Source of the DNA: Dehalobacter restrictus DSM 9455
GTDB lineage: Bacteria; Bacillota; Desulfitobacteriia; Desulfitobacteriales; Syntrophobotulaceae
DNA length: 64,000 bases
Assembly (NCBI RefSeq): GCF_000512895.1
Contig: NZ_CP007033.1
Span: 2,653,001 to 2,717,000 of the forward strand
Direction of reading: 5' to 3'
Shown here: in pieces, positions 1 through 64,000 of the stretch
Layout: the number at the start of each line of letters is the position of its first letter
Position numbering within the stretch: position 1 is the stretch's first letter
Made by a program: the position numbers and the translations under genes
Notes under the pieces: model-generated
The model's database searches: none
What the model saw: the letters and a program-made list of their open reading frames with translations, nothing else
What the model was told of the DNA's origin: nothing

Positions 1-825
1 CATCGCCTCGGGATCATGGTGGGCACCGCCCAAAGGCTCCGGCAGAACCTTGTCGATCAGGCCCATTTGCTGCAAATCCTGAGCAGTAATCTTCATGATC
101 TGGGCTGCCTCTTTTGCTCTGGAGGAATCCTTCCAAAGGATACTGGCAAAACCTTCAGGAGACAGTATGGAATAGATCGAATGCTCCAGCATCCAGATCT
201 CGTCTGCGATCGACAGGGCCAACGCCCCGCCGCTGCCTCCTTCTCCCAGAACAATGGAAATGACAGGCGTCCGCAAACTGACCATTTCCATCAGGTTGCG
301 TGCAATCGCTTCCCCCTGGCCCCGTTCCTCCGCTCCGATACCGGGATCAGCCCCTGGTGTATCAATAAAGCAAACCACGGGCCGGTGAAATTTTTCCGCC
401 TGCTTCATGAGCCTTAACGCTTTACGGTAACCTTCGGGATTTGTCATCCCGAAATTTCTTTTGACATTTTCTTTGGTATTTCTGCCTTTTTGCTGGCCAA
501 TGACCGTTATCGGCAAATCGCCCAGTCTGGCAACGCCGCCGACAATGCAGGGGTCATCCCGGTACATCCGGTCTCCATGCAGCTCAATAAAGGAGTGAAA
601 AATTCTCTCGATATAATCGAGCGTGGTGGGTCTTTCCACCATTCGGGACAGGGCCAGCTTATCCATCGCCGTCAAATTCAAGAATGCTTCCTTTTTCATC
701 CTGGTAAGCTTCTCTTCTAATCCCTCAATCTCTGATGAAAAGTCGGCTTGCTTATCTTCAGCAAGCTTCCTTAAATCACTGAGCTTATTATTCAGTTCCG
801 CTAATTCTTTTTCCCGCTCGAGCAT
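1..825 (-). CDS. accA: Acetyl-CoA carboxylase carboxyltransferase alpha subunit (partial, runs off left edge)
   Basis: Transfers the carboxyl group from carboxybiotin to acetyl-CoA, giving malonyl-CoA for fatty acid synthesis, as a complex with AccD. The first 275 codons are visible and the C-terminus lies outside the window. The reverse strand begins [17 protein letters not shown], continues with the AccA-typical segments [17 protein letters not shown] and [17 protein letters not shown], and has the glycine-rich [10 protein letters not shown] carboxyltransferase core. ATG at 825 lies 21 nt after the accD stop. It is the last visible gene of the leftward acc/fab operon. Confidence 0.96.
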
Positions 826-846
826 AGCCACACTCCGTCTTTTTGC

Positions 847-1743
847 TTAACGCCTGTAATGAAGCTTAATCAGGCGAGACAAGGTTAGTTTGAGGTCCTC
901 TCTGGCCACGATTTTATCAATAAAACCGTGTTCCAGCAGAAATTCTGCTTTCTGAAAACCTTCCGGCAACTCCTGCCTGATGGTCTGTTGAATGACCCGC
1001 TTGCCGGCAAAGCCGATCAGCGCGTCGGGTTCCGCCAAAATGATATCTCCCAGCATTGGGAAGCTGGCCGTGACGCCGCCCGTTGTCGGGTCGGTCAAAA
1101 CCGCGATATACAGTCCTCCCTGCCGGCTGTGTCTGCCAACGGCTGCAGATGTTTTCGCCATCTGCATCAGGGAAAACATTCCTTCCTGCATCCTGGCCCC
1201 ACCTGAAGCAGTAAAAGCAATGATCGGCATTTTCCTTTCAGCAGCAAATTCAAAAGCCCGGGTCACTTTCTCGCCAACGACCGAACCCATGCTGCCCATC
1301 ATAAAGTTACTGTCCATCACCGTAATCACAGCATCCTGGCCATGAATCTTGCCATACCCTGTCAGTACAGCTTCCGAAAGGCCCGTTTTCTCCTGGCCAG
1401 CGCTGACTTTCTCTGCATAGCCTTCAAAGTCCAGCGGATTGACGCTTTTCATCTCCTGATTAATTTCTTTAAATGTACCGGTGTCCATGATCAGATCGAC
1501 TCTTTCCCAGGCTCCCATCCTGAAATGGTAGCCGCAGCGAACACAGACCTTGTTATTATTACTGAGATCCTTCGTGTAAACTGTCTCTCCGCAATTCTGG
1601 CATTTTGTCCACAGCCCGTTCGGAATGGCAGGCAAAACATTCTTTTCCCCCTGCCCCTCTATCTCTGCCGGCAACGGCTGACTATTATTCTGTTGTATGG
1701 TTAGATAACGCGGTTTCTTAAAAACCCTGTTTAATTTAAACAT
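847..1743 (-). CDS. accD: Acetyl-CoA carboxylase carboxyltransferase beta subunit
   Basis: Partner of AccA in the carboxyltransferase half of acetyl-CoA carboxylase. The 298-residue product has the N-terminal four-cysteine zinc finger of bacterial AccD (C48, C51, C67, C70), then the carboxyltransferase core with [12 protein letters not shown] and a GFAGKRVI segment. The frame is open to a TTG at 1752, but the ATG at 1743 gives the conserved AccD start ([10 protein letters not shown]) and is preferred. The gene begins 36 nt after the accC stop and is probably on the same transcript. Confidence 0.96.
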
Positions 1744-1779
1744 GAGCACCAACCGTAATCATTTTTTTATTGGTTGTCA

Positions 1780-3129
1780 TTACGCTCCATAGTCAAATTC
1801 TTTGGCAATGAAGGATGTGTCAATTTCTGCGCACCTAAATTTCGGGTTATTCAAAATCTGAAACAGAAATTCAATATTGGTGTCAATGCCTTCAATGATA
1901 AACTCATCAAGAGCCCTGCGCATTTTACTGATGGCTTCATTCCTGTCCTGGCCGTGCGTAATCAGTTTCGCGATCATCGAATCATAGGTCGGCGGGATAT
2001 CATAGCCGCTGTAGAGCGCGCTGTCCAGTCTTACGCCATTTCCTCCGGGCCAGAGAAGGATATTCACTTTGCCGGGAGACGGCCTGAACCCAAGTGCGGG
2101 ATTTTCCGCATTGATTCGGCATTCTATGGCATGGCCTTGAATATGCACGTCGTCCTGCCGGATGTTTAGCTGTTCTCCCGAGGCAATTTTCAGTTGTTCC
2201 TTCACAATATCAATTCCTGTAACCAGTTCGGTTACGGGATGCTCGACCTGGATACGGGTATTCATTTCCATAAAGTAATAGCCGCCGTTGTTGTCAACTA
2301 AAAATTCGATGGTCCCGGCGCTCTTATAACCTACCGCTTGAGCAGCTCGAACAGCTGTATCCCCCATTTTCCACCTAAGCTCGTCACTCAGGACGGTTGA
2401 AGGAGCCTCTTCAATGACTTTTTGATTTCTGCGCTGGATTGAACAGTCTCTTTCTCCGAGGTGAATGACATTTCCATAGTGGTCGGCCAGGATCTGAAAT
2501 TCGATATGTCTCGGCTCCACCAGATATTTCTCCAAATACATTGAATCATCATCAAAGGCAGCCTGCGCTTCTTTTTTGGCCATATCATAAGCTTTCTTCA
2601 GTTCATCCCGGCTCCAGACAATCCGGATACCCTTGCCTCCGCCGCCTGCCGATGCCTTCAGCATGATCGGATAGCCAATACGCTCCGCAGAAGCCTCTGC
2701 CTGTTTAAAATTAGCCAACACACCTTCGATACCGGGAACGATAGGGACACCCGCCTGGCCCATGATCTGCCGGGCCTTAGCTTTATTCCCCATCATTTCA
2801 ATCACTTCCGGGTCAGGACCGATAAATGCGATATGGCACGCTTTGCACATCTCGGCAAATTTGCTGTTTTCCGCCAAAAAGCCAAATCCCGGATGAATGG
2901 CTTCCGCGCCCGTCAGAACCGTTGCACTGATAATATTCTTGGTATTCAGATAGCTGTCCCTTGCTCTGGCCGGTCCGATACAAACCGTCTCATCAGCAAG
3001 ATCCACATGCAGGGAGTTCCGGTCGGCTTCCGAATAAACTGCAACTGTTGCAACTCCGATTTCCCGGCAGGCCCGAATAATCCGGACCGCTATTTCGCCT
3101 CTGTTGGCAATGAGTATTTTTTTGAACAA
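1780..3129 (-). CDS. accC: Biotin carboxylase subunit of acetyl-CoA carboxylase
   Basis: ATP-dependent carboxylation of the biotin on AccB. The product (449 aa, usual length) shows the biotin carboxylase order: N-terminal FKKILIANRGEIAVRI, ATP-grasp domain with the glycine-rich KASAGGGGKGIR loop, the MEMNTRIQVEHPVTE active-site segment, and the C-terminal domain. No ATG fits. In-frame candidates are TTG 3144, GTG 3141 and TTG 3129. TTG 3129 is preferred because GGTGGG lies about 6 nt upstream and it gives the family's usual first residue before FKKIL. It follows fabZ by about 20 nt. Confidence 0.96.
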   Translation of the reverse strand: MFKKILIANRGEIAVRIIRACREIGVATVAVYSEADRNSLHVDLADETVCIGPARARDSYLNTKNIISATVLTGAEAIHPGFGFLAENSKFAEMCKACHIAFIGPDPEVIEMMGNKAKARQIMGQAGVPIVPGIEGVLANFKQAEASAERIGYPIMLKASAGGGGKGIRIVWSRDELKKAYDMAKKEAQAAFDDDSMYLEKYLVEPRHIEFQILADHYGNVIHLGERDCSIQRRNQKVIEEAPSTVLSDELRWKMGDTAVRAAQAVGYKSAGTIEFLVDNNGGYYFMEMNTRIQVEHPVTELVTGIDIVKEQLKIASGEQLNIRQDDVHIQGHAIECRINAENPALGFRPSPGKVNILLWPGGNGVRLDSALYSGYDIPPTYDSMIAKLITHGQDRNEAISKMRRALDEFIIEGIDTNIEFLFQILNNPKFRCAEIDTSFIAKEFDYGA

Positions 3130-3149
3130 GTTTTCACCCACCAACTTTA

Positions 3150-3572
3150 TTAACTGATAAAAAACTTGATTTCGGCTTCGGCAGCTTTTTCCCCGTCAAC
3201 CGTAGCAAGGGCTTTGCCGATGCCGGCAGGGCCTTTGATTTTTATGATCTCTACTTCCAGCCTCAGCACATCACCAGGAAATACCTTCCTTCGGAACTTG
3301 GCCTTGTCAATTCCGGTAAAGTAAGCGAGCTTACCCTGATATTTTTCCATTTTTAATAAAGCTACCGCACCGGCCTGAGCCAGCGCTTCAATAATGAGTA
3401 CACCGGGCATTACCGGTTCTTGCGGAAAATGTCCCTGAAAAAAGTACTCATTGATCGTAACATTTTTATAAGCAACAACCCTTTTACCTTCTTCAAGCTC
3501 TTCGACTCGGTCCAGAAGAAGGAATGGGTACCGATGCGGAATGATTTCCTGAATCTCTTTGATGTTCAGCAT
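3150..3572 (-). CDS. fabZ: 3-hydroxyacyl-ACP dehydratase
   Basis: Dehydrates 3-hydroxyacyl-ACP to trans-2-enoyl-ACP in the elongation cycle. The 140-residue hotdog protein opens with [20 protein letters not shown] and carries the FabZ active-site segment [20 protein letters not shown] with its His and Glu. The frame is open well upstream, but ATG at 3572 is preceded by GGAGGTAAAG and gives the family's usual length, so it is the start. It sits between accB and accC, an arrangement common in clostridial clusters. Confidence 0.96.
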
Positions 3573-3609
3573 CTTTACCTCCACAATAGTTCCGCTTGCA
3601 TCCTTGCCG

Positions 3610-4068
3610 CTACTTGGTATTAATTTCAAACAGCGGTTGGCCAAATTCGACCATTTGCCCGTCATTAACCAAAATGCTGAGAATTTGCAGGTCTTCTTCA
3701 GCTTCAATCTCATTCATCAGCTTCATCGCCTCGACAATACAAAGCGTATCCCCTTTTTTGACTTTGCTACCCGCGTTGACAAAGGGTTTCTCTCCGGGCG
3801 ACGGTGCCAGGTAAAAGGTTCCGACAATCGGGGCATTGATTGTCTGCGGCGCTTCAGTTTTAGAACTTGGATGTTCCGGAGTCACCGCCTCTTTTCCGGC
3901 TGCAGCCCCAGGCATAAAGCTCTGTATGGGTTGAAGTGCAGGCTGAAACATGGGCTGAAGCTTTTCTTTCTTCAAAATAATTTTATAATCCTCTTGCTTA
4001 AGCTCAAATTCAGTCAGCCCGGACTCATCCACCATTTTTATCAGTTCTTGAATTTCTTTTAAATCCAT
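3610..4068 (-). CDS. accB: Biotin carboxyl carrier protein of acetyl-CoA carboxylase
   Basis: Carries the carboxybiotin between AccC and AccA/AccD. The 152-residue product has an N-terminal helical segment, a Pro/Ala-rich linker at about residues 37-75, and a C-terminal biotinyl domain whose EAMKLMNEI motif puts the biotin on K116. ATG 4068 follows the fabF stop by 4 nt; the fabF 3' end supplies a GAGGG ribosome site, which suggests translational coupling. A GTG directly before the ATG is an unlikely alternative start. Confidence 0.96.
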
Positions 4069-4072
4069 CACT

Positions 4073-5314
4073 TTATCCCTCTAACCATTTTTTTAAGATA
4101 ATGGTAGCATTATGGCCGCCAAATCCAAGCGAATTGGATAGGGCGTAGGTCAAATCCATGTTACGCCCGCAATTTGGTACATAATCCAGGTCACATTCCT
4201 CATCTTTAACCTGATAGCCAATCGTTGGTGGTACAAAGCCCTCCTGAAGTGCTTTGGCGCAGATAATCGCCTCTATAGCTCCTGCTGCTCCCAGTAGATG
4301 ACCGGTCATTGATTTAGTCGAACTCACCGGTATTTGATAAGCTTTTTCTCCAAATATGGCTTTGATCGCTTCCGTCTCAAACTTGTCGTTGTACGGTGTA
4401 CCTGTTCCATGCGGATTGATATAGGATATTTCGTCCGAACCAATTCCGGCATCAGCTAAGGCAAGCTTCATCGCCCTGGCCGCGCCTTCCCCTCCCGGTG
4501 CAGGTGCGGTCATATGGTAGGCATCGCAGCTAGCTCCATAACCAACTACTTCGCCATAGATTCTTGCATTCCTCTTTCTAGCATGCTCCAAAGATTCCAG
4601 AACCAAAATACCCGCACCTTCACCAATCACGAACCCGTCCCGCTCCTTGTCAAACGGGATGGAAGCCCTGTTGACATCATTGCTGTTGCTCAAAGCGGTC
4701 ATGGAAGTAAATCCGGCTACCGCCAGAGGCGTAATCGGGGCTTCAGCGCCACCGGTAACAATCATATCCGCCTGACCGTCTCTGATCTTCCAGAAAGCTT
4801 CACCCATGGAATGCGTTGCTGAAGCGCAGGCTGTGACAATACTATAGTTAATTCCTTTGGCACCAAGCTTGATCGCAATATTCCCTGAAGCCATATTACT
4901 GATCGCCATCGGAATAAAGAAAGGGGAAACCCTGCCGGGCCCTTTCTCGGTCAGTCTGCTGTGCTGTTCTTCGATCGTTAGCAGACCGCCTATCCCCGAT
5001 CCAACCAAAACACCTAATCTTTCCGGGTCGATCTCGGCTTCTTTCAGACCCGCATCTTCATAAGCCTGCTGTGCCGCCACCACTGCCAGCTGGCAGTAGC
5101 GGTCCATACGTTTGGCTTCTTTCTTATCCAAAAGCGTTTCAGGATCAAAATCTTTGATCTCGGCACCAATTTTTACTTTATGGTCCGTCGTATCAAAGGC
5201 TGTGATCGGACCTATCCCGCATTTTCCTTCTTTGATGCCCTGCCAGAATGTGGCTGCATCGTTGCCAAGCGGAGTAACCGCCCCAATTCCAGTAATAACT
5301 ACGCGTGTTCTCAT
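4073..5314 (-). CDS. fabF: 3-oxoacyl-ACP synthase II
   Basis: Condenses malonyl-ACP with acyl-ACP in chain elongation. The product has 413 residues, the usual length for FabF. The catalytic cysteine is C163 in [12 protein letters not shown]; the two histidines lie in [11 protein letters not shown] and [18 protein letters not shown] lies about 10 nt before the ATG. The gene begins 15 nt after the fabG stop within the operon. Confidence 0.97.
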
Positions 5315-5329
5315 ATTGTTGGTCTCCTC

Positions 5330-6070
5330 CTAAAATGCCATTCCGCCGTCAACGCTTATAACCTGGCCGGTAATGTATTCACCGGCGTCTGAAGCTAGAA
5401 ATAAAACCGTATCGGCGATATTCTCCGGTTTACCAAACCGCTTTAAAGCAATGCTCTCTTTGGTCAGTTCTCTCACTTTATCCGATAACCCTGACGTCAT
5501 ATCCGTCTCAATAAAGCCAGGGGCTACAGCATTCACCGTGATGTTTCTGCTGCCGATTTCCTTGGCCAGTGATTTAGTAAGTCCAATAACACCGGCTTTG
5601 GCCGCTGCATAATTAACCTGCCCTGCATTTCCAAGAATTCCAACAACAGAAGTGATATTGACGATCCTGCCACTTCTTTGTTTGACCATGATAGGAACGG
5701 CATGCCGGGTACAATTGAACACCCCTTTAAGGTCTACTTCTACGACTCGGTCAAAATCGTCTTCCGACATCCTCATGAGTAAACCGTCGCGGGTTATCCC
5801 TGCGTTATTGACCAGAATGTCTATGGTTCCAAATTCTGCTTTGGCCATCGCAATCAATTGTTCCGCTTCACTGAATACACTGACGTCCGCTTTTAAGACC
5901 AAGGCCCGCCCTCCGAGATTTTCGATTTCCTGGGCAAGCTTTAACCCTTCCTGCTCGCTGCTTGCATAATTCACCGCGATATTCGCGCCTTGTTCAGCAA
6001 GCTTTAAAGCGATGGCTCTGCCAATACCCCTGCTGGCACCTGTAACAACTGCTGTTTTCCCCTTTAGCAT
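5330..6070 (-). CDS. fabG: 3-oxoacyl-ACP reductase
   Basis: NADPH-dependent reduction of 3-oxoacyl-ACP. A classical short-chain dehydrogenase of 246 residues: nucleotide motif TGASRGIGRAIA near the N-terminus, NNAGIT at about 88-93, and the catalytic triad S141, Y154, K158 (VNYAAAKAG). The C-terminus VDGGMAF is typical of FabG. A strong GGAGGT ribosome site precedes ATG 6070. It lies 69 nt after the fabD stop. Confidence 0.97.
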   Translation of the reverse strand: MLKGKTAVVTGASRGIGRAIALKLAEQGANIAVNYASSEQEGLKLAQEIENLGGRALVLKADVSVFSEAEQLIAMAKAEFGTIDILVNNAGITRDGLLMRMSEDDFDRVVEVDLKGVFNCTRHAVPIMVKQRSGRIVNITSVVGILGNAGQVNYAAAKAGVIGLTKSLAKEIGSRNITVNAVAPGFIETDMTSGLSDKVRELTKESIALKRFGKPENIADTVLFLASDAGEYITGQVISVDGGMAF

Positions 6071-6139
6071 ATCCTACCTCCTTCTGGAACTCAATATTGA
6101 TAGAAACCATGACATGCACTCTAGATTTCAAGTACGTTC

Positions 6140-7078
6140 TTAATCGTTAAAGTATTTCACCACAGCTTCGAGAGATGTCGGGTCTTCGACATTCAGAACC
6201 TTCACGTTCTTGTCAATCTTTCTCGCAAAGCCCTTTAAGACACTTCCAGGTCCCAGTTCCACAAAGGTATCTACGCCGTCGGCAAGCATCCTTCTGAAGG
6301 ACATCTCCCAAAGGACGGAACGCATAACTTGTTGTGGCAATAGTTCCTTGACCGCCGACTTATCCGCCATATAATCTGCAGTAACATTGGAAATCACCGG
6401 AATCCGGGGATCAGAAAATTCAATGCCTGCCAGCTCGTCAGCCAATTTCCGGGCGGCCGGTTCGAGTAAGCCCGTATGAAACGGTCCGCTGACTTCAAGC
6501 GGGATCACCCTTTTAGCTCCGAGCTCAATAGCCCTAGCCGAAGCAGCTTCCAAGGCCTTGTTTTCCCCGGATATCACAACCTGACCTGGGCAGTTATAAT
6601 TGGCAATCCGTACAACCCCGAGACTTTCAGCCCCAAGACAAGCCTGTTCGACCCCGGATGTTTCCAAACCGAGGACTGCAGCCATTCCTCCAACACCCTG
6701 AGACACAGCCTCCTGCATATACCTGCCTCTGTTCCGGACCAGTTTCACAGCCGCCTCAAATGGCAATACACCGCTCAAGACCAAGGCAGAATATTCACCC
6801 AGACTGAATCCGGCTGTCAGATCAGGATTGATCCCCTGATCCATCAGCGCCCTTGCGGCTGCCACACTGACCGTAAGAATGGCCGGCTGTGTATGTTCAG
6901 TTTTATCCAGTTCCTCTTTGGGTCCGTTAAAACACAGGCCACTCAGCGAATATCCAAGTTCCTGATCCGCCAGGTCAAAAACTGCCCACGAAACATCGTT
7001 ATGCTGATAAAGTTCTTTTCCCATGCCAACATACTGTGAACCCTGGCCCGCAAAAATAAACGCTGTCTTTCTATCCAT
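6140..7078 (-). CDS. fabD: Malonyl-CoA:ACP transacylase
   Basis: Loads malonyl groups onto ACP. The 312-residue product has the N-terminal AFIFAGQGSQYVGMG and the nucleophile S92 in GFSLGEYSAL (usually GHSLGE; here Phe replaces His). The frame is open to TTG 7096, but the GGAGGAT just inside that extension lies 9 nt before ATG 7078, so the ATG is the start. The gap to fabK holds an unusual pair of competing inverted repeats (7120-7167). Confidence 0.96.
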   Translation of the reverse strand: MDRKTAFIFAGQGSQYVGMGKELYQHNDVSWAVFDLADQELGYSLSGLCFNGPKEELDKTEHTQPAILTVSVAAARALMDQGINPDLTAGFSLGEYSALVLSGVLPFEAAVKLVRNRGRYMQEAVSQGVGGMAAVLGLETSGVEQACLGAESLGVVRIANYNCPGQVVISGENKALEAASARAIELGAKRVIPLEVSGPFHTGLLEPAARKLADELAGIEFSDPRIPVISNVTADYMADKSAVKELLPQQVMRSVLWEMSFRRMLADGVDTFVELGPGSVLKGFARKIDKNVKVLNVEDPTSLEAVVKYFND

Positions 7079-7119
7079 TCTTTCCGTATCCTCCAATAAT
7101 CATCCGATAATCATCCGAA

Positions 7120-7167
7120 TATGGGGGACAAAGGGATGGTTCTTTCGTCCCCCATACGTATCCCTTT
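7120..7167 (-). repeat. Two interleaved inverted repeats between fabK and fabD
   Basis: Read on the transcript strand, AAAGGGAT (7167-7160, overlapping the fabK stop) pairs perfectly with ATCCCTTT (7137-7130), and TATGGGGGAC (7156-7147) pairs perfectly with GTCCCCCATA (7129-7120). The stems interleave with no linker between the two 3' arms, so they should be mutually exclusive hairpins rather than a pseudoknot. A tandem 12-mer ATAATCATCCGA with an 11-nt period (7096-7118) separates them from the fabD ribosome site. This may be an intra-operon RNA switch or a dispersed intergenic repeat; the pairing itself is certain. Confidence 0.7.
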
Positions 7168-8116
7168 AGCGGGTAATACTGTCAAGCTTAATAGCTTTCA
7201 GACGTTCCTCTGCCTGGGCAAACATTTCTTCAATAATCTCTTTGCAGGTCTGTTCTTTTTTAATCAGACCTGCAATTTGCCCAGCCATTACCGATCCGTA
7301 ATCCGTATCTCCCTCTTTTACAGCCTTGCGCAGCGCACCGGCGCCAAGCGTCTCATACTGCTCCAGAGGTGCCCCCGTCCTTTCCAGCTCTTCAAACTGC
7401 CGGGTAAGTTTATTTCTGAGGACTCTGACCGGATGACCAGTTGGCCTGCCTGTAACGACTGAATCGATATCTTTAGCTTTCAGGATTCTATCCTTATAGT
7501 TTTGATGCACGGTACATTCTTCGGCAGTTAGGAACCTTGTGCCAACCTGGACACCACTTGCACCCAACATAAAAGCTGCGGCAATCCCTCTGCCGTCACC
7601 GATTCCCCCAGCAGCAATCACCGGAATATTTACAGCGTCAATCACCTGAGGAAGCAAGGCCATGGTCGTAAGTTCACCGACATGTCCGCCGGACTCTCCC
7701 CCTTCCGCCACAACGGCATCTGCCCCCTCCTTCTCCATCCTGCGGGCCAGCGCAACGGAAGGAACTACGGGAATGACCGTAATGCCGTTTTCTTTCCACA
7801 TTTTAATATATTTCCCGGGACTTCCGGCGCCTGTCGTCACTACTTTTACCCCTTCTTCACAGACGAGGTGGGCAATGGCTCCGGCATTTTCACTTAACAG
7901 CATGATATTTACGCCAAAAGGCTTGTCTGTCAGAGCTTTGGCCTTCCTAATCTCTTCTTTGACATATTCGACAGGTGCATTGGCCCCCGCAATGATACCG
8001 ATTCCGCCGGCGTTTGATACAGCCGATGCAAGTGAGCTGTCCGAAATCCAGGCCATACCGCCTTGAATCAGCGGGTATTTTACGCCCAGCTTATAAAAAA
8101 AATCAAAGTTATTCAT
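7166..8116 (-). CDS. fabK: Enoyl-ACP reductase II (FMN-dependent)
   Basis: Reduces trans-2-enoyl-ACP in the last step of the elongation cycle and is the flavoprotein alternative to FabI. The 316-residue TIM-barrel product begins with LGVKYPLIQGGMAWISD and has the flavin-phosphate segments VIAAGGIGDGRGIAAAFMLG and GVQVGTRFL. The EGGESGGHVG segment is typical of FabK and 2-nitropropane dioxygenase relatives. No FabI is visible here. GGAGAGA precedes ATG 8116, 13 nt after the acpP stop. Its place among fab genes separates it from other nitronate monooxygenase-like proteins. Confidence 0.95.
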   Translation of the reverse strand: MNNFDFFYKLGVKYPLIQGGMAWISDSSLASAVSNAGGIGIIAGANAPVEYVKEEIRKAKALTDKPFGVNIMLLSENAGAIAHLVCEEGVKVVTTGAGSPGKYIKMWKENGITVIPVVPSVALARRMEKEGADAVVAEGGESGGHVGELTTMALLPQVIDAVNIPVIAAGGIGDGRGIAAAFMLGASGVQVGTRFLTAEECTVHQNYKDRILKAKDIDSVVTGRPTGHPVRVLRNKLTRQFEELERTGAPLEQYETLGAGALRKAVKEGDTDYGSVMAGQIAGLIKKEQTCKEIIEEMFAQAEERLKAIKLDSITR

Positions 8117-8129
8117 GCCACTCTCTCCT

Positions 8130-8360
8130 TCAATTCGTTCGCTTACTCATATAGTCAACCAGATCTGCTACGCTGATTAATTCTTCAAGATCTTCAGTCG
8201 GAATTTCAATCCTGTATACATCTTCCAGCTCCATAACAATTTCAAAAATGCTTAGAGAGTCAATCCCGAGGTCTTGCTGGAACTTGGTGGACAGCTGTAT
8301 TTTCTCCGGTTCAATCTCAATCTGGGAGGCAATAATCCTGCAGATCGTGTCAAAAGGCAT
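8130..8360 (-). CDS. acpP: Acyl carrier protein
   Basis: Carries the growing acyl chain on a phosphopantetheine arm. Seventy-six residues, with the attachment serine S35 in DLGIDSLSIFEI. The acidic helix II (EIVMELEDVYRIEIP) is typical. ATG 8360 overlaps the fabH stop codon as TGATG, so translation is probably coupled. A GTG one codon upstream is possible but unlikely. As the ACP inside the fab operon it is the fatty-acid ACP; the NRPS at 57-62 kb has its own carrier domain. Confidence 0.96.
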   Translation of the reverse strand: MPFDTICRIIASQIEIEPEKIQLSTKFQQDLGIDSLSIFEIVMELEDVYRIEIPTEDLEELISVADLVDYMSKRTN

Positions 8361-9343
8361 CACTTACCCCCTATGGTCCATTTAATCAGCATCGCGCCAT
8401 AGGTGAGTCCTCCTCCAAATCCGACAAGAACGAGCAGATCCTCTTTATGGATTAACTTCCCTTTGGCCATTTCATCCAAGGCAATTGGGATACTCGCACT
8501 CGAGGTATTTCCATAACTGGGAAGGTTGACATAAAACTTCGCCTGATCCACCTGCAGCTTTTTGGCCGCTGAATCGATGATCCGCAGGTTCGCCTGGTGC
8601 GGTATGATATGGTTAATGTCTTCCAGCGTATAAGGTGTATTTTCAAGTATCTTCAAAATACACTCAGGTAAAATATTGACTGCAAATTTAAAAACTTCCC
8701 GTCCGTTCATTTTGGCATGTGGGGGCTTTGCTTCCTCGGCCTCAATAAAGACGTTCTTGAGCGGAAGGGCAGGACATTCCAAACATTCGCCTTTGCTCCC
8801 ATCAGAACCGATTACTTCGGAAATGATGCCTTGATTTCCTCTTTTGATAACCGCCGCGCCAGCCCCGTCTGCAAACAGGACACAAGTGCCGCGGTCTTCC
8901 CAGTCCGTTATTTTGGAAAGGGCCTCGGCACCAATGATCAGTGCCTTTTGATACATCCCTGTTCTGATAAACTGGGAGGCAATGCTGAGTCCAAAAATAA
9001 AACCGGTGCAAGCCGCACTGATATCAAAACAAGCTGCCCGGCTGGCTCCGAGACTATTCTGGACAAAACATGCCGTTGACGGGAAAAAATAGTCCGGTGT
9101 AACCGTGGCCACAATAATCAGATCAAGCTCCTCAGCGGCAACTCCGGCATCATCAAGCGCTCTGCGGGCGGCTGCAACTGCCAGATCCGCTGTGGTTTCC
9201 GTCAGTGAAATTCTACGTTCTTTGATCCCTGTCCGGGTACGGATCCATTCATCGCTTGTGTCAACAATCTTAGACAGATCATCATTCGTCACCCTGTTTT
9301 CAGGAACATAGCTGCCAGTGCCAATTATCTCGACGTCATACAT
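8360..9343 (-). CDS. fabH: 3-oxoacyl-ACP synthase III (KAS III)
   Basis: Starts fatty acid synthesis by condensing an acyl-CoA primer with malonyl-ACP. The 327-residue product has the Cys-His-Asn triad: C112 in AACTGF, His in IIPHQANLRI, Asn in YGNTSSAS. The C-terminal LVGFGGGLTYGAMLIKW is typical. AGGAAAT lies about 9 nt before ATG 9343. Its stop overlaps the acpP start. It is the first biosynthetic gene after the regulator fabT. Confidence 0.97.
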   Translation of the reverse strand: MYDVEIIGTGSYVPENRVTNDDLSKIVDTSDEWIRTRTGIKERRISLTETTADLAVAAARRALDDAGVAAEELDLIIVATVTPDYFFPSTACFVQNSLGASRAACFDISAACTGFIFGLSIASQFIRTGMYQKALIIGAEALSKITDWEDRGTCVLFADGAGAAVIKRGNQGIISEVIGSDGSKGECLECPALPLKNVFIEAEEAKPPHAKMNGREVFKFAVNILPECILKILENTPYTLEDINHIIPHQANLRIIDSAAKKLQVDQAKFYVNLPSYGNTSSASIPIALDEMAKGKLIHKEDLLVLVGFGGGLTYGAMLIKWTIGGK

Positions 9344-9440
9344 ATTTCCAAATTTCCTTTTCTCTCATATTATTTCGTTTATTATCATCCATTACGAATC
9401 TTCTGTTCGTTTACCTTTTTCATGTATCTTTTATCTCTTG

Positions 9441-9893
9441 TTAATGGTTAAAGGAATACTTCGAATCAAAAAATTCGGTGAGTTTCTGCAATGATTCGAT
9501 TAAAATATTCTCCTGTTCCCCTAATCCGAGAAGCATATGCTTGACCATATCCAGATGGAATTTTTCATGAATCCTGTAGGCAAGCTTTCCCCTTCGGGTC
9601 AGACTGATCCTGACAATTCTCCGGTCTGCCTCATCCCTTTGTCTGGAAACGTACTCCTTTTTAACGAGGTTATTGATGAAAGAAGTAAGCGCTCCGACAG
9701 TGATACCCAGATCAGCGGCAACCTGAGACATTGTCCTGTCCTGATACATTCCAATCGCTTCAATCGCATGCAGTTCTGAGATAGACAAATTATTTAATGG
9801 TCCTTTCTTAATCTCATTCTGCTCTACATCTAGAATTTGATTAAATGTTCCAATCAGAAGTTCATTTAAAACAGTACGAAAATTTGTTTCCAA
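9441..9893 (-). CDS. fabT: MarR-family fatty acid synthesis repressor, FabT-like
   Basis: Winged-helix regulator; in streptococci FabT binds acyl-ACP and represses fab genes. The 150-residue product has the MarR core: SISELHAIEAIG, the helix-turn-helix MSQVAADLGITVGALTSFIN and the wing RQRDEADRRIVRISLTRRGK. It heads the acc/fab operon. The frame stays open to TTG 9968. TTG 9893 is preferred because GAGGA lies 9 nt upstream and this N-terminus matches streptococcal FabT in length. The longer start would also place a FabT-like palindrome (9939-9954) inside the coding region. The start is uncertain; the family is not. Confidence 0.88.
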   Translation of the reverse strand: METNFRTVLNELLIGTFNQILDVEQNEIKKGPLNNLSISELHAIEAIGMYQDRTMSQVAADLGITVGALTSFINNLVKKEYVSRQRDEADRRIVRISLTRRGKLAYRIHEKFHLDMVKHMLLGLGEQENILIESLQKLTEFFDSKYSFNH

Positions 9894-9938
9894 CCTTTCA
9901 CTTCCTCTCAGCGCATAATCAAAGTTTACCTTATTTTT

Positions 9939-9954
9939 AATTTGGTTGTCAAAT
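9939..9954. promoter_or_regulatory. Candidate FabT operator
   Basis: AATTTGGTTGTCAAAT is an inverted repeat (ATTTG, 5 nt, CAAAT) close to the TTTGA-TCAAA style of streptococcal FabT boxes. It lies 45 nt upstream of the preferred fabT start. A partial second half-site, AATCAAAGTTT, lies at 9916-9926. Autoregulation and operon control are inferred from position and resemblance. Confidence 0.45.
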
Positions 9955-10112
9955 ATTTTAGTATTCAAACTAACTTGTACATCTCCTGCTTTAATCTGAA
10001 TATTTTAGAAGTATTTTCACTATCCCTTTATGGATTTTCTTATTCTAACCTTTAAAACGAAAAAAATTTGGGGTTGGGTTTGTCCTTCTGTCCGGCAGAC
10101 AGGTAATCCTTT

Positions 10113-10120
10113 CATACAAT
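10113..10120 (+). promoter_or_regulatory. Possible mother-cell sigma factor -10 (CATACAAT)
   Basis: CATACAAT matches the -10 consensus of the sporulation factor sigma-E and would give a leader of about 30 nt before the LysM gene. No good -35 was found, so this is weak. Confidence 0.25.
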
Positions 10121-10156
10121 GAGAAGAGAAAAAATATCTGCTGGGAGTGAGCTTTC

Positions 10157-10513
10157 ATGACCTGTCCGAAAGGAACAATCCCATATCAAATCAAGCCGGG
10201 TGATACTTTTTATAGCCTTGCCCGCAAATTCAATACAACTGCAGAGGCAATTGCATCGGTGAACACAGGAGTAAACCCAAATAACCTGAAACCGGGGGTC
10301 TTGATCTGCATTCCAATCAGGAGGAGCGTTGTTTCATGTCCACCAGCGAACCGTTATGTTATCAAAGCAGGTGATACCTTTTCCAAATTGGCTGGTAAAT
10401 ACCACCTTTCAACAACTTCGCTTATCTCACTGAACCCCGGAGTTGATCCCACGAACCTGCGGATCGGCCAAATGATCTGTCTTCCTGTCAAGAGACGGAG
10501 AAGATCCCGCTAA
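10157..10513 (+). CDS. Two-LysM-domain protein, possibly spore coat or wall associated
   Basis: The 118-residue product is almost only two LysM peptidoglycan-binding repeats: IPYQIKPGDTFYSLARKFNT at about residues 8-52 and RYVIKAGDTFSKLAGKYHLS at about 66-110, each ending in an LKPGVLICIP/LRIGQMICLP motif. The tail KRRRRSR is strongly basic. There is no clear signal peptide, a pattern seen in spore-associated LysM proteins such as SafA-type factors. GGGAGTGAG precedes the ATG. It converges on the next gene with 3 nt between stop codons. The role is inferred from domains only. Confidence 0.85.
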   Translation: MTCPKGTIPYQIKPGDTFYSLARKFNTTAEAIASVNTGVNPNNLKPGVLICIPIRRSVVSCPPANRYVIKAGDTFSKLAGKYHLSTTSLISLNPGVDPTNLRIGQMICLPVKRRRRSR

Positions 10514-10516
10514 GGA

Positions 10517-11218
10517 CTATGTGATCAAAGATATAAGAAGTGACAGAACAAATAAATTCCAGAAGGATTCCACAGCAGCCATGATTTGCGTCCCGCTTTT
10601 TTCCGGTGTCACATTAAAAGTTTCCCCCACTGAAATACTACCAATGCTTAAAGAAAGAAACGAAATAAACTGAGTTACACGCGTTTTTCCGATTGTCCCG
10701 GAAAAGGAAGACGGATAAAGCGAGTAGACCAGATTAAAGAGCAGTGCAAAAAACAAAATGACTGTTATCAGCGGAAGAATAATATCCTTTAGTTTGGCGT
10801 CTTTCCTTTCCTCGAGGGTTAACGTTTCGAAGATATATGTCCCGGCGCCCAGAGAAGCAATGATCGCATAGATATTAACAAAAAAAATAAATTTTGAATA
10901 TCCTCTGCTGAAACTGCGGCCGTACAAACTAAATCCGACCGTAAGCGCGGCCGCAGCTCCAAAAATTGCCGGCGTAAGCAAAATCAGATTGGCTCTGGAC
11001 GGAATCGAAGGTTCAAAGAGAGGATGGATGCCGTTATTCCAGCTATTTTGCTGCATTGGACAGCCCCAAGGCTTTCTGGGATTGCCCGGCTGCGGTTGAT
11101 AATAATAATTTACCGGATTGCTGTGGTTTACGGCATATCTGTAATTAAAATCATTCGTGTGAGTCACCCCATTCCAAAAAATGATCATGGCAATAATAAT
11201 ATATGCGGCCTTCTTCAA
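10517..11218 (-). CDS. Unrecognised multi-pass membrane protein
   Basis: I do not recognise this 233-residue protein. It begins with a hydrophobic signal-like segment (AAYIIIAMIIFW), then a polar Asn/Tyr/Pro-rich stretch (about residues 20-70), then four predicted membrane segments: NLILLTPAIFGAAAALTVGF, FIFFVNIYAIIASLGAGTYI, IILPLITVILFFALLFNLV, and a C-terminal pair around SFLSLSIGSI and FWNLFVLSLLISLI. Start codon TTG 11218 has GGAAAA upstream; ATG 11188 is an alternative. It stands alone, convergent with the LysM gene and divergent from the DUF1540 gene. Confidence 0.7.
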   Translation of the reverse strand: MKKAAYIIIAMIIFWNGVTHTNDFNYRYAVNHSNPVNYYYQPQPGNPRKPWGCPMQQNSWNNGIHPLFEPSIPSRANLILLTPAIFGAAAALTVGFSLYGRSFSRGYSKFIFFVNIYAIIASLGAGTYIFETLTLEERKDAKLKDIILPLITVILFFALLFNLVYSLYPSSFSGTIGKTRVTQFISFLSLSIGSISVGETFNVTPEKSGTQIMAAVESFWNLFVLSLLISLIT

Positions 11219-11242
11219 TAATTTTCCATTTATGCAAGCCTT

Positions 11243-11272
11243 ATGAAAAAAGACGCCGAGGCGTCTTTAGAA
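11243..11272 (-). terminator. Rho-independent terminator, leftward
   Basis: AAAGACGCC and GGCGTCTTT form a perfect hairpin around 11251-11270, followed on the minus strand by TTTTTT. It would end leftward transcription arriving from the kinase/thioesterase genes, or attenuate the membrane-protein gene that starts at 11218. Confidence 0.7.
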
Positions 11273-11384
11273 ATTTATTGATTTTGCTAACCACATAGTA
11301 AATTAATTTTTGTTCATAATAATAAGAGGTATAAACGCCAAAGCTTTAACGTTAATAAGATACTCGCCCAAGGAGGTGAAAAAA

Positions 11385-11534
11385 ATGGGTTCAATTAAAT
11401 GTACAGTCACCGAGTGTCATTACAATAAAGATGTCATGTGCGATGCGCCGATGATTCAGGTGAATCACAGAGGGGTCAAGTATTCCCAAGGCTCGGAAGA
11501 GACACAGTGTGATACCTTCAAACCTCAGAAGTAA
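11385..11534 (+). CDS. DUF1540 small cysteine protein
   Basis: A 49-residue protein starting MGSIKCTVTECHYNKDVMC and ending CDTFKPQK, the four-cysteine pattern of DUF1540, probably a small metal-binding fold. Function is unknown in the family. AAGGAGGTG lies 7 nt before ATG 11385, a very strong site, so the open extension upstream to 11310 is not used. A stem-loop follows the gene. Monocistronic. Confidence 0.85.
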   Translation: MGSIKCTVTECHYNKDVMCDAPMIQVNHRGVKYSQGSEETQCDTFKPQK

Positions 11535-11560
11535 TGAATGCCAGACGTATGAAATTCCAG

Positions 11561-11617
11561 AGCCCATGTTCGCACCATGTCACCGTTAGTATGGTACGAA
11601 CATGAGCTTTCTATTTT
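11561..11617 (+). terminator. Probable terminator after the DUF1540 gene
   Basis: Arms 11562-11578 and 11591-11607 form a 17-bp stem with two mismatches around a 12-nt loop, followed by a T-rich run (CTTTCTATTTT). The facing thioesterase gene ends at 11616, so the structure separates convergent units. Confidence 0.6.
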
Positions 11618-11999
11618 ATTGTTTTCTGTAAACCGTTCCCTGAAACATGGCGATGAGATTGTCTTTCTCATCCGTGACTTCAACCAGATAGGTCGCTATT
11701 TTCCGGTTTAGGGATACTTCTTTGGCCCTGGCGGTGAGTATTCCCAGACCGGCAGCTTGACAATAGGTAATACTGACATTTACGGCAATTGCCGTACCCT
11801 CCCGGGAATTCGACGCTGCAGCGAGTGCCGAATCCGCCAGCGTGAAAATGGCTCCGCCCTGAGCGATCCCAAGCGCATTTAAATGGCGCTCGTCTATCTT
11901 TAACCTGGCCTCAGCTGTTCCGGCTTCGGCTTTGAGTATTTCTATCCCAACATATTTTGCAAAAATATCCTTACCCATTTCCTCTAATATGTTATCCAT
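11616..11999 (-). CDS. PaaI-type hotdog thioesterase
   Basis: Probable acyl-CoA thioesterase of the PaaI/YbgC hotdog group. The 127-residue product has ALGIAQGGAIFTLADSALAAASN, the PaaI motif in which the Gly-rich turn and Asp serve catalysis, and the C-terminal IAMFQGTVYRK strand. ATG 11999 overlaps the 3' end of the upstream histidine kinase gene by 16 nt; AAAGGATG lies just before it, so the two are probably co-translated. The substrate is unknown, and why it should be linked to a kinase is not clear. Confidence 0.85.
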   Translation of the reverse strand: MDNILEEMGKDIFAKYVGIEILKAEAGTAEARLKIDERHLNALGIAQGGAIFTLADSALAAASNSREGTAIAVNVSITYCQAAGLGILTARAKEVSLNRKIATYLVEVTDEKDNLIAMFQGTVYRKQ

Positions 12000-13603
12000 T
12001 TTGTCATCCTTTCTGCCGAGCCGGCATGAACCAAAGGAAGTTCAAACCAGAAATGGCTTCCCTTTCCCTCTTGACTGTCAAATCCAAGATTTCCGCCCAT
12101 CAGTTCAATTAATTCTCTGGCAACCGGCAACCCAATCCCGGTACCTTCGATTAAATGGTTGATATTCGATGCCCTGAAAAAAGGATCAAATATCTTACCC
12201 TGTTCTTCCAACGGAATGCCTAAACCACTATCGATGATGCTTAACCGCAGCCACCCATCAAACTCCTGACAGCTGGATTCAACCATTCCATTATCAAAAC
12301 TATATTTAATCGCATTCGAAAAAATATTCAGCAGCACTTGTTTCAAACGGATCTGGTCTGCCGCCACACAATAATTCTCACACCCGGAATACGCTGCCGT
12401 GATCGCAATTCCTTTCAGATCAGCCAGAGGCTTGACTAAATTGATCGAAGCTTCTAGGACAGGTTTTATTTCTACCGGTTTAATCACGACATCAAATTTG
12501 CCTGTTTCAATCTTCGCGAGATCAAGGACTTTATTAATCAGGTCAAGCAAGTGGTTCCCTGCTTTATAGATTTCTTTGACACTCTGCTTCTGAAATTCGT
12601 TTAAAGAAGCCTCCGTATCGATCTCCAGGAGTTGGGCAAAGCCCATAATCGCATTCAGGGGTGTTTTAAATTCGTGGCTCATACTCGAGAGGAATTCCGA
12701 TTTGGCCAGGCTGGCCCGTTCAGCCTCCATCTTGGCTGAAATAAGCGAATTCTCCAGCGCCTTCCTATCGGTAATATTCCTTACGGAGATGGAAACACTA
12801 TGCCTATCATTGTCAATAAGGGCTATCCGTGCCTGATACCAACGGACGCCTTTTGAAGTGTTCAGGAAATATTCAAATACCTCCGGTTCCTTGCCTTGAA
12901 TAGCACGATTGATCAAGGTCATGTTGATCTTTGCGGTCTCCTCATCCATAACGGAATAAAAGGAGGAACCAATGATTTCAGCAGCCGGTCTAATTAAAAT
13001 ACTCTGATCATTTGTCCAAGCATTCCGAACGATCCCGGATTCATCTACTTCAAAAATAGCATCATCAATGGATTTTACCAGGGCCTGCAGATTTTCTTCC
13101 TTTTTCCTGATTTCAGACTGGTAAACTGTCAGATTGGCATCGAGATGATGCAGCCGTTTACCTAATTGTACGACTGAGACTGCCGTATCCTGCAACTCTT
13201 CAATGAAGAAATCCGGTTGTTCCTGGAGGTGCTGTCCTGTACCGATATCAAGGACCATCTGCTTAATCCTGGCCAGAGGGTCCGAGATCGCCTTGTTTAT
13301 TCGATGAGCTTTCCGGTAAAACATGATGATAAATATACCATAGAAAATAAGAAGACCTACAATGATAAAACGGCCAATACGGTACAATTGATCGCTTAAA
13401 CCGTTCAGCGCGGCATAGAGCTTTTCTCCCTGACCAGCAATCGGCATACCTGATACTTCTTTATGCAGCCAGAAGTGCGCGAGAATGAACATAGCAATAA
13501 ACACCAATCCCATGATAATCAATGGAATGAGTGCTTCGCAAACATAGGTGCGCCAAGTCCACTGGAAAAGCGGTAGCTTTTTCTTTAACTCTTTTGACCT
13601 CAT
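11984..13603 (-). CDS. PAS-domain sensor histidine kinase
   Basis: Membrane-bound kinase of 539 residues. Two transmembrane helices (about 25-48 and 78-100) flank a short extracytoplasmic loop; a HAMP-like linker and coiled coil follow, then a PAS domain (about 173-285), HisKA with H310 in SSMSHEFKTPLNAI, and HATPase_c with the N box (NIFSNAIKYS), DSGLGI and GTGIGL. The upstream gene encodes an HD-GYP response regulator, the likely partner. The frame extends to TTG 13633 with no ribosome site; ATG 13603 is preferred. The 3' end overlaps the thioesterase gene. Confidence 0.9.
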   Translation of the reverse strand: MRSKELKKKLPLFQWTWRTYVCEALIPLIIMGLVFIAMFILAHFWLHKEVSGMPIAGQGEKLYAALNGLSDQLYRIGRFIIVGLLIFYGIFIIMFYRKAHRINKAISDPLARIKQMVLDIGTGQHLQEQPDFFIEELQDTAVSVVQLGKRLHHLDANLTVYQSEIRKKEENLQALVKSIDDAIFEVDESGIVRNAWTNDQSILIRPAAEIIGSSFYSVMDEETAKINMTLINRAIQGKEPEVFEYFLNTSKGVRWYQARIALIDNDRHSVSISVRNITDRKALENSLISAKMEAERASLAKSEFLSSMSHEFKTPLNAIMGFAQLLEIDTEASLNEFQKQSVKEIYKAGNHLLDLINKVLDLAKIETGKFDVVIKPVEIKPVLEASINLVKPLADLKGIAITAAYSGCENYCVAADQIRLKQVLLNIFSNAIKYSFDNGMVESSCQEFDGWLRLSIIDSGLGIPLEEQGKIFDPFFRASNINHLIEGTGIGLPVARELIELMGGNLGFDSQEGKGSHFWFELPLVHAGSAERMTKWITY

Positions 13604-13652
13604 TCCAACACCGCCGCCGTTTATTACATTCAATGACCATAGGCAGAACTTG

Positions 13653-14711
13653 TTATTTATAGATTTCCGTAATTTCCCTGATTACCGGCATAATTTTCAG
13701 AAAATGATCGACAAGAGAAGGATCGAAGTGTGTGCCTCTACCTTTTTCTATCTCAGCTGAGGCTTCGTCGATTTCCCACGCCTTCTTGTAAGGACGCTCC
13801 GAAATCAAAGCATCAAACACATCACAAATGGCGGTGATTCGTCCCACCAACGGGATTTCCTCTCCTTGAAGCCCGTTCGGATAACCGTTTCCATCCCATT
13901 TTTCATGATGATACAGCGCAATCTGCTCAGCAAGCTTAATCATTTCCGCTGAACTGCCGGCCAGGATCTGAGCCCCTTTAACGGTATGGGTTTTCATTTT
14001 TTCCCAATCATCAGGAGTGAGTTTTCCTGGTGTCAGCAGTACTTCGTCGGGAATGCCAATTTTCCCAATGTCATGCAGCGTACTGGCATGAAACATTAGT
14101 TCACAGTCTTTTTCCGGCAATCCGAAGGCTTTACCAAGTTCATACGTGTATTTGCTCATTCGCAGAATGTGATTTCCTGTCTCGCTGTCCCGAAATTCTG
14201 CGGCTCTCGCCAGCCTGTGGATCAGTTCAACCTGCAAATCTTCCAGTTCTTTTGTTCTCTCCTGGACTTTATTGACCAGTCTGCGGTTGTTCTCTTTGAT
14301 TTCGTTGTTCAGTAAACGTATTTCCAGTATATTTTTGATTCGCATCAGAACTTCAGCATAATCGAACGGCTTCCCAATAAAATCTTTGGCGCCGAGCGTC
14401 AAGGCTTTCAGTCTGTGCTCCTGATCGTTGTAGGCTGTAATGGCAATGATCGGAAGAAAGTCATCCTCTTTGACTGCATTCAACTGCTCCATTACCTCAA
14501 ATCCATCAAGGTAAGGCATCCTTAAATCCATTAAAATCAGATCGGGATTATGCTCTCGATATAAGGACAGGGTTTCCCTGGAATCAGTGGTGGACATGAT
14601 ATTGCTGTATCCCGACATTTTTAACAGTTTTTCAAGTAACAAAATATTTACAGAATTATCGTCGACGATCAGTATTCTGGCCCTTGAAATACTATCAGTA
14701 TTTATCTTCAT
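13653..14711 (-). CDS. Response regulator with HD-GYP domain (c-di-GMP phosphodiesterase type)
   Basis: The 352-residue product has a receiver domain (about 10-130, phosphoacceptor D62 in LILMDLRMP), a coiled linker and an HD-GYP domain. The metal-binding HDIGKIGIPD and the HHEKWDGNGYP signature are intact, so c-di-GMP hydrolysis is likely. GGGAGGCGG immediately precedes ATG 14711. The sensor kinase follows 49 nt downstream, so phosphorelay to this receiver is a reasonable inference. Confidence 0.92.
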   Translation of the reverse strand: MKINTDSISRARILIVDDNSVNILLLEKLLKMSGYSNIMSTTDSRETLSLYREHNPDLILMDLRMPYLDGFEVMEQLNAVKEDDFLPIIAITAYNDQEHRLKALTLGAKDFIGKPFDYAEVLMRIKNILEIRLLNNEIKENNRRLVNKVQERTKELEDLQVELIHRLARAAEFRDSETGNHILRMSKYTYELGKAFGLPEKDCELMFHASTLHDIGKIGIPDEVLLTPGKLTPDDWEKMKTHTVKGAQILAGSSAEMIKLAEQIALYHHEKWDGNGYPNGLQGEEIPLVGRITAICDVFDALISERPYKKAWEIDEASAEIEKGRGTHFDPSLVDHFLKIMPVIREITEIYK

Positions 14712-14850
14712 CCGCCTCCCAATCTTTCACAAATCAACTGCTTATTAATGAGGAAATTTCCGGTCAGCCGGCCACTATATCTTAATATACCTTATTCTTA
14801 TGGGAAATTCTAGATAAAAAATGTTTATCCTTGGAATCTCTACAAATTTT

Positions 14851-15126
14851 TTAAAATTTTTGCAGAAAATAAACAAGAACAGATATATTCAATATGATCA
14901 GAACAGGGATACCGTATATAAAGGCCTTATGCTTGGTTTTGTGCCGAAAGAAACGCATGGCCAGATAGATCCCCGGAGCACCAAATATCAGTCCTGTAAG
15001 AAAGAAACGGCGTTCAGGGACCCGCCGGCCTCCCCGTTTGGCCTTATATTTGTCCCACCCCATAACGGAAAAACCATAAATATTTACAAGGACAATGTAT
15101 CCCCATATAAGCCAGTTATATTCCAT
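14851..15126 (-). CDS. DUF1294 membrane protein
   Basis: A 91-residue protein with hydrophobic segments at about 5-22, 42-58 and 70-88 and the DUF1294 signature YGFSVMGWDKYKAKRGG followed by RRVPERRFFLTGLIFGAPG. The family's function is unknown. AAGGAGG lies 10 nt before ATG 15126. Monocistronic. Confidence 0.88.
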   Translation of the reverse strand: MEYNWLIWGYIVLVNIYGFSVMGWDKYKAKRGGRRVPERRFFLTGLIFGAPGIYLAMRFFRHKTKHKAFIYGIPVLIILNISVLVYFLQKF

Positions 15127-15474
15127 ATCTGCAGCCTCCTTGCTCAGTTAAAAACCATTTATGACCAAAATCATACCATGAATGAGACAGGAAAAAAATA
15201 CGCAGAGAAATGCTTGAAAAGATATTAGGACTAAATAGGACAAAATATAAAGATATAGGACAAAACATAAAGATTAATAGAAAAAATGCTGAGAAGTTTG
15301 AAAAATTAGCCAGAATACTTTATACTTTGTTTTGACAATTTGTATTTTTTTAGTTATACTAAGTATTGCTCGTTAATATTTGAGGGATTAGAAGACCTTC
15401 TCGACTGCCTCAGGCTCAGGGAAGATGTCGAATCAACTTCCAATGAGGCGGGTAATAAATCTAGGAGGTCATTT
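15127..15474. other. Intergenic region with tandem repeat, promoter and leader
   Basis: This 348-nt gap is AT-rich. It holds a tandem 20-mer (ATAGGACAAAATATAAAGAT at 15235-15254, and the same with one change at 15255-15274), a near-consensus promoter (15332-15360) and a leader of about 108 nt before the zinc-ribbon gene. No ORF with a credible start was seen. Confidence 0.7.
15332..15360 (+). promoter_or_regulatory. Vegetative promoter of the zinc-ribbon gene
   Basis: TTGACA at 15332-15337 and TATACT at 15355-15360 are separated by exactly 17 nt, a near-consensus sigma-A promoter. Transcription would start near 15367 and leave a leader of roughly 108 nt with short inverted repeats. Confidence 0.8.
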
Positions 15475-15774
15475 ATGTATAATGACAAAACACTAAGTTG
15501 TAAAGACTGTGGCCGTGAATTCACTTTTTCTGCATCCGAGCAGGAATTCTACGCTGAAAAAGGATTCACGAACGAACCAGGCCGCTGCCCCGAATGCCGT
15601 TCAGCAAGAAAAGCACAGAGCAGAAATGGTGGCTATTCGCGCCCTCAACGTGAAATGTTCCCTGCTGTTTGTTCTGCTTGTGGCAAAGAAACCACAGTAC
15701 CTTTCCAACCTACTGGTGACAAACCTGTTTATTGCCGGGATTGCTACCAACCCCGCTCCAGAAACAACTGGTAA
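15475..15774 (+). CDS. Zinc-ribbon protein (zf-trcl type)
   Basis: A 99-residue protein with two treble-clef/zinc-ribbon units: CKDCGREFTFSASEQEFYAE with CPECR (residues 9-45), and CSACGKETTVPFQP with CRDCYQPR (about 65-95). The first half matches the probable zinc-binding domain common in Firmicutes and Chloroflexi. The function is unknown; nucleic acid binding is possible. AGGAGG lies 8 nt before ATG 15475. It has its own strong promoter and terminator, so it may be abundantly expressed. Confidence 0.88.
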   Translation: MYNDKTLSCKDCGREFTFSASEQEFYAEKGFTNEPGRCPECRSARKAQSRNGGYSRPQREMFPAVCSACGKETTVPFQPTGDKPVYCRDCYQPRSRNNW

Positions 15775-15789
15775 TTTAATTGTTATCAG

Positions 15790-15827
15790 ACCCTTCCGGG
15801 TATCTTACCCGGGGGGGTTTTTGTTTT
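15790..15827 (+). terminator. Rho-independent terminator
   Basis: A 13-bp stem (15790-15802 with 15806-15818, two G-U pairs, TCT loop) is followed by TTTTTGTTTT. It ends the zinc-ribbon transcript. Confidence 0.92.
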
Positions 15828-15871
15828 GAGAGCCTATTTATTTTTTATGATTAATTTTTCCATTTGACCCC

Positions 15872-15914
15872 TTGACTACCAGATATAGTATCTGTAAACT
15901 TTATATAGTACTAC
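15872..15914 (+). promoter_or_regulatory. nrdJ promoter with two NrdR-like boxes
   Basis: Two AT-rich sites, ACCAGATATAGTATCT (15878-15893) and ACTTTATATAGTACTA (15898-15913), share the ATATAGTA core of NrdR boxes and are offset by 20 bp, two helical turns. They overlap a possible promoter (TTGACT at 15872, TAAACT at 15895, 17-nt spacer). NrdR represses ribonucleotide reductase genes in many bacteria, so repression of nrdJ is inferred. Confidence 0.6.
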
Positions 15915-15967
15915 TTGTAGTTTACTAACCGGATTTACAGTCCGAATGAATTTTGGAGGTATAAACG

Positions 15968-18361
15968 TTGCGTAACAATACGGAAGTTTGGAAAAAGTGG
16001 CCCAAAGCCAATCTTTCGCCGAATGCCAGAGTTGTCCTGGAACGGAGATATTTGAAGCAGGAAAATGACCAAAAATGCGAGACGCCGGAAGTGATGTTTT
16101 ACCGGGTTGCTTCGGTCATTGCCGGCGCTGAAGAAAAGTATGGTAAGAATCCGCAGGAAATTGAAGATTTGACCAAAGAATTTTACACGGTCATGGCTAA
16201 TTTGGAGTTTATGCCGAATTCGCCGACACTGATGAATGCCGGGCGTGACCTTGGACAGTTAAGTGCCTGCTTTGTTTTGCCGGTCGGGGACAGTATGGAG
16301 GATATATTTGATGCACTGAAACATGCAGCAATTATACATAAGTCAGGCGGCGGAACAGGCTTTAACTTTTCCCGGCTGCGCCAGAAGAACAGCATGGTGC
16401 GTTCCACTGGAGGGGTTGCTTCCGGTCCGGTTTCGTTTATGAAAGTCTTTAATGCCGCTACGGAGGCTGTCAAACAAGGAGGAACAAGACGCGGCGCCAA
16501 CATGGGCATTCTTCGGATCGACCACCCGGATATTCTGGAATTTATCAGCTGCAAAGAAGATAACCGAGATATTAACAACTTCAATGTTTCGGTTGCTGTA
16601 ACGGAATCATTTATGAAAGCTGTGGAAAATGACACGGAATATGACCTGATTGACCCTCATTCTGGAAAGTCGGCAGGTAAGCTCCCCGCCAAACAAGTCT
16701 TCGCTAAAATTGTTGACCACGCTTGGCGGAACGGTGAACCAGGCATGATCTTTATTGACCGGATGAACCGCGATAATCCGACGCCGCATATTGGCGTGAT
16801 TGAGGCTACCAACCCCTGTGGCGAACAACCCTTACTCCCCAATGAAGCATGCAATCTTGGCTCCATTAATTTAAAGCTTATGGCGGCGGAAAAGGACGGA
16901 AAGACCGTAATTGACTGGGAGCGTTTAGGCTATGTCACAAGGCTCGCGACCCGTTTTCTTGATGATGTGATTGATATCAACCAATATCCTCTTCCCGTAA
17001 TCGAAGAAATGGTCAAAGGAAACCGGAAAATTGGCCTGGGTGTTATGGGTTTTGCAGATTTGATGATTCTTCTGCAGACATCCTATATTTCCGAAGAAAG
17101 TACAGCCTTCGCCGAAAAGATTATGGAATTCATCCGTACCGAATCCCGTATAGAGTCCCAGCGACTGGCCAAGGAACGCGGTACCTTTCCTAATTATCAG
17201 GGTTCCATTTATGACGGCAAGATCGAATTACGCAATGCTACACTGACTACAGTTGCCCCGACAGGGACGATATCGATGATCTGCGGTGCTTCCAGCGGCG
17301 TGGAGCCGCTCTTTGCCGTGGCCTATACTAAAACGGTCATGGACGGTACGGCACTGATTGAGGTCAACCCGCTTTTTGAAGATTATGCGCATAAGTATGG
17401 CTTTTACTCAAAGGAGCTTATGTCCAAAATTGCCGAACGAGGTAACGTCTTCGGTTTGCCGGAAGTCCCGGAATGGGTACAGAAGGTCTTTGTTACCGCG
17501 CAGGAGATCTCTCCTGAATGGCATATCCGAATTCAGGCTGCTTTTCAAAAATATACGGATAATGCGGTTTCCAAAACTATTAATTTTGCAAATACAGCTA
17601 CCTGCGAAGATGTTGCCGAAGCGTTTCGTTTAGCCTTTGAGCTTGGCTGCAAAGGAATTACGGTCTATCGGGACGGCAGCCGTGAACAGCAGGTGCTGTC
17701 TGCCGGAACGAAAGAAACTGCCAATCCGGCGGCTGATTTCAAAGCCACAGCTGAACCTGAGACGACTGCAAAGCTCGAGACCACCACTGAATCTGAAGCA
17801 ACCGCTTCTGCACCGATGCCTACCATCAAGCCGAGGCCCCGCCCGCCGGTGACTGTCGGCGTCACTGAAAAGATTAAAATTGGTTGCGGTAATCTCTATG
17901 TTAGCGTAAACGCCGATGAAACCAGTATCTGTGAAGTGTTTACCAATACGGGAAGAGCCGGTGGCTGTTCTTCCCAATCGGAAGCAACCTCCCGCCTAAT
18001 CTCGATCGCGATGCGTTCAGGTATCTCTGTTGATGCTATCATAGAGCAGATCCGTGGAATCCGCTGCCCCGCCTGCATCCGAAGAGAAGGTGTCAATGTC
18101 ACCTCGTGCCCGGATGCAATCTCGCGGGTAATCAAAAAGTATAAGGATATCGGCGTAAACGGTAATTCTGCGATTATCAATCGCAATAAAACGGAAGAAC
18201 CTGTCCTTTCGGATGATTTGAAGAAAACTGAAAAAGCCGTAATTAAAAAAGCTCAGGCCGCCGTCGCGATCGACAATGCCTGCCCTGAATGCGGAATGCC
18301 CGTGAATCACGAAGGCGGCTGCATGGTCTGCATCCACTGCGGCTATTCCAAATGCGGGTAA
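15968..18361 (+). CDS. nrdJ: Adenosylcobalamin-dependent ribonucleotide reductase (class II)
   Basis: Reduces ribonucleotides to deoxyribonucleotides using a B12-derived radical, independent of oxygen. The 797-residue product has the class II core: SPTLMNAGRDLGQLSACFVL, the KSGGGTGFNFSRLR segment, NPCGEQPLLPNEACNLGSIN, and PTGTISMICGASSGVEP. After the core comes a low-complexity Thr/Glu/Ala/Pro linker (about 580-625), then a domain with CPACIRREG, and a C-terminal zinc motif CPECGMP...CMVCIHCGYSKCG. Start is TTG 15968 with GGAGGT 9 nt upstream. No class I or III reductase is visible. The Ni/Co importer at 49-52 kb may feed its cofactor. Confidence 0.96.
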   Translation: MRNNTEVWKKWPKANLSPNARVVLERRYLKQENDQKCETPEVMFYRVASVIAGAEEKYGKNPQEIEDLTKEFYTVMANLEFMPNSPTLMNAGRDLGQLSACFVLPVGDSMEDIFDALKHAAIIHKSGGGTGFNFSRLRQKNSMVRSTGGVASGPVSFMKVFNAATEAVKQGGTRRGANMGILRIDHPDILEFISCKEDNRDINNFNVSVAVTESFMKAVENDTEYDLIDPHSGKSAGKLPAKQVFAKIVDHAWRNGEPGMIFIDRMNRDNPTPHIGVIEATNPCGEQPLLPNEACNLGSINLKLMAAEKDGKTVIDWERLGYVTRLATRFLDDVIDINQYPLPVIEEMVKGNRKIGLGVMGFADLMILLQTSYISEESTAFAEKIMEFIRTESRIESQRLAKERGTFPNYQGSIYDGKIELRNATLTTVAPTGTISMICGASSGVEPLFAVAYTKTVMDGTALIEVNPLFEDYAHKYGFYSKELMSKIAERGNVFGLPEVPEWVQKVFVTAQEISPEWHIRIQAAFQKYTDNAVSKTINFANTATCEDVAEAFRLAFELGCKGITVYRDGSREQQVLSAGTKETANPAADFKATAEPETTAKLETTTESEATASAPMPTIKPRPRPPVTVGVTEKIKIGCGNLYVSVNADETSICEVFTNTGRAGGCSSQSEATSRLISIAMRSGISVDAIIEQIRGIRCPACIRREGVNVTSCPDAISRVIKKYKDIGVNGNSAIINRNKTEEPVLSDDLKKTEKAVIKKAQAAVAIDNACPECGMPVNHEGGCMVCIHCGYSKCG

Positions 18362-18388
18362 AATAACGACTTTTGAAAATGCACAGCC

Positions 18389-18428
18389 AATACACAGTCA
18401 TCATTTTCCATTGATGACTGTGTATTTT
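18389..18428 (+). terminator. Rho-independent terminator after nrdJ
   Basis: A perfect 15-bp stem (18389-18403 with 18412-18426, 8-nt loop) runs directly into a T tract. It ends the nrdJ transcript. Confidence 0.93.
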
Positions 18429-18488
18429 TTTCTAAAAAATATCAAAAACTACAGGCAGCGAATAATTCTTGGTGAGGTGAATCACGCG

Positions 18489-18659
18489 ATGGCGAAAGAC
18501 AGACGCAAAGTCAAAGAAGTATTGACAACCAATAACTCGCTTGCTTGGGGTCACCTGAACAACACTCATCCGATGCCGGCAGGCTCGATTGCTTTTGCCA
18601 GTCCGCAGGCGATTGGCGGGATGGCTGAAGATAGAAGACGGTCCCCGGATAAAGCGTAG
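18489..18659 (+). CDS. Unrecognised 56-residue basic protein
   Basis: Begins MAKDRRKVKEVLTTNNSLAW and ends with the charged tail EDRRRSPDKA. I do not recognise it. It is basic at both ends with a Gly/Ala/Pro middle (PMPAGSIAFASPQAIGG), and has no membrane segment or cysteines. GAGGTG lies 9 nt before ATG 18489. The next small gene starts 15 nt after its stop, so the two are probably one operon. Confidence 0.65.
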   Translation: MAKDRRKVKEVLTTNNSLAWGHLNNTHPMPAGSIAFASPQAIGGMAEDRRRSPDKA

Positions 18660-18674
18660 CGGAGGAATAGAAAA

Positions 18675-18845
18675 GTGGCCAATAATAAAAAGAAGGAAAC
18701 TTTTATGGCGAACCCTGTTGAGAAACATACTACCGCTGCCTGGGACAGCCGCTTTGAAACAAAGAAGCCTGTATCAAATGTAGGCATTCCCGGAGAACTT
18801 GAAGTTCGCAATGCCAAAGAATATGTGGACTCTAACGAAAAATAA
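18675..18845 (+). CDS. DUF3787-like small protein, possibly spore surface
   Basis: A 56-residue protein read from GTG 18675, with GGAGGA 8 nt upstream. It contains the segment ANPVEKHTTAAWDSRFETKK and the C-terminal NAKEYVDSNEK. This resembles the clostridial DUF3787/CDIF630_02480-type small spore-surface proteins as I remember them (a PVEEH-x-TAAW motif and a KEWVDxNEK tail). The match is from memory and needs a profile search. It follows another tiny gene, and a hairpin comes 15 nt after its stop. Confidence 0.7.
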   Translation: MANNKKKETFMANPVEKHTTAAWDSRFETKKPVSNVGIPGELEVRNAKEYVDSNEK

Positions 18846-18859
18846 ACAATTTGGGTCAA

Positions 18860-18908
18860 GGGGCTGTTGCAAAACGAATAGTAATCATTCGCATGCAGCA
18901 GCTCCTTT
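18860..18908 (+). terminator. Hairpin repeat copy 1 (terminator-like)
   Basis: GGGGCTGTTGC (18860-18870) pairs with GCAGCAGCTCC (18895-18905) over 11 bp, with further pairing inside (ACGAAT/ATTCG), followed by TTT. It probably ends the small-gene transcript. A closely related hairpin lies at 21336-21382, on the other side of tetR/yhgE. Confidence 0.7.
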
Positions 18909-18971
18909 CCTATTGTTAATTACTTTAATGTAGAAAAATGCTTTCTTCTTGTGAATGATAAACTTTTTCTC

Positions 18972-19000
18972 TTGACAAATAAATCCTTAAAACATAGTAT
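18972..19000 (+). promoter_or_regulatory. Promoter of the tetR gene
   Basis: TTGACA at 18972-18977 and TAGTAT at 18995-19000 with a 17-nt spacer form a near-consensus promoter. A perfect palindrome begins at the next base. Confidence 0.8.
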
Positions 19001-19022
19001 TTATACTGACTAGTCAGTATAA
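19001..19022. promoter_or_regulatory. Palindromic operator for the TetR regulator
   Basis: A perfect 22-bp palindrome with half-site TTATACTGACT covers the expected transcription start of the tetR gene. TetR-family proteins usually bind such a site next to their own gene, so autorepression is very likely. Confidence 0.82.
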
Positions 19023-19040
19023 AGTGTAAAGGAGAAAGGG

Positions 19041-19622
19041 ATGACAAACCAAAAAGATAAAGCAATATTTCAGGCTGCACTTCAATTATTCGCTGTCAAT
19101 GGGTTTGAACGAACGACAATGGAAGACATTGCCTCTCAGGCAAAAGTTGCCAAAGGGACATTATTTTACCGGCACAAAAGCAAAGAAGAATTATTTGTCA
19201 GTATGATTCGCTGGACTATCGACCAATTTGTCGCAACAGTTAAAGAATCAGCCGAAAATGTAGAAGGAGCAATCCAACAGTTAGAAAAGTTAATTGAGGT
19301 TCAAACAAAGCTTTCCTTTGAACATCCTGAGTTTGCAAAAGTACTTTTAAGCGAAGTTTGGGGAAGACAAGACAGGCAACTCCTGCTGCGTGAAAGTTTA
19401 AGAGAATATTTGCAATTCATTGAAAAAATTATTCAGGAAGGAATAGAAAAGAAGGAAATCAGGCCTTTGGGCCCGGAACTTCTGGCTGTCTCCATATTTG
19501 GCATGACAGCGGCAGCAAGTCTTCGCATCCTATTATCCAATCAGAAGATCTCTTACGAAGCCACCGTAGAAGAAATCAAAGGGTATTGGTTAACTGGGAT
19601 CAAATTATCAGAAAATCTTTGA
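19041..19622 (+). CDS. TetR-family transcriptional regulator
   Basis: The 193-residue product has the N-terminal TetR helix-turn-helix (AALQLFAVNGFERTTMEDIA then KVAKGTLFYRHKSKEELF) and a C-terminal all-helical ligand-binding region. AAAGGAG precedes ATG 19041. Promoter and palindromic operator lie just upstream. The next gene is a YhgE/Pip-type membrane protein, a usual target of such regulators; here it is broken, so the regulator may control only itself or distant genes. The ligand is unknown. Confidence 0.93.
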   Translation: MTNQKDKAIFQAALQLFAVNGFERTTMEDIASQAKVAKGTLFYRHKSKEELFVSMIRWTIDQFVATVKESAENVEGAIQQLEKLIEVQTKLSFEHPEFAKVLLSEVWGRQDRQLLLRESLREYLQFIEKIIQEGIEKKEIRPLGPELLAVSIFGMTAAASLRILLSNQKISYEATVEEIKGYWLTGIKLSENL

Positions 19623-19681
19623 AAAAACAATAGGAGCTGCAGTAGCTAATTAGTTATAAATAGCAGTTTGGAGGAAATGTC

Positions 19682-21305
19682 ATGGCATTAGAGAAAAAAC
19701 GTTGGAGAAAACGAGCAGTTATTGCAGCTGTAATCATTCTTCCCCTCATATACAGTGTATTTTTTCTTTCAGCGTTCTGGGATCCGTACAGCAAATTAGA
19801 GAAGCTTCCTGTGGCTTTTGTCAATCAGGACCAGGGCGCAGTTATCAATGGTAAGTCAAGAAATTTAGGAAATGAGATCACTGAAGAACTAAAATCCGAT
19901 GAAAACATCAAATGGGTTTTGACTACGGACGCAGAAGCAAAGACAGGAATACAAAACAGAGAATATTATGCTGAAGTTTCGATACCGGCCGATTTCTCAT
20001 AAAAAATAGCTTCGGCAGATAAATCAGATAAGAATGAGGGCATCATCATCTATCAACCGGAAGAGAAAAGAAATTTCCTTGCTGTCCAGGTTCTGAACAG
20101 AGTCATGCTCGAATTTAAAGATAAGGTTTCACAAAAGGCGACCAAAGAAATCGTCAGTGAAATGACGACCGAAATGAAAACGATTCCTGAGGATTTAGGT
20201 GAACACCGCCACTTTAGTCAGCCGTTCCCAACAGCTGCAGGCAGGAAGTAAACAATTGAATGACGGCATCGCATTAATCGATAGCAAGTCAAAAGAACTC
20301 ATGAATGGTGCAACGCAATTGGCAAGCGGGGCAAATCAGTTAGGGACCGGCTTAAATCAGCTATCTGGTGGTGTAGGACAGTTGGCGGAAGGTTCCGCAG
20401 AATTGGCAGCTGTGTATCCACAACTAAATTCTGGTATCCAGACGGCTGCCATGGATATAGCGGCAGCTGCCCAAGGAAGCAGTGAACTGAACGCCAGTGC
20501 GGCTAAGTTTCCGGATGGCGAACAGCGGCTTCTAAACGGTAGTCAGACCTTGAATGATGGCATCAACGAGGCAAAGACTGCGGTTGCGGATTCAATCACA
20601 ACAGCAAATGACAAAACGGCGAATCTTTCTGGACTCGATACCTACGCAGCAACACCTGTTGCGCTTAATCAGCTGAGCATTGATCCAGTGCCGAATTATG
20701 GAACAGCATTTTCACCGTATTTTATTTCGTTGTCATTATGGATCGGATCAATCCTCATGCTAATTGTTATTTACCTTGATCCGGAAATCAATTTTGAACG
20801 CCGTCTTTCAAGATATCTGCCTGCGGATCCAAGGTTTATTGGATTCTCACTGGTAGCTGCAGTTCAAGCGGTGGCATTAGCTCTTGTTTTACAGCACGGA
20901 TTGCATCTGGTGGTGAAGAATGTTTTCATGTTTTATGTCGTGTGCATTCTGATTGCTTTATGCTTCACCGCCATTGTGGATTTTTTGATCGCGAACCTCA
21001 AGGATGTTGGCAAGTTTTTGGCACTTTTTTTACTGATCCTTCAGCTTACCGCTTGCGGAGGAACCTTCCCACTGGAGCTTGTACCACAATTCTTTGATAT
21101 CGCATATCCATATTTACCAATGACATACGCAATCAATGCACTTAAAGAAGTAATATCCGGTGTCAACTACAGCTTTCTGTATGAGAATCTGTCTATATTG
21201 GGAGGCATCACAGTTGTAATTTTTGCAGTAAATCTACTGCTGAGCATCAGAGCAACGAAAAAGCAAAGGGAAAAATCCGCTGTTGAAATGACCGTTGTTT
21301 CATAG
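19682..21305 (+). pseudogene. Broken YhgE/Pip-type ABC-2 family membrane protein
   Basis: Two parts of one gene. The first (19682-20002) gives the YhgE N-terminus: a membrane helix (IYSVFFLSAFWDPYSKLEKL) and VAFVNQDQGAV, ending at TAA 20000 after IPADFS. Reading on in that frame gives about 62 further sense codons (IIIYQPEEKRNF) before frame is lost near 20195-20205. The second part continues in another frame to 21305 with the repeats GANQLGTGLNQLSGGVGQL and a C-terminal domain of about six helices (NYGTAFSPYFISLSLWIGS). The join seems to lack part of the usual middle, so a deletion is likely. The intact family exports or transports unknown substrates. Confidence 0.85.
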
Positions 21306-21335
21306 ACAGGAGGTCATCTTCTTTCAATAATCGAA

Positions 21336-21382
21336 GGGGCCGTTGCAGAACGAATGAAAGTAAATTCGTCTGTAACAGCCCC
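21336..21382. repeat. Hairpin repeat copy 2
   Basis: GGGGCCGTTGCAGAACGAAT (21336-21355) pairs imperfectly with the arm at 21364-21382 (ATTCGTCTGTAACAGCCCC). It is a sequence relative of the hairpin at 18860-18905. It separates the convergent yhgE pseudogene and nifJ and may act as a bidirectional terminator. Confidence 0.75.
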
Positions 21383-21411
21383 ATATAATTCTATAGCCGA
21401 ATAATTGTAGA

Positions 21412-24400
21412 TTAGGATTGGGAGGTTGCCATCTTCCTGTAGCTCTCATAACGTTCAGCAGCATGTTGTTCCGCCAAGCTAAACATGTCTTCGGCAATCT
21501 CAGGGAAAACGTTTTTCAAAGAAGCATAACGGATCTCGCTTTCCAGGAATTCTTTAAAGTTTCCTTTGGGTTCTTTGGAATCTAGGATAAACGGATTTTT
21601 ACCCTGCTGCTTAAGATCCGGATTGTACCTGTAAAGATGCCAGTATCCTGCCTCTACTGCTTTTTTTTGCTGGGCCAGGCTCATCCCCATCCCGTTCTTA
21701 AGACCATGATTGAAGCAGGTGGAATAGGCAATGATCAGGGACGGTCCGTGATATCTTTCAGCCTCTGTAATCGCTTTGATCGTCTGCATCATATTCGCTC
21801 CCATTGCAATCTGGGCGACGTAAACATAGCCATAGGATATCGCCATCATGCCAAGGTCCTTTTTCCGGATCTTTTTGCCTGCGGCGGCAAACTTGGCAAT
21901 CGCGGCTGTCGGGGTCGCTTTGGAGGACTGCCCGCCTGTATTGGAATAGACCTCCGTATCCATTACAAACAGGTTGACATCGTCCCCGCTGGCCAGGACA
22001 TGATCGACACCATTATAGCCGATATCATACGCCCAGCCGTCCCCGCCGATTGCCCAAACTGAGCGTTTGACGAGATAGTCCTTTCTCTTCAGTATTTCAC
22101 GGATGACAGGAAGACCCAAGGCAGCGTTGCCGTTCAATACCTGAAGCACTTTGGCGGAAGCGGTCAGCGACCTTTCCCCGTCCTGGTACGCATCGAGCCA
22201 TTCTCTGAAAGCTGTCTTGATTTCTTCGGACAGCTCCATCGCCAGGGCTTCCTGCATCAGGGCAGAAATTCTTTCTCTGATCTGCAAAGCGCCGAGGTAC
22301 ATGCCGTATCCGTACTCCGCGTTATTTTCAAAAAGTGAGTTGGCCCAGGCCGGTCCTCTGCCCTCGGCATTGGTCGTATACGGGATGGAAGGGTAACTTC
22401 CTCCCCAAATTGAGGAACAGCCTGTCGCATTCGCGATCATCATACGTTCCCCGAAGAGCTGCGTCAGCAGTTTGACATACGGCGTTTCCCCGCAGCCCGG
22501 GCAGGCACCGTTAAACTCCAGCAGCGGACGGATAAACTGGCTTCCTTTTAAGGTATTGCGGTCCATACGGTCTTCCTTGGGCCGGATGGATAACGCATAT
22601 TCCCAGTTTTCCGCTTCCATTTCGATTTCGTGTTCGGCTGGTTTCATGATTAATGCTTTTCCCGGAGCAGGACAAATGTCGGCACAGTTCATACAGCCTG
22701 TACAGTCCAGAGGGGCAATCTGTATACGGTAATGCAGGCCCTCCAGTCCTTTTCCGGCAGCTTCCTTCGTTATAAATGTCTCCGGTGCCTGGGCTTTTTC
22801 CTGATCATCCAATAAAAAGGGTCTGACCGTCGCATGCGGACAAATATAGGCGCACTGATTACACTGAATACATTTGTCTATCTGCCATTCTGGAATCTGG
22901 ACTGCAATACCGCGTTTTTCATAGGCTGTTGTCCCGAGAGGCGTACTCCCGTCCTCCATCCCCAAAAAGGTACTGACAGGAAGCTCATCTCCCTCAGAGC
23001 GCGCAATCGGCCGCTGAATTTTCTTGATAAATTCGGGTTCTTCTTTGAGCTCCGTTTTTTGATCCTGGGCACTCTCCCAGGAAGCAGGCGCCTCAATACG
23101 GATAAGCCGGCTGATGCCTTGATCTACGGCGGCTTTGTTCATTTCAACGATCTTCTGCCCTTTCCGGCCGTAGGTTTTTTCAATCGAATTTTTCAGATAC
23201 CGGACGGCATCTTCAATCGGTATGACATTCGCCAGCTTAAAGAATGCGGCCTGCATCACCATATTGATCCGTCCGCCCAGGCCAATCTGCGAAGCAATAT
23301 CAATTGCGTCTATGACATAGAAATGGATGTTGTTTTGAAAGATCGTTTTCTTCAGGTATGCCGGAAGATGCTCTTCAAGTTCATCAAGGCTCTTCCACGG
23401 GCAATTCAAAACAAAAGTGCCATTTTTTTTGATTCCTTTCAGGAGATCATAATGGTAAATGAACGATTGATTATGGCAGGCAATGTAATCCGCGCTGAAG
23501 ACCAAATAGCGGGACTTAATCGGACTTCTGCCGAATCTGAGGTGGGAAACCGTTGTCCCTCCTGATTTTTTGCTGTCATAGGAAAAATAGGCCTGGGCGT
23601 TAAGGTCGGTATTGTCCCCTATAATCTTTACCGCCGATTTGTTTGCCCCGACAGTCCCATCGGAACCAAGCCCCCAGAACTTGCAATTGATGGTCCCTTC
23701 CGGGGTTGTATCCAGCCATTCGCCCTCCGGTAAAGAAGTACCGGAGACATCATCCACAATCCCGATGGTAAAATGATTTTTTGGTTTGTCCTGTTTCAGA
23801 TTCTGGTATATCGCCAGGATCTGAGAAGGCGTTGTGTCTTTGGATCCTAGCCCATACCTCCCCCCCACGATAACCGGCTGATAGGCTATTTGTTCCGGAG
23901 TCCCATCCGAGGTGTGCCTGAATAATTCTAGAATATCGAGGTAGAGCGGTTCGCCTAATGCTCCCGGCTCCTTGGTACGGTCCAAAACCGCAATTTTTTT
24001 GACGGAAGCGGGTAATACATTAAAGAAATATTTTGCCGAGAATGGCCGGTAAAGATGAACGATCACCATCCCGACCTTTTCCCCTCTCTTCTGCAGAACG
24101 TCAATCGTCTCTTCAACCGTGTCACAGACTGACCCCATTGCCACAATGACATTTTCAGCATCCGGTACTCCGTAATAATTAAAAGGGTGATAGACCCGTC
24201 CTGAAATTCTTTCTATTTCCCGCAGATAGCCTTCTACAATATCCGGGACCTTCTCATAAAACGGATTGGAAACCTCCCTGAACTGAAAGTAGACATCCGG
24301 ATTCTGCGTTGATCCTTTTACAACGGGGTGTTCAGGACATAAGGAATGATCCCTGAAATCCTGAAGCGCCTGATGGTCTACAATTTCTCGGATCTCTTCC

Positions 24401-24963
24401 TGTTCAATTAAGCTGATTTTTTGATACTCATGCGATGTACGAAATCCGTCAAAGAAATGAAGAAACGGAATTCTGGATTGGATTGCACTTAGATGAGCGA
24501 CATATCCCAAATCATGTGCTTCCTGGACGTTAGTTGATGCCAACAGCGCAAAACCTGTCTGCCTGCAGGCCATGACATCCTGATGGTCGCCGAAGATGGA
24601 CAGCGCATGGGTTGCCAGTGCTCTGGCACTTACATGAAACACGGCCGGCAGCAGTTCCCCGGCAAGCTTGTACATATTCGGAATCATCAGAAGCAGCCCC
24701 TGAGAAGCGGTGTAAGTAGTGGTCAGCGCTCCTGAAGCGAGTGATCCGTGAACGGCTCCCGCAGCACCAGCTTCAGATTCCATTTCCACCACTTTTACAG
24801 GCTGACCGAAAATATTCTTTTTGCCGTGCGCCGACCATTCATCAATACCTTCGGCCATTGGAGATGACGGAGTGATCGGAAAGATGGCGGCAACTTCAGT
24901 CAGGGCGTAGGACGCCAGCGCTGCAGCTTCATTGCCATCCATCGTGGCCGTTTTCATTGGCAT
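21412..24963 (-). CDS. nifJ: Pyruvate:ferredoxin oxidoreductase, single-chain
   Basis: Oxidises pyruvate to acetyl-CoA and CO2 and reduces ferredoxin or flavodoxin. The 1183-residue chain has all domains in order: N-terminal TPP-Pyr domain (AEVAAIFPITPSSPMAEGID), gamma domain (LGSDGTVGANKSAVKIIGD), the 2x[4Fe-4S] ferredoxin insert (CIQCNQCAYICP and CTGCMNCADICP), the proximal-cluster cysteines (ACPGCGETPY, NATGCSSIWG), and the TPP site IGGDGWAYDIGYNGVDHV with MDTEVYSNTGGQSSK. ATG 24963 has GGAGG 7 nt upstream. Cytoplasmic and central to anaerobic energy metabolism. Monocistronic. Confidence 0.97.
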   Translation of the reverse strand: MPMKTATMDGNEAAALASYALTEVAAIFPITPSSPMAEGIDEWSAHGKKNIFGQPVKVVEMESEAGAAGAVHGSLASGALTTTYTASQGLLLMIPNMYKLAGELLPAVFHVSARALATHALSIFGDHQDVMACRQTGFALLASTNVQEAHDLGYVAHLSAIQSRIPFLHFFDGFRTSHEYQKISLIEQEEIREIVDHQALQDFRDHSLCPEHPVVKGSTQNPDVYFQFREVSNPFYEKVPDIVEGYLREIERISGRVYHPFNYYGVPDAENVIVAMGSVCDTVEETIDVLQKRGEKVGMVIVHLYRPFSAKYFFNVLPASVKKIAVLDRTKEPGALGEPLYLDILELFRHTSDGTPEQIAYQPVIVGGRYGLGSKDTTPSQILAIYQNLKQDKPKNHFTIGIVDDVSGTSLPEGEWLDTTPEGTINCKFWGLGSDGTVGANKSAVKIIGDNTDLNAQAYFSYDSKKSGGTTVSHLRFGRSPIKSRYLVFSADYIACHNQSFIYHYDLLKGIKKNGTFVLNCPWKSLDELEEHLPAYLKKTIFQNNIHFYVIDAIDIASQIGLGGRINMVMQAAFFKLANVIPIEDAVRYLKNSIEKTYGRKGQKIVEMNKAAVDQGISRLIRIEAPASWESAQDQKTELKEEPEFIKKIQRPIARSEGDELPVSTFLGMEDGSTPLGTTAYEKRGIAVQIPEWQIDKCIQCNQCAYICPHATVRPFLLDDQEKAQAPETFITKEAAGKGLEGLHYRIQIAPLDCTGCMNCADICPAPGKALIMKPAEHEIEMEAENWEYALSIRPKEDRMDRNTLKGSQFIRPLLEFNGACPGCGETPYVKLLTQLFGERMMIANATGCSSIWGGSYPSIPYTTNAEGRGPAWANSLFENNAEYGYGMYLGALQIRERISALMQEALAMELSEEIKTAFREWLDAYQDGERSLTASAKVLQVLNGNAALGLPVIREILKRKDYLVKRSVWAIGGDGWAYDIGYNGVDHVLASGDDVNLFVMDTEVYSNTGGQSSKATPTAAIAKFAAAGKKIRKKDLGMMAISYGYVYVAQIAMGANMMQTIKAITEAERYHGPSLIIAYSTCFNHGLKNGMGMSLAQQKKAVEAGYWHLYRYNPDLKQQGKNPFILDSKEPKGNFKEFLESEIRYASLKNVFPEIAEDMFSLAEQHAAERYESYRKMATSQS

Positions 24964-25130
24964 CAAAAGACCTCCTTTTTAGCTTAAGCTTGATCCATAT
25001 TTGTGATCCATTATTAAATTGATGACCCAGTGCCTCGTTAACTCAGTACTAAGCTTTATGATCTATATTATTGATACTTTCCAGCGAAAAATGCACAGAA
25101 ATGCAAACCAATCAATTTTGCAAGAATTAC

Positions 25131-25169
25131 AAAAAAATACTGCCAATAGTGCGTTACTATTAGCAGTAT
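25131..25169 (-). terminator. Rho-independent terminator, leftward
   Basis: A 14-bp stem with one mismatch (25137-25150 with 25156-25169) is followed on the minus strand by a T tract (25136-25131). It ends the transcript from the coiled-coil and lipoprotein genes. Confidence 0.85.
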
Positions 25170-25229
25170 CTCAGAGGCTTATGGTTAATCTCATTTTTGA
25201 TCTTTCATCAGACAATTACTGGAGAATGT

Positions 25230-25790
25230 CTAATCCAGAAAATCCTCTAAATCTTCAATCGTCGCTTTCAGCGTCGTAATTCTTTGTTCTTGTGCCATAA
25301 TAATATTATGCAGCGTTATTTTGGCCTGAGCAATATCCAGTTCTTTTTTTGTCTTTCTGAGATCAACGACTTGCTGCTGAACGTCGCCCAGCTGGCCTCC
25401 TATCTCAGCTTTATCTTCCTTGAGCGTCTGCAAAAAGTCCTTCAGCGGAGCAAGCAGGGCATCCATCTGTTCATCGGTCAAATTCTCATTCTGTTGTCTA
25501 AGATCATCAATCTTGGCAACTGCATTATCGCGAAGCTGAGTTAATTGATTGCGCAAATGGATCGTCTCTGTTTTATTGGCACGGATTTCATCAAATAAAG
25601 GCTTGAGTTCCTTCTGCCATTGCTGGACAGTAACACCCTTAGCTTCAGTATTCGCCTGCTTGTTGCTTTGGGAACTCTGTTTACTTGATGTGCCATCCGT
25701 TGTTTTGTCTGTCTTGGCCAAAACCAATGCACTGTTAAGGATTAAGCAAACACTCATAACAGCCAGTACCAAGACTTTTATTCTTTTCAT
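25230..25790 (-). CDS. Secreted coiled-coil protein of unknown function
   Basis: The 186-residue product has a signal peptide (MKRIKVLVLAVMSVCLILN to about residue 25), a Ser/Gln/Lys-rich linker (about 27-52), then a long charged helical region to the C-terminus with coiled-coil character (QQWQKELKPLFDEIRANKTE and QQQVVDLRKTKKELDIAQAK). GGGAGGAAG lies 6 nt before ATG 25790. It follows the lipoprotein gene by 20 nt and lies downstream of a kinase/regulator pair that may control it. I do not recognise a family. Confidence 0.8.
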   Translation of the reverse strand: MKRIKVLVLAVMSVCLILNSALVLAKTDKTTDGTSSKQSSQSNKQANTEAKGVTVQQWQKELKPLFDEIRANKTETIHLRNQLTQLRDNAVAKIDDLRQQNENLTDEQMDALLAPLKDFLQTLKEDKAEIGGQLGDVQQQVVDLRKTKKELDIAQAKITLHNIIMAQEQRITTLKATIEDLEDFLD

Positions 25791-25810
25791 ATTGCTTCCT
25801 CCCCACAATG

Positions 25811-26227
25811 CTATTTCAGGTCATTTTCCTCAATATCATCCATCGCATTCACAGTGTTGATGATTTCATCAAGCTCTCTGGAAATCTCGTCCAATACAGC
25901 TTCTTTTTCTTCATCTGCCGACCGTGTGCCTGATTTTGCAACCACCGAAATTTCTTGATTATCGGATTCCTTGTTTTCTTTCTTGTCTGTTTCCGTTCCG
26001 TCTGTCCCCGCTCCATCGATTCCTGCTCCGCCGGTTTCTGCTCCATCGATTTCTACTCCATCACTTTGCACCTGATCGCCTTTGTTCGCGGATTGCTGGT
26101 CTTCAGTCTGAACACCGTTTCGCGGCACTTCGGAATTCTTCGATTGATCCGTTTGGCCCGAGCAGCCGCTCAGCGTGACAAAAAAGGAAAGAATTAGGAA
26201 TGCCGTTAAGAACACTCTACCTTTCAT
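25811..26227 (-). CDS. Lipoprotein with Asp/Gly/Thr-rich repeat region
   Basis: The 138-residue product has a lipoprotein signal with lipobox LSGC near residue 22, an acidic low-complexity region of degenerate GAGIDGAGTDGTETD repeats (about 55-85), and an acidic C-terminal helix (EAVLDEISRELDEIINTVNA). GGAGGG precedes ATG 26227. It heads a two-gene unit with the secreted coiled-coil protein; both may act together at the cell surface. Function unknown. Confidence 0.8.
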   Translation of the reverse strand: MKGRVFLTAFLILSFFVTLSGCSGQTDQSKNSEVPRNGVQTEDQQSANKGDQVQSDGVEIDGAETGGAGIDGAGTDGTETDKKENKESDNQEISVVAKSGTRSADEEKEAVLDEISRELDEIINTVNAMDDIEENDLK

Positions 26228-26361
26228 CACTACCCTCCTGATACTTCAGGCAGGCAGACCATCGGTCTACAGCCTTACTATAAAGAAAAAATATCAAAGC
26301 AAAACAGATGAGTTGTAAATAATACGTAAAATTATGACCGTACTTTTTAAAATTCTAGGTA

Positions 26362-27768
26362 TTATCCAGGGAAAAAAATCACAATCTCCGTTCCCTGCCC
26401 ATAGGTGCTGGAAGCGCTAATTCTGCCGCCGTGCTGCTCAACCAGCATCTTGGTGATGTTAAGACCAAGACCGGTTCCGCCTTCCACCTCCTGCCGGGAT
26501 TTATCTGCCCGGTAGAATCTCTCAAAAATAAATGGCAGATCCTGTGGTGCGATTCCCTTCCCGTTGTCCTGAACGCTCAATTTGATCCCGCCGTCTTCCG
26601 GCGTTACAGTCAGTTTGATTTTTCCGTTCTTTCCGGTATATTTCAACGCATTATCCAGGATATTGATCAGGATCTGTTTAAAACGATGCTGATCTGCATA
26701 GATTTCCAGTCCGTCCGGACAATCCATCATCAGCTCTATGTTTTTAGGATTTTCCCTCATCCCTGTGCTTTCCAGAATCTCCTCCAGGGTATTCCCGACC
26801 AGGAAATACTTCCTGGTGAGTGTAATCTCCCCCGACTGAATTTTCGCTGATTCCAGGATTTCACCTGTCAGCCCCATTAAACGGTTTGTTTCCGTTTTAA
26901 TAATATTCAAATACTTTGGATAGTCCTGAGGTTTTACCAATCCATCCAGCATTCCCTGGACAAAACCGTTGATCGATGTCAGCGGAGTTCTCAGATCATG
27001 AGACACACTTGCCATAAAATCCCGCCGCATATTTTCGGCCGTACTGATTTGGTTTTTCATATTATTGAAGGCTTTTGCCATCTTTTCCAGCTCATCACCT
27101 GAATGAACTGCCAAATCATTGATCTGCTCTCCGGCGGCCAGCTGTATCGCTCCCTCTTCCATGATTTTCAACGGCCTGGTAATTTTAAGGGCTGCCAGAT
27201 AAATCATGATACCGCTTAAGATAACTGCCGCCAGCGCAGAACACCATATGATCATATTGATCTTTTGAATATAAGCGTAGATTTCGTCAAGCGGAGCAAA
27301 AAACAAAATAGCTCCTTCAATCATATTGCCCTGGCCGTAGGGGACCCCTAAAAAGGCTACATCTGCGGCAAACCTGTCCGAGTATTGCTTTTTCCGGGAA
27401 ACTTCCTTGCCCTGCAGGATGCTTTTTAAATCTTCAAACAGGTACGCATCCAGCAGTTTCTTATCCAGTACCAGATTCTTATTCGCAAGAACCTCCGGAT
27501 TCAGCCGGATTGCATAAATCCGTGAACCCGTCATCGAACCCAGGATATCCAGCGAATCATTTAGTTCCGAATAGGTTATTTCGGCCTGTTCATACTTCCC
27601 AAGCAGCAGAACCGTTTCGGCTGCCGCAGCACGCATTTCTTGCTGCTTTTCCCCGAATACATAGTTGTTAAACGCATAGGAGAGAAGAACGGCAATGACA
27701 GCCATCACCGCAATGATCAAGATCAGATAGGTAAAAAACAGTTTTGAGAAAATTGTTTTCTTAACCAT
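26362..27768 (-). CDS. Sensor histidine kinase (HAMP-HisKA-HATPase)
   Basis: A 468-residue membrane kinase: helices at about 10-32 and 172-193 flank an extracytoplasmic sensor domain (about 35-170); then HAMP, HisKA with H257 in ASVSHDLRTPLTSING, and HATPase_c with NILDNALKYTGK, DNGKGI and GTGLGL. ATG 27768 overlaps the regulator's 3' end by 8 nt, so the pair is translationally coupled. It resembles phosphate- and envelope-stress-type kinases, but the signal is unknown. Targets may include the lipoprotein gene just downstream. Confidence 0.93.
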   Translation of the reverse strand: MVKKTIFSKLFFTYLILIIAVMAVIAVLLSYAFNNYVFGEKQQEMRAAAAETVLLLGKYEQAEITYSELNDSLDILGSMTGSRIYAIRLNPEVLANKNLVLDKKLLDAYLFEDLKSILQGKEVSRKKQYSDRFAADVAFLGVPYGQGNMIEGAILFFAPLDEIYAYIQKINMIIWCSALAAVILSGIMIYLAALKITRPLKIMEEGAIQLAAGEQINDLAVHSGDELEKMAKAFNNMKNQISTAENMRRDFMASVSHDLRTPLTSINGFVQGMLDGLVKPQDYPKYLNIIKTETNRLMGLTGEILESAKIQSGEITLTRKYFLVGNTLEEILESTGMRENPKNIELMMDCPDGLEIYADQHRFKQILINILDNALKYTGKNGKIKLTVTPEDGGIKLSVQDNGKGIAPQDLPFIFERFYRADKSRQEVEGGTGLGLNITKMLVEQHGGRISASSTYGQGTEIVIFFPG

Positions 27769-28465
27769 CAATCTCCAGCTTGTATCCTACTCCCCAGACG
27801 GTACTGATCCGGCAGTTAGAATAAACACCCTCCAGTTTTTCTCTCAGTTTGTTGATATGAACATCAACAGTCCGGGTATCTCCTTCATATGAGTATCCCC
27901 ATACTTTTTCCAGCAGCTGATCTCTGGTAAAAACCATATTTCTGTTCTTGAGAAGGAAATACAGCAGCTGGATCTCTTTCGGCTTCAGTTCTATTTTTTC
28001 GCCTTCCAGTCTGGCCTCATAACGGTTCATATCCACCTGGATATTTCCGATATTCAGAACATTGGTTTCAGCTTGTTGATCTGCTCTATCCTTCGTTTCA
28101 TATCCTTGAACGTTTTTTAGTCTGGCTTTGACCCTGGCCACTAGTTCCCTCGGTTCAAAAGGCTTCACAATATAATCATCGACACCAAGTTCAAACCCCT
28201 GAATCTTATCTTCCATCAAATCACAGGCAGTCAGCATAATGATCGGAACAGAGCTGATCTGCCTGATCATTTTACAGACTTCCCACCCGTTAATGACCGG
28301 CAGCATGATATCGAGAATCACTAAATCTGTTTTTTCTGTTCGCAGGACATCGAGCGCACTGCTTCCATCATGAACCATATAAAGCTGGTATCCCTCATTC
28401 AAAAGATAAAGTTCCAACAGCTGGCAGATATTGTGATCATCATCAACGACAAGTATGCTTGTCAT
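27761..28465 (-). CDS. OmpR/PhoB-family response regulator
   Basis: The 234-residue product has a receiver domain (D52 in LVILDIMLPV, conserved K in VKPFEP) and a C-terminal winged helix (KEIQLLYFLLKNRNMVFTRD then GDTRTVDVHINKLREKLE). It begins with ATG 28465 and overlaps the kinase gene downstream. Typical DNA-binding output; the regulon is not visible. Confidence 0.94.
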   Translation of the reverse strand: MTSILVVDDDHNICQLLELYLLNEGYQLYMVHDGSSALDVLRTEKTDLVILDIMLPVINGWEVCKMIRQISSVPIIMLTACDLMEDKIQGFELGVDDYIVKPFEPRELVARVKARLKNVQGYETKDRADQQAETNVLNIGNIQVDMNRYEARLEGEKIELKPKEIQLLYFLLKNRNMVFTRDQLLEKVWGYSYEGDTRTVDVHINKLREKLEGVYSNCRISTVWGVGYKLEIDG

Positions 28466-28579
28466 CCATCGTTCACCCCCACACTTCCGGAAAGGAAAAA
28501 TAAGTTGCCAATAGACCAGACAACTATACCTGATGCTATTATATCAGTTTTTTTCCAATTCTGTCATGGTTTTTCAAAT

Positions 28580-28607
28580 GAAAAGAGGATGCCGAATAAC
28601 ATCCTCT
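28580..28607 (-). terminator. Terminator after the rubredoxin gene
   Basis: AGAGGATG (28584-28591) and CATCCTCT (28600-28607) form an 8-bp stem, followed on the minus strand by TTTTC. It separates the rubredoxin gene from the downstream regulator gene. Confidence 0.65.
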
Positions 28608-28656
28608 CTGGTCAATCTTTATTTAAAATCAAAGTGAAAAAATAATCGCAATTCTT

Positions 28657-28821
28657 CTATTCAACAGCAACTTCGAATTCGTCTTTCCCGGCCCCACACA
28701 AAGGACAAACCCAACTATCGGGCAGATCTTCAAAAGCTGTACCGGGAGCAATCCCACCATCCGGATCTCCTTCAGCCGGATCATAAACATAACCACATAC
28801 TGTACATTCGTACTTTTGCAT
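28657..28821 (-). CDS. Rubredoxin
   Basis: Small one-iron electron carrier, 54 residues. It begins [20 protein letters not shown] and has the second cysteine pair in [14 protein letters not shown], so all four iron ligands (CxxC, twice) are present. Length and spacing are those of classical clostridial rubredoxins. GGAGG lies 8 nt before ATG 28821. Monocistronic with its own terminator. In anaerobes such rubredoxins feed oxygen- and superoxide-detoxifying enzymes. Confidence 0.97.
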
Positions 28822-28949
28822 TCAAAGCGCCTCCTTTGTCAATTTTTTTCATTATAACCGCAGGTTTTCTTGAAAACAAGAGGCTTTCAGCTAAAATATT
28901 CACTGAATTTTCGCGGTTATTCCTGCACTCTCTTAGCTGCGCGGCGGTC

Positions 28950-29056
28950 CATAAATCCTGAACGATTTACGGATACTCTTTATCCAGCTTGTAAAACAGC
29001 AGCACTACAATCAGGAAATAGATGTATACCAGGCATACTAATACTCCAGGATATCC
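28950..29056 (-). pseudogene. Remnant of an MFS sugar permease C-terminus (MelB/GPH-like)
   Basis: Just after the FadR-type gene the minus strand, in another frame, reads GVLVCLVYIYFLIVVLLFYK then LDKEYP, a stop codon (28967-28969) and IVQDL. A terminal hydrophobic helix followed by FYKLDKEYPxIVxDL is the usual end of glycoside-pentoside-hexuronide permeases, with the stop replacing a residue such as Lys or Gln. No start codon or N-terminus is present. FadR-type regulators are often next to such permeases, so this looks like the trace of a deleted transporter gene. The match is from memory. Confidence 0.4.
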
Positions 29057-29769
29057 CTAATTCTTTCAAATCTTTTCAGTTCCTGTTGGGCTTTGGAAAG
29101 ATGGGCATTCATCAGCCGGTTAGCTGATTCGTTATCCTTATTCTCCACAGCCTGAAAGATCTCCAGATGTTCCTGATAAAGCATCTGTCTGTTTTCAAAA
29201 TAATAGGTCCGCACCCACTGCTGATACGTCGATCGTAAAACCTGACCGGATATATCCAGAGCGGTATTGATCATTCGTTCCAGAAGCGGGTTTTTGCACA
29301 TCCCGGCTAAAGCGAGATGAAAAGAGACATCATCCTTCTGGACATTTTTGCCTTCCGGCAGATCCTGTTTCATCTTTTCAAACAATATGTGCATGGCGGC
29401 AATATCGCTGTTATCCCTGTTTCGGGCAACAAGATCAACGGCTTGGGTCTCCAGAGCAATACAGATATCAATAATTTTTTCGAAATCATTTTCCAGCAAA
29501 AAAATAAAACTTAGAGGTTCAATCACTGCATTGGATGGAGAACGTTTGACAAAAATTCCTTCTCCCTGCCGGATATCGAGAATCCCTGTCAGGCTCAGCG
29601 CTGATAATGCCTCCCTGACCGAAGTTCTGCTTACTTCAAACTTTTCGGCAAGAATACTTTCTGTCGGTAGCTTATCACCCGGATTCAGCTGACCCTGAAT
29701 CATAAAGTTTTTGATCTGCTCAAGAATAATCTCTGTAGTTCTCCTGCTCTTGATCGGCTTGATATCCAT
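29038..29769 (-). CDS. GntR-family regulator, FadR/FCD subfamily
   Basis: The 243-residue product has an N-terminal winged helix (GDKLPTESILAEKFEVSRTS then VREALSALSLTGILDIRQGE) and a C-terminal FCD helical bundle whose ligand or metal residues appear in DDVSFHLALAGMCKNP and EHLEIFQAVE. Such proteins sense small carboxylates or sugar acids. ATG 29769 is preferred over ATG 29775 because GAGGG is 9 nt from the former but only 3 nt from the latter. An inverted repeat upstream may be its operator. A permease remnant follows. Confidence 0.92.
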   Translation of the reverse strand: MDIKPIKSRRTTEIILEQIKNFMIQGQLNPGDKLPTESILAEKFEVSRTSVREALSALSLTGILDIRQGEGIFVKRSPSNAVIEPLSFIFLLENDFEKIIDICIALETQAVDLVARNRDNSDIAAMHILFEKMKQDLPEGKNVQKDDVSFHLALAGMCKNPLLERMINTALDISGQVLRSTYQQWVRTYYFENRQMLYQEHLEIFQAVENKDNESANRLMNAHLSKAQQELKRFERIRDILEY

Positions 29770-29804
29770 GCCCATACTCCCTCACAGGTATCCGACAAAA
29801 TATA

Positions 29805-29825
29805 GTTATACGATTGTATTATAAC
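29805..29825. promoter_or_regulatory. Candidate operator of the FadR-type regulator
   Basis: Nested inverted repeats lie 36 nt upstream of the regulator gene: outer arms GTTATA/TATAAC (29805-29810, 29820-29825) and inner arms ATAC/GTAT around GATT. Position suggests autoregulation. Confidence 0.5.
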
Positions 29826-29850
29826 ATATGACTTCAAAATATGGGAAAGC

Positions 29851-29880
29851 GGATAATATTCGGTATCTTAAGCCAGACTA
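29851..29880 (+). promoter_or_regulatory. Possible sigma-G promoter of sleB-ypeB
   Basis: GGATA (29851-29855) and CAGACTA (29874-29880), 18 nt apart, each differ by one base from the forespore sigma-G consensus as I recall it. sleB-ypeB is a forespore operon in Bacillus, which supports the reading. Confidence 0.4.
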
Positions 29881-29908
29881 TGGAAAAAAAGAATCATGAG
29901 GTGGTTGT

Positions 29909-30604
29909 ATGTCATTATCTCCCCATCCAACGTATAAAAGAATTCTTGTTGTAGTGATGACCCTCATGCTGTGTGCATCCTCCTTGAGCAATGCTGCCTT
30001 GGGAGACCGCAATCTTTCACGCGGATCCCGCGGGCCGGAGGTAGCGGAACTCCAAAAAAGGCTGTCTATGCTGGGATATGTGATCGGTTCAATTGACGGA
30101 ATCTATGGACGTCAAACCGAGGCCAGGGTCCGTTTGTTTCAAAAAGAACACGGACTAGGCGCAGATGGTATAGCCGGAACCAGAACCATACGTGAGCTCA
30201 AACGCTTGACAGGGGAAAGTGTGACAGTCGGCGGCACAGCGATTGGATATAAGAATTCGGATATTAATCTTTTAGCCCGTCTGGTCAGTGCCGAAGCTAA
30301 AGGAGAGCCCTATCGCGGACAAATTGCCGTTGCCTCTGTTGTGTTAAACCGTATCCAAAGTTCCTCATTTCCAAATACGATTCCAGATGTTATTTACCAA
30401 CCCGGTGCTTTTTCTCCAGTAGCAGATGGGTCCATTTGGAATGAGCCTGTTCCTTCGGCCTATAACGCAGTATATGAAGCGTTACACGGAACAGACCCTG
30501 CCTACGGAGCATTATTCTTTTTTAACCCTGCCAAGACAAGCAACAATTATATCTGGTCACGACCTCAAATTATTCAAATTGGCAAACACATCTTTTGTCG
30601 TTAG
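29909..30604 (+). CDS. sleB: Spore cortex-lytic enzyme SleB
   Basis: Lytic transglycosylase that degrades the spore cortex at germination. The 231-residue product has a signal peptide (about 1-30), a peptidoglycan-binding domain (GSRGPEVAELQKRLSMLGYV, ending in AGTRTIRELKRL), and the hydrolase domain with the catalytic Glu in LVSAEAKGEPYRGQIAVASV, plus GALFFFNPAKTSN. GAGGTGG precedes ATG 29909. ypeB follows 11 nt downstream, the conserved partner arrangement. A direct sign of spore formation. Confidence 0.95.
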   Translation: MSLSPHPTYKRILVVVMTLMLCASSLSNAALGDRNLSRGSRGPEVAELQKRLSMLGYVIGSIDGIYGRQTEARVRLFQKEHGLGADGIAGTRTIRELKRLTGESVTVGGTAIGYKNSDINLLARLVSAEAKGEPYRGQIAVASVVLNRIQSSSFPNTIPDVIYQPGAFSPVADGSIWNEPVPSAYNAVYEALHGTDPAYGALFFFNPAKTSNNYIWSRPQIIQIGKHIFCR

Positions 30605-30615
30605 GAGGAAAAACT

Positions 30616-31983
30616 ATGAAGAAAAGATTTTGGCCGTGGGCTTTAGCTGCGGGGCTCGCGCTCTCTCTGATCTGGGGGGTGAATCAATTCCAAAGAGCTG
30701 AAAGTTTGGACCTCGCTGCCGAAAACCAATATCAAAGATCTTTTGCCGACCTGGTGACTCACCTTGACGGTTTGGAAACCACTCTGGCCAAAAGCAGGGC
30801 TGCAGGGACCCCGACCCAGCAGGTATTGTATTTAAGCCAATCCTGGCAGCAGAGTGGAACGGCCGTGAAGGATCTCTCTCTGCTGCCGTCAGATGAATAC
30901 GGGTTAAATTATGTCGATCAGTTTCTGAATCAAATCGGCGAATATGCCCATCTGATGACGCAGCAGATTGCCAAAGGTGAGCAGATGAATGCTTCTCAGG
31001 AAAAAACGCTGACCAATATGCAGGAAAGGCTTATTTCTGTTAACCGGACCGTTCAAGAACTCAACGTCAGTCTTAGTACAGAAAATATTTCCTGGCTCAG
31101 TAAAAATAAGCGGAGTGCTTCAACTAATTTTTCCAATGCTGCTCCTGCCTCAGCCATTGGAGAAGAAGGTGCTGCTACAGTCCCTGACTCAGTCAGCTCT
31201 GGTCTTGAGCAGCTTGATTCCAGCCTGCAGAAATACCCCCCATATTCTTATGAGGGTCAGGCGGATACGCATTTTGTGTCGGAACCGCTTGGTCTGCCTG
31301 AAAAGACCGTAACAGAGACGGAAGCAAAAGCTGCAGCCACTGATTTTTTGCAGACCCTTGGCTATACGAACGTTGATCCGCAGTCTTCCGGCATCTCCAA
31401 CGGTACTTTCAGCGTTTATGTTTTCAAATTTAGCAGCACTACGGTCGACGTGGCTAAAAAAGGCGGTGTGATCACGTACTTCCGGGATGAAAGAGCGCTT
31501 GGTCTGCAGCGATTTGATGCAGACAATACAGCATCTCGGGCCTTGAAAACTTTACAAAATCTTGGATGGAAGAATCTTGTTCAGACTTCAGTCAATGATT
31601 TTGGCGGAACGATACAGCTGGACGCAGTCGTTGAAGAACAAGGCATTCGAATCTATCCTGATAAAATCCGGCTGATTGTTGCCAAAGACAACGGCAGAAT
31701 AATAGGTTATGATGCAACATCGTACTGGCTGTTTCACCATAAACGCACGCTTCTGCCTGAAATCACGATGGATCAGGCCAAATCTCGTCTTCGTTCTGAC
31801 GTCTCCATCCAGGAGTACAGGCTGGTCGTCATATCCCTTCCCGGCTGGCCCGAAGCTTTCTGTTATGAATTCCGAGTAAAAAAAGGCGGGGAGGAATTCA
31901 TGATCTATATCAATGCGGTCAGTGGGTACGAGGAAAAAATCCAGCGGGTTATCCAAACTCCACGGGGAGAATATCTGGAGTAA
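30616..31983 (+). CDS. ypeB: Germination protein YpeB
   Basis: Needed for SleB localisation or stability in the spore. The 455-residue product has an N-terminal anchor (FWPWALAAGLALSLIWG), a helical region (about 30-180), and C-terminal PepSY-like repeats (TEAKAAATDFLQTLGYTNVD and MDQAKSRLRSDV). AGGAGGA lies 8 nt before ATG 30616. Translation with sleB is probably linked. Length and order match Bacillus and clostridial YpeB. Confidence 0.94.
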   Translation: MKKRFWPWALAAGLALSLIWGVNQFQRAESLDLAAENQYQRSFADLVTHLDGLETTLAKSRAAGTPTQQVLYLSQSWQQSGTAVKDLSLLPSDEYGLNYVDQFLNQIGEYAHLMTQQIAKGEQMNASQEKTLTNMQERLISVNRTVQELNVSLSTENISWLSKNKRSASTNFSNAAPASAIGEEGAATVPDSVSSGLEQLDSSLQKYPPYSYEGQADTHFVSEPLGLPEKTVTETEAKAAATDFLQTLGYTNVDPQSSGISNGTFSVYVFKFSSTTVDVAKKGGVITYFRDERALGLQRFDADNTASRALKTLQNLGWKNLVQTSVNDFGGTIQLDAVVEEQGIRIYPDKIRLIVAKDNGRIIGYDATSYWLFHHKRTLLPEITMDQAKSRLRSDVSIQEYRLVVISLPGWPEAFCYEFRVKKGGEEFMIYINAVSGYEEKIQRVIQTPRGEYLE

Positions 31984-32143
31984 GGTAAATCACTGGAAAT
32001 ACACCGCCAAAAAGGTTATAATTCTTGTATAAAAAAATGCGCAAACCGGCAGCCCAAAGCAAAGAATCCGCCGGTATGGTCACAGAAATCCTGACAAAAA
32101 TGAAAGATGCGCTACAGGATATCGATTCAGAGGTGTGTGGGAC

Positions 32144-32836
32144 ATGTATGAAAAATGGCTAAAGCCGTTGAGCAGCTGTGCGCTGTTTGACAAGATTGAA
32201 CCCAGCGAAATTCTTGGTATTCTTCATTGTATGAATATAAAAATTCATGATTATAAAAAGAATGAATGCCTGACCTTAGCTGGGGAAACGCTCTCCAAAA
32301 TTGGTGTAGTTTTGAGCGGGAATGTTTCCTCCACCAAAGAAACGGTTTCCGGGAACAGGGTTTTAATCAGTATTCTTGGCCCCGGAGAAATGTTCGGAGA
32401 AATGGCCGCCTATTCCGGTACAAAGTCCTGGCCGGTCACAGTCATCGCCCAATCAAGCTGTACGGTGATGTTTTTTCCACAGGACAAAATTGTCGGCTGC
32501 TGTGAGAAAGTATGCATCAGCCATAAGAAATTGATCATGAATATGCTGAAGGTCTTATCGAACAGGGCATTAATGCTCAATAAAAAGGTAGAGTACCTTT
32601 CAATCAAGAGTCTCCGGGGCAAGGTCAGCACCTATTTACTCGATGAGTACAAGAAGACCGGCAATCATACCTTTCAATTAAACCTCAACCGGAATGATTT
32701 GGCCGATTTCATTAACGTCTCCCGCCCTTCCCTTTCCCGTGAACTCTGCAAAATGAGAGACGAAGGAATGATCGATTTCCACAGTACAGCGATTAAAATA
32801 AAAGATTATGAGGTTTTAAAAAAATTTAGCGAATGA
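32144..32836 (+). CDS. Crp/Fnr-family transcriptional regulator
   Basis: The 230-residue product has a cyclic-nucleotide-binding-like beta-barrel (about 20-130, with ILGPGEMFGEMAAYSGTKSW) and a C-terminal winged helix with NRNDLADFINVSRPSLSREL. It lacks an N-terminal FNR-type four-cysteine cluster, so it is not a classical FNR. GAGGT lies 10 nt before ATG 32144; the GTG at 32135 is less likely. The effector is unknown. A small gene follows 37 nt downstream. Confidence 0.9.
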   Translation: MYEKWLKPLSSCALFDKIEPSEILGILHCMNIKIHDYKKNECLTLAGETLSKIGVVLSGNVSSTKETVSGNRVLISILGPGEMFGEMAAYSGTKSWPVTVIAQSSCTVMFFPQDKIVGCCEKVCISHKKLIMNMLKVLSNRALMLNKKVEYLSIKSLRGKVSTYLLDEYKKTGNHTFQLNLNRNDLADFINVSRPSLSRELCKMRDEGMIDFHSTAIKIKDYEVLKKFSE

Positions 32837-32873
32837 AGTTGTTGATTTAAACGATACCTGAAGGAGTGTTGTG

Positions 32874-33140
32874 ATGACGAAGGACACCTTTGCAAGAACA
32901 TTTGGCTTCGAGGATTATGGCCATATGCTTGCAAGTACAACAACTGTCTTTAAGGACAACGATGCTGATACTTGCTGGAATATCACCAAACTCTCGCAGG
33001 ATAGATTTCTTACCTGGGATGATGCTGAAATCGGGGACGACCGGGTTGAAGTATTCTTGACAGAAAATGAAGCCCAGGCTTATCTGAAACAGCTAAGAGA
33101 CAATCAAAATATACTCAAGACCGTCATTACGGACAGATGA
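32874..33140 (+). CDS. Unrecognised 88-residue cytoplasmic protein
   Basis: I do not recognise this protein. It is acidic, without signal or membrane segments: it begins MTKDTFARTFGFEDYGHMLA, contains CWNITKLSQDRFLTWDDAEI, and ends in a helical NEAQAYLKQLRDNQNILKTV segment. GGAGTG lies 7 nt before ATG 32874. It follows the Crp/Fnr gene and ends before a strong terminator, so the two probably share a transcript. Confidence 0.7.
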   Translation: MTKDTFARTFGFEDYGHMLASTTTVFKDNDADTCWNITKLSQDRFLTWDDAEIGDDRVEVFLTENEAQAYLKQLRDNQNILKTVITDR

Positions 33141-33172
33141 TGTCCCGGTCCAGAGGCAACTTAGTTGTTAGC

Positions 33173-33203
33173 GAGACTTTAACTTTGGTTAAAGTCTCTT
33201 TTT
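33173..33203 (+). terminator. Rho-independent terminator
   Basis: A perfect 11-bp stem (GAGACTTTAAC with GTTAAAGTCTC, TTTG loop) followed by TTTTT. It ends the Crp/Fnr and 88-residue-protein transcript. Confidence 0.94.
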
Positions 33204-33410
33204 AGATTGCTTTGATTACTGCCGGAGTTTTGCTGGTTGGACAATGGAAAAAACAAAAAACCTGCTCGACAAAGTAATAGCTTAAATTTTGCTTGTGCGC
33301 TGAGGAACATCGTAAAAAGCAACTTCATTGTTAAACTGATTCTCTTATTGACACTTTCCTCAATAAACTATACGATTAAAATGGTTGGAAACGTAGGAGG
33401 ATCAGAAGAT

Positions 33411-34568
33411 ATGAAATTTAAACAAATCTGTTCTGCCACCTTGATTACAGGACTATGTCTGATGCTTGTATCCGGCTGCAATGCTCCAAAAACAGCAAAA
33501 ATAAAAATCGGCGGCAATTTTGAATTAACCGGAGAAATTGCCGAGTTTGGAATCATGGGTGAAAACGGGGCGAAGCTGGCAATCAAAGAAGCGAATGAAA
33601 ATGGAGGCGTACTTAAACGTCAAATTGAATACATCAGTGCCGACAATCAGTCCAATGCTGCCGAATCAACCGCAGCGACCACCAAACTGGTTACACAGGA
33701 TAAAGTCATCGCGATCATCGGTTCGATGACGAATGCGAATACGCTTGCAGCAATCCCTGTTGCGTCCGCCAACAATGTACTGCTGATTACGCCGACCAGC
33801 ACAGACGAAAGCATTACCGTCGGCGATGAAGGGCTGAACAAATGGGTGTTCCGGAGCTGCTTTATCAACACTTTCCAAGGGGAAATCGCTGCATCCTATG
33901 TGCTGAACACACTGAATGTGTCCAAAGCCGCGCTGATTATTGATCAGAACGGCACCTATGCCAAGAGTCTGGCAGTAGGTTTTCAGGATACTTTTGAAAA
34001 AGCAGGCAAACAAATTGTCGCTTCCGAAGAATACACTTTCGGCCAGGATACAGATTTCCGGGTCATGCTTGCAGAAATTAAAGCTCAAGACCCTGATGTG
34101 ATCTTTGTCCCCGGATGGGCCAATCAAGCCGGGGCCATCATAAAGCAGGCCCGTGAAATGGGACTTGACACGGTCTTCCTCGGCGGTGATGGCTGGGGAA
34201 CAGGGCCGATTAGCGATATTGCCGGCAAAACCGCGCTGAACAACGCTTATTATGTAGATCAGGTCGCTTTGGATGATCCAGTCCTGGCAGACTTTGCAGC
34301 TGCTTACAAAAAGGAATACGGTCAGGATGCTGATATGTTTGCCGCACTTGGTTACGACGCTGCGAACATGATCATCACAGCCATTGAGCAGGCGAACAGC
34401 ATGGATACGGAAAAGATCAGGGAAGCCCTCGAGAACCTGACAGATTTTCAAGGAATCACCGGTACAATCACCGTGAATCCTGCAACCCATAATCCTGAGA
34501 AAAGTGCTGCCATCTTGAAGTTTGTGGGAGGCCAAAAAGTATTTGCTGCTCGCGTGGATCTTCAATAA
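33411..34568 (+). CDS. Branched-chain amino acid-type ABC substrate-binding lipoprotein (orphan)
   Basis: The 385-residue product has a lipoprotein signal with lipobox LVSGC (cysteine at about 23) and a LivJ-type type-I periplasmic binding fold: IGGNFELTGEIAEFG, GVLKRQIEYISADNQSN, AIIGSMTNANTLAAIPVA, and VIFVPGWANQAGAIIKQARE. The frame is open upstream, but GGAGG lies 11 nt before ATG 33411 and this gives the signal peptide. No permease or ATPase genes are adjacent, so it works with a distant transporter or as a receptor. The ligand is not predictable here. Confidence 0.9.
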   Translation: MKFKQICSATLITGLCLMLVSGCNAPKTAKIKIGGNFELTGEIAEFGIMGENGAKLAIKEANENGGVLKRQIEYISADNQSNAAESTAATTKLVTQDKVIAIIGSMTNANTLAAIPVASANNVLLITPTSTDESITVGDEGLNKWVFRSCFINTFQGEIAASYVLNTLNVSKAALIIDQNGTYAKSLAVGFQDTFEKAGKQIVASEEYTFGQDTDFRVMLAEIKAQDPDVIFVPGWANQAGAIIKQAREMGLDTVFLGGDGWGTGPISDIAGKTALNNAYYVDQVALDDPVLADFAAAYKKEYGQDADMFAALGYDAANMIITAIEQANSMDTEKIREALENLTDFQGITGTITVNPATHNPEKSAAILKFVGGQKVFAARVDLQ

Positions 34569-34845
34569 AGGAAATTTGTGAACGTAATTATAGATAGAGT
34601 AATGAAAGAAGGCAGTTCTCTATTCTTTTATACTTCTATTTTTCTGTAATTCTGTTTCCTATTTCTTTCAACAGTTGTATTTAACTTCCCTGTTTTTCAG
34701 TTATGTGTTAAAATGTTTAGATAGATTTGATTAGATATTATAACGATTGCTTTTTCATTTATTATTTATAAAAATGAATAAATGATATGAAGCAGTTTTT
34801 GTCATAATAAAATAGTAAACACGATAAAAAAGGAGAACCATTTAC

Positions 34846-36261
34846 ATGTCAAATTTCTTTGAAATAGGCCTTAGTAGTGTACTGACCAAAGCTATTTCTG
34901 AAATGGGCTTTGAAGAGACCACACCGATTCAGGAGAGAACGATTCCGCTTGTGCTGGAAGGCAAGGATATTATCGGGCAGGCTCAGACCGGAACTGGCAA
35001 GACAGCCGCTTTCGGAATTCCGATGATTGAGCGTATGAATCCTGACAGAGAAAGTATCAAAGCCCTTGTGGTCACACCAACCCGGGAACTAGCTATCCAG
35101 GTAGCTGAAGAACTGAACCGTATTGGTCAGTTTAAAGATGTCCGGTCCCTGCCAATTTACGGCGGACAGGATATTGACCGGCAGATCCGGTCTCTGCGGA
35201 ACCGGCCGCAGATTATTGTGGGGACTCCCGGACGGCTGATGGACCATATGAGAAGAAGAACCATCCGTCTTCAACAGGTTGAAACGGTCGTGCTTGATGA
35301 AGCAGACGAAATGCTCAGTATGGGTTTCGTGGAAGATATTGAAAACATTCTGAAGGAAGTTCCCGAACAAAGGCAGACGCTGCTTTTCTCTGCAACGATG
35401 CCAAAATCGATTCTGGATCTGGCCCAGCGCTTTATGCAGAATCCGGAATATATCAGCATGAAAACCAAAGAGATCATAGTTCCTCAAATCGAACAGTGTT
35501 ACGTGGAAGTCCAGGAAAAACAAAAGTTTGATGTACTCTGCCGCCTGTTGGATATTCAGTCTCCCGATCTGGCCATTGTCTTTGGACGGACAAAGCGGCG
35601 GGTCGATGAGCTGTTTGAGGCTTTAAGCAAAAGAGGTTATTCCGCGGAGGGAATCCACGGCGACCTGACCCAGGCCAGGCGCGATATGGTAATGCGTCAT
35701 TTTAAAGAAGGTTTAACGGAGATTCTGGTTGCTACGGACGTTGCGGCCAGAGGTCTCGATATTAGCGGCGTGACGCACGTCTACAATTTTGACGTTCCCC
35801 AGGATCCAGAAAGTTATGTCCACAGAATCGGACGTACTGGCAGGGCCGGCAAAGGCGGACAGGCGATTACATTTGTTACTCCAAGAGAGATCGGCCATTT
35901 AAGACTGATTGAGCAGGTCGCCAAAAGAAGAATTACGCGCAAGCCTCTGCCGACCTTTAACGACGTACTTGTCGGTCAGCAGCGCCTGACCATGGATAAA
36001 ATTCTTAAAGCGGCCGAGGACGAAGATATTTTACGCTACAAGGAAATGGCGGAGGAACTGTTGGAGGACAACGATTCCATCACTTTGTTATCCGCTGCAC
36101 TGAAGCTGCTGACAAAGGAGCCAAGTACTGCTCCGATCGTGCTGACCGAGGAAGCGCCTTTGCGCAGTAGGCAGCCCCGCAGGTTTGACCAGCAGCAAGG
36201 ATTCCACCGAAACCGCGATAACAGCAAATATCCTTCAAGGTTTCCGAAACGGAAATTCTAA
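34846..36261 (+). CDS. cshA: DEAD-box ATP-dependent RNA helicase (CshA-like)
   Basis: RNA helicase acting in mRNA decay, ribosome assembly and cold adaptation. The 471-residue product has the family motifs in order: Q motif ([10 protein letters not shown]), motif I ([12 protein letters not shown]), PTRELA, TPGRL, DEAD ([12 protein letters not shown]), SAT, and [14 protein letters not shown] short basic tail ([13 protein letters not shown]) binds RNA in relatives. AAGGAGAA precedes ATG 34846. The 277-nt gap upstream is very AT-rich and could hold a regulated leader. A terminator follows. Confidence 0.94.
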
Positions 36262-36314
36262 ACGAATAACCCATAAGATGGTTTACAATTCATAAACATT
36301 TTGGCAACATATAA

Positions 36315-36347
36315 AAAATCCTTTCCGTTTTTAGCGGGAAGGATTTT
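36315..36347. terminator. Bidirectional terminator between cshA and modC
   Basis: A 13-bp stem (36315-36327 with 36335-36347, one G-U pair) with A- and T-rich outer ends. It sits between two convergent genes and can serve both strands. Confidence 0.85.
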
Positions 36348-36376
36348 GCGATTTATTCAAGAACAGGTGACAGGGT

Positions 36377-37048
36377 TTAGCCTTTAATGTCTCCAAAGCT
36401 TTGTCTTCTATTGGAAATGCTTTGGCCCCTGTCTATGCGGATGATCTGATCCCCCAGCAGTTCTGCTTCAGCAAGATCATGGGTAACCAAAACAAAAGGA
36501 ATTTTCCACTGGCTTTGGATTTTCTTTAGCTCCTGCTGCAGCCCGCTTCTCGTTTCCTGGTCAAGAGCTGACAAAGGCTCATCAAGCAGCATGATCTCAG
36601 GTTCGGTCATTAATGCCCTGGCCAAAGCGACCCGTTGCTTTTCTCCTCCCGAAATATGCTGAGGATAACGGTTCTGGAGGTGAAGAATACCAAGCATCTC
36701 CATCATCTCCTCAGCAGCCCGCGGTTTGGCATGACGCTTTTCCTTGCTTACTCCGTACAAGATATTTCTTCTGACCGACATATGAGGAAACAAGGCATAC
36801 TCCTGGAATACGTATCCCACCCTTCTCTCTTTTGAAGGACAATTAATTTTATTCTCCGAGAAGTAGACGATACGATCGTTGATTTGAATGATCCCCTGGG
36901 AAGGAGCTTTCAGTCCGGCCAGGCATTTTAAGATCGTCGTTTTTCCCGAGCCTGAGGGTCCAACAAGGACCAGAATTTCATTTTCAGCTTCTAATTCGGC
37001 CTCAAGCTCAAAATGACGAAGCGTTAAATTAAATTTAGCCTTTAGCAT
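36377..37048 (-). CDS. modC: Molybdate ABC transporter ATP-binding protein
   Basis: ATPase of the molybdate importer. Walker A GPSGSGKTT, signature ISGGEKQRVALARALM, Walker B IMLLDEPLSALD and the H-loop THD are intact. At 223 residues it lacks the C-terminal molybdate-binding TOBE domain of long ModC proteins. ATG 37048 is 5 nt after the modB stop. Substrate assignment rests on modA and modB; tungstate is possible. Confidence 0.9.
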   Translation of the reverse strand: MLKAKFNLTLRHFELEAELEAENEILVLVGPSGSGKTTILKCLAGLKAPSQGIIQINDRIVYFSENKINCPSKERRVGYVFQEYALFPHMSVRRNILYGVSKEKRHAKPRAAEEMMEMLGILHLQNRYPQHISGGEKQRVALARALMTEPEIMLLDEPLSALDQETRSGLQQELKKIQSQWKIPFVLVTHDLAEAELLGDQIIRIDRGQSISNRRQSFGDIKG

Positions 37049-37053
37049 CTTAC

Positions 37054-37746
37054 TTACTCACTCCCCTCTTCCTGAATAAATCCTTTTTGCTGCCTTTTTG
37101 ACCAACGGTTCAGCCAAAAGATCACTAAGAAGCTGAATACCGTCATGATCACAACCAGAATCATCGCCGTTGCAGTATCCCCGCCTTCATTGGCCATATA
37201 AATCGCAATCGGCATGGTTTGTGTTTTTCCGGGAATATTGCCTGCGATCATTAGTGTGGCTCCGAATTCTCCAAGAGAACGCGCAAAGGATAGGATGAAC
37301 CCCGAGACAATACCCGGCCAGGAAAGCGGGATCGTGATGGTAAGAAAAACGCGCAGCTCACCTGCACCCAAGGTACGGGCAGCATTCTCCAGCGTTTTGT
37401 CGACTCCCTCCATTGCAGCTTTCGTCGATTGATACATCATAGGGAATGATACTACAGCCGCAGCAATGACTGCTCCAGCCAGATTGAACACGACGCTGAC
37501 ATGAAAAACACCGGTCAAAAATTGACCTAAAGGCCCATTCTTACCGAACAGCCAAAGCAGGATAAAGCCAACGACCGAAGGAGGAAGAACCAGCGGCAAA
37601 GTGACAAAAGCCTCTACCAGATCCTTCCCCGGAAAATTTCGTCTGGCCATATGACCGGCTAAAGGGATCCCCAACAAGACAACAATGATAACTGCTGCCG
37701 TTGCAACTTTTAGGGATAAGATAATTGGTGTGTAGTCAAAGCTCAT
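37054..37746 (-). CDS. modB: Molybdate ABC transporter permease
   Basis: The 230-residue product has about five membrane helices and the ModB/CysT-type permease motif with EAA loop (ENAARTLGAGELRVFLTITI), and the LPLVLPPSVVGFILLWLFG segment typical of ModB. It forms the channel with ModC. It lies 5 nt upstream of modC and 279 nt after modA. That larger gap is AT-rich and holds a direct repeat (37951-37976). Confidence 0.92.
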   Translation of the reverse strand: MSFDYTPIILSLKVATAAVIIVVLLGIPLAGHMARRNFPGKDLVEAFVTLPLVLPPSVVGFILLWLFGKNGPLGQFLTGVFHVSVVFNLAGAVIAAAVVSFPMMYQSTKAAMEGVDKTLENAARTLGAGELRVFLTITIPLSWPGIVSGFILSFARSLGEFGATLMIAGNIPGKTQTMPIAIYMANEGGDTATAMILVVIMTVFSFLVIFWLNRWSKRQQKGFIQEEGSE

Positions 37747-37950
37747 TAGCGTCTCTCCTGATCCGTGCAGAACAAATATCCTATTTACTGTACTCTATCA
37801 AGCCAAAATATGAAATACATGACAGCAGATTTTAAGCAATACTGCGTTAACATACCGCTCCTTTACTACTAAAAATCTGCTCGCCATAATTTGATAATTT
37901 AATATATTTATTTCGGGCATGTATTATCATACCTATTATTTAGATATAAA

Positions 37951-37976
37951 ACAACTAAATATCAACAACTAAATAT
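37951..37976. repeat. Direct repeat between modA and modB
   Basis: ACAACTAAATAT occurs at 37951-37962 and 37965-37976 with a 14-nt period in the 279-nt AT-rich gap between modA and modB. It may be a regulatory site for modBC or chance in AT-rich DNA. No gene was seen in this gap. Confidence 0.5.
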
Positions 37977-38025
37977 TTATCATGCTGTCAAATTCCACTG
38001 AATGTTGATGATTCTTCTTATTTGT

Positions 38026-38814
38026 TTATTTGAAACCGTATTTTCCAAAAATTTGTTGAGCATCTCCACTGCTTAAGTAACTTAAGAAATCCTTCACTTC
38101 AGTCAGATTCTTGGTACCGGCAATTACAGCCGCAGGATAAACAATGGTGCTATGGCTGTCAGCCGGTGCAACTGCAACGACTTTTACTTTATCGGATCCC
38201 TGAGCATCAGATTGATAGACAATACCAGCATCAACGTTCCCGCTTTCTACGTATGTCAGTACTTGTATGACATCTTTGGCCAGAACCAATTTGGCTTGCA
38301 GCGTGTCCCATAATTTCATACTGGTTAAAGCTTCCTGAGCATATTTCCCTGCCGGTACACTGTCCGGAGTACCAATACTGATTTTGTTTGCCTTGGCAAG
38401 GTCCTGAAAACTGGTAATATCTTCATTATTTTTCCCTGCAATCAGCACAAGATCGTTCCCAAGCAGGTCAATCCGGGTCTCTTCCGCTAAAAGATTCCCT
38501 TTTTCCAATGCATCCATTTGTTTTTTTCCTGCTGAAATAAATAAATCAGTCGGCGCACCTTGCTCAATCTGCTGCTGCAAAGAACCAGATGAACCATAGT
38601 TAATCGTCAGATTAATCCCTGCGTTTTTTCCTTCGTACTGTGTTTCTATTTCCGTCATGGCATCTTTTAAACTGGCTGCTGCTGATACAAGAATCTCCAC
38701 CGGAACCGTTTCTTTTTGTTCAGTACGATTTGCTGAACTACCCGAACTGCTGCAGCCAACAAGTACCAAACATGAAACCAAAACCGCAATCAGAATTCCA
38801 CCCATTTTTTTCAT
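38026..38814 (-). CDS. modA: Molybdate-binding lipoprotein
   Basis: Captures molybdate or tungstate outside the membrane. The 262-residue product has a lipoprotein signal (lipobox LVGC, Cys at about 21) and the ModA fold: VSAAASLKDAMTEIETQYEG, the NYGSSGSLQQQIEQGAPTDL oxyanion-site segments, and VLTYVESGNVDAGIVYQSDA. ATG 38814 has AGGAGG a few nt upstream. It is divergent from a regulator gene that probably senses the same anion. Confidence 0.93.
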   Translation of the reverse strand: MKKMGGILIAVLVSCLVLVGCSSSGSSANRTEQKETVPVEILVSAAASLKDAMTEIETQYEGKNAGINLTINYGSSGSLQQQIEQGAPTDLFISAGKKQMDALEKGNLLAEETRIDLLGNDLVLIAGKNNEDITSFQDLAKANKISIGTPDSVPAGKYAQEALTSMKLWDTLQAKLVLAKDVIQVLTYVESGNVDAGIVYQSDAQGSDKVKVVAVAPADSHSTIVYPAAVIAGTKNLTEVKDFLSYLSSGDAQQIFGKYGFK

Positions 38815-38928
38815 TAAATTTTCCTCCTAAAAATAAATGATATGTTTGCTTTCCTATCTCCATCCAAGATAAACAAACATAAGCCAATTAAACTAATATA
38901 AATGATTATACAATATATAACTCGGCCC

Positions 38929-38965
38929 TTCAATATTAATTGAAAACCAATATAGACCAATATAA
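38929..38965. promoter_or_regulatory. Candidate operators between modA and the divergent regulator gene
   Basis: An inverted repeat TTCAAT-ATTA-ATTGAA (38929-38944) is followed by two direct 10-mers ACCAATATAG/ACCAATATAA (38946-38965) with a helical-turn period. They lie in the shared 233-nt control region of modA and the regulator gene. Binding by that regulator is inference. Confidence 0.45.
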
Positions 38966-39047
38966 TTGTTTTGTTCTTTCATTTTGAGTACTGTTTTGTC
39001 CTGTGATATAATAAAATGATATTATTTTAAAATTGAGGTGACTGGCA

Positions 39048-40001
39048 TTGCTTGAAAGCACTTCCTATACCCCTGAAGAAGTAGCCCAGAAACTTAAAAT
39101 ATCCAAGTATACCGTCTATGAATTGATCAAACGCGGGGATCTTGCTGCATACCGGGTTGGACGTAAGGTAAGAGTAGAGGACAAGGATATCGAAGCCTAT
39201 ATTCAGAAAAGCAAAGGTGCCTCAATGACGACCGACGTCTTTACTTATCCAGTCTTAGAGCACTCTTCAGAATCCGTCCGTTCTCCTGATGTCTCTATAT
39301 CGGATACGGTCGTTATTTGCGGCCAAGATATCATACTGGATATTCTAACCCGTCACCTTTTGAAACAATACCCGAATATCAAATTCTTAAGAAGCTATAT
39401 CGGCAGCATTGATGGTCTGCTGGCACTCTACAGGGGTGAAGCCAACATTGCTACTGTCCATCTCTGGGACAGTGATGCCGATGATTATAATCTTCCTTAT
39501 ATCCGAAGACTTATGCCCGGACACCAAACAATCGTGATTAATCTGGTCTATCGCCAGGAAGGCTTTTATATTTCCCGTGGCAATCCTAAAGATATTACAT
39601 CCTGGAAAGACCTGATCAGACCGGACGTCCGGTTTATTAACCGCGAACGCGGGTCGGGAGCCCGAGTCTTGCTTGATGAAAAATTGCGTATTGAGAGTAT
39701 CCCACATCACTTGATCAATGGCTACTACGATGAAGAAATGAGCCATATGGCCGTGGCCAGCAAAGTTGCGCGGGGAGAAGCCGATGTAGGGCTTGGCATT
39801 GAAAAAGCAGCTATGCAGGTGTCAGGTCTTGACTTTATTCCACTAAAAACGGAAAGATATGACCTCGTGATGCGCCAGGAAGACCTGAATAAACCACATT
39901 TCCAGGCCCTGCTGGCTATTATCCGTTCTGAAGCCTACCGCAAGGAAATCAAGGGATTAGGCGGCTATGATGTCTCGCGGATGGGCGAAATGATGGGGTA
40001 G
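39048..40001 (+). CDS. HTH regulator fused to a periplasmic-binding-like domain (YvgK type)
   Basis: The 317-residue product joins an excisionase-type helix-turn-helix (TPEEVAQKLKISKYTVYELI, then GRKVRVEDKDIEAYIQ) to a cytoplasmic molybdate-binding-protein-like domain (about 75-317, with NIKFLRSYIGSIDGLLALYR, WKDLIRPDVRFINRERGSGA and GEADVGLGIEKAA). Proteins of this design, such as B. subtilis YvgK, sit next to mod genes. TTG 39048 has GAGGTG 8 nt upstream. Divergent from modA, so control of modABC by bound molybdate or tungstate is likely. Confidence 0.88.
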   Translation: MLESTSYTPEEVAQKLKISKYTVYELIKRGDLAAYRVGRKVRVEDKDIEAYIQKSKGASMTTDVFTYPVLEHSSESVRSPDVSISDTVVICGQDIILDILTRHLLKQYPNIKFLRSYIGSIDGLLALYRGEANIATVHLWDSDADDYNLPYIRRLMPGHQTIVINLVYRQEGFYISRGNPKDITSWKDLIRPDVRFINRERGSGARVLLDEKLRIESIPHHLINGYYDEEMSHMAVASKVARGEADVGLGIEKAAMQVSGLDFIPLKTERYDLVMRQEDLNKPHFQALLAIIRSEAYRKEIKGLGGYDVSRMGEMMG

Positions 40002-40017
40002 TCAAAACATATAAAAA

Positions 40018-40072
40018 AAGAGAAAAGACTTCCTGCTGCCTTTCGAAAAGGCAGCAGGAAGTCTTTTCTCTT
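40018..40072. terminator. Very long bidirectional terminator hairpin
   Basis: A perfect stem of about 26 bp (arms 40018-40043 and 40047-40072, CGA loop) lies between two convergent genes, with purine-rich left and T-rich right ends. It is unusually long for a terminator. Confidence 0.88.
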
Positions 40073-40108
40073 GAAAATTTACTAAACAGATATCGTATTG
40101 TCACCTGG

Positions 40109-40951
40109 TTACTCCAGCTGGATAGCTGCTCCAACTGTTCCCGGTCCTGTATGGGCACCTATTACGGCTCCAACCTGCGCAAACATCTCAGCCGGTTTTT
40201 GAAAAGCATTCTCCAGTTCTTCTTTCAAATATAGTCCTGCCTGGGGAGCCGCTCCATGCGCAACGGCAAATTTAATATTTGTCCTTTTCCCAGCGAAGTC
40301 CTGAAATGCCTTGACAATGCTTTTTAAAGCTTTCTCCTGACTCCGGACTTTGCCAAAATTCTGGTAAACTCCGTCATCACCTACCCGGATTACCGGTTTG
40401 ATATTCAGCAGTGTCCCCATAAACCCTGATACCCTGCCGATTCTTCCGCCTTTTTGGAGGTATTCCAGCGTATTTAAGGTAAAAAGCGTTTCAATGCTAT
40501 TTCTGGCCTGTTGAAGCTTATCCAAAACTTGAACTGATTCCAAACCCTCTTTGATAGCTTTGGATGCCTCCATTACCATCAAGCCCAGACCGAGGCTTAT
40601 GGTCTTAGAATCCACTAGATGAATGGCACCTTTTATTTTCTCTTTGGCCAGATGGGCCGCGTTCAACGTACCGCTTAAGCCGGAAGAAATATGAATGGAA
40701 ATAACCTCCTGATATTCTTCAAGAAGCATCGAGTATAACGAAACAAACTGTTCCGGGGAAGGCTGAGAGGTTTTCGGAAGCTCTTCTTCCTGTTCTAGAC
40801 ATCGATAAAATTCTTTGGGGCTAATTTCTCCATCCACAAAACTTTTTTCCCCAAATAGAATTTTAAGAGGAATAACATGGGCCAGACATTTTTTCGATAG
40901 TTCGTCCGGCAAATCCGCAGTGCTGTCAGTGACCAAAGCAATTTTTTTCAT
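40109..40951 (-). CDS. DegV-family fatty-acid-binding protein
   Basis: DegV/FakB-type proteins hold a fatty acid for phosphorylation by FakA. The 280-residue product has the N-terminal IALVTDSTADLPDELSKKC, the IHISSGLSGTLNAAHLAKE lipid-contact segment, LEYLQKGGRIGR and the C-terminal GAVIGAHTGPGTVG. AGGATG precedes ATG 40951. No fakA kinase is adjacent. Binding of exogenous fatty acid is inferred from the family and would complement the acc/fab operon. Confidence 0.92.
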   Translation of the reverse strand: MKKIALVTDSTADLPDELSKKCLAHVIPLKILFGEKSFVDGEISPKEFYRCLEQEEELPKTSQPSPEQFVSLYSMLLEEYQEVISIHISSGLSGTLNAAHLAKEKIKGAIHLVDSKTISLGLGLMVMEASKAIKEGLESVQVLDKLQQARNSIETLFTLNTLEYLQKGGRIGRVSGFMGTLLNIKPVIRVGDDGVYQNFGKVRSQEKALKSIVKAFQDFAGKRTNIKFAVAHGAAPQAGLYLKEELENAFQKPAEMFAQVGAVIGAHTGPGTVGAAIQLE

Positions 40952-41284
40952 ACTTCATCCTACTCTCTCTTGAAATATAATCTGTTCCATCTCTTTATAT
41001 GTCTCTTCTTATATCTCTCCATATCATCCCAATATATCAATCACGGAAGATTCACTGGCGCAACATCGGATTCCCCGACCCGGGCACCTCTGACAATGAT
41101 AAACTTAAGCTCATACGTTTGTCCGTTTGTATTATTCTCTATATTCCGCCATTATCCCTTTAAAAGCAAGCAATCCGTTTTGGGATAAATCGGTGTTAAA
41201 AGGGATGCATCCTTCTGATTGGATACATCCCTCAGTTTTTTGATTCAAACAAACCAAAATCCTTCTCGCAAAGCATATTCTGAC
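40952..41284. other. Intergenic region, 333 nt
   Basis: Mostly AT-rich, with a terminator at its right end (41201-41232). A GC-rich island at about 41041-41095 contains the stem TCGG/CCGA. On the minus strand a frame of about 36 codons without a start (41041-41151) ends in FIIVRGARVGESDVAPVNLP, which may be a gene remnant. No credible complete gene was seen. Confidence 0.5.
41201..41232 (-). terminator. Terminator after the 41.3 kb lipoprotein gene
   Basis: AGGGATGCATCC (41201-41212) and GGATACATCCCT (41221-41232) form a 12-bp stem with one mismatch. On the minus strand it is followed by TTTTAA. Confidence 0.75.
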
Positions 41285-41800
41285 TTACGTCGTTTGCTGC
41301 GACGTTAATTCCACGTATACTGCGTTGGATTCTTCTGAAGTATTCAGTTCTTTCACCCATATTCTCAGGATATCGCCTGCTTTTAAATCACTCAGATTAA
41401 TGCTGGTTTCCTGAGCGCTATCTGCGCCCGCCGTTCTACTAAAAATTGGTGTATCTTCAGCAATGACAATTGTATAGTTCATTCCGGTCGCCTTATCATT
41501 CATTTCCCGTGCCGGCGAAGTTCCTGCACTCGTATCTCCTTGTTCCAGCGGAGCTGCTTTCTGTTCGCTTTGTGAAGAATCCGAAGATTGCAGTTCTGCG
41601 ACAATCAGTTGTTTTTCACCCACACTGACCACTTTTCCGAGTAAATCCATCTGCCGGGTTGGCCGGACTCCCTCGGTCTGTGTGCTTTCCATCTGTGCTG
41701 TTACCGTGTCGTCCGTCGCCGTCGAAGAAGTACTTGCCGAACACCCTGTCAACACGATCAGTAAGGTAACAAGTCCCACAACTAATAACTTCTTTTTCAC
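41285..41800 (-). CDS. Lipoprotein of unknown function
   Basis: The 171-residue product has a lipoprotein signal (lipobox LTGC, Cys at about 20), a Ser/Thr-rich linker, and a beta-rich domain (LLGKVVSVGEKQLIVAELQ, then NYTIVIAEDTPIFSR, INLSDLKAGDILRIWVKEL) that looks like an OB-type fold. GTG 41800 has AGAGGA 9 nt upstream. It follows the kinase gene by 22 nt and is probably co-transcribed with the two-component system, perhaps as a target or accessory factor. Confidence 0.82.
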   Translation of the reverse strand: MKKKLLVVGLVTLLIVLTGCSASTSSTATDDTVTAQMESTQTEGVRPTRQMDLLGKVVSVGEKQLIVAELQSSDSSQSEQKAAPLEQGDTSAGTSPAREMNDKATGMNYTIVIAEDTPIFSRTAGADSAQETSINLSDLKAGDILRIWVKELNTSEESNAVYVELTSQQTT

Positions 41801-41822
41801 TCACAAATTCCTCTTTTCTTGG

Positions 41823-43300
41823 TTATTCCGCTAGATCTACTTCAAACCAAAACTCGACGCCATTTTCCACGTTTTGAACCCCATATGCATTGCCATGCTG
41901 TTCCTGAGTGGCCCGGACGATCGACAAGCCAAGGCCTGTGCCGCCATAAGAGCGGGTTCTTGCTTTGTCCACCTTATAAAAGCTGGTCCAAATCTTATCC
42001 AGAGCTTCTTCCGGAATGGGAGTGCCGGAGTTGAAAACGCTTACTCTGGCTTTTTGTCCTGTTTTTTCGAGCTTGACATTAATTTCTTTGCGCTGGTCTG
42101 CATGATTGATCGCATTGACCAGATAGTTCACGATGATCTGTTCAATCCTGTCGATATCGGCATTAACCGTAAATTTATCCTGAATTTCCTGGGTCAGCTG
42201 AATATTTTTCTCTTTGATCGGCAGCATATTCTTTCTGAGGACAAATTCAACCAGTTCGTTTAAGTCAAAATCTGTTTTTTCCAGCCGGGTGTAGCCCGCA
42301 TCGATCTGCGATAACTCCAGGAGCTGTTTGACAAGCTTATTCATCTTGGCGCTTTCATCAATGATCACATTACAATAGAAGTCTTTATCCTCTTCACTTT
42401 CATTGACATTGACCTTGAGTCCCTCGGCATAACCCTGGATCAGTGCAATCGGCGTCTTTAGCTCATGTGAAACATTGGAAATAAATTCTTTTCTCATGTC
42501 GTCTATTTTTCTTTCTCTTTCGATATCCTCCATGAGCTTTTCATTGGCCTGCCGGAGTTCATTGATCGATTTCTCCAATTGGGTGGAAAGCGAGTTAATG
42601 CTTGACCCAAGTTCGCCAATTTCGTCGTAGGTCCGCACTGGGTATTTTTTGCCAAAATCCAGTTTGACCATGGCCTGGGCGATCTCATTCAGACGAAGGA
42701 TGGGTTTGGTAAATCTATTTGTAAAGAAAAATACGATCAGCACCCCGATAACCATAATAAACAAACCCGTAATAAGAGAAAACTTATTGGCAATTGCCGC
42801 ACTTTCCTCGATCGCGACGACCGGAGTGTTTAGGTACAGATAGTCTCCGTTATTTAACCGTCCAACCAGATTAATAAAATCGGAATTCAGTCTGCGGTCA
42901 GTGGATTTAACAATCACAGGCTGCGTGGAATTCTGGGCATCTTTAAGGATGGTAATATCAGGAATAAACGAATAATCCGAGCCTCCAGGCTTTTTGAATG
43001 GCTCATGAAAAATTCTTCTTCTTTTAATGAAGAAATATATTTGATATACATGGATGAATCAAGAATCGTAATGTTCAGGCCCTCGGTCCTCTCAATTTTC
43101 TCCAGATTGAGTAAAATATCGAACGGCTCGCCATCATAGTTTTCATTGATCTCATGGTAGTACTCCTTCAAGGTGCTTTCCTTGTTCAAGTAGTAATACT
43201 TCGCAAGAAACTGGTCATTTAAAAACCACGAAAGCAAAACATACAATAGGGTCAGACAACTTATGGCAGTGAATAGTTTTAGTTTGATTGATGATTTCAT
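41823..43300 (-). pseudogene. Sensor histidine kinase split by a -1 frameshift
   Basis: Start ATG 43300 (GAGGT 8 nt upstream) opens a frame with one membrane helix (LTLLYVLLSWFLNDQF) and part of a sensor domain, which loses homology at an A5 run (42991-42995) and stops at 42914. The -1 frame continues without a break as KKPGGSDYSFIPDITILKDA, then a second helix (FSLITGLFIMVIGVLIVFFF), HAMP, HisKA (SNVSHELKTPIALIQGYAEG) and HATPase_c (NYLVNAINHA, GTGLGL) to 41823. One extra A would restore a kinase of about 490 residues. Mutation, sequencing error and programmed -1 slippage at C-AAA-AAG are all possible. The partner regulator lies 16 nt upstream. Confidence 0.85.
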
Positions 43301-43316
43301 TAGAATTACCTCAAAT

Positions 43317-43991
43317 TCAGATTATCTCAAATCTGTATCCCAGTCCTCTGACGGTTTGAATAAAGTCTCCTTTGATCCCTAATTTGTACCTTAACCGTTT
43401 GATATGGGTGTCCACAGTTCTGGCGTCGCCATAATAATCGTAATCCCAGACTGAATTCAAGATCTGTTCCCTCGATACAGCCAGGCTTTCATTGTCTACC
43501 AGATATAAAAGCAGTTCATATTCCTTCGGGCTTAAATCTACCCGTTCTCCGTCAATACTTACAACTCGCCTGTTTTTATCAATCTCCAGGCCGTCAAGGT
43601 TTTTAACGCTAGCCTTCGGATCGCTGGTTCTGCGAAGAAGGGCCTGCACCCGCGCGACCAGGATCAGCGGACTGAAAGGTTTCGTAATATATTCATCTGC
43701 GCCCAGATCAAAACCGAACAGCTCATCCGATTCCTCAGATCTTGCCGTCAGCATGATGACCGGAGTCTGGCCGCTCTTTCGGATTTCCCTGCATACCGTC
43801 CATCCATCCGTCTCGGGCATCATGACATCCAGGATAGCCAGGCTGATATGCTGTCCAGAATGAATAATATCCAGGGCCTGTTTCCCATCTTCCGCTTCGA
43901 TGACGGTATACCCTTCCTTTTTTAAAAAATCAGCAACCAGTTTCCTCATTCTGGCTTCATCGTCTGCGATAAGTATATTCCCTGCATTCAT
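43317..43991 (-). CDS. OmpR/PhoB-family response regulator
   Basis: The 224-residue product has a receiver (D55 in LAILDVMMPETDG, K in TKPFSP) and a winged helix (SPKEYELLLYLVDNESLAVS, then ARTVDTHIKRLRYKLG). GGGGG precedes ATG 43991. The split kinase follows at once; if the kinase is inactive this regulator has no obvious local phosphate donor. Confidence 0.94.
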   Translation of the reverse strand: MNAGNILIADDEARMRKLVADFLKKEGYTVIEAEDGKQALDIIHSGQHISLAILDVMMPETDGWTVCREIRKSGQTPVIMLTARSEESDELFGFDLGADEYITKPFSPLILVARVQALLRRTSDPKASVKNLDGLEIDKNRRVVSIDGERVDLSPKEYELLLYLVDNESLAVSREQILNSVWDYDYYGDARTVDTHIKRLRYKLGIKGDFIQTVRGLGYRFEII

Positions 43992-44123
43992 TGCCTAACC
44001 CCCTTTAGGTTTTCCCAACAGTCCATGATTCTATTTGTCTCAGGAGGGATTGTATCCCTGGATGATATTCTAAGGAATGAATGTGTACATTTCGTGAACA
44101 ACCGATTAATATTCTGTGAAAAT

Positions 44124-45302
44124 TCAGATCTTTGAGCCGACATGGTTTATTGCGTTCTTACCGACCCTTTTGGACTGATACAGGCCAGCATCGGCGGTCT
44201 CAATCAGATTCTGGGCTGTCCTGCCATCTTCCGGATAAGCAGCCAATCCAATAGAAACCGAAATATCCGGTTCTTCACTGACTCTCTTTCTGAACCGTTC
44301 GGCAATAATCAGGGCATCCGTTATTTTAGTTTTCGGCAAAATGACCAGGAACTCATCTCCGCCGTAACGACCAAGTATGTCAAACTCCCTGATATTTTCC
44401 TTGGCAATACTTACGACCTTTTTGAGAACCATGTCCCCGACGACATGTCCCCGGTTATCATTAATGCTTTTAAAATTATCAATGTCAAAAAGCATGAGAG
44501 TGAATTCGCCTGTCTTGGGATCATCAATCAGGTTTTTAAAATAATTCATAATCCCCTTTTTATTATATGCATCGACCAGGGGATCTCTCTGGACCATGTT
44601 GAGCAGGTGTTCATTGTGCAATTCCATTTCCAGCATTTTTCTCTTTACTTCGTAGTTGATGGTTTTATTGATGTTCACTAGCTTCTCTTCAGCGTTCGCC
44701 AATTTTAAACGATACGGCTCCTTTAATGTTTTTTGGATATAACAGTAAAACAGCAGGTACCCGGCAAACTGACATAACGGAATCAAGAAAGAGGAATTGG
44801 TAGGAAACTCATATTGGAGCAGCTGTCCAAAACCCATAAATATGACTCCCCAGGTCAATGATATCTGCTTTTCACCGAGGAATCTATGCAGCAATATAAT
44901 AATGCCGGCGGCCAGGACGACAGCCGCTCCGCCTAAGAATTCCGTCATCGTCAGAATAACCGGCAGGTGGTCCGCATTCATGACCGTGAAAAGTACCAGA
45001 AACGGGAAAATCACGCTCAAAGCGGCAGATGCAGCGTAATTCTTCCACCGCCACGATAATATCAGTATAAGCAACAAGCAGAGAAAAGCAAAATTTGTAT
45101 GATGAAGCACTTTTATACGCAGTACCATATCAGGATATGCTATACTAAGCAGCGCCAAGAGAAACGGCGCAATAAAACTGAATCCAAAAAGAGCCGAAAA
45201 ACTCTTCTCCTTGTTCATGGTAAATACAAATGCCAAATTCAGAAAAGAAAAACATAAAATAATAATGACTGCAGCCTGATCATTTAAATAGGCATAGAAC
45301 AT
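44124..45302 (-). CDS. Membrane diguanylate cyclase (GGDEF)
   Basis: The 392-residue product has six or seven membrane helices (about 1-190), a coiled linker (about 195-230) and a GGDEF domain. The catalytic GGDEF is intact (GRYGGDEFLVILP), and REFD five residues before it is an RxxD inhibitory site, so c-di-GMP synthesis with product feedback is expected. GAGGG precedes ATG 45302. Monocistronic. It may counter the HD-GYP proteins at 13.7 and 53.9 kb. Confidence 0.93.
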   Translation of the reverse strand: MFYAYLNDQAAVIIILCFSFLNLAFVFTMNKEKSFSALFGFSFIAPFLLALLSIAYPDMVLRIKVLHHTNFAFLCLLLILILSWRWKNYAASAALSVIFPFLVLFTVMNADHLPVILTMTEFLGGAAVVLAAGIIILLHRFLGEKQISLTWGVIFMGFGQLLQYEFPTNSSFLIPLCQFAGYLLFYCYIQKTLKEPYRLKLANAEEKLVNINKTINYEVKRKMLEMELHNEHLLNMVQRDPLVDAYNKKGIMNYFKNLIDDPKTGEFTLMLFDIDNFKSINDNRGHVVGDMVLKKVVSIAKENIREFDILGRYGGDEFLVILPKTKITDALIIAERFRKRVSEEPDISVSIGLAAYPEDGRTAQNLIETADAGLYQSKRVGKNAINHVGSKI

Positions 45303-45503
45303 TTTAATCCCTCTAATCTTTTCTCGTCTGATTAACTGTAAAATTCGACATTTTCTTCTATATTCCTGTTTTCGTTTATTCTTGACATTTTTTTCATCGA
45401 TACGGACATTTTGCCGGACTTCAACAAATAGACTTTTTTGTCAAGATGAAATGAGGTAAAATAATACCAGTAACAATATGAATGTCCTAAAGGAGAAATG
45501 TGC

Positions 45504-46688
45504 GTGTTTTCGGAAAAAGTAATCAATAATTTAAAGAATGCCTCCTGGATTAGAGCAATGTTTGAGGAAGGCGAAAGGCTCGCCAAAATTTATGGACGCG
45601 AAAACGTCTATGACTTCAGTTTGGGCAATCCCTTTTCTGAGCCGCCAGAAGAGGTCATTGAATCTCTGAAAAATTATGTCACCGGGAATTATAAAGGAAT
45701 TCATAAATACATGAACAATGCCGGCTATCCCGAAGTCAGAGAAAAAATTGCTCAGTCGCTCCGGAGTGACAGCCAGATCGGACTTACACAAGATAATATC
45801 ATTATGACTGTCGGGGCTGCCGGTGGGCTGAATGTTGTCCTGAAAGCACTTCTGAATCCCGGTGAAGAAATAATTATCTTTGCACCTTATTTTGTGGAAT
45901 ATATTTTCTATACGGATAACCATGGTGGGAAACCTGTCATTGTGCCGCCGGATCCCCGGACACTCGAGCCGGACCTGGATGCCCTAGAAAAAGCGGTTTC
46001 GCCCAAAACAAAGGCGATTGTCATCAATACCCCGAATAATCCAACCGGCATTGTCTACAGCAAGGAGAAGCTGGAACAAATCAAAGAAATCCTGCAGAAA
46101 AAAGAAAACGAATACAGTACGATCATCTATATTATCTCCGATCAGCCCTACGACCAGATTGTCTATGACGGGATGAAAATTCCGAACATCCTATCGATTT
46201 TTGAAAACAGCATTATTGTCAATTCCTTCAGTAAATCACTCGGCCTTGCCGGAGAGAGAATAGGATATATTGCAGCGAGCAGCAGAATTAAAGACGCTGA
46301 CGTGCTGAATAACGCCTTAAGCTTTTGCAACCGAACGCTGGGGTTTGTCAATGCTCCCGGATTGTTCCAGAAAGTTATCGGTGATTCTCTGGACGTCAAA
46401 ACAGATACCGCAGATTATCAAAAGAAAAGAGATTATTTATATGAGCATCTGACTGCGCTTGGTTTTGAATGTGTCAAACCACAGGGAGCCTTTTACCTTT
46501 TCCCCAAAGCACTGATTGAGGACGATGTTGAATTTGTCAAAAGAGCCGTTAAATATAATTTACTGCTTGTCCCAGGAAGCGGATTTGGCTGTCCCGGTCA
46601 TATCAGGATCTCCTACTGCGTAAGTATGGATACCATTGTAAATTCCATTCCTGCGTTTGAAAAACTGGTACAGGAATTCCGATCCTGA
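45504..46688 (+). CDS. PLP-dependent class I/II aminotransferase
   Basis: The 394-residue product has the AspC/aminotransferase fold: YDFSLGNPFSEPPEEVIESL, NTPNNPTGIVYSKEKL, the PLP lysine in VNSFSKSLGLAGERIGYIA and the C-terminal arginine region GHIRISYC. AAGGAG lies 9 nt before GTG 45504; ATG 45498 is only 2 nt from it and less likely. Amino acid specificity cannot be read from sequence alone. Monocistronic with its own terminator. Confidence 0.9.
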   Translation: MFSEKVINNLKNASWIRAMFEEGERLAKIYGRENVYDFSLGNPFSEPPEEVIESLKNYVTGNYKGIHKYMNNAGYPEVREKIAQSLRSDSQIGLTQDNIIMTVGAAGGLNVVLKALLNPGEEIIIFAPYFVEYIFYTDNHGGKPVIVPPDPRTLEPDLDALEKAVSPKTKAIVINTPNNPTGIVYSKEKLEQIKEILQKKENEYSTIIYIISDQPYDQIVYDGMKIPNILSIFENSIIVNSFSKSLGLAGERIGYIAASSRIKDADVLNNALSFCNRTLGFVNAPGLFQKVIGDSLDVKTDTADYQKKRDYLYEHLTALGFECVKPQGAFYLFPKALIEDDVEFVKRAVKYNLLLVPGSGFGCPGHIRISYCVSMDTIVNSIPAFEKLVQEFRS

Positions 46689-46730
46689 TAGCTGATCGAA
46701 ACGAGCTCTTGTAAAAGAATTGCTTATTTA

Positions 46731-46776
46731 GGAGCATCGCTAATTACTTGAATTCGTATTCAGCGATGCTCCTTTT
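46731..46776 (+). terminator. Terminator after the aminotransferase gene
   Basis: GGAGCATCGCT (46731-46741) pairs perfectly with AGCGATGCTCC (46762-46772), then TTTT. The 20-nt loop is large but contains GAATTC, which may pair further. Confidence 0.85.
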
Positions 46777-46854
46777 ACAGTTGATTTGGTAACACCAGAA
46801 TATCAAAAATTCTGTTTAACGCGGTCGCATCAGGGCTGGCTTTGATGCCGGCGC

Positions 46855-47094
46855 TTAGGCCTGAGGCGGGTCATATAAGTCATCGGTAGTCGTATCGATG
46901 ACCTTGATGTCTCGTACACCTGTCAGGGCTCCGCTGGATGTCATGAATATATTGCTTTCCACAATCGTATTCATAACGGCCAGGGCCTCGGTCTGATTCA
47001 GGTCCTCCCGCGGATCAGGAATCGTAATGGTGAACGTCTTCCCGCCGGCGGTGGCAAAACTTAACCTTGCCACTTTGCTTGTGGTAATGGCCAT
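46855..47094 (-). CDS. DUF2922 small protein
   Basis: The 79-residue product matches DUF2922: VARLSFATAGGKTFTITIPD, PREDLNQTEALAVMNTIV, and a C-terminal RDIKVIDTTTDDLYD. The family's function is unknown and it normally follows a DUF1659 gene, as here. GGGGGT lies about 10 nt before ATG 47094. Base composition is more GC-rich than the flanking genes. Confidence 0.87.
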   Translation of the reverse strand: MAITTSKVARLSFATAGGKTFTITIPDPREDLNQTEALAVMNTIVESNIFMTSSGALTGVRDIKVIDTTTDDLYDPPQA

Positions 47095-47131
47095 GGGCTT
47101 CTTACCCCCTCTCCCCGGATTTTCCTGCCGG

Positions 47132-47356
47132 TCACTCCATGATCAGCTCAAAGTTCTTGCGCAGTATCACGTCGAGCACCGGATGCAGCGACAGTCCGAA
47201 TAAAGCCTGCACAACCTCGAAAAGCGCCTGTTCCGTAGCGTCGGGCCGTACATAACTCAGGCTTTTCTGCCTGCTGATCGGGGCGCCAGCGGAATTAGTA
47301 CCCTCCTGGTAGGCTACGACCAGCGCCGAATTCAAAGGTACCGCTACAACTGCCAT
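47132..47356 (-). CDS. DUF1659 small protein
   Basis: The 74-residue product matches DUF1659: MAVVAVPLNSALVVAYQEGT, RQKSLSYVRPDATEQALFEV and LHPVLDVILRKNFELI. The frame is open upstream, but ATG 47356 has AGGTGG 8 nt before it and gives the family's length. Paired with DUF2922, 37 nt downstream. Function unknown. Confidence 0.87.
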   Translation of the reverse strand: MAVVAVPLNSALVVAYQEGTNSAGAPISRQKSLSYVRPDATEQALFEVVQALFGLSLHPVLDVILRKNFELIME

Positions 47357-47454
47357 TCCTTTCGCCACCTTTCTTTCGTATGGACAAGCCGTGCTTACCG
47401 GCATGTCCCTATACTTTATGATTTTGCTTGTCCAAAAGTTACCATTAAAATGAA

Positions 47455-47496
47455 GCATGTCCCAAATTATTCAACGTTGAATAATTTGGGACATGC
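47455..47496. repeat. 42-bp perfect palindrome
   Basis: Arms of 21 bp (GCATGTCCCAAATTATTCAA plus C, and its reverse complement) meet with no spacer. A third GCATGTCCC lies at 47401-47409. It abuts the broken 5' end of the DUF3102 gene. Two abutting transposon ends or an excision scar would look like this; a cruciform-prone regulatory hairpin is the alternative. Confidence 0.85.
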
Positions 47497-47499
47497 GTT

Positions 47500-48246
47500 G
47501 TGCTGAAGGAAGCCAAAGACCTGCTTCCGCATGGCGGATGGGGCAAGTGGCTGGAAGAGTCGGTGAGCTACTCCCAGATTACGGCTGATCGGCTTATGCG
47601 TATTTATAGCGCCTACGGGAGCAATCAGCCCTCTTTACCCGAATCCGACGCGCAGGCGCAGGAACTGCCGAATTTGACCTCCTCTCAGGCTCTGATTCTT
47701 CTGGGACTCCCGCCGGAAGACCGGGCTCAGTTCCTTGTCGAAATGGATGCCGAAGGCCTGAGCACGCGAGCGTTGAAAAAGGCTGTTGATGACTGGAAAC
47801 TAGCCCGGCAGGACAAAGACCGGGCCTTTGAGGAACGGGATCAGGCCCTACAGGAAAAAGAGGATGTCCGTCAAAAGCTGGATGACGAAAAAGGCAAGAA
47901 TGTTGAGTTAACCGCAGAGCGCGACAAGTTGAAGGCTGAAACGAATCATCTGAAGCAGACCAAACAGAAACTCGAACAGGAGATTGAGAACGGGAAGGCG
48001 GCCTATGATAAGCTCAAGGAAAGGATCGGTTATAAAAATATCGAAAAAATGAGCGCTGGGCTTACGGAAGCGCATAACAAGGCGGAAGCCAACAAAATCG
48101 CATTTTTATACGACACCCTGAACAAAACATTTAAGGAACTGGCCTATGAGATGACGCGGTTTGCCGCCAAGAATCCGGACGCACACGCCATGTATCAAGA
48201 AAAAGTGAGGGACTTTCTGCTCAAATCGATAAAGGAGAAATTGTGA
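47500..48246 (+). pseudogene. DUF3102 protein, 5'-truncated
   Basis: Encodes 248 residues beginning VLKEAKDLLPHGGWGKWLEE and SVSYSQITADRLMRIYSAYG, which is the middle of a DUF3102 domain. In intact members about 40 residues (ending in a GRRLxEAKxLLPHGxW pattern) precede this point; here they are missing and the frame opens directly after the palindrome, with no ribosome site before GTG 47500. The rest is intact: a Pro-rich linker, a long coiled coil (about 100-180) and a helical end. DUF3102 genes are frequent on mobile elements. It may still be translated, but the N-terminus is gone. Confidence 0.75.
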
Positions 48247-48263
48247 AGCTTAAGGCTGGCTGC

Positions 48264-49484
48264 TCAGGATTTTAATTCTGCCAGTGTAACCTTAACGTCT
48301 TTTGTGTTCTCCTGACGATAATAGGTAATGGTGACCGTATCTCCGACCTCAAATTTAAACAATTCATGGGTCATTTCAAGAGAACTGGTGATCTCAACAC
48401 CATTGACTTTGGTAATGACATCTCCGGCACGAATCCCGGCTTTATAGGCAGGCCCTCCGGTTGAGACCGCTGAGATATAGGCGCCAGCAGGCCAGCTCTG
48501 CTGAGAAGCCCATTCAACAGTATACCGTTCATCGATCGAGACCAGAATGCCTGGATGAGCAGCATAGCCTTTCTTGATCAGCTGTTGGATCGTCGGCCAG
48601 GCATCCGTAATCGGAATCGCAAAGCCCATTCCTTCATAGCCGGTGTCTTGATTCTTCGCCGCATTAATGCCAACGACCTTTCCATGATAATCTACCAGCG
48701 GTCCTCCGCTGTTTCCGGGGTTGATCGCCGCATCGGTCTGAATCAGATTAAAACTTGCTTCTCCCTGCAGTTCCAAAAAACGGTTCGTCGCTGAAATCAC
48801 ACCCGTCGTCACAGAGCGGGCAAAATCTTCTCCACCTGGATTCCCAATCGCAACCACAGGTTCTCCGACTTGAAGTGTGCTGGAATCTCCGAGACTGACT
48901 GCAGTCAGTTTGTCGGCGGATATTTGAACAACGGCCAGATCTGTCCGCGCATCTCCTCCCACGAGTTTACCTGTGATATTACGCCCGTCAGCGAGACTTA
49001 CCACCAGTTTCTCGGCATCTTCAATAACGTGATTGTTGGTCACAATAAGCCCTTTCTGCGCATCGATAATAAAGCCCGATCCGCTGGCTACTTCGGCAAG
49101 CTCACTTGACCGGCCAAATATATTACCGCCGCTCTGGAAATTGGCAATCCCCACGACAGCCGGACCTATTTTTTTCGAAATTTCTACCACCGGATACGTG
49201 TTGCCATTACCGTCTGTACTCGTCGAAGTATTCGCGACCGCCGAGGTTGTGACGAGTGAATTCGTGTTAGCCGAACTGCCGCTCTGGTTCTGGATACTCA
49301 TGATTTCCGGATAGATTACCGGGGCTAAAGTGAGAGAGGCCGTCCCGCCCAACAAGGCGCTGATGATCGCGACAACCGCAATAACCATGATCCCCGGTTT
49401 CTTTCTCTGCGGCCGCTCCCCATTGTACGGATAGTCATGATAAGCGTTATAGTCTTTATAATGGTTATTGTTGTTAAAGTCCAC
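48264..49484 (-). CDS. HtrA/DegP-type serine protease, membrane anchored
   Basis: Surface quality-control protease. The 406-residue product has an Asn/Tyr-rich cytoplasmic tail, one membrane anchor (about 31-58), a Ser/Thr/Asn linker, a trypsin-like domain with H162 (TNNHVIE), D192 (RTDLAV) and S269 (NPGNSGGP), and one C-terminal PDZ domain (GPAYKAGIRAGDVITKVNGV). GTG 49484 has AGGTGGGG about 7 nt upstream and is preferred over GTG 49496. Convergent with the DUF3102 gene, with a 17-nt gap and no terminator. Confidence 0.93.
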   Translation of the reverse strand: MDFNNNNHYKDYNAYHDYPYNGERPQRKKPGIMVIAVVAIISALLGGTASLTLAPVIYPEIMSIQNQSGSSANTNSLVTTSAVANTSTSTDGNGNTYPVVEISKKIGPAVVGIANFQSGGNIFGRSSELAEVASGSGFIIDAQKGLIVTNNHVIEDAEKLVVSLADGRNITGKLVGGDARTDLAVVQISADKLTAVSLGDSSTLQVGEPVVAIGNPGGEDFARSVTTGVISATNRFLELQGEASFNLIQTDAAINPGNSGGPLVDYHGKVVGINAAKNQDTGYEGMGFAIPITDAWPTIQQLIKKGYAAHPGILVSIDERYTVEWASQQSWPAGAYISAVSTGGPAYKAGIRAGDVITKVNGVEITSSLEMTHELFKFEVGDTVTITYYRQENTKDVKVTLAELKS

Positions 49485-49657
49485 GTCATTCCCCACCTTT
49501 TTAAATTAAACTTACTTATGCAAAATAATCGGGTTACAGATTATTTATTATTGTAATCATTATTTATGACAATCCTGTGAACTTTTGTTTACAGAATTGT
49601 GAAAAATGGCCCCTAAAAATCCGTTCTTAATTTTTTCTGCTTACATCACATCTCATC

Positions 49658-50428
49658 TTATGATCTGCCCGTAAAGTACCGTTCTCCGCATTTCGGACAT
49701 CTTTGCAATGAAATCGGCACCTCAAGCCCGCATTGGTTAAGCAGCTCAGCATCCGCCAATATCTCGGCAGCCTCTCCGTCGGCAGCAATTTCGCCGTCTT
49801 TGATCACGATGACTCTCTGGCTGATGTCCAGGATCATATCGAGATCGTGGCTTGTAATGATTTTGGTATGTTCAAAACAATTCAGTAGATTGATGACTCT
49901 ACGGCGGGATCTCGGGTCAAGCGATGCAGTCGGCTCGTCCATGATCAGGACATCGGGCTGCATGGAAAGAACAGACGCAATCGCCGCTGCCCTTTTTTCG
50001 CCGCCGGACAGTTTAAAAGGCGGCCGGTCTTTCAGATGTAGGATGCCGACCATTTCCAAAGCTTGAAGAACCCTGCTTTCTACTTCCTTTTCATCATAAC
50101 GGTAATTCCGGGGACCAAAGGCCACATCGTCATAGACCGTCGACATAAAAAGCTGGTCATCCGGGTCCTGGAAAACCATTCCGAGTCTTTGGCGGATTAA
50201 CGGCAGTGTTTTTTTGGTAACGTGAATATCGCCTACCAACACCTCTCCGCTGCTCGGAAAAAGAACGCCCATCAGTAGCATGAGCAGGGTGGATTTTCCT
50301 GCGCCGTTTGCACCGACAATGCCGACCGACTCCCCATGATGAATCGTGAACGAGATATCCTTAACCGCCTTGTTACCGTCCGGATAAACATAATTAATTG
50401 TTCTGGCCTCTAACTTATGATGGCTCAT
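49658..50428 (-). CDS. cbiO: Ni/Co ECF transporter ATPase with zinc-ribbon-like tail
   Basis: The 256-residue ATPase has Walker A GANGAGKST, Q-loop VFQDPDDQLF, signature LSGGEKRAAAIA, Walker B VLIMDEPTASLD and H-loop TSHD. The VFQDPDDQLFMSTVYDDVAF segment is typical of CbiO/NikO. The C-terminus ends in RCPKCGERYFTG, a single CxxC knuckle not needed for ATPase function. ATG 50428 directly follows the cbiQ stop. It powers metal import with CbiQ and CbiMN. Confidence 0.92.
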   Translation of the reverse strand: MSHHKLEARTINYVYPDGNKAVKDISFTIHHGESVGIVGANGAGKSTLLMLLMGVLFPSSGEVLVGDIHVTKKTLPLIRQRLGMVFQDPDDQLFMSTVYDDVAFGPRNYRYDEKEVESRVLQALEMVGILHLKDRPPFKLSGGEKRAAAIASVLSMQPDVLIMDEPTASLDPRSRRRVINLLNCFEHTKIITSHDLDMILDISQRVIVIKDGEIAADGEAAEILADAELLNQCGLEVPISLQRCPKCGERYFTGRS

Positions 50429-51238
50429 TTAGCTTATCACTCCTGATATTAATAGACCGATCATCAATGGGATATTAATCATTCTAGCAAAAATGAAAAA
50501 CAACAGCCAGCCGCCAAAATAAGCTCCGTCCCTTACAGTTATCCTGGTGTCGGCTCCTGCATAGTATTCTCCTGTAAAACCACGTACACACATTGCCTGA
50601 TACACTCTCTCCGCCCTGTCAATGGTCCGCAGGAGCAGCTGACCAACGAGCGTTCCCCAAGCACTGGGGTGAATGCCTTTTTGTTGGGGGGCCCGAAGCT
50701 TATATGCCCTTATGCTTCTGGATACTTCTTCGATTAATACGGAAATATACCTGTATGTCAGCAGAAGCTGCAAAACAAAAAGCCGCGGAACTTTCAGCAT
50801 ACGCAAACCTGCAGCAAGTTTATCCATTCCTGTCGTACAAATAAGAATCAGGGCAGCTGTGATCGTTAAGAGACTCTTCAGCAGGATTGAAGCAAAAGTA
50901 ATCCACCCTCTGGACAATGCAAGTCCGCCCACTGTAATGACTTGAGAATCAAAAAACGGGTTTAAAATACCGATTGCAATAATAAACGGTTCGATCAGGA
51001 GTAATCTTGCCAGCACCTGTTTGACCGGCAGCTCTGCAAGAAAAAATACTACCACCGGATAGAAAATCAAGGGCAGCAAACCGATAATTTCGTGCCTGTC
51101 ATATGAGACCACGACGAATAAGTAGGCGATAGTCGTCAATATCTTAATCAGCGGATGAAGCTTATGGACAAACGTGTCCTTATAGGCCAGCTCATCCATA
51201 AGCCTCATGTTGTACAACGAACTTGTAAAGTCAGCCAT
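50429..51238 (-). CDS. cbiQ: Ni/Co ECF transporter transmembrane protein
   Basis: The 269-residue product has five or more membrane helices and the CbiQ coupling motif (RLMDELAYKDTFVHKLHPLI near the start, then AGLRMLKVPRLFVLQLLLTY and RAERVYQAMCVRGFTGEYY). It couples the ATPase to the substrate-specific component. It lies between cbiM (72 nt upstream) and cbiO (adjacent). Confidence 0.92.
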   Translation of the reverse strand: MADFTSSLYNMRLMDELAYKDTFVHKLHPLIKILTTIAYLFVVVSYDRHEIIGLLPLIFYPVVVFFLAELPVKQVLARLLLIEPFIIAIGILNPFFDSQVITVGGLALSRGWITFASILLKSLLTITAALILICTTGMDKLAAGLRMLKVPRLFVLQLLLTYRYISVLIEEVSRSIRAYKLRAPQQKGIHPSAWGTLVGQLLLRTIDRAERVYQAMCVRGFTGEYYAGADTRITVRDGAYFGGWLLFFIFARMINIPLMIGLLISGVIS

Positions 51239-51310
51239 TATTGCTTTTCAATCCTACTTCCGGAACAGAGTAATTCAAGGCAAGGATATCGTTCCCCGCC
51301 TCAAGATGGT

Positions 51311-52369
51311 TCATGCAGTAACTTTCTTCTTCCTTCTCTTCACGGAACGGATAAAGAACCCTATCATGACTGCCAATACGAGTGTCATCGCGCCGCCCAC
51401 CAATCCGGATACGGTTGTTCCTGCATCTACAGCTGGCCATGCGACCTCAGCGCTTGTCTCTGAGACCTGTTCTTCGCTCACGCTGCTATCATTTTTAAAA
51501 CTGTAATCCGGCAAAAATGCTGTTTTACTTTGAATATCGGCCAATATGCCATAAATTCCGCCAGACTCTGCCAGTTCCGTGATCCCGGCGGTCTTTTCCA
51601 TAGACCATTCCAAGCCGTCCGGATTTGACGATGCAAACCAGGAAAGTCCTCCACCGATAATGACTGCTGCAATAGCAAGTCCGTATATAATCCTTTTTAT
51701 GGAAGTATTGCCTGAGATTTTTCCCGATACCTGCTTCTCAATAAGTTCAGGCCTCGCTTTCCATACAAAAGTGAGCACTGCGGCGGTAACCAACCCTTCT
51801 ACAATCCCGATTGCAAGATGAATAGGCTGCATCATAAGTACAAAAGTTGAAAACGGAAGCTCAGTCTTTCCAGAAAAAAACGTCTCCAAGACAACGCTGA
51901 AAGCTCCCAACTGAAGCCCGACAACCGCTGCAATCATCGAGCCAGCCATAATGCGTTTAGCCGAAATCCCTTTCTTAATAAACCACTTGGATATCAGCGG
52001 ATAAGCAATAAAACAGGTATAGAATCCCAGGTTGAATACATTGCAGCCGTAGGCCAAAAGTCCGCCATCGCCAAAAAACAAGGCCTGTATCAACAATATT
52101 GATGCCATGGCCAGGAACCCGGCGTACGGCCCAAGCATAGCAGCTAGAATCAGCCCTCCTCCAAGATGTCCGCTGGAACCCGTTCCTGGAATCGAAAAAT
52201 TAATCATCTGGGCTGCAAAAACAAAAGCTCCCATAACTCCCATCAAAGGAACCTTTTTTTCCTCCATATCGTCTTGAATTTTTTTTATCGAATAAGCCGC
52301 TACCCCTGCGGTAGCAACCCACATGGTTCCACCAATAACCGGCGAAATCAAAGCATCTGCCATATGCAT
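51311..52369 (-). CDS. cbiM: Fused substrate-binding component of a Ni/Co ECF transporter (CbiMN/NikMN)
   Basis: Captures Co(II) or Ni(II). The 352-residue product begins MHMADALISP, with the metal-chelating N-terminus of CbiM/NikM (Met-His and a later His), and contains TGSSGHLGGGLILAAMLGPY. About residues 1-215 are the CbiM part. The rest (ending in a helix and basic tail) has the PDGLEWSMEK motif of CbiN/NikN, so the two subunits are fused. Fusions are more usual in NikMN, so nickel is possible; B12-dependent NrdJ in this window argues for cobalt. A G-tract operator-like site lies upstream. Confidence 0.88.
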   Translation of the reverse strand: MHMADALISPVIGGTMWVATAGVAAYSIKKIQDDMEEKKVPLMGVMGAFVFAAQMINFSIPGTGSSGHLGGGLILAAMLGPYAGFLAMASILLIQALFFGDGGLLAYGCNVFNLGFYTCFIAYPLISKWFIKKGISAKRIMAGSMIAAVVGLQLGAFSVVLETFFSGKTELPFSTFVLMMQPIHLAIGIVEGLVTAAVLTFVWKARPELIEKQVSGKISGNTSIKRIIYGLAIAAVIIGGGLSWFASSNPDGLEWSMEKTAGITELAESGGIYGILADIQSKTAFLPDYSFKNDSSVSEEQVSETSAEVAWPAVDAGTTVSGLVGGAMTLVLAVMIGFFIRSVKRRKKKVTA

Positions 52370-52465
52370 TCCCCAACACCTCTATATTTCTGTATATTTT
52401 TCACAGACTTTTCAACAAGGCATCAATTTCTGCTTTGTAATCGCAAAGCAATCTTGCTTAGATCA

Positions 52466-52511
52466 ATTATAAATCACTCTTCAATTTTTACAATCCTGGT
52501 AGGGGGGATAC
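52466..52511 (-). promoter_or_regulatory. cbiM promoter with RcnR/CsoR-like G-tract site
   Basis: On the minus strand TTGTAA (52493-52488) and TATAAT (52471-52466) are 16 nt apart. Just upstream, GTA-GGGGGG-ATAC (52499-52511) is a G-tract flanked by inverted GTA/TAC, the style of operators bound by RcnR/CsoR-family metal sensors. No such regulator gene is in the window. Metal-dependent repression is inferred. Confidence 0.4.
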
Positions 52512-52605
52512 ATCGCATATCTTCTTCACCATTTATTCTATTTGTGCGTTGAACTAAGAATAGACCCTATGTCCAGCTGTTCAATTAATTACGGCAGGAG
52601 GTCCT

Positions 52606-52803
52606 ATGTTCAAACCAATGCCCATTAAGGTATCAAACCTTGCACAAAACAAAAAACCGGGCGTGGCCACGGACTTCAAAGCAAATCTTCTTTTTCCTTT
52701 TTATGAACATTCGTCAGTGGGTCAGTGTTATTTTTTATTTACCGTGATCAGGTTTTTTTCCCGAACTAAACACAAAGTTGCGCTGAGACCAGTAACTGAA
52801 TAA
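52606..52803 (+). CDS. Doubtful 65-residue ORF
   Basis: ATG 52606 has a strong AGGAGG site 5 nt upstream. The product (MFKPMPIKVSNLAQNKKPGV and an aromatic middle) is unrecognised, and the last 69 nt overlap the end of the convergent glycosyltransferase gene. It may be a real small gene, the start of a truncated gene, or chance. Confidence 0.3.
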   Translation: MFKPMPIKVSNLAQNKKPGVATDFKANLLFPFYEHSSVGQCYFLFTVIRFFSRTKHKVALRPVTE

Positions 52804-53775
52804 GAAAAGTGTTAATTCGGTGATAATTTTGGCAAAGACTAACGGTGCGCCGATCAGAATGTGGAAGAGATACATCAGCCCGTAATTGCAGGCCATGATA
52901 AATACGACGAGTGAAAAATATTTCGGGGCGGATTTATGATGTTCCGTGCTTTTGTTTCGGGAAAAGACAAAGTAATGATTCATACTGTAATTGAAAATAG
53001 AACTGCAGACTCTTGCCCCGGCTACTGCGATCAGCAGATTTGATGTAGAGAATTGAAACAGCAGCAGCAGAGCAAAGTCAAGCGCTCCGGACATCAAAGA
53101 AGAGGTACAAAATTTAAGGATCGGGTAATATACTCTGGCTGAATCTGAAAAGGTCCGAAAATGGGAAGACCTGTTTTTTTCGTCATATACTGTATTGATC
53201 CATACTTCGTAGAACAAATAGCCTGCTGCCTTCGCTTCGAGCAGAATGTTCATTTCATATTCAAATCTTTTCCCCTGGATACTGCCTAACCAGTCCAGCA
53301 TATCGGCTGAATACCCTCTTAGACCTGTTTGCGTATCCGTCAAATGCGAACCCGAAGAAACAGAAAATACTGCCCGGGTTACCGTATTTCCGAAACGGCT
53401 GCGCGGAGGAACTTTGCCGCAAAACTTCCGGGAGCCAAGAACGATAAATTCGCGGCGTTCTTTGGCAACCTGGGCAACTCTGATGATATCTTCAGGCAAA
53501 TGCTGTCCGTCACTGTCGGCACAGATAACCCCTTCTTTTTCACCTTTTTCCTTGATATATCGAAATCCCGTCTTCAGGGCAGCCCCTTTGCCCTCATTGG
53601 CCGGATGTGTTAATACGGTGCAGCCCAATTTGCCTGCGGCCTGGAATATCCTGCTATAAGGCTTACCGCTGCCGTCGTCTACAATCACAATCTGAAAATC
53701 GCACTTTTCTTTTATATTCTCTATCAACCTGAGAAGCCGTTCATCCGGTTCATAGGCTGGTATAAGTATCGTCAT
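52735..53775 (-). CDS. Family 2 glycosyltransferase fused to a GtrA-like membrane domain
   Basis: The 346-residue product has an N-terminal GT2 domain similar to dolichol/undecaprenyl-phosphate glucosyltransferases (MTILIPAYEPDERL, VIVDDGSG, ANEGKGAALKTGFRYI, ICADSDGQHLPEDI, DTQTGLRGYS), about 1-210, then a GtrA-type four-helix domain (ALDFALLLLFQFSTSNLLIA to SYWSQRNFVFS). It probably loads a sugar on undecaprenyl phosphate and flips it for surface glycan decoration. AAGGAGG lies 8 nt before ATG 53775. Confidence 0.9.
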   Translation of the reverse strand: MTILIPAYEPDERLLRLIENIKEKCDFQIVIVDDGSGKPYSRIFQAAGKLGCTVLTHPANEGKGAALKTGFRYIKEKGEKEGVICADSDGQHLPEDIIRVAQVAKERREFIVLGSRKFCGKVPPRSRFGNTVTRAVFSVSSGSHLTDTQTGLRGYSADMLDWLGSIQGKRFEYEMNILLEAKAAGYLFYEVWINTVYDEKNRSSHFRTFSDSARVYYPILKFCTSSLMSGALDFALLLLFQFSTSNLLIAVAGARVCSSIFNYSMNHYFVFSRNKSTEHHKSAPKYFSLVVFIMACNYGLMYLFHILIGAPLVFAKIITELTLFLFSYWSQRNFVFSSGKKPDHGK

Positions 53776-53937
53776 CGAATTTCCTCCTTACATTACTGCA
53801 CGATTATATCTATTATTGTAAGGATTCATTATGTCCGTTTCGTGAACTTTCAATTACGGTTTTATGAATTCAAACATCAATATCATTGGTAAAACAATAG
53901 TGAACGCCGTACCTTTTTCGAGTATGCTCGAATGATT

Positions 53938-55440
53938 TTATTCAAATGTTGAAGCAACTTCCTTAGCCATTTGTTCGAAATCAGACAGCTGGTGGATGAA
54001 TTTTTCAACCACTTCCACATCGAATTGGGTCCCGGATCCCTGAATGAGCTGATTCCTAGCTTCCTCAAACTTCAGTCTGGAGCGGTAGCGGCGGTCGGAA
54101 ATCATCGCATCAAAAGCATCGGCAACAGAAATAATTCTCGCCAGGAACGGGATTTCATCTTTTGTCAGCCCTTCCGGATATCCTTTGCCGTCGATGCGTT
54201 CATGGTGGCATTTGACAATCGGGACCACCTCTTTGAACATCGATACAGCCGACAGGATTCTCGCCCCTTTCAAGGGGTGTTTTTTAATTTCTTCATACTC
54301 TTTCTCGTTCAGCTTCTGGGACTTAAATAAAATATCATCTGAAGTACCGATTTTCCCAACATCATGGAAAATGCCGCTGATCCGCAGCAACTCAAGCTCC
54401 TCCTTGGAAAAATCAAAAGCCTCACCGATCTTAACGGCAAAATAGGCTACTCTGTCGGAATGACCACGGGTATAAATATCCTTCGCATCGACGACCATTC
54501 TCAGGGCTTCAATCGTATCCATGTAGGTTTCTCTGAGCTGATCATATGTTTTATTCAGCTCATCATTTTTAATATTCACCAGGGAATGCAGAAACGCATT
54601 ATTGATGGATGAGGAGGCCTGGTTGGAATAGAGCTCAAGCAGTTTCAGTCCATCCTCAAGATCGTCCCCTTCTACAAAAATGATGCCAATGTCCTGAAGA
54701 TATTCGTTGATCAGAGGAATAATTACTTTTTTATCAAGCTTAACGACCTTTTTATTGATCCTGGCGCTGCCGATAAACTCCATCAGTTCCGGATCAAGCA
54801 TTTCCATGAAATCGGCCACTTTTTTCTTATATTTCCCGATCCCTTTAAATATGCTGTTATTGCCGGAACTGATCCTGGTGATATCATCGATCAGAATAAA
54901 AGCATTCTTGCTATTGACCAAAGGCAGGATTTCAGCCAGGATATCCTCCAGAATGTTATCTATCGGCTGAAGCTGATAGATTTTAGGAACAGACTGCAGA
55001 ATTTTGTTCAGGCCTTCCTGGAACTTCTTGATCGTCCGCATTTGGGAAATCGATTTGATCCCGGATTCAACAAGCAGGAGCAGCTGGTCAAAGCGGTCAC
55101 CTTTTTCACAGTAACCTTGGATTTCCAACGCTTTGATGGTTTCCAGCGGCGGAGCAAGATCCTTGTGTCCTGTCAGCAAAAGAATATACAGTTCGTTGTT
55201 GAATTCTCTGATTCTCTCTACGACCTTGTCTCCATGGATCGGATACATTAAATAGTCAAGAATCAACAAATCGTACTTCTCTTCACGGACTTTTTCGATA
55301 GCCTCCAGTGGATCGGTCAGTCCGACGAATTGGTAGCCGCTTCTTTTCAGGACGACGGACAGCGAATCAATGATTCCTGGTTCGTCATCAACAATTAAGA
55401 TTTTGTAGTCCAGATTAACGCGATTAGTTGAACGTCTCAT
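53938..55440 (-). CDS. Response regulator with DUF3369-like and HD-GYP domains
   Basis: Last gene of the NRPS operon. The 500-residue product has a receiver (about 10-130, D62 in LLILDYLMYP), a middle GAF-like domain that looks like DUF3369 (about 155-310), and an HD-GYP domain (about 330-500) with RGHSDRVAYFAVKIGEAF, HDVGKIGTSDD and HHERIDGKGYPEGL intact, so c-di-GMP hydrolysis is expected. ATG 55440 has AGGAGG 7 nt upstream and lies inside the last 17 nt of the kinase gene, so the two are coupled. Phosphorylation by that kinase is very likely. Confidence 0.93.
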   Translation of the reverse strand: MRRSTNRVNLDYKILIVDDEPGIIDSLSVVLKRSGYQFVGLTDPLEAIEKVREEKYDLLILDYLMYPIHGDKVVERIREFNNELYILLLTGHKDLAPPLETIKALEIQGYCEKGDRFDQLLLLVESGIKSISQMRTIKKFQEGLNKILQSVPKIYQLQPIDNILEDILAEILPLVNSKNAFILIDDITRISSGNNSIFKGIGKYKKKVADFMEMLDPELMEFIGSARINKKVVKLDKKVIIPLINEYLQDIGIIFVEGDDLEDGLKLLELYSNQASSSINNAFLHSLVNIKNDELNKTYDQLRETYMDTIEALRMVVDAKDIYTRGHSDRVAYFAVKIGEAFDFSKEELELLRISGIFHDVGKIGTSDDILFKSQKLNEKEYEEIKKHPLKGARILSAVSMFKEVVPIVKCHHERIDGKGYPEGLTKDEIPFLARIISVADAFDAMISDRRYRSRLKFEEARNQLIQGSGTQFDVEVVEKFIHQLSDFEQMAKEVASTFE

Positions 55441-57469
55441 CGTTAGCCTCCTGTACGTGTGCGGATAGATAAGGAATCGTGATATAGAATGTAGTGCCAA
55501 CGCCTTCCTGCGATTCAAACTTCATATTGCCCGAAAATCGTCCTTTAATTGTAGAATACGACATGTATAGTCCAAGACCTGTCCCATTTTTACCTTTGGT
55601 CGTAAACATTTCCTTGAACAGTCTTTTCTGCACTTCCTCAGGAATACCCTTACCATGATCGCTTAAAGCAAATTTGAGGTTATGTCTTTCTTTGTAAATG
55701 CTGAAACCGATTTCTCCGGTTTGCCCTTCATAAGCATGCATTGCGTTGATGATCAGATTGTCAAATACTTGTACCAGGCTGTTCAGTTCTCCTCGTATTT
55801 CTGTCTGCAGATCAATTTGAAAATCAGGTTTAAGCTTGCAGTGGTATTTTTTCAGCTCATGCTTCATCAAAACATCAATTCTTTTGACCAAATCTTCCAC
55901 GGTAAACTTATCTGAGCCTGCGTAGTTCATCTGTACCGCCTGACCTTTAACTGCACTGATAATGTCTGTCATATAGGAACAGTATGGCTTCATCTTATCG
56001 AGCCATTCCTGCATCTCTTTCGCAATCTCATAATGATCGGCAGGTGATACAGCTTGATCTTCAATAGATTCCTTGTATTCATTCGTTAAATCCTTGAGTG
56101 CTTCGATACCTCCGGCAATCGACATGATCGGTGTTTTCAGGTTATGGGCGATTCCGCCGATCAGCTGGCCAAGCGAAGCCAGCCTCTCCTGTTCCAGAAT
56201 GATAGCCTGATTTTCTTTCATCGATTCAATATTCGCTTTTTCTTTTTCCTGGATTTTATTGAAGGCAATAATCAGATCTCCGATTTCGTCATTGGAGGTG
56301 ATCGCCAGCTTCTGATCGAGGTCAACGTTAACGCCATGCGAAATGTCGGAGAGGTTTTTGGCCACCCTTGAAACGTCTTCACCGAGGGACCTGGAGAAGT
56401 AGTTTAAGACGATAAAGTTTAAAATAAACAGTGCAATGAAACTAATAATAAAATAGAGTACAGTATTATTGGAAGATATATCATATTTGATCCCCAAAAT
56501 ATAGGATCCGTCTTGACCATTTACTTTAATAGAAGCCCCTTGGGAATCGAGTCCATAACCCTCAAATATTCTTCCGCCATACTTATCTGACACATCAATA
56601 GCATATTGAATAAAAAAGTCACTCGCGTCCATGTTGTCCAAGGAAATATATTTTCCACTCGGTGTAATCATAAATCTGGAATCCGTTTTCTCATTTAACA
56701 GCTTGATATGACTTAAAACCTCTCTCGCCTTTGCTTCATCATAAATGCTGCTTACTTCATACTGCTGAAGTTGATCCTTATAGACATCAAAGATTAAATC
56801 GCCTTTTTCGGTTATCAATCTTGAATACCCTACCAAAGAAGTAAATAAAATAGCCAGGATAATTGTTGGTAAAACATGAAGCAGAATTTTTCCGCGGACA
56901 CTTAATTTTATTCCCTGGAGTTCATTGTACCGAGACGTGTTTAACAATATTTTTGTAAAAATTCTTTTAGCGAATATAAATGAAAAAAGTGCAGCGAGCG
57001 TAGCAAATGAAAAACTTAAGATCAGAATCTTATAAATCATAACGGCAGGATGACTGCCGGTAAAAACTAAAATTAAGATAATAACCAGCATAGAAACCAC
57101 AATTTGCCCCATATAGATGATATAGGGCAGATTTAAACACTTTTTACGAATCTTCAGCAATTTATTTTGTGAATCAGGAGAATCATCATTAAGCAAAATA
57201 GCCCACTCGTCAATATCTGACAATGTTTTTTTAAGAAAAACAAAACTAGGAACAAGGATTAAGATTGTTATTATCGAAAACTGTGCCATATAGGAGATGT
57301 AGGATACTTTTATATCAAAATCCGTATTAATTGAACCAGGCGCATAGTTAAAGATAAAGGGAATCAGAAAATAGATAACAATGACAGTACATAAAATAAC
57401 AAGATTATAAATCAAGGTTATTTGAAGACTAATACTTTTATTAAAATATTCCCTGAGTTTATTTAACAT
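55424..57469 (-). CDS. Six-helix membrane sensor histidine kinase of the NRPS operon
   Basis: The 681-residue product has six predicted membrane helices (about 17-42, 60-80, 117-138, 145-168, 197-222, 336-358). The loop between the fifth and sixth (about 222-335) is the likely extracytoplasmic sensor; the first four form an unusual N-terminal block. A HAMP-like region follows, then a His-containing segment (H442 in LIGGIAHNLKTPIMSIAGG) and HATPase_c (NLIINAMHAYEG, DHGKGIPEE, GTGLGLYMS). ATG 57469 overlaps the NRPS stop by 7 nt. The coupling suggests that it senses the NRPS product or the same cue; this is inference. Confidence 0.92.
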   Translation of the reverse strand: MLNKLREYFNKSISLQITLIYNLVILCTVIVIYFLIPFIFNYAPGSINTDFDIKVSYISYMAQFSIITILILVPSFVFLKKTLSDIDEWAILLNDDSPDSQNKLLKIRKKCLNLPYIIYMGQIVVSMLVIILILVFTGSHPAVMIYKILILSFSFATLAALFSFIFAKRIFTKILLNTSRYNELQGIKLSVRGKILLHVLPTIILAILFTSLVGYSRLITEKGDLIFDVYKDQLQQYEVSSIYDEAKAREVLSHIKLLNEKTDSRFMITPSGKYISLDNMDASDFFIQYAIDVSDKYGGRIFEGYGLDSQGASIKVNGQDGSYILGIKYDISSNNTVLYFIISFIALFILNFIVLNYFSRSLGEDVSRVAKNLSDISHGVNVDLDQKLAITSNDEIGDLIIAFNKIQEKEKANIESMKENQAIILEQERLASLGQLIGGIAHNLKTPIMSIAGGIEALKDLTNEYKESIEDQAVSPADHYEIAKEMQEWLDKMKPYCSYMTDIISAVKGQAVQMNYAGSDKFTVEDLVKRIDVLMKHELKKYHCKLKPDFQIDLQTEIRGELNSLVQVFDNLIINAMHAYEGQTGEIGFSIYKERHNLKFALSDHGKGIPEEVQKRLFKEMFTTKGKNGTGLGLYMSYSTIKGRFSGNMKFESQEGVGTTFYITIPYLSAHVQEANDETFN

Positions 57470-60400
57470 ACGATATCCCTTTTACCTTGCTTTTCTTTCA
57501 AGTAATCCATTCTAAACATGTATTGCAGAATTTGGGAAACGTATTCCTTACTGATTTCCGGCCAAGCAAAGTTTTCATTATTCAATACTTTTTGAGTCAC
57601 TTCTGATTTAACATTGACCGTTTGTGAATAAGCAGAAAATTTTCCTTTAAGCAGTTCGTTGACAGCAGGACTGATATTATGCTCTTTCATATTCTTTTCA
57701 ACAATTTGAACAAAAACATCATTCGGGACAACTTCAATATCAATGCCCAGGCTGTTTAAAATCTCAACTACTTTGACCAGACTGATTGTTTTATGATTAA
57801 ACAAATGGAAAATACGTGTTCCGGCAGATAAATTGATTAACTTGGCTATCGCTTCACTGCAACAATCAACCGGAGTAAATTCCAATTGTTCATTCGCCCA
57901 GATTTCCGGAACAAAACCAAGCTCAATAATTGCTTTGATCCTCTCATAGAAACCATTTTCCTGAATGTTTTTCTGAAATTGCCCGTCATTGTAACGACCG
58001 GTCAAAACGCCGATGCGATAAACATCCGCCTTCAAACCATTTTTGACGTTCTGGTAAATGAAGCGTTCCGATTCAAACTTGCTTTTTACGTAAACATTCC
58101 CACCGTAATCCTGTCCGATATACAAGTCTGATTCTGTAAAATCTACCTTTTCCTCGTGAATATTATTTGTAAGATAATTTCCGGAGACTGTGATCGAAGA
58201 TACATAGTTCAGACGAATATCCCCCTGCAGACAAAAGTCAGCTACTCTTTCTGTACCTTTAATGTTGACATCCAGATAGTCCTCATATAAACCGTAATGC
58301 TTTACGATTGCGGCTGAATGAATGACTAGATCGATCTTATCCAGAAGGTATTGATAAATATTACTATCCAGCCCCAGCTGAACCTGCGTGACGTCACCGG
58401 GAATAATGATAATCCGTTCATCTAATTCCTGACTGTATTTTCCGTTGAAATAGAAATCCAGTTGTTTGCGCAGTTTATCTTCTGCTTCACAAATCGTTTT
58501 CCCTCGCAGTAGACAGTAGATATTACAGTCTTTTTGCTTAAGAAGCTGTTCGAGCAAATGTATACCTAGAAAGCCGGTAGCTCCAGTAAGCAGGACATGT
58601 TGTGCCTTCTTTAGGCAGGGCTTAATATCATAATCAAGTGCAATATCTTTGACAGGATCATCCTTGATTTTCATGCTATCTATGATGTTTTTAGCTGATT
58701 CCATGCCGTCAAATATTTGTCTGATCGTCTGATATTCATAAAGCTCCTGAATTCCGATATCAATTCCTTTTTTCATTAACAGGACTTGAAGCTGAACAAT
58801 CGTCAGTGAGTCTCCACCTAAATCAAAGAAATTATCATCAATACCGACGGATTTTCTGCCCAACAACGAACACCATACTTTAGCGATTTTACGTTCAGTT
58901 GGATTTCTTGGTGGAACAGGTTTGACTGCTTTTTCTTCATACTCTGGCAGCGCATTTCTGTCTATCTTATTATTCGGAGTTTTAGGTATGAAATCGACCG
59001 GGATAATATGGCCCGGAACCATATAGTCAGGCAGATACTGAGCTAAATAGGCTTTTACCTCGGTGCTGCCTATTTCGGTGTCTGCAACAATATAAGCACA
59101 TATTACTTTGCTATTGTTTGAATTCTCTTTGACAACCGCAACTGCCTCTCTGATATGAGGATGTTTAAGGAGCCTGTCCTCAATCTCTCCAAGTTCAATT
59201 CTATATCCCCTGATTTTAATTTGATAATCAGTTCTTCCCAGAAATTCAATATCCCCTTCCGGATACCATCTGGCAAGATCGCCCGTTTTATATATTATAC
59301 CGCCTTCATCAAATGGATTCTCAATAAATCGTTCAGCGGTTAATCCTTCCTTCTCAAAATACCCCTTGGAAACACCCATCCCACCAATATATAGGTCTCC
59401 GGGAATTCCGATAGGCAGTAAATTCAAATACCGGTCAAGGATATAAATTTTCGTATTGGCAATAGGTTTGCCAATATGGGGACGGCCTTCAGCAGTAAGA
59501 TCAGCAACTGTTGACCATACTGTTGTCTCCGTTGGTCCGTACATATTATAAATTTTCGCTCTGCAAACACTCTTAAGATTATTTAATAGCGAAGGAGTAA
59601 AAACCTCACCACCGATCATAATTTCCGAAAGATTCATTAAACTAGCTAACTCTAGTTCGCTGTTTAAGAGTAACTGGATTCTTGAAGGAGTTACTTGAAA
59701 CATCTTGACGTTGTTATTAAGTATTACATCATTCAATTCTTTCGGTATGATCTGCTGTTTTTCATTTGCGACGACTACAGTCAACCCTTTACTCAGCGGC
59801 AGCAGTGATTCAAGAACAAATATGTCAAACGAAATCGTTGTGACTGACAGCATGACCTTCTCGGGAGAAAAGTCAATCTTTGCCGTTATTCCCGAAATCA
59901 GATTCACGACGGCTGAATGCTGGACCATGACACCCTTGGGCTTTCCAGTCGAACCGGAGGTATAAATTAGATAGGCAATATCCTGTGGTGTATTGACTTT
60001 CTGCAGGTTAGCTAATCCGGTCAGTTGTTCATTGTTACTAAAAACGTCGATAATTTCCCCGTTGAAATGGATCTCTTTCATGAGTTTCTGACAGGTTAAC
60101 AGAATAGCAGTATGGCTATCCTCGAGCATGTAATCGATTCGCTGGGACGGATAGTCCGGATCAATCGGCAGGTAAGCACCGCCTGCTTTCAGTACTGCCA
60201 GGATCGCTATCATCATCTCCAGAGAACGTGGAACAAAGATTCCTACAAATTTGTTAGGCCCAACACCTTTGTCCCTGAGCACTTTAGCAAGCCGGTTCGC
60301 TCTTTGATTCAACTCATAGTAGGAAATACTGCTCTCCTCAAAAATCAATGCTGTCTTGGCAGGCGTTTTTTCTGCTTGTTCTTCGAATAACTGGGCAACC

Positions 60401-61773
60401 GTTTTATTGTGAGGGAAGAATAATCCAGTGTCATTGAACTCACACAGGATTCTCTGCTTTTCCTTTTCTGAAATCATCTCTAGTCTGGAGATTTTTTTCA
60501 CGGAATTGTCCAGCGCATGCCAAAGAATCCTCAGCACATGGTCATGAATAAATTCAATTTCCTTGCTATAGAAAAGATCCGTCAGATAGTCATAGTCAAT
60601 AATGATATTGCCGTCGTCTTCGCGTTCGTTAATATGAATATAAAGTGATTCTGTCTGGTGACCGCAAAAATGCCATCTGCCCTCACAGCTATTGATATCA
60701 CTATTCTTAATAAATTTGGCATTTTGGTAAGATACGGCAATTTCATATAATTTTTCGATACTTCTGTTGTGTTTTCTGACATGTTTTAAAATTTCATCAT
60801 ACGGATATTTTTGATGCCTCAGGATATCCATCCAGTTTCTGGTCAGCTTATGGCAGAAATCCTGAAAATTCGTATCATTATCGATATTAACCCTAAGCGG
60901 TATCGTGCTGATGAACATTCCGACTGTTTTCTTTTCCCGAGCATTGGCTCGGTTCAGTACTGGCACCCCAAGAACAATATCTTCTTTATTGGAGATTCTG
61001 TTGATATAAATACAGAGCGCGGAAATATAAAGGGTAAAAATCGATGTTTTATTTTCCAGGCAGTATTGAGAAATTTTTTTGGACAATTTATTTGGAATTT
61101 TAAACGTTTTTCTAACAGCTTCAGTATGGCTAATCTTGGCTGCTTTGCTTTTCAGCGTGGTCATTTCTGGTGTATCCGTAAAGACATTCTCCCAGTATTC
61201 CTTATCTTTGATATACCTGGGAGAATGCAGATATTCAAGCTCACTATTGACATATTCTAAATAAGAAGGGTCATTTTCCTGTTCATAGGAAACGCCTTCT
61301 TCCAGCATATTGTAATTCTCCATAATTTTATTGCCTATATAAACAACAGTCCACCCATCAGAAATCAGATGGTGGATTTTGCAGTATATCACATTCTCTT
61401 TTCCGCTGATTTTAATAATAGAAAAATAAACCAGTGGGCTGTCGTTAATGGTAAATGGTTTTTTGGTTTCCTCCTGATCCCAGGCATACAGCCGTTTGAG
61501 GCCGCCGCTTTCACTGAAATCGAATAAATCTATTTTCGTATATGCAAATTCGGCAACATATTGGAATACCTGTCCGTCCTTTTCCCTAAACCTGAGCCTG
61601 AGCGCTTCATTTTTCTCGATCACAAGGTTGATGGACTTTTCGAGAAGCCTGAGATCTATGCTGTCTTTAATTTTCAGGGTTGAAGCAATATTGCCGATAC
61701 TGGTTCCTGGATGAAGTTTCTCTAAATACCAAATACTTCTTTGCGGGATTGATAACGGATAATACTCGACCAT
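57463..61773 (-). CDS. Single-module NRPS with terminal thioester reductase (C-A-T-R)
   Basis: The 1436-residue product has, in order: condensation domain (about 3-430; active HHLISDG at 134-140), adenylation domain (about 460-955; YTSGSTGKPKG at 604-614), carrier domain (about 958-1026; S989 in LGGDSL) and an NAD(P)H reductase domain (1059-1436; TGATGFLG, YVKSK catalytic Tyr/Lys). My by-eye specificity code is DILQMGMVWK, differing from the glycine code DILQLGLIWK only by conservative changes. A leading C domain with no upstream module suggests acylation of the bound amino acid; the R domain would release an aldehyde or alcohol. ATG 61773 (GGAGGG about 10 nt upstream) is preferred to TTG 61830. 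Confidence 0.93.
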   Translation of the reverse strand: MVEYYPLSIPQRSIWYLEKLHPGTSIGNIASTLKIKDSIDLRLLEKSINLVIEKNEALRLRFREKDGQVFQYVAEFAYTKIDLFDFSESGGLKRLYAWDQEETKKPFTINDSPLVYFSIIKISGKENVIYCKIHHLISDGWTVVYIGNKIMENYNMLEEGVSYEQENDPSYLEYVNSELEYLHSPRYIKDKEYWENVFTDTPEMTTLKSKAAKISHTEAVRKTFKIPNKLSKKISQYCLENKTSIFTLYISALCIYINRISNKEDIVLGVPVLNRANAREKKTVGMFISTIPLRVNIDNDTNFQDFCHKLTRNWMDILRHQKYPYDEILKHVRKHNRSIEKLYEIAVSYQNAKFIKNSDINSCEGRWHFCGHQTESLYIHINEREDDGNIIIDYDYLTDLFYSKEIEFIHDHVLRILWHALDNSVKKISRLEMISEKEKQRILCEFNDTGLFFPHNKTVAQLFEEQAEKTPAKTALIFEESSISYYELNQRANRLAKVLRDKGVGPNKFVGIFVPRSLEMMIAILAVLKAGGAYLPIDPDYPSQRIDYMLEDSHTAILLTCQKLMKEIHFNGEIIDVFSNNEQLTGLANLQKVNTPQDIAYLIYTSGSTGKPKGVMVQHSAVVNLISGITAKIDFSPEKVMLSVTTISFDIFVLESLLPLSKGLTVVVANEKQQIIPKELNDVILNNNVKMFQVTPSRIQLLLNSELELASLMNLSEIMIGGEVFTPSLLNNLKSVCRAKIYNMYGPTETTVWSTVADLTAEGRPHIGKPIANTKIYILDRYLNLLPIGIPGDLYIGGMGVSKGYFEKEGLTAERFIENPFDEGGIIYKTGDLARWYPEGDIEFLGRTDYQIKIRGYRIELGEIEDRLLKHPHIREAVAVVKENSNNSKVICAYIVADTEIGSTEVKAYLAQYLPDYMVPGHIIPVDFIPKTPNNKIDRNALPEYEEKAVKPVPPRNPTERKIAKVWCSLLGRKSVGIDDNFFDLGGDSLTIVQLQVLLMKKGIDIGIQELYEYQTIRQIFDGMESAKNIIDSMKIKDDPVKDIALDYDIKPCLKKAQHVLLTGATGFLGIHLLEQLLKQKDCNIYCLLRGKTICEAEDKLRKQLDFYFNGKYSQELDERIIIIPGDVTQVQLGLDSNIYQYLLDKIDLVIHSAAIVKHYGLYEDYLDVNIKGTERVADFCLQGDIRLNYVSSITVSGNYLTNNIHEEKVDFTESDLYIGQDYGGNVYVKSKFESERFIYQNVKNGLKADVYRIGVLTGRYNDGQFQKNIQENGFYERIKAIIELGFVPEIWANEQLEFTPVDCCSEAIAKLINLSAGTRIFHLFNHKTISLVKVVEILNSLGIDIEVVPNDVFVQIVEKNMKEHNISPAVNELLKGKFSAYSQTVNVKSEVTQKVLNNENFAWPEISKEYVSQILQYMFRMDYLKEKQGKRDIVC

Positions 61774-61855
61774 AAAACAGCGGCCCTCCATAGATCTGCA
61801 AATTTTCCCATACCCTGTCGACTTGATCAACCCAGGTACGTGTATTCAGAGAAGC

Positions 61856-62521
61856 TCAAAAGTCTGAATATTGGATGTTTACTACATGAACCTTGGGACT
61901 GAATTCTTTTTCGCAGCCGCATGCTGCCACAGCGTAACCCGGATCAAATGGATAAATATGAAAGTACAGCCCTTCATTCGGATAAGAAAAACTGGCTCCG
62001 GCCATGCTGGAAAAATCAGCTTCTTTAAGATTACCCGCAAGGCCTGTACCCTTTGCTTTAAAATAGCTTTCTTTAAGCGTCCAAAGTTTAAAAAAGTATT
62101 CTTTTTTCCTGTCCAGGCTAAGCCCCGTTAAGAAAATGTTCTCTTGTTCGGTAAAATGCTGCCTGGCGATCTCTGGGTCAACCGGTCTGATTCGTTCGAG
62201 ATCAACACCTACTTCTTGACTGCTTGTCGCACAAAGAACCCATTCTCCGGAATGGGCAACACTGAAATGAAATGCATCCAGGTCTTTGACATAAGGCTTG
62301 CCATAATCGTTTACACCAAAAGAAATTTCATCATTTCCTCGAAAATAATTTTCCCTGACGATTTTGCGAATGAGCAGTTCTCCTAGTAAAGATCTTTTTA
62401 CATCATCTATGTACTTCAACCTGGCCAAACTGCTTTTTCTTTTTCCCGAGATCAATTGCGTATAGGCATTAATCTCATTTTCGCAGATACATGCTAAATT
62501 ACAACCAAATAGGTTAATCAT
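61856..62521 (-). CDS. Sfp-type 4'-phosphopantetheinyl transferase
   Basis: Attaches the phosphopantetheine arm to the carrier domain of the NRPS downstream. The 221-residue product has the Sfp signatures: GKPYVKDLDAFHFSVAHSGE, the metal-binding VGVDLERIRPVD and KLWTLKESYFKAKGTGL. It is the first gene of the operon; the NRPS start follows 82 nt after its stop. The ribosome site before ATG 62521 is weak. A dedicated activating enzyme shows that the cluster is self-contained. Confidence 0.95.
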   Translation of the reverse strand: MINLFGCNLACICENEINAYTQLISGKRKSSLARLKYIDDVKRSLLGELLIRKIVRENYFRGNDEISFGVNDYGKPYVKDLDAFHFSVAHSGEWVLCATSSQEVGVDLERIRPVDPEIARQHFTEQENIFLTGLSLDRKKEYFFKLWTLKESYFKAKGTGLAGNLKEADFSSMAGASFSYPNEGLYFHIYPFDPGYAVAACGCEKEFSPKVHVVNIQYSDF

Positions 62522-62654
62522 GGAACATTAATTCTTTATTTTTCCGGAAATTCCTTTAACAAAATCCATATTAGGTGTAATTTTTAAGTCATATAATTAG
62601 GTAGTAAACTTTCTAAAAACCTGTAAATCAAAAAAATAGGACACCCTGAGTCAT

Positions 62655-62683
62655 ATTCTAACATTTGAAAATGTGATAAGCAA
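62655..62683 (-). promoter_or_regulatory. Candidate promoter of the sfp-NRPS-kinase-regulator operon
   Basis: On the minus strand TTGCTT (62683-62678) and TAGAAT (62660-62655) are 17 nt apart. The spacer contains the inverted repeat ACATTT-GA-AAATGT (62661-62674), a possible operator. It leaves a leader of about 125 nt. Confidence 0.4.
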
Positions 62684-62740
62684 TTTTTTTCGACAATATA
62701 AGGCATTTTTTACATCTTCCTTGAATTTGCTGCAGAAGGT

Positions 62741-62782
62741 CAGAAAGACAGCGTGGCGCTTATGGCCCATGCTGTCTTTCTG
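62741..62782. repeat. Long hairpin downstream of the YjcZ-like genes
   Basis: CAGAAAGACAGC and GCTGTCTTTCTG form a perfect 12-bp stem that extends to about 16 bp with one G-U pair. There is no T tract on either side, so a terminator role is uncertain. Confidence 0.6.
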
Positions 62783-62848
62783 TCTATCGAAGAATCGTTG
62801 ATTGCCCAACCATCTTAGATTGAATAAGAAAAATGTTATTCAGATCAT

Positions 62849-62965
62849 TTAGAAAACGATCCCCATTGCAATTAAGAGGAGAATGATAACCACTACGATC
62901 GCGATGCCGCAGAGGCAACCGCCGCCGCCAAATGTTCCGCCGAAAGTACCTGCTCCAACTGCCAT
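62849..62965 (-). CDS. YjcZ-like tiny sporulation protein
   Basis: A 38-residue peptide with a Gly-rich start (MAVGAGTFGGTFGGGGCLCG) and a single hydrophobic helix (IAIVVVIILLLIAMGIVF). This is the layout of YjcZ-family sporulation proteins. AGGAGGTG lies 7 nt before ATG 62965. A related gene lies 61 nt upstream; the two look like a duplication. Confidence 0.8.
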   Translation of the reverse strand: MAVGAGTFGGTFGGGGCLCGIAIVVVIILLLIAMGIVF

Positions 62966-63026
62966 GTTTTTCACCTCCTGGTCAAAGAATACTATACCTG
63001 ATAAATGCTGCATGCCAAAAATTGAT

Positions 63027-63131
63027 TTAGAAGATAACGCCCAGAGCAATCAGGATCAGTACTGCAATAGCGATTATGCCAACACCGGCACCCATTCCGC
63101 AGCCGCGGCCATAACCATAAGAACCGTACAT
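63027..63131 (-). CDS. YjcZ-like tiny sporulation protein
   Basis: A 34-residue peptide with a Gly/Tyr-rich start (MYGSYGYGRGCGMGAGVG) and a hydrophobic helix (IIAIAVLILIALGVIF), closely similar in its second half to the next gene. GGAGGGGG precedes ATG 63131. Probably a spore or membrane small protein; function unknown in the family. Confidence 0.8.
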   Translation of the reverse strand: MYGSYGYGRGCGMGAGVGIIAIAVLILIALGVIF

Positions 63132-63321
63132 ATTTTTTCCCCCTCCTCATATCTTAACTTCATAAGAACTGATTTCGAGATATCTTATTCAGAAGCCAGG
63201 CAAATTGCAACCTTAATTTTCCAATATTTCTATTAATTACTTTATGCATAACAAAAAAGGAAAGACATATGTCTCCCCCTATCTCCCGGGTTCGTGCTAT
63301 TGTAAATCACGTATTGTTGTG

Positions 63322-64000
63322 CTAGGAGAGCAGAATAATAAATTCAGAACCTTCTCCGACTTTGCTTCGGACTGTGATTCTACCATTGTGGCCCAGGATA
63401 ATGATCTTGGCAATCGCGAGTCCCAAGCCATAACCGCCCCGATCCTTCGTTCTGGACTGGTCGGAGCGGTAGAAACGGTCAAAGATGTGCTTCAACTCTT
63501 CATTTGTCATACCTGCACCGGTATCCTTAATACTTATCGCAATGGACTCCCCTTCTTTGCTAAGACGGACCGTAATCTGTCCGCCAGCCGGTGTATATTT
63601 CATCGCATTGTCCATAAAGATCCGACAGGCCTGTTTCATTAGGTTTCGATCGCCAAACATAGAGATTTCCTGATTGAGCTCATTATTGATTTGATGCCCG
63701 GAATCGATGATCTGGGTCTCTTTGATGACTTCCAGGAGCATTTCCGTGAGGCTGAATTCTTCCTTTTGATAGGCGAGCGTACTGTTGTCATGCCTGGCAA
63801 GAAACAGCAGTTTGTCAATCAGCTCCTGCATATTCCCGGCTTCATTTTTGATAGCCGTTATTGATTCCTGAAGAACTTCCTGATCGTTTTTTCCCCAGCG
63901 GTCCAGCATAACTGCATAGCCCTGTATCACGGCAATCGGTGTCCTTAGCTCATGCGAAGCATCGGATACAAACTGTTTCTGCCTATTATATTGGTCCTCT
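63322..64000 (-). CDS. Sensor histidine kinase, C-terminal part (runs off right edge)
   Basis: The visible 226 codons have HisKA (FVSDASHELRTPIAVIQGYA), and HATPase_c with IFMDNAMKYTPAGG, DTGAGM and YGLGLAIAK. The N-terminal sensor region lies outside the window. The segments resemble kinases of the OmpR-partner class. The frame reads through the window edge, so the internal Met in IQGYAVML is not the start. Confidence 0.92.
   Translation of the reverse strand, partial: EDQYNRQKQFVSDASHELRTPIAVIQGYAVMLDRWGKNDQEVLQESITAIKNEAGNMQELIDKLLFLARHDNSTLAYQKEEFSLTEMLLEVIKETQIIDSGHQINNELNQEISMFGDRNLMKQACRIFMDNAMKYTPAGGQITVRLSKEGESIAISIKDTGAGMTNEELKHIFDRFYRSDQSRTKDRGGYGLGLAIAKIIILGHNGRITVRSKVGEGSEFIILLS

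Follow-up and report, generated by a model that had tools for sequence, protein, structure and literature searches.

A perfect palindrome beside a truncated DUF3102 gene is a candidate binding site for the DUF3102 protein

Introduction

In a 64-kb stretch of the Dehalobacter restrictus genome (hereafter the window), a gene for a protein with a domain of unknown function, DUF3102, lacks its beginning, and a perfect palindrome stands almost directly in front of the break. The locus raises the question of what the palindrome is, and whether it was left by the event that broke the gene. The initial annotation took it for fused transposon ends in an acquired segment. Here, we compare the locus with related genomes, with other DUF3102 genes and with predicted structures, and we argue that the palindrome is very probably the cognate site at which the product of the adjoining DUF3102 gene binds.

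Results

A 42-bp palindrome lies between divergent genes

The features of the locus are as follows (window coordinates).

46726..48250, no strand: block lacking in three congeners; the convergent genes on its two sides encode an aminotransferase and a trypsin/PDZ (HtrA-like) protein
46730..46773, no strand: left end of the block, with an imperfect inverted repeat of 18 bp that resembles a terminator (repeat scan)
46855..47094, minus strand: DUF2922 gene (Pfam match)
47132..47458, minus strand: DUF1659 gene, divergent from DUF3102 (reading frame as listed; Pfam match)
47382..47433, no strand: three further GGACAAGC / GCATGTCC / GCTTGTCC motifs (47382–47390, 47401–47409, 47426–47433) in the DUF1659 leader
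47455..47496, no strand: perfect 42-bp palindrome; inner 24 bp (AAAT...ATTT), a putative DUF3102-type core site; outer 9 bp GCATGTCCC on either side
47500..48246, plus strand: 5′-truncated DUF3102 gene, 248 aa, GTG start (Pfam profile; C-terminal coiled coil in the model of a relative)

Two 21-nt arms (47455–47475 and 47476–47496) are 100% complementary and meet with no spacer, as the initial annotation had stated. In a scan of the window for perfect arms of at least 11 bp with loops of 0–4 nt, this is the longest spacer-less palindrome, the runner-up (19000–19023) having 12-bp arms; simple letter-count arithmetic (about 64000 × 4^-21) puts the expected number of chance 21-bp matches in 64 kb below one. 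A terminator-like hairpin at 40018–40072 has longer perfect arms, of 26 bp, around a 3-nt loop.

The additional GCATGTCCC copy that had been reported 54 nt to the left is present at 47401. It falls within the motif array of the DUF1659 leader, which is similar and in place in two relatives; the GGACAAGC/GCTTGTCC array is perhaps a second binding site. Since the DUF1659 domain starts only at residue 36 of the listed frame, a start codon near 47356 is likelier, judging from the sequence.

The DUF3102 gene has lost its start and the palindrome is intact

The frame to the right of the palindrome matches the DUF3102 profile (PF11300) with 123.5 bits against a cut-off of 24.4, over profile positions 32–128 of 129. 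Because the match begins only at position 32, the frame is headless, lacking the first ~31 residues of the domain. The frame itself opens after a TAA inside the right palindrome arm, and its first start codon, the GTG at 47500, follows the palindrome after three bases (47497–47499). Two relatives, L053 and L054, have the same gene order with an intact DUF3102 gene, and at the same place a palindrome of equal length whose letters are different but still complementary. The distance from palindrome to homology block is 5 nt in the window and 188 and 191 nt in these relatives, which means that ~183–186 bp have been lost in the window. The deletion begins 3–5 bp outside the right arm and took away the leader, the start codon and ~31 residues at the head of the domain, leaving the palindrome site itself whole. 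That the gene is broken had thus been annotated correctly.

The same comparison bears on the origin of the palindrome. The initial annotation had proposed terminal inverted repeats of a transposon brought head to head by excision or a composite event, and had named a same-site palindrome beside an intact DUF3102 gene in relatives as the finding that would contradict this; L053 and L054 have exactly that arrangement. It had also suggested looking for the arm elsewhere as a transposon end. In the 2,943,336-base single-contig genome, the 18-mer GCATGTCCCAAATTATTC with up to three mismatches occurs in its own two arms and at three places with three mismatches each, and we found no end elsewhere.

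The block is absent from three congeners

In three congeners (G001, G004 and G002), the flanks of the locus are joined at 46725/48251 (48261 for G002) around 68–85 bp that hold a strong terminator-like hairpin, and both flanks are 91–96% identical to those of the window over at least 1.3 kb. The block 46726–48250 therefore looks like an addition at this place, and the earlier suggestion of an acquired segment is supported as far as this empty site goes. Pfam likewise confirms DUF2922 and DUF1659 as neighbours. The raised GC content cited for acquisition is real (0.504 for 46726–48250, 0.444 for the window) but unexceptional: among 250 windows of 1.5 kb, eight are at or above 0.504, and the right-hand neighbour gene has 0.500. 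For mobility of the DUF2922-DUF1659-DUF3102 block there is this one empty site, and a mechanism was not found. A profile search of the home genome returned 17 DUF3102 matches, so the window gene is one of many copies.

Palindromes with the same outer arms recur across genomes

We searched 61 genomes for the pattern GCWTGTCCC-N(22-26)-GGGACAWGC and found it at 35 places in 17 of them, with no match to the reversed control. The W bases agree between the arms in all 35, although the pattern allowed them to disagree. In an alignment of 24 of these palindromes (those of 42 bp, excluding near-duplicates and other lengths), 94.6% of the 504 cells are paired, 82 are changed on both sides and one is a G-U.

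Complementarity that is held at variable positions and up to the centre could also be expected of an RNA attenuator hairpin in the leader, or of an extruded DNA hairpin recognised by its shape. A single G-U cell against 82 both-side changes is unlike an RNA helix and points to symmetry at the level of DNA. Searches against Rfam over 46600–48400 gave only matches far under gathering scores at the palindrome, and over 17 palindrome loci just a tmRNA and a group II intron, both in L068. The half-site sequence, moreover, tracks the recognition helix of the neighbouring protein (see below), which a shape-only signal would not do. We regard a hairpin or cruciform as a very unlikely explanation. A tRNA-Asp called by ARAGORN at L187 1448–1522 (minus strand), overlapping a palindrome, is probably a false positive.

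A DUF3102 frame lies within 1.6 kb of 10 of the 35 palindromes, for nine of them within 90 bp. The other 25 have none within 1.6 kb, and some of these share 70–134 nt with one side of the DUF3102 cassette. For 10 of the 25 standalone palindromes we named the nearest gene with Pfam: none was a transposase, and the genes encode DUF218, DUF4317, a PPIase, leucyl-tRNA synthetase, an acetyltransferase, PriA, an IMS polymerase, spore photoproduct lyase, an exporter and a histidine kinase. By eye, the flanks of standalone palindromes tend to extend the palindrome, and no direct repeats were seen. Five palindromes of one genome (L073–L076 and L094 in G057) have homology on just one of the two cassette sides, and the homology ends within ~10 bp of the palindrome edge, near the place where the window gene is cut; from such alignments, palindrome edges look like recurrent breakpoints. 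The palindromes of L090 and L102 occupy corresponding places in two congeners, in a flank 74% identical over 357 bp; neither has a DUF3102 frame nearby, and changes in one arm are compensated in the other. Near the L102 palindrome there is a tmRNA.

Dispersed copies with conserved outer 9 bp, and homology between copies of one genome that stops within ~10 bp of the palindrome edge, are what transposon ends might leave. Against this, the arms differ between copies yet stay complementary, the single copies have ordinary nearest genes in the 10 cases named and flanks that extend the palindrome in place of direct repeats, and sites are kept beside intact genes, as in L053 and L054, or inside genes near one fixed place. 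The co-change of helix and bases described below also speaks against fused transposon ends, to which we give hardly any credence.

The same 25 of 35 geneless palindromes, together with 56 matches to a palindrome model on both strands, at ~28 places, in one genome, raise the alternative that the repeat is a REP-like selfish unit that hitches on DUF3102 cassettes, with the gene as its helper. No enzyme for such movement was found among the loci examined; we return to this alternative with the standalone sites of the home genome.

Most DUF3102 genes carry a palindrome upstream or within the gene

We collected 80 DUF3102 loci by protein and scored the best palindrome upstream of each gene (score of at least 12 in 150 nt) and within it (at least 8 in 105 nt). 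Sixty-nine loci could be classed: 24 have an upstream site only, 38 an in-gene site only, two both (L134 and L177) and five neither (L112, L141, L176, L178 and L184), with the proviso that L113 was classed as upstream through a terminator-like hairpin. In a separate palindrome scoring of the loci, some upstream matches (L165 and L170) also look like terminators. The two loci with both sites are perhaps in an in-between state while the site changes place. In equal windows 1–1.6 kb downstream, 2 of 191 reach the upstream threshold and 8 of 191 the in-gene threshold, and the downstream control of the separate scoring gave 1 of 76. Random windows from the same loci reach a score of 10 in 32 of 300 (300-nt windows) and 18 of 300 (160-nt windows); as these may fall on the sites themselves or on terminators, we used the downstream controls instead.

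The in-gene site has a fixed place, ~220–280 nt from the start of the gene or domain and before a conserved N-L-[STN]-[YF] motif, where it codes for the variable linker between the two helical halves of the DUF3102 domain. Upon synonymous recoding (200 trials per locus), no equally good palindrome arose in 34 of 64 loci, and one or two of 200 did in three more; the other loci in this test include those with an upstream site. Sites are 16–56 bp long and differ between DUF3102 paralogs of one genome.

Among 16 matching phage and plasmid records, all seven that were fetched have an in-gene palindrome with a score of 8–12. Three come from phages, two of Streptococcus and one of Paenibacillus (the last with just 16 bp), and four from plasmids of Alicyclobacillus, Geobacillus, Cytobacillus and Paenibacillus. 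The genes of the two Streptococcus phages (L227 and L228) have AAATTCGAGTACGTACTCGAATTT in-gene, perfect in L228 and with one mismatched pair in L227, and their protein has a different helix motif. A family search gave 22 loci, among which there is dependence (two congeners contribute 15, and several were already in the 80-locus set): the in-gene score is at least 8 in 15, 7 in two and 5–6 in five (L231, L246, L249, L250 and L251). For the 15 other DUF3102 domain matches of the home genome, the in-gene score is at least 8 in nine and 7 in one more; upstream of the gene, L039 shows a clear site and L049 a hairpin, possibly a terminator, and L048 has neither kind of site.

DUF3102 is predicted to contain a ParB/Noc-type helix-turn-helix domain

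We modelled an intact DUF3102 protein, L122 (residues 1–266), with AlphaFold from 30 aligned rows, namely the window gene and members of the 80-locus set. The model (mean pLDDT 87.4, pTM 0.51) has helices from residue 10, is all-helical over the first ~110 residues and forms a coiled coil from residue 114. Foldseek ranked the Noc DNA-binding domain bound to its site (6y93) first (probability 1.00, E 0.028), and no match reached E 0.001. With VIA-align, in which a Z under ~13 may reflect only a common helical arrangement, 6y93 scored Z 10.0 over 109 residues at 2.4 Å, followed by Spo0J (9.7 and 9.3) and ParB (9.3); Z is 9.3–10.0 for the entries 6y93, 1vz0, 4umk and 6t1f. Helical domains of Raf1 stand close behind (9.1 and 8.8), and KorB scored 6.7. 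A PDB sequence search with DUF3102 gave coiled-coil matches. From the model, we predict a ParB/Noc-type helix-turn-helix domain in DUF3102. The N-terminal ParB/Srx CTPase domain is absent from the 266-residue model, and in four intact proteins DUF3102 is the sole Pfam family over the cut-off; lacking the CTPase domain, DUF3102 is not filed here as a ParB or a Noc.

Recognition helix and half-site change together

The second helix of the predicted helix-turn-helix (residues 63–76 in the L122 model) starts with the motif [YF]S-x1-x2-T-A-x3-x4-L, x1 being residue 63. Eighty-seven loci match the motif, 74 of these have a called site and one was dropped for an N, leaving 73 loci in which residues x1 to x4 can be compared with bases counted from the palindrome centre. 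Residue x1 goes with base 8 without exception for four residues: Q with T (51/51), R with G (10/10), K with A (4/4) and E with A (3/3), 68/68 together. One locus has H with T, and proline at x1 (4/73) goes with mixed bases and no rule. Of the 44 loci with arginine at x4, 41 have C at position 4 and three are exceptions; R or K at x2 goes with G at position 6 in 45 of 49, and S or I at x2 with another base in 21 of 24. Proline excepted, the x1 rule is the same for upstream (21 loci) and in-gene (52 loci) sites.

We asked by parsimony how often residue and base change jointly on a tree (one FastTree tree built without the helix columns). With the reservation that odd-length palindromes may be one base off register, x1 and base 8 change together seven times against 1.25 expected, the top of 1032 pairs, and x4 and base 4 five times against 0.70 expected. 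The four helix columns rank 1, 8, 4 and 3 of 129 protein columns. The second-ranked pair joins position 7 to column 123, which lies in the linker, where gene and site overlap; other high columns are 142–145, likewise in or beside the palindrome-encoded linker, and 4, 6, 80 and 99 outside it.

The window gene is not among the 73 loci, as sites were sought at a greater distance from the frame than the one found here, where the frame is headless. The gene has the helix residues Q-I-D-R and its half-site has T at position 8, T at 6, T at 5 and C at 4, so that all four tendencies fit.

Sites without a gene

At position 2231857 of the home genome (G000), a 46-bp palindrome lies beside a DUF3102 stub. 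The same site holds an intact DUF3102 gene with an in-gene palindrome in G001 and G004, and a stub with a 44-bp palindrome in G002. As two congeners have the intact gene with its palindrome in place, the home-genome site is a remnant and no insertion, contrary to what a REP-like unit would suggest for the one standalone site that we followed. Its 22-bp core, on the other hand, matches letter for letter the site upstream of another DUF3102 gene, at 1985217, with no third place in the home genome at up to three mismatches, as might be expected if the palindrome were itself mobile. A like comparison in G002 found no exact second copy and one with three mismatches. The shared core may reflect service in trans or copying between loci. 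Overall, we think a REP-like selfish repeat doubtful, and leave it a small chance of being right.

At imperfect palindromes, one arm can be overwritten with a copy of the other by template switching, and this could make arms symmetric by mutation, with no selection. The arms of the G000 and G002 palindromes at this site differ at 6 of 21 positions, all compensated, in a place whose right flank is 96% identical, which looks like a one-step replacement. Template switching leaves unexplained the fixed place of the in-gene site, the symmetry beyond synonymous-codon expectation in 34 of 64 loci and the link with the helix residues. As the whole explanation of arm symmetry it is unlikely, in our estimate; new symmetric sites may well originate in this way.

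A second difference between congeners was seen at L219 2360–2405, compared with L216, L217 and L218: the home genome is without ~2.7 kb that are present in G002 between two palindrome-like places, and it has a palindrome at the join. The missing stretch holds genes for an ABC-2 transporter and a TetR-type protein (named in G001), and FtsZ-like and SpoIIGA genes lie within the same stretch of G001. Loss of a segment between two palindromes would also suit transposon ends, and counts on that side.

Discussion

We propose that the window palindrome is the address of the DUF3102 protein encoded beside it. DUF3102 would be a ParB/Noc-type helix-turn-helix protein that has a long C-terminal coiled coil and no N-terminal CTPase domain, as the structural model predicts. 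A dimer would read both half-sites, with x1, x2, x3 and x4 facing bases about four to eight steps from the centre, and a gene would usually travel with its own site, either in the linker codons or just upstream. In the window, L053 and L054, the upstream site sits between the divergent DUF1659-DUF2922 and DUF3102 genes, and the most likely use, though less certain than binding, would be control from there of the protein's own gene and its divergent neighbours, by repressing or organising this region, perhaps by loading at the site and then spreading, as ParB-like proteins do. Helix contacts would explain the inner 24 bp, but neither the conserved outer GCWTGTCCC arms nor the complementarity of the variable bases; these outer arms, and likewise the additional GCTTGTCC motifs of the DUF1659 leader, hint at a further contact or at another protein.

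Among the papers listed in full-text literature searches, judged by titles and the openings of abstracts, none dealt with the function of DUF3102 or with these palindromes, and a survey of ParB proteins does not mention the family (PMC12704722). The closest parallels are ParB-parS and Noc-NBS, whose DNA-binding fold DUF3102 shares by prediction. The sites parS and NBS are palindromic with a 16-bp consensus, and few residues set the specificity (PMC7383237), a resemblance to DUF3102 in both respects. In-gene sites have been described as well: parS-359 lies inside the parB gene of B. subtilis (PMC4442127) and a parS inside the parB gene of the Lactococcus plasmid pLP712 (PMC6156202). Unlike ParB and Noc, DUF3102 has no CTPase domain in its model, its sites are paralog-specific and span 16–56 bp, the home genome has 17 matches and 64 of 69 genes have a site. 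ParT of plasmid SCP2 is a ParB-like, CTP-independent protein with a helix-turn-helix and no CTPase domain that uses an 18-bp parS (PMC12260392), which is the architecture predicted for DUF3102; the likeness is one of description, and ParT works with a ParA and carries a C-domain of the type-I ParB kind, whereas DUF3102 has a long coiled coil.

We also considered a phage replication initiator with an in-gene origin. The O protein of phage lambda binds iterons in an origin inside its own gene. DUF3102 resembles it in having a putative binding site within the gene, and three phage DUF3102 genes lie in an early/replication region. DUF3102 has one palindrome, however, and not iterons, and each of the three phages has another gene annotated as the replication initiation protein, for which reason we set this reading aside.

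More broadly, and tentatively, since we hold it somewhat less probable than its opposite, DUF3102 may be an unrecognised, CTPase-less, ParB/Noc-like family in which nearly every gene has its own address, often written in the linker codons, in which the paralogs of one cell have come to use different addresses by way of a readable helix-to-base code, and in which some addresses outlast their gene and are served in trans by a different paralog. The binding-site reading itself provides a domain of unknown function with a probable biochemical role, a relative by fold and a defined target on DNA. Naturally occurring pairs of helix and half-site would be a ready test of how specificity changes in ParB/Noc-type proteins, and a protein-coding linker that is bound to stay palindromic would show clearly how two codes can share the same DNA.
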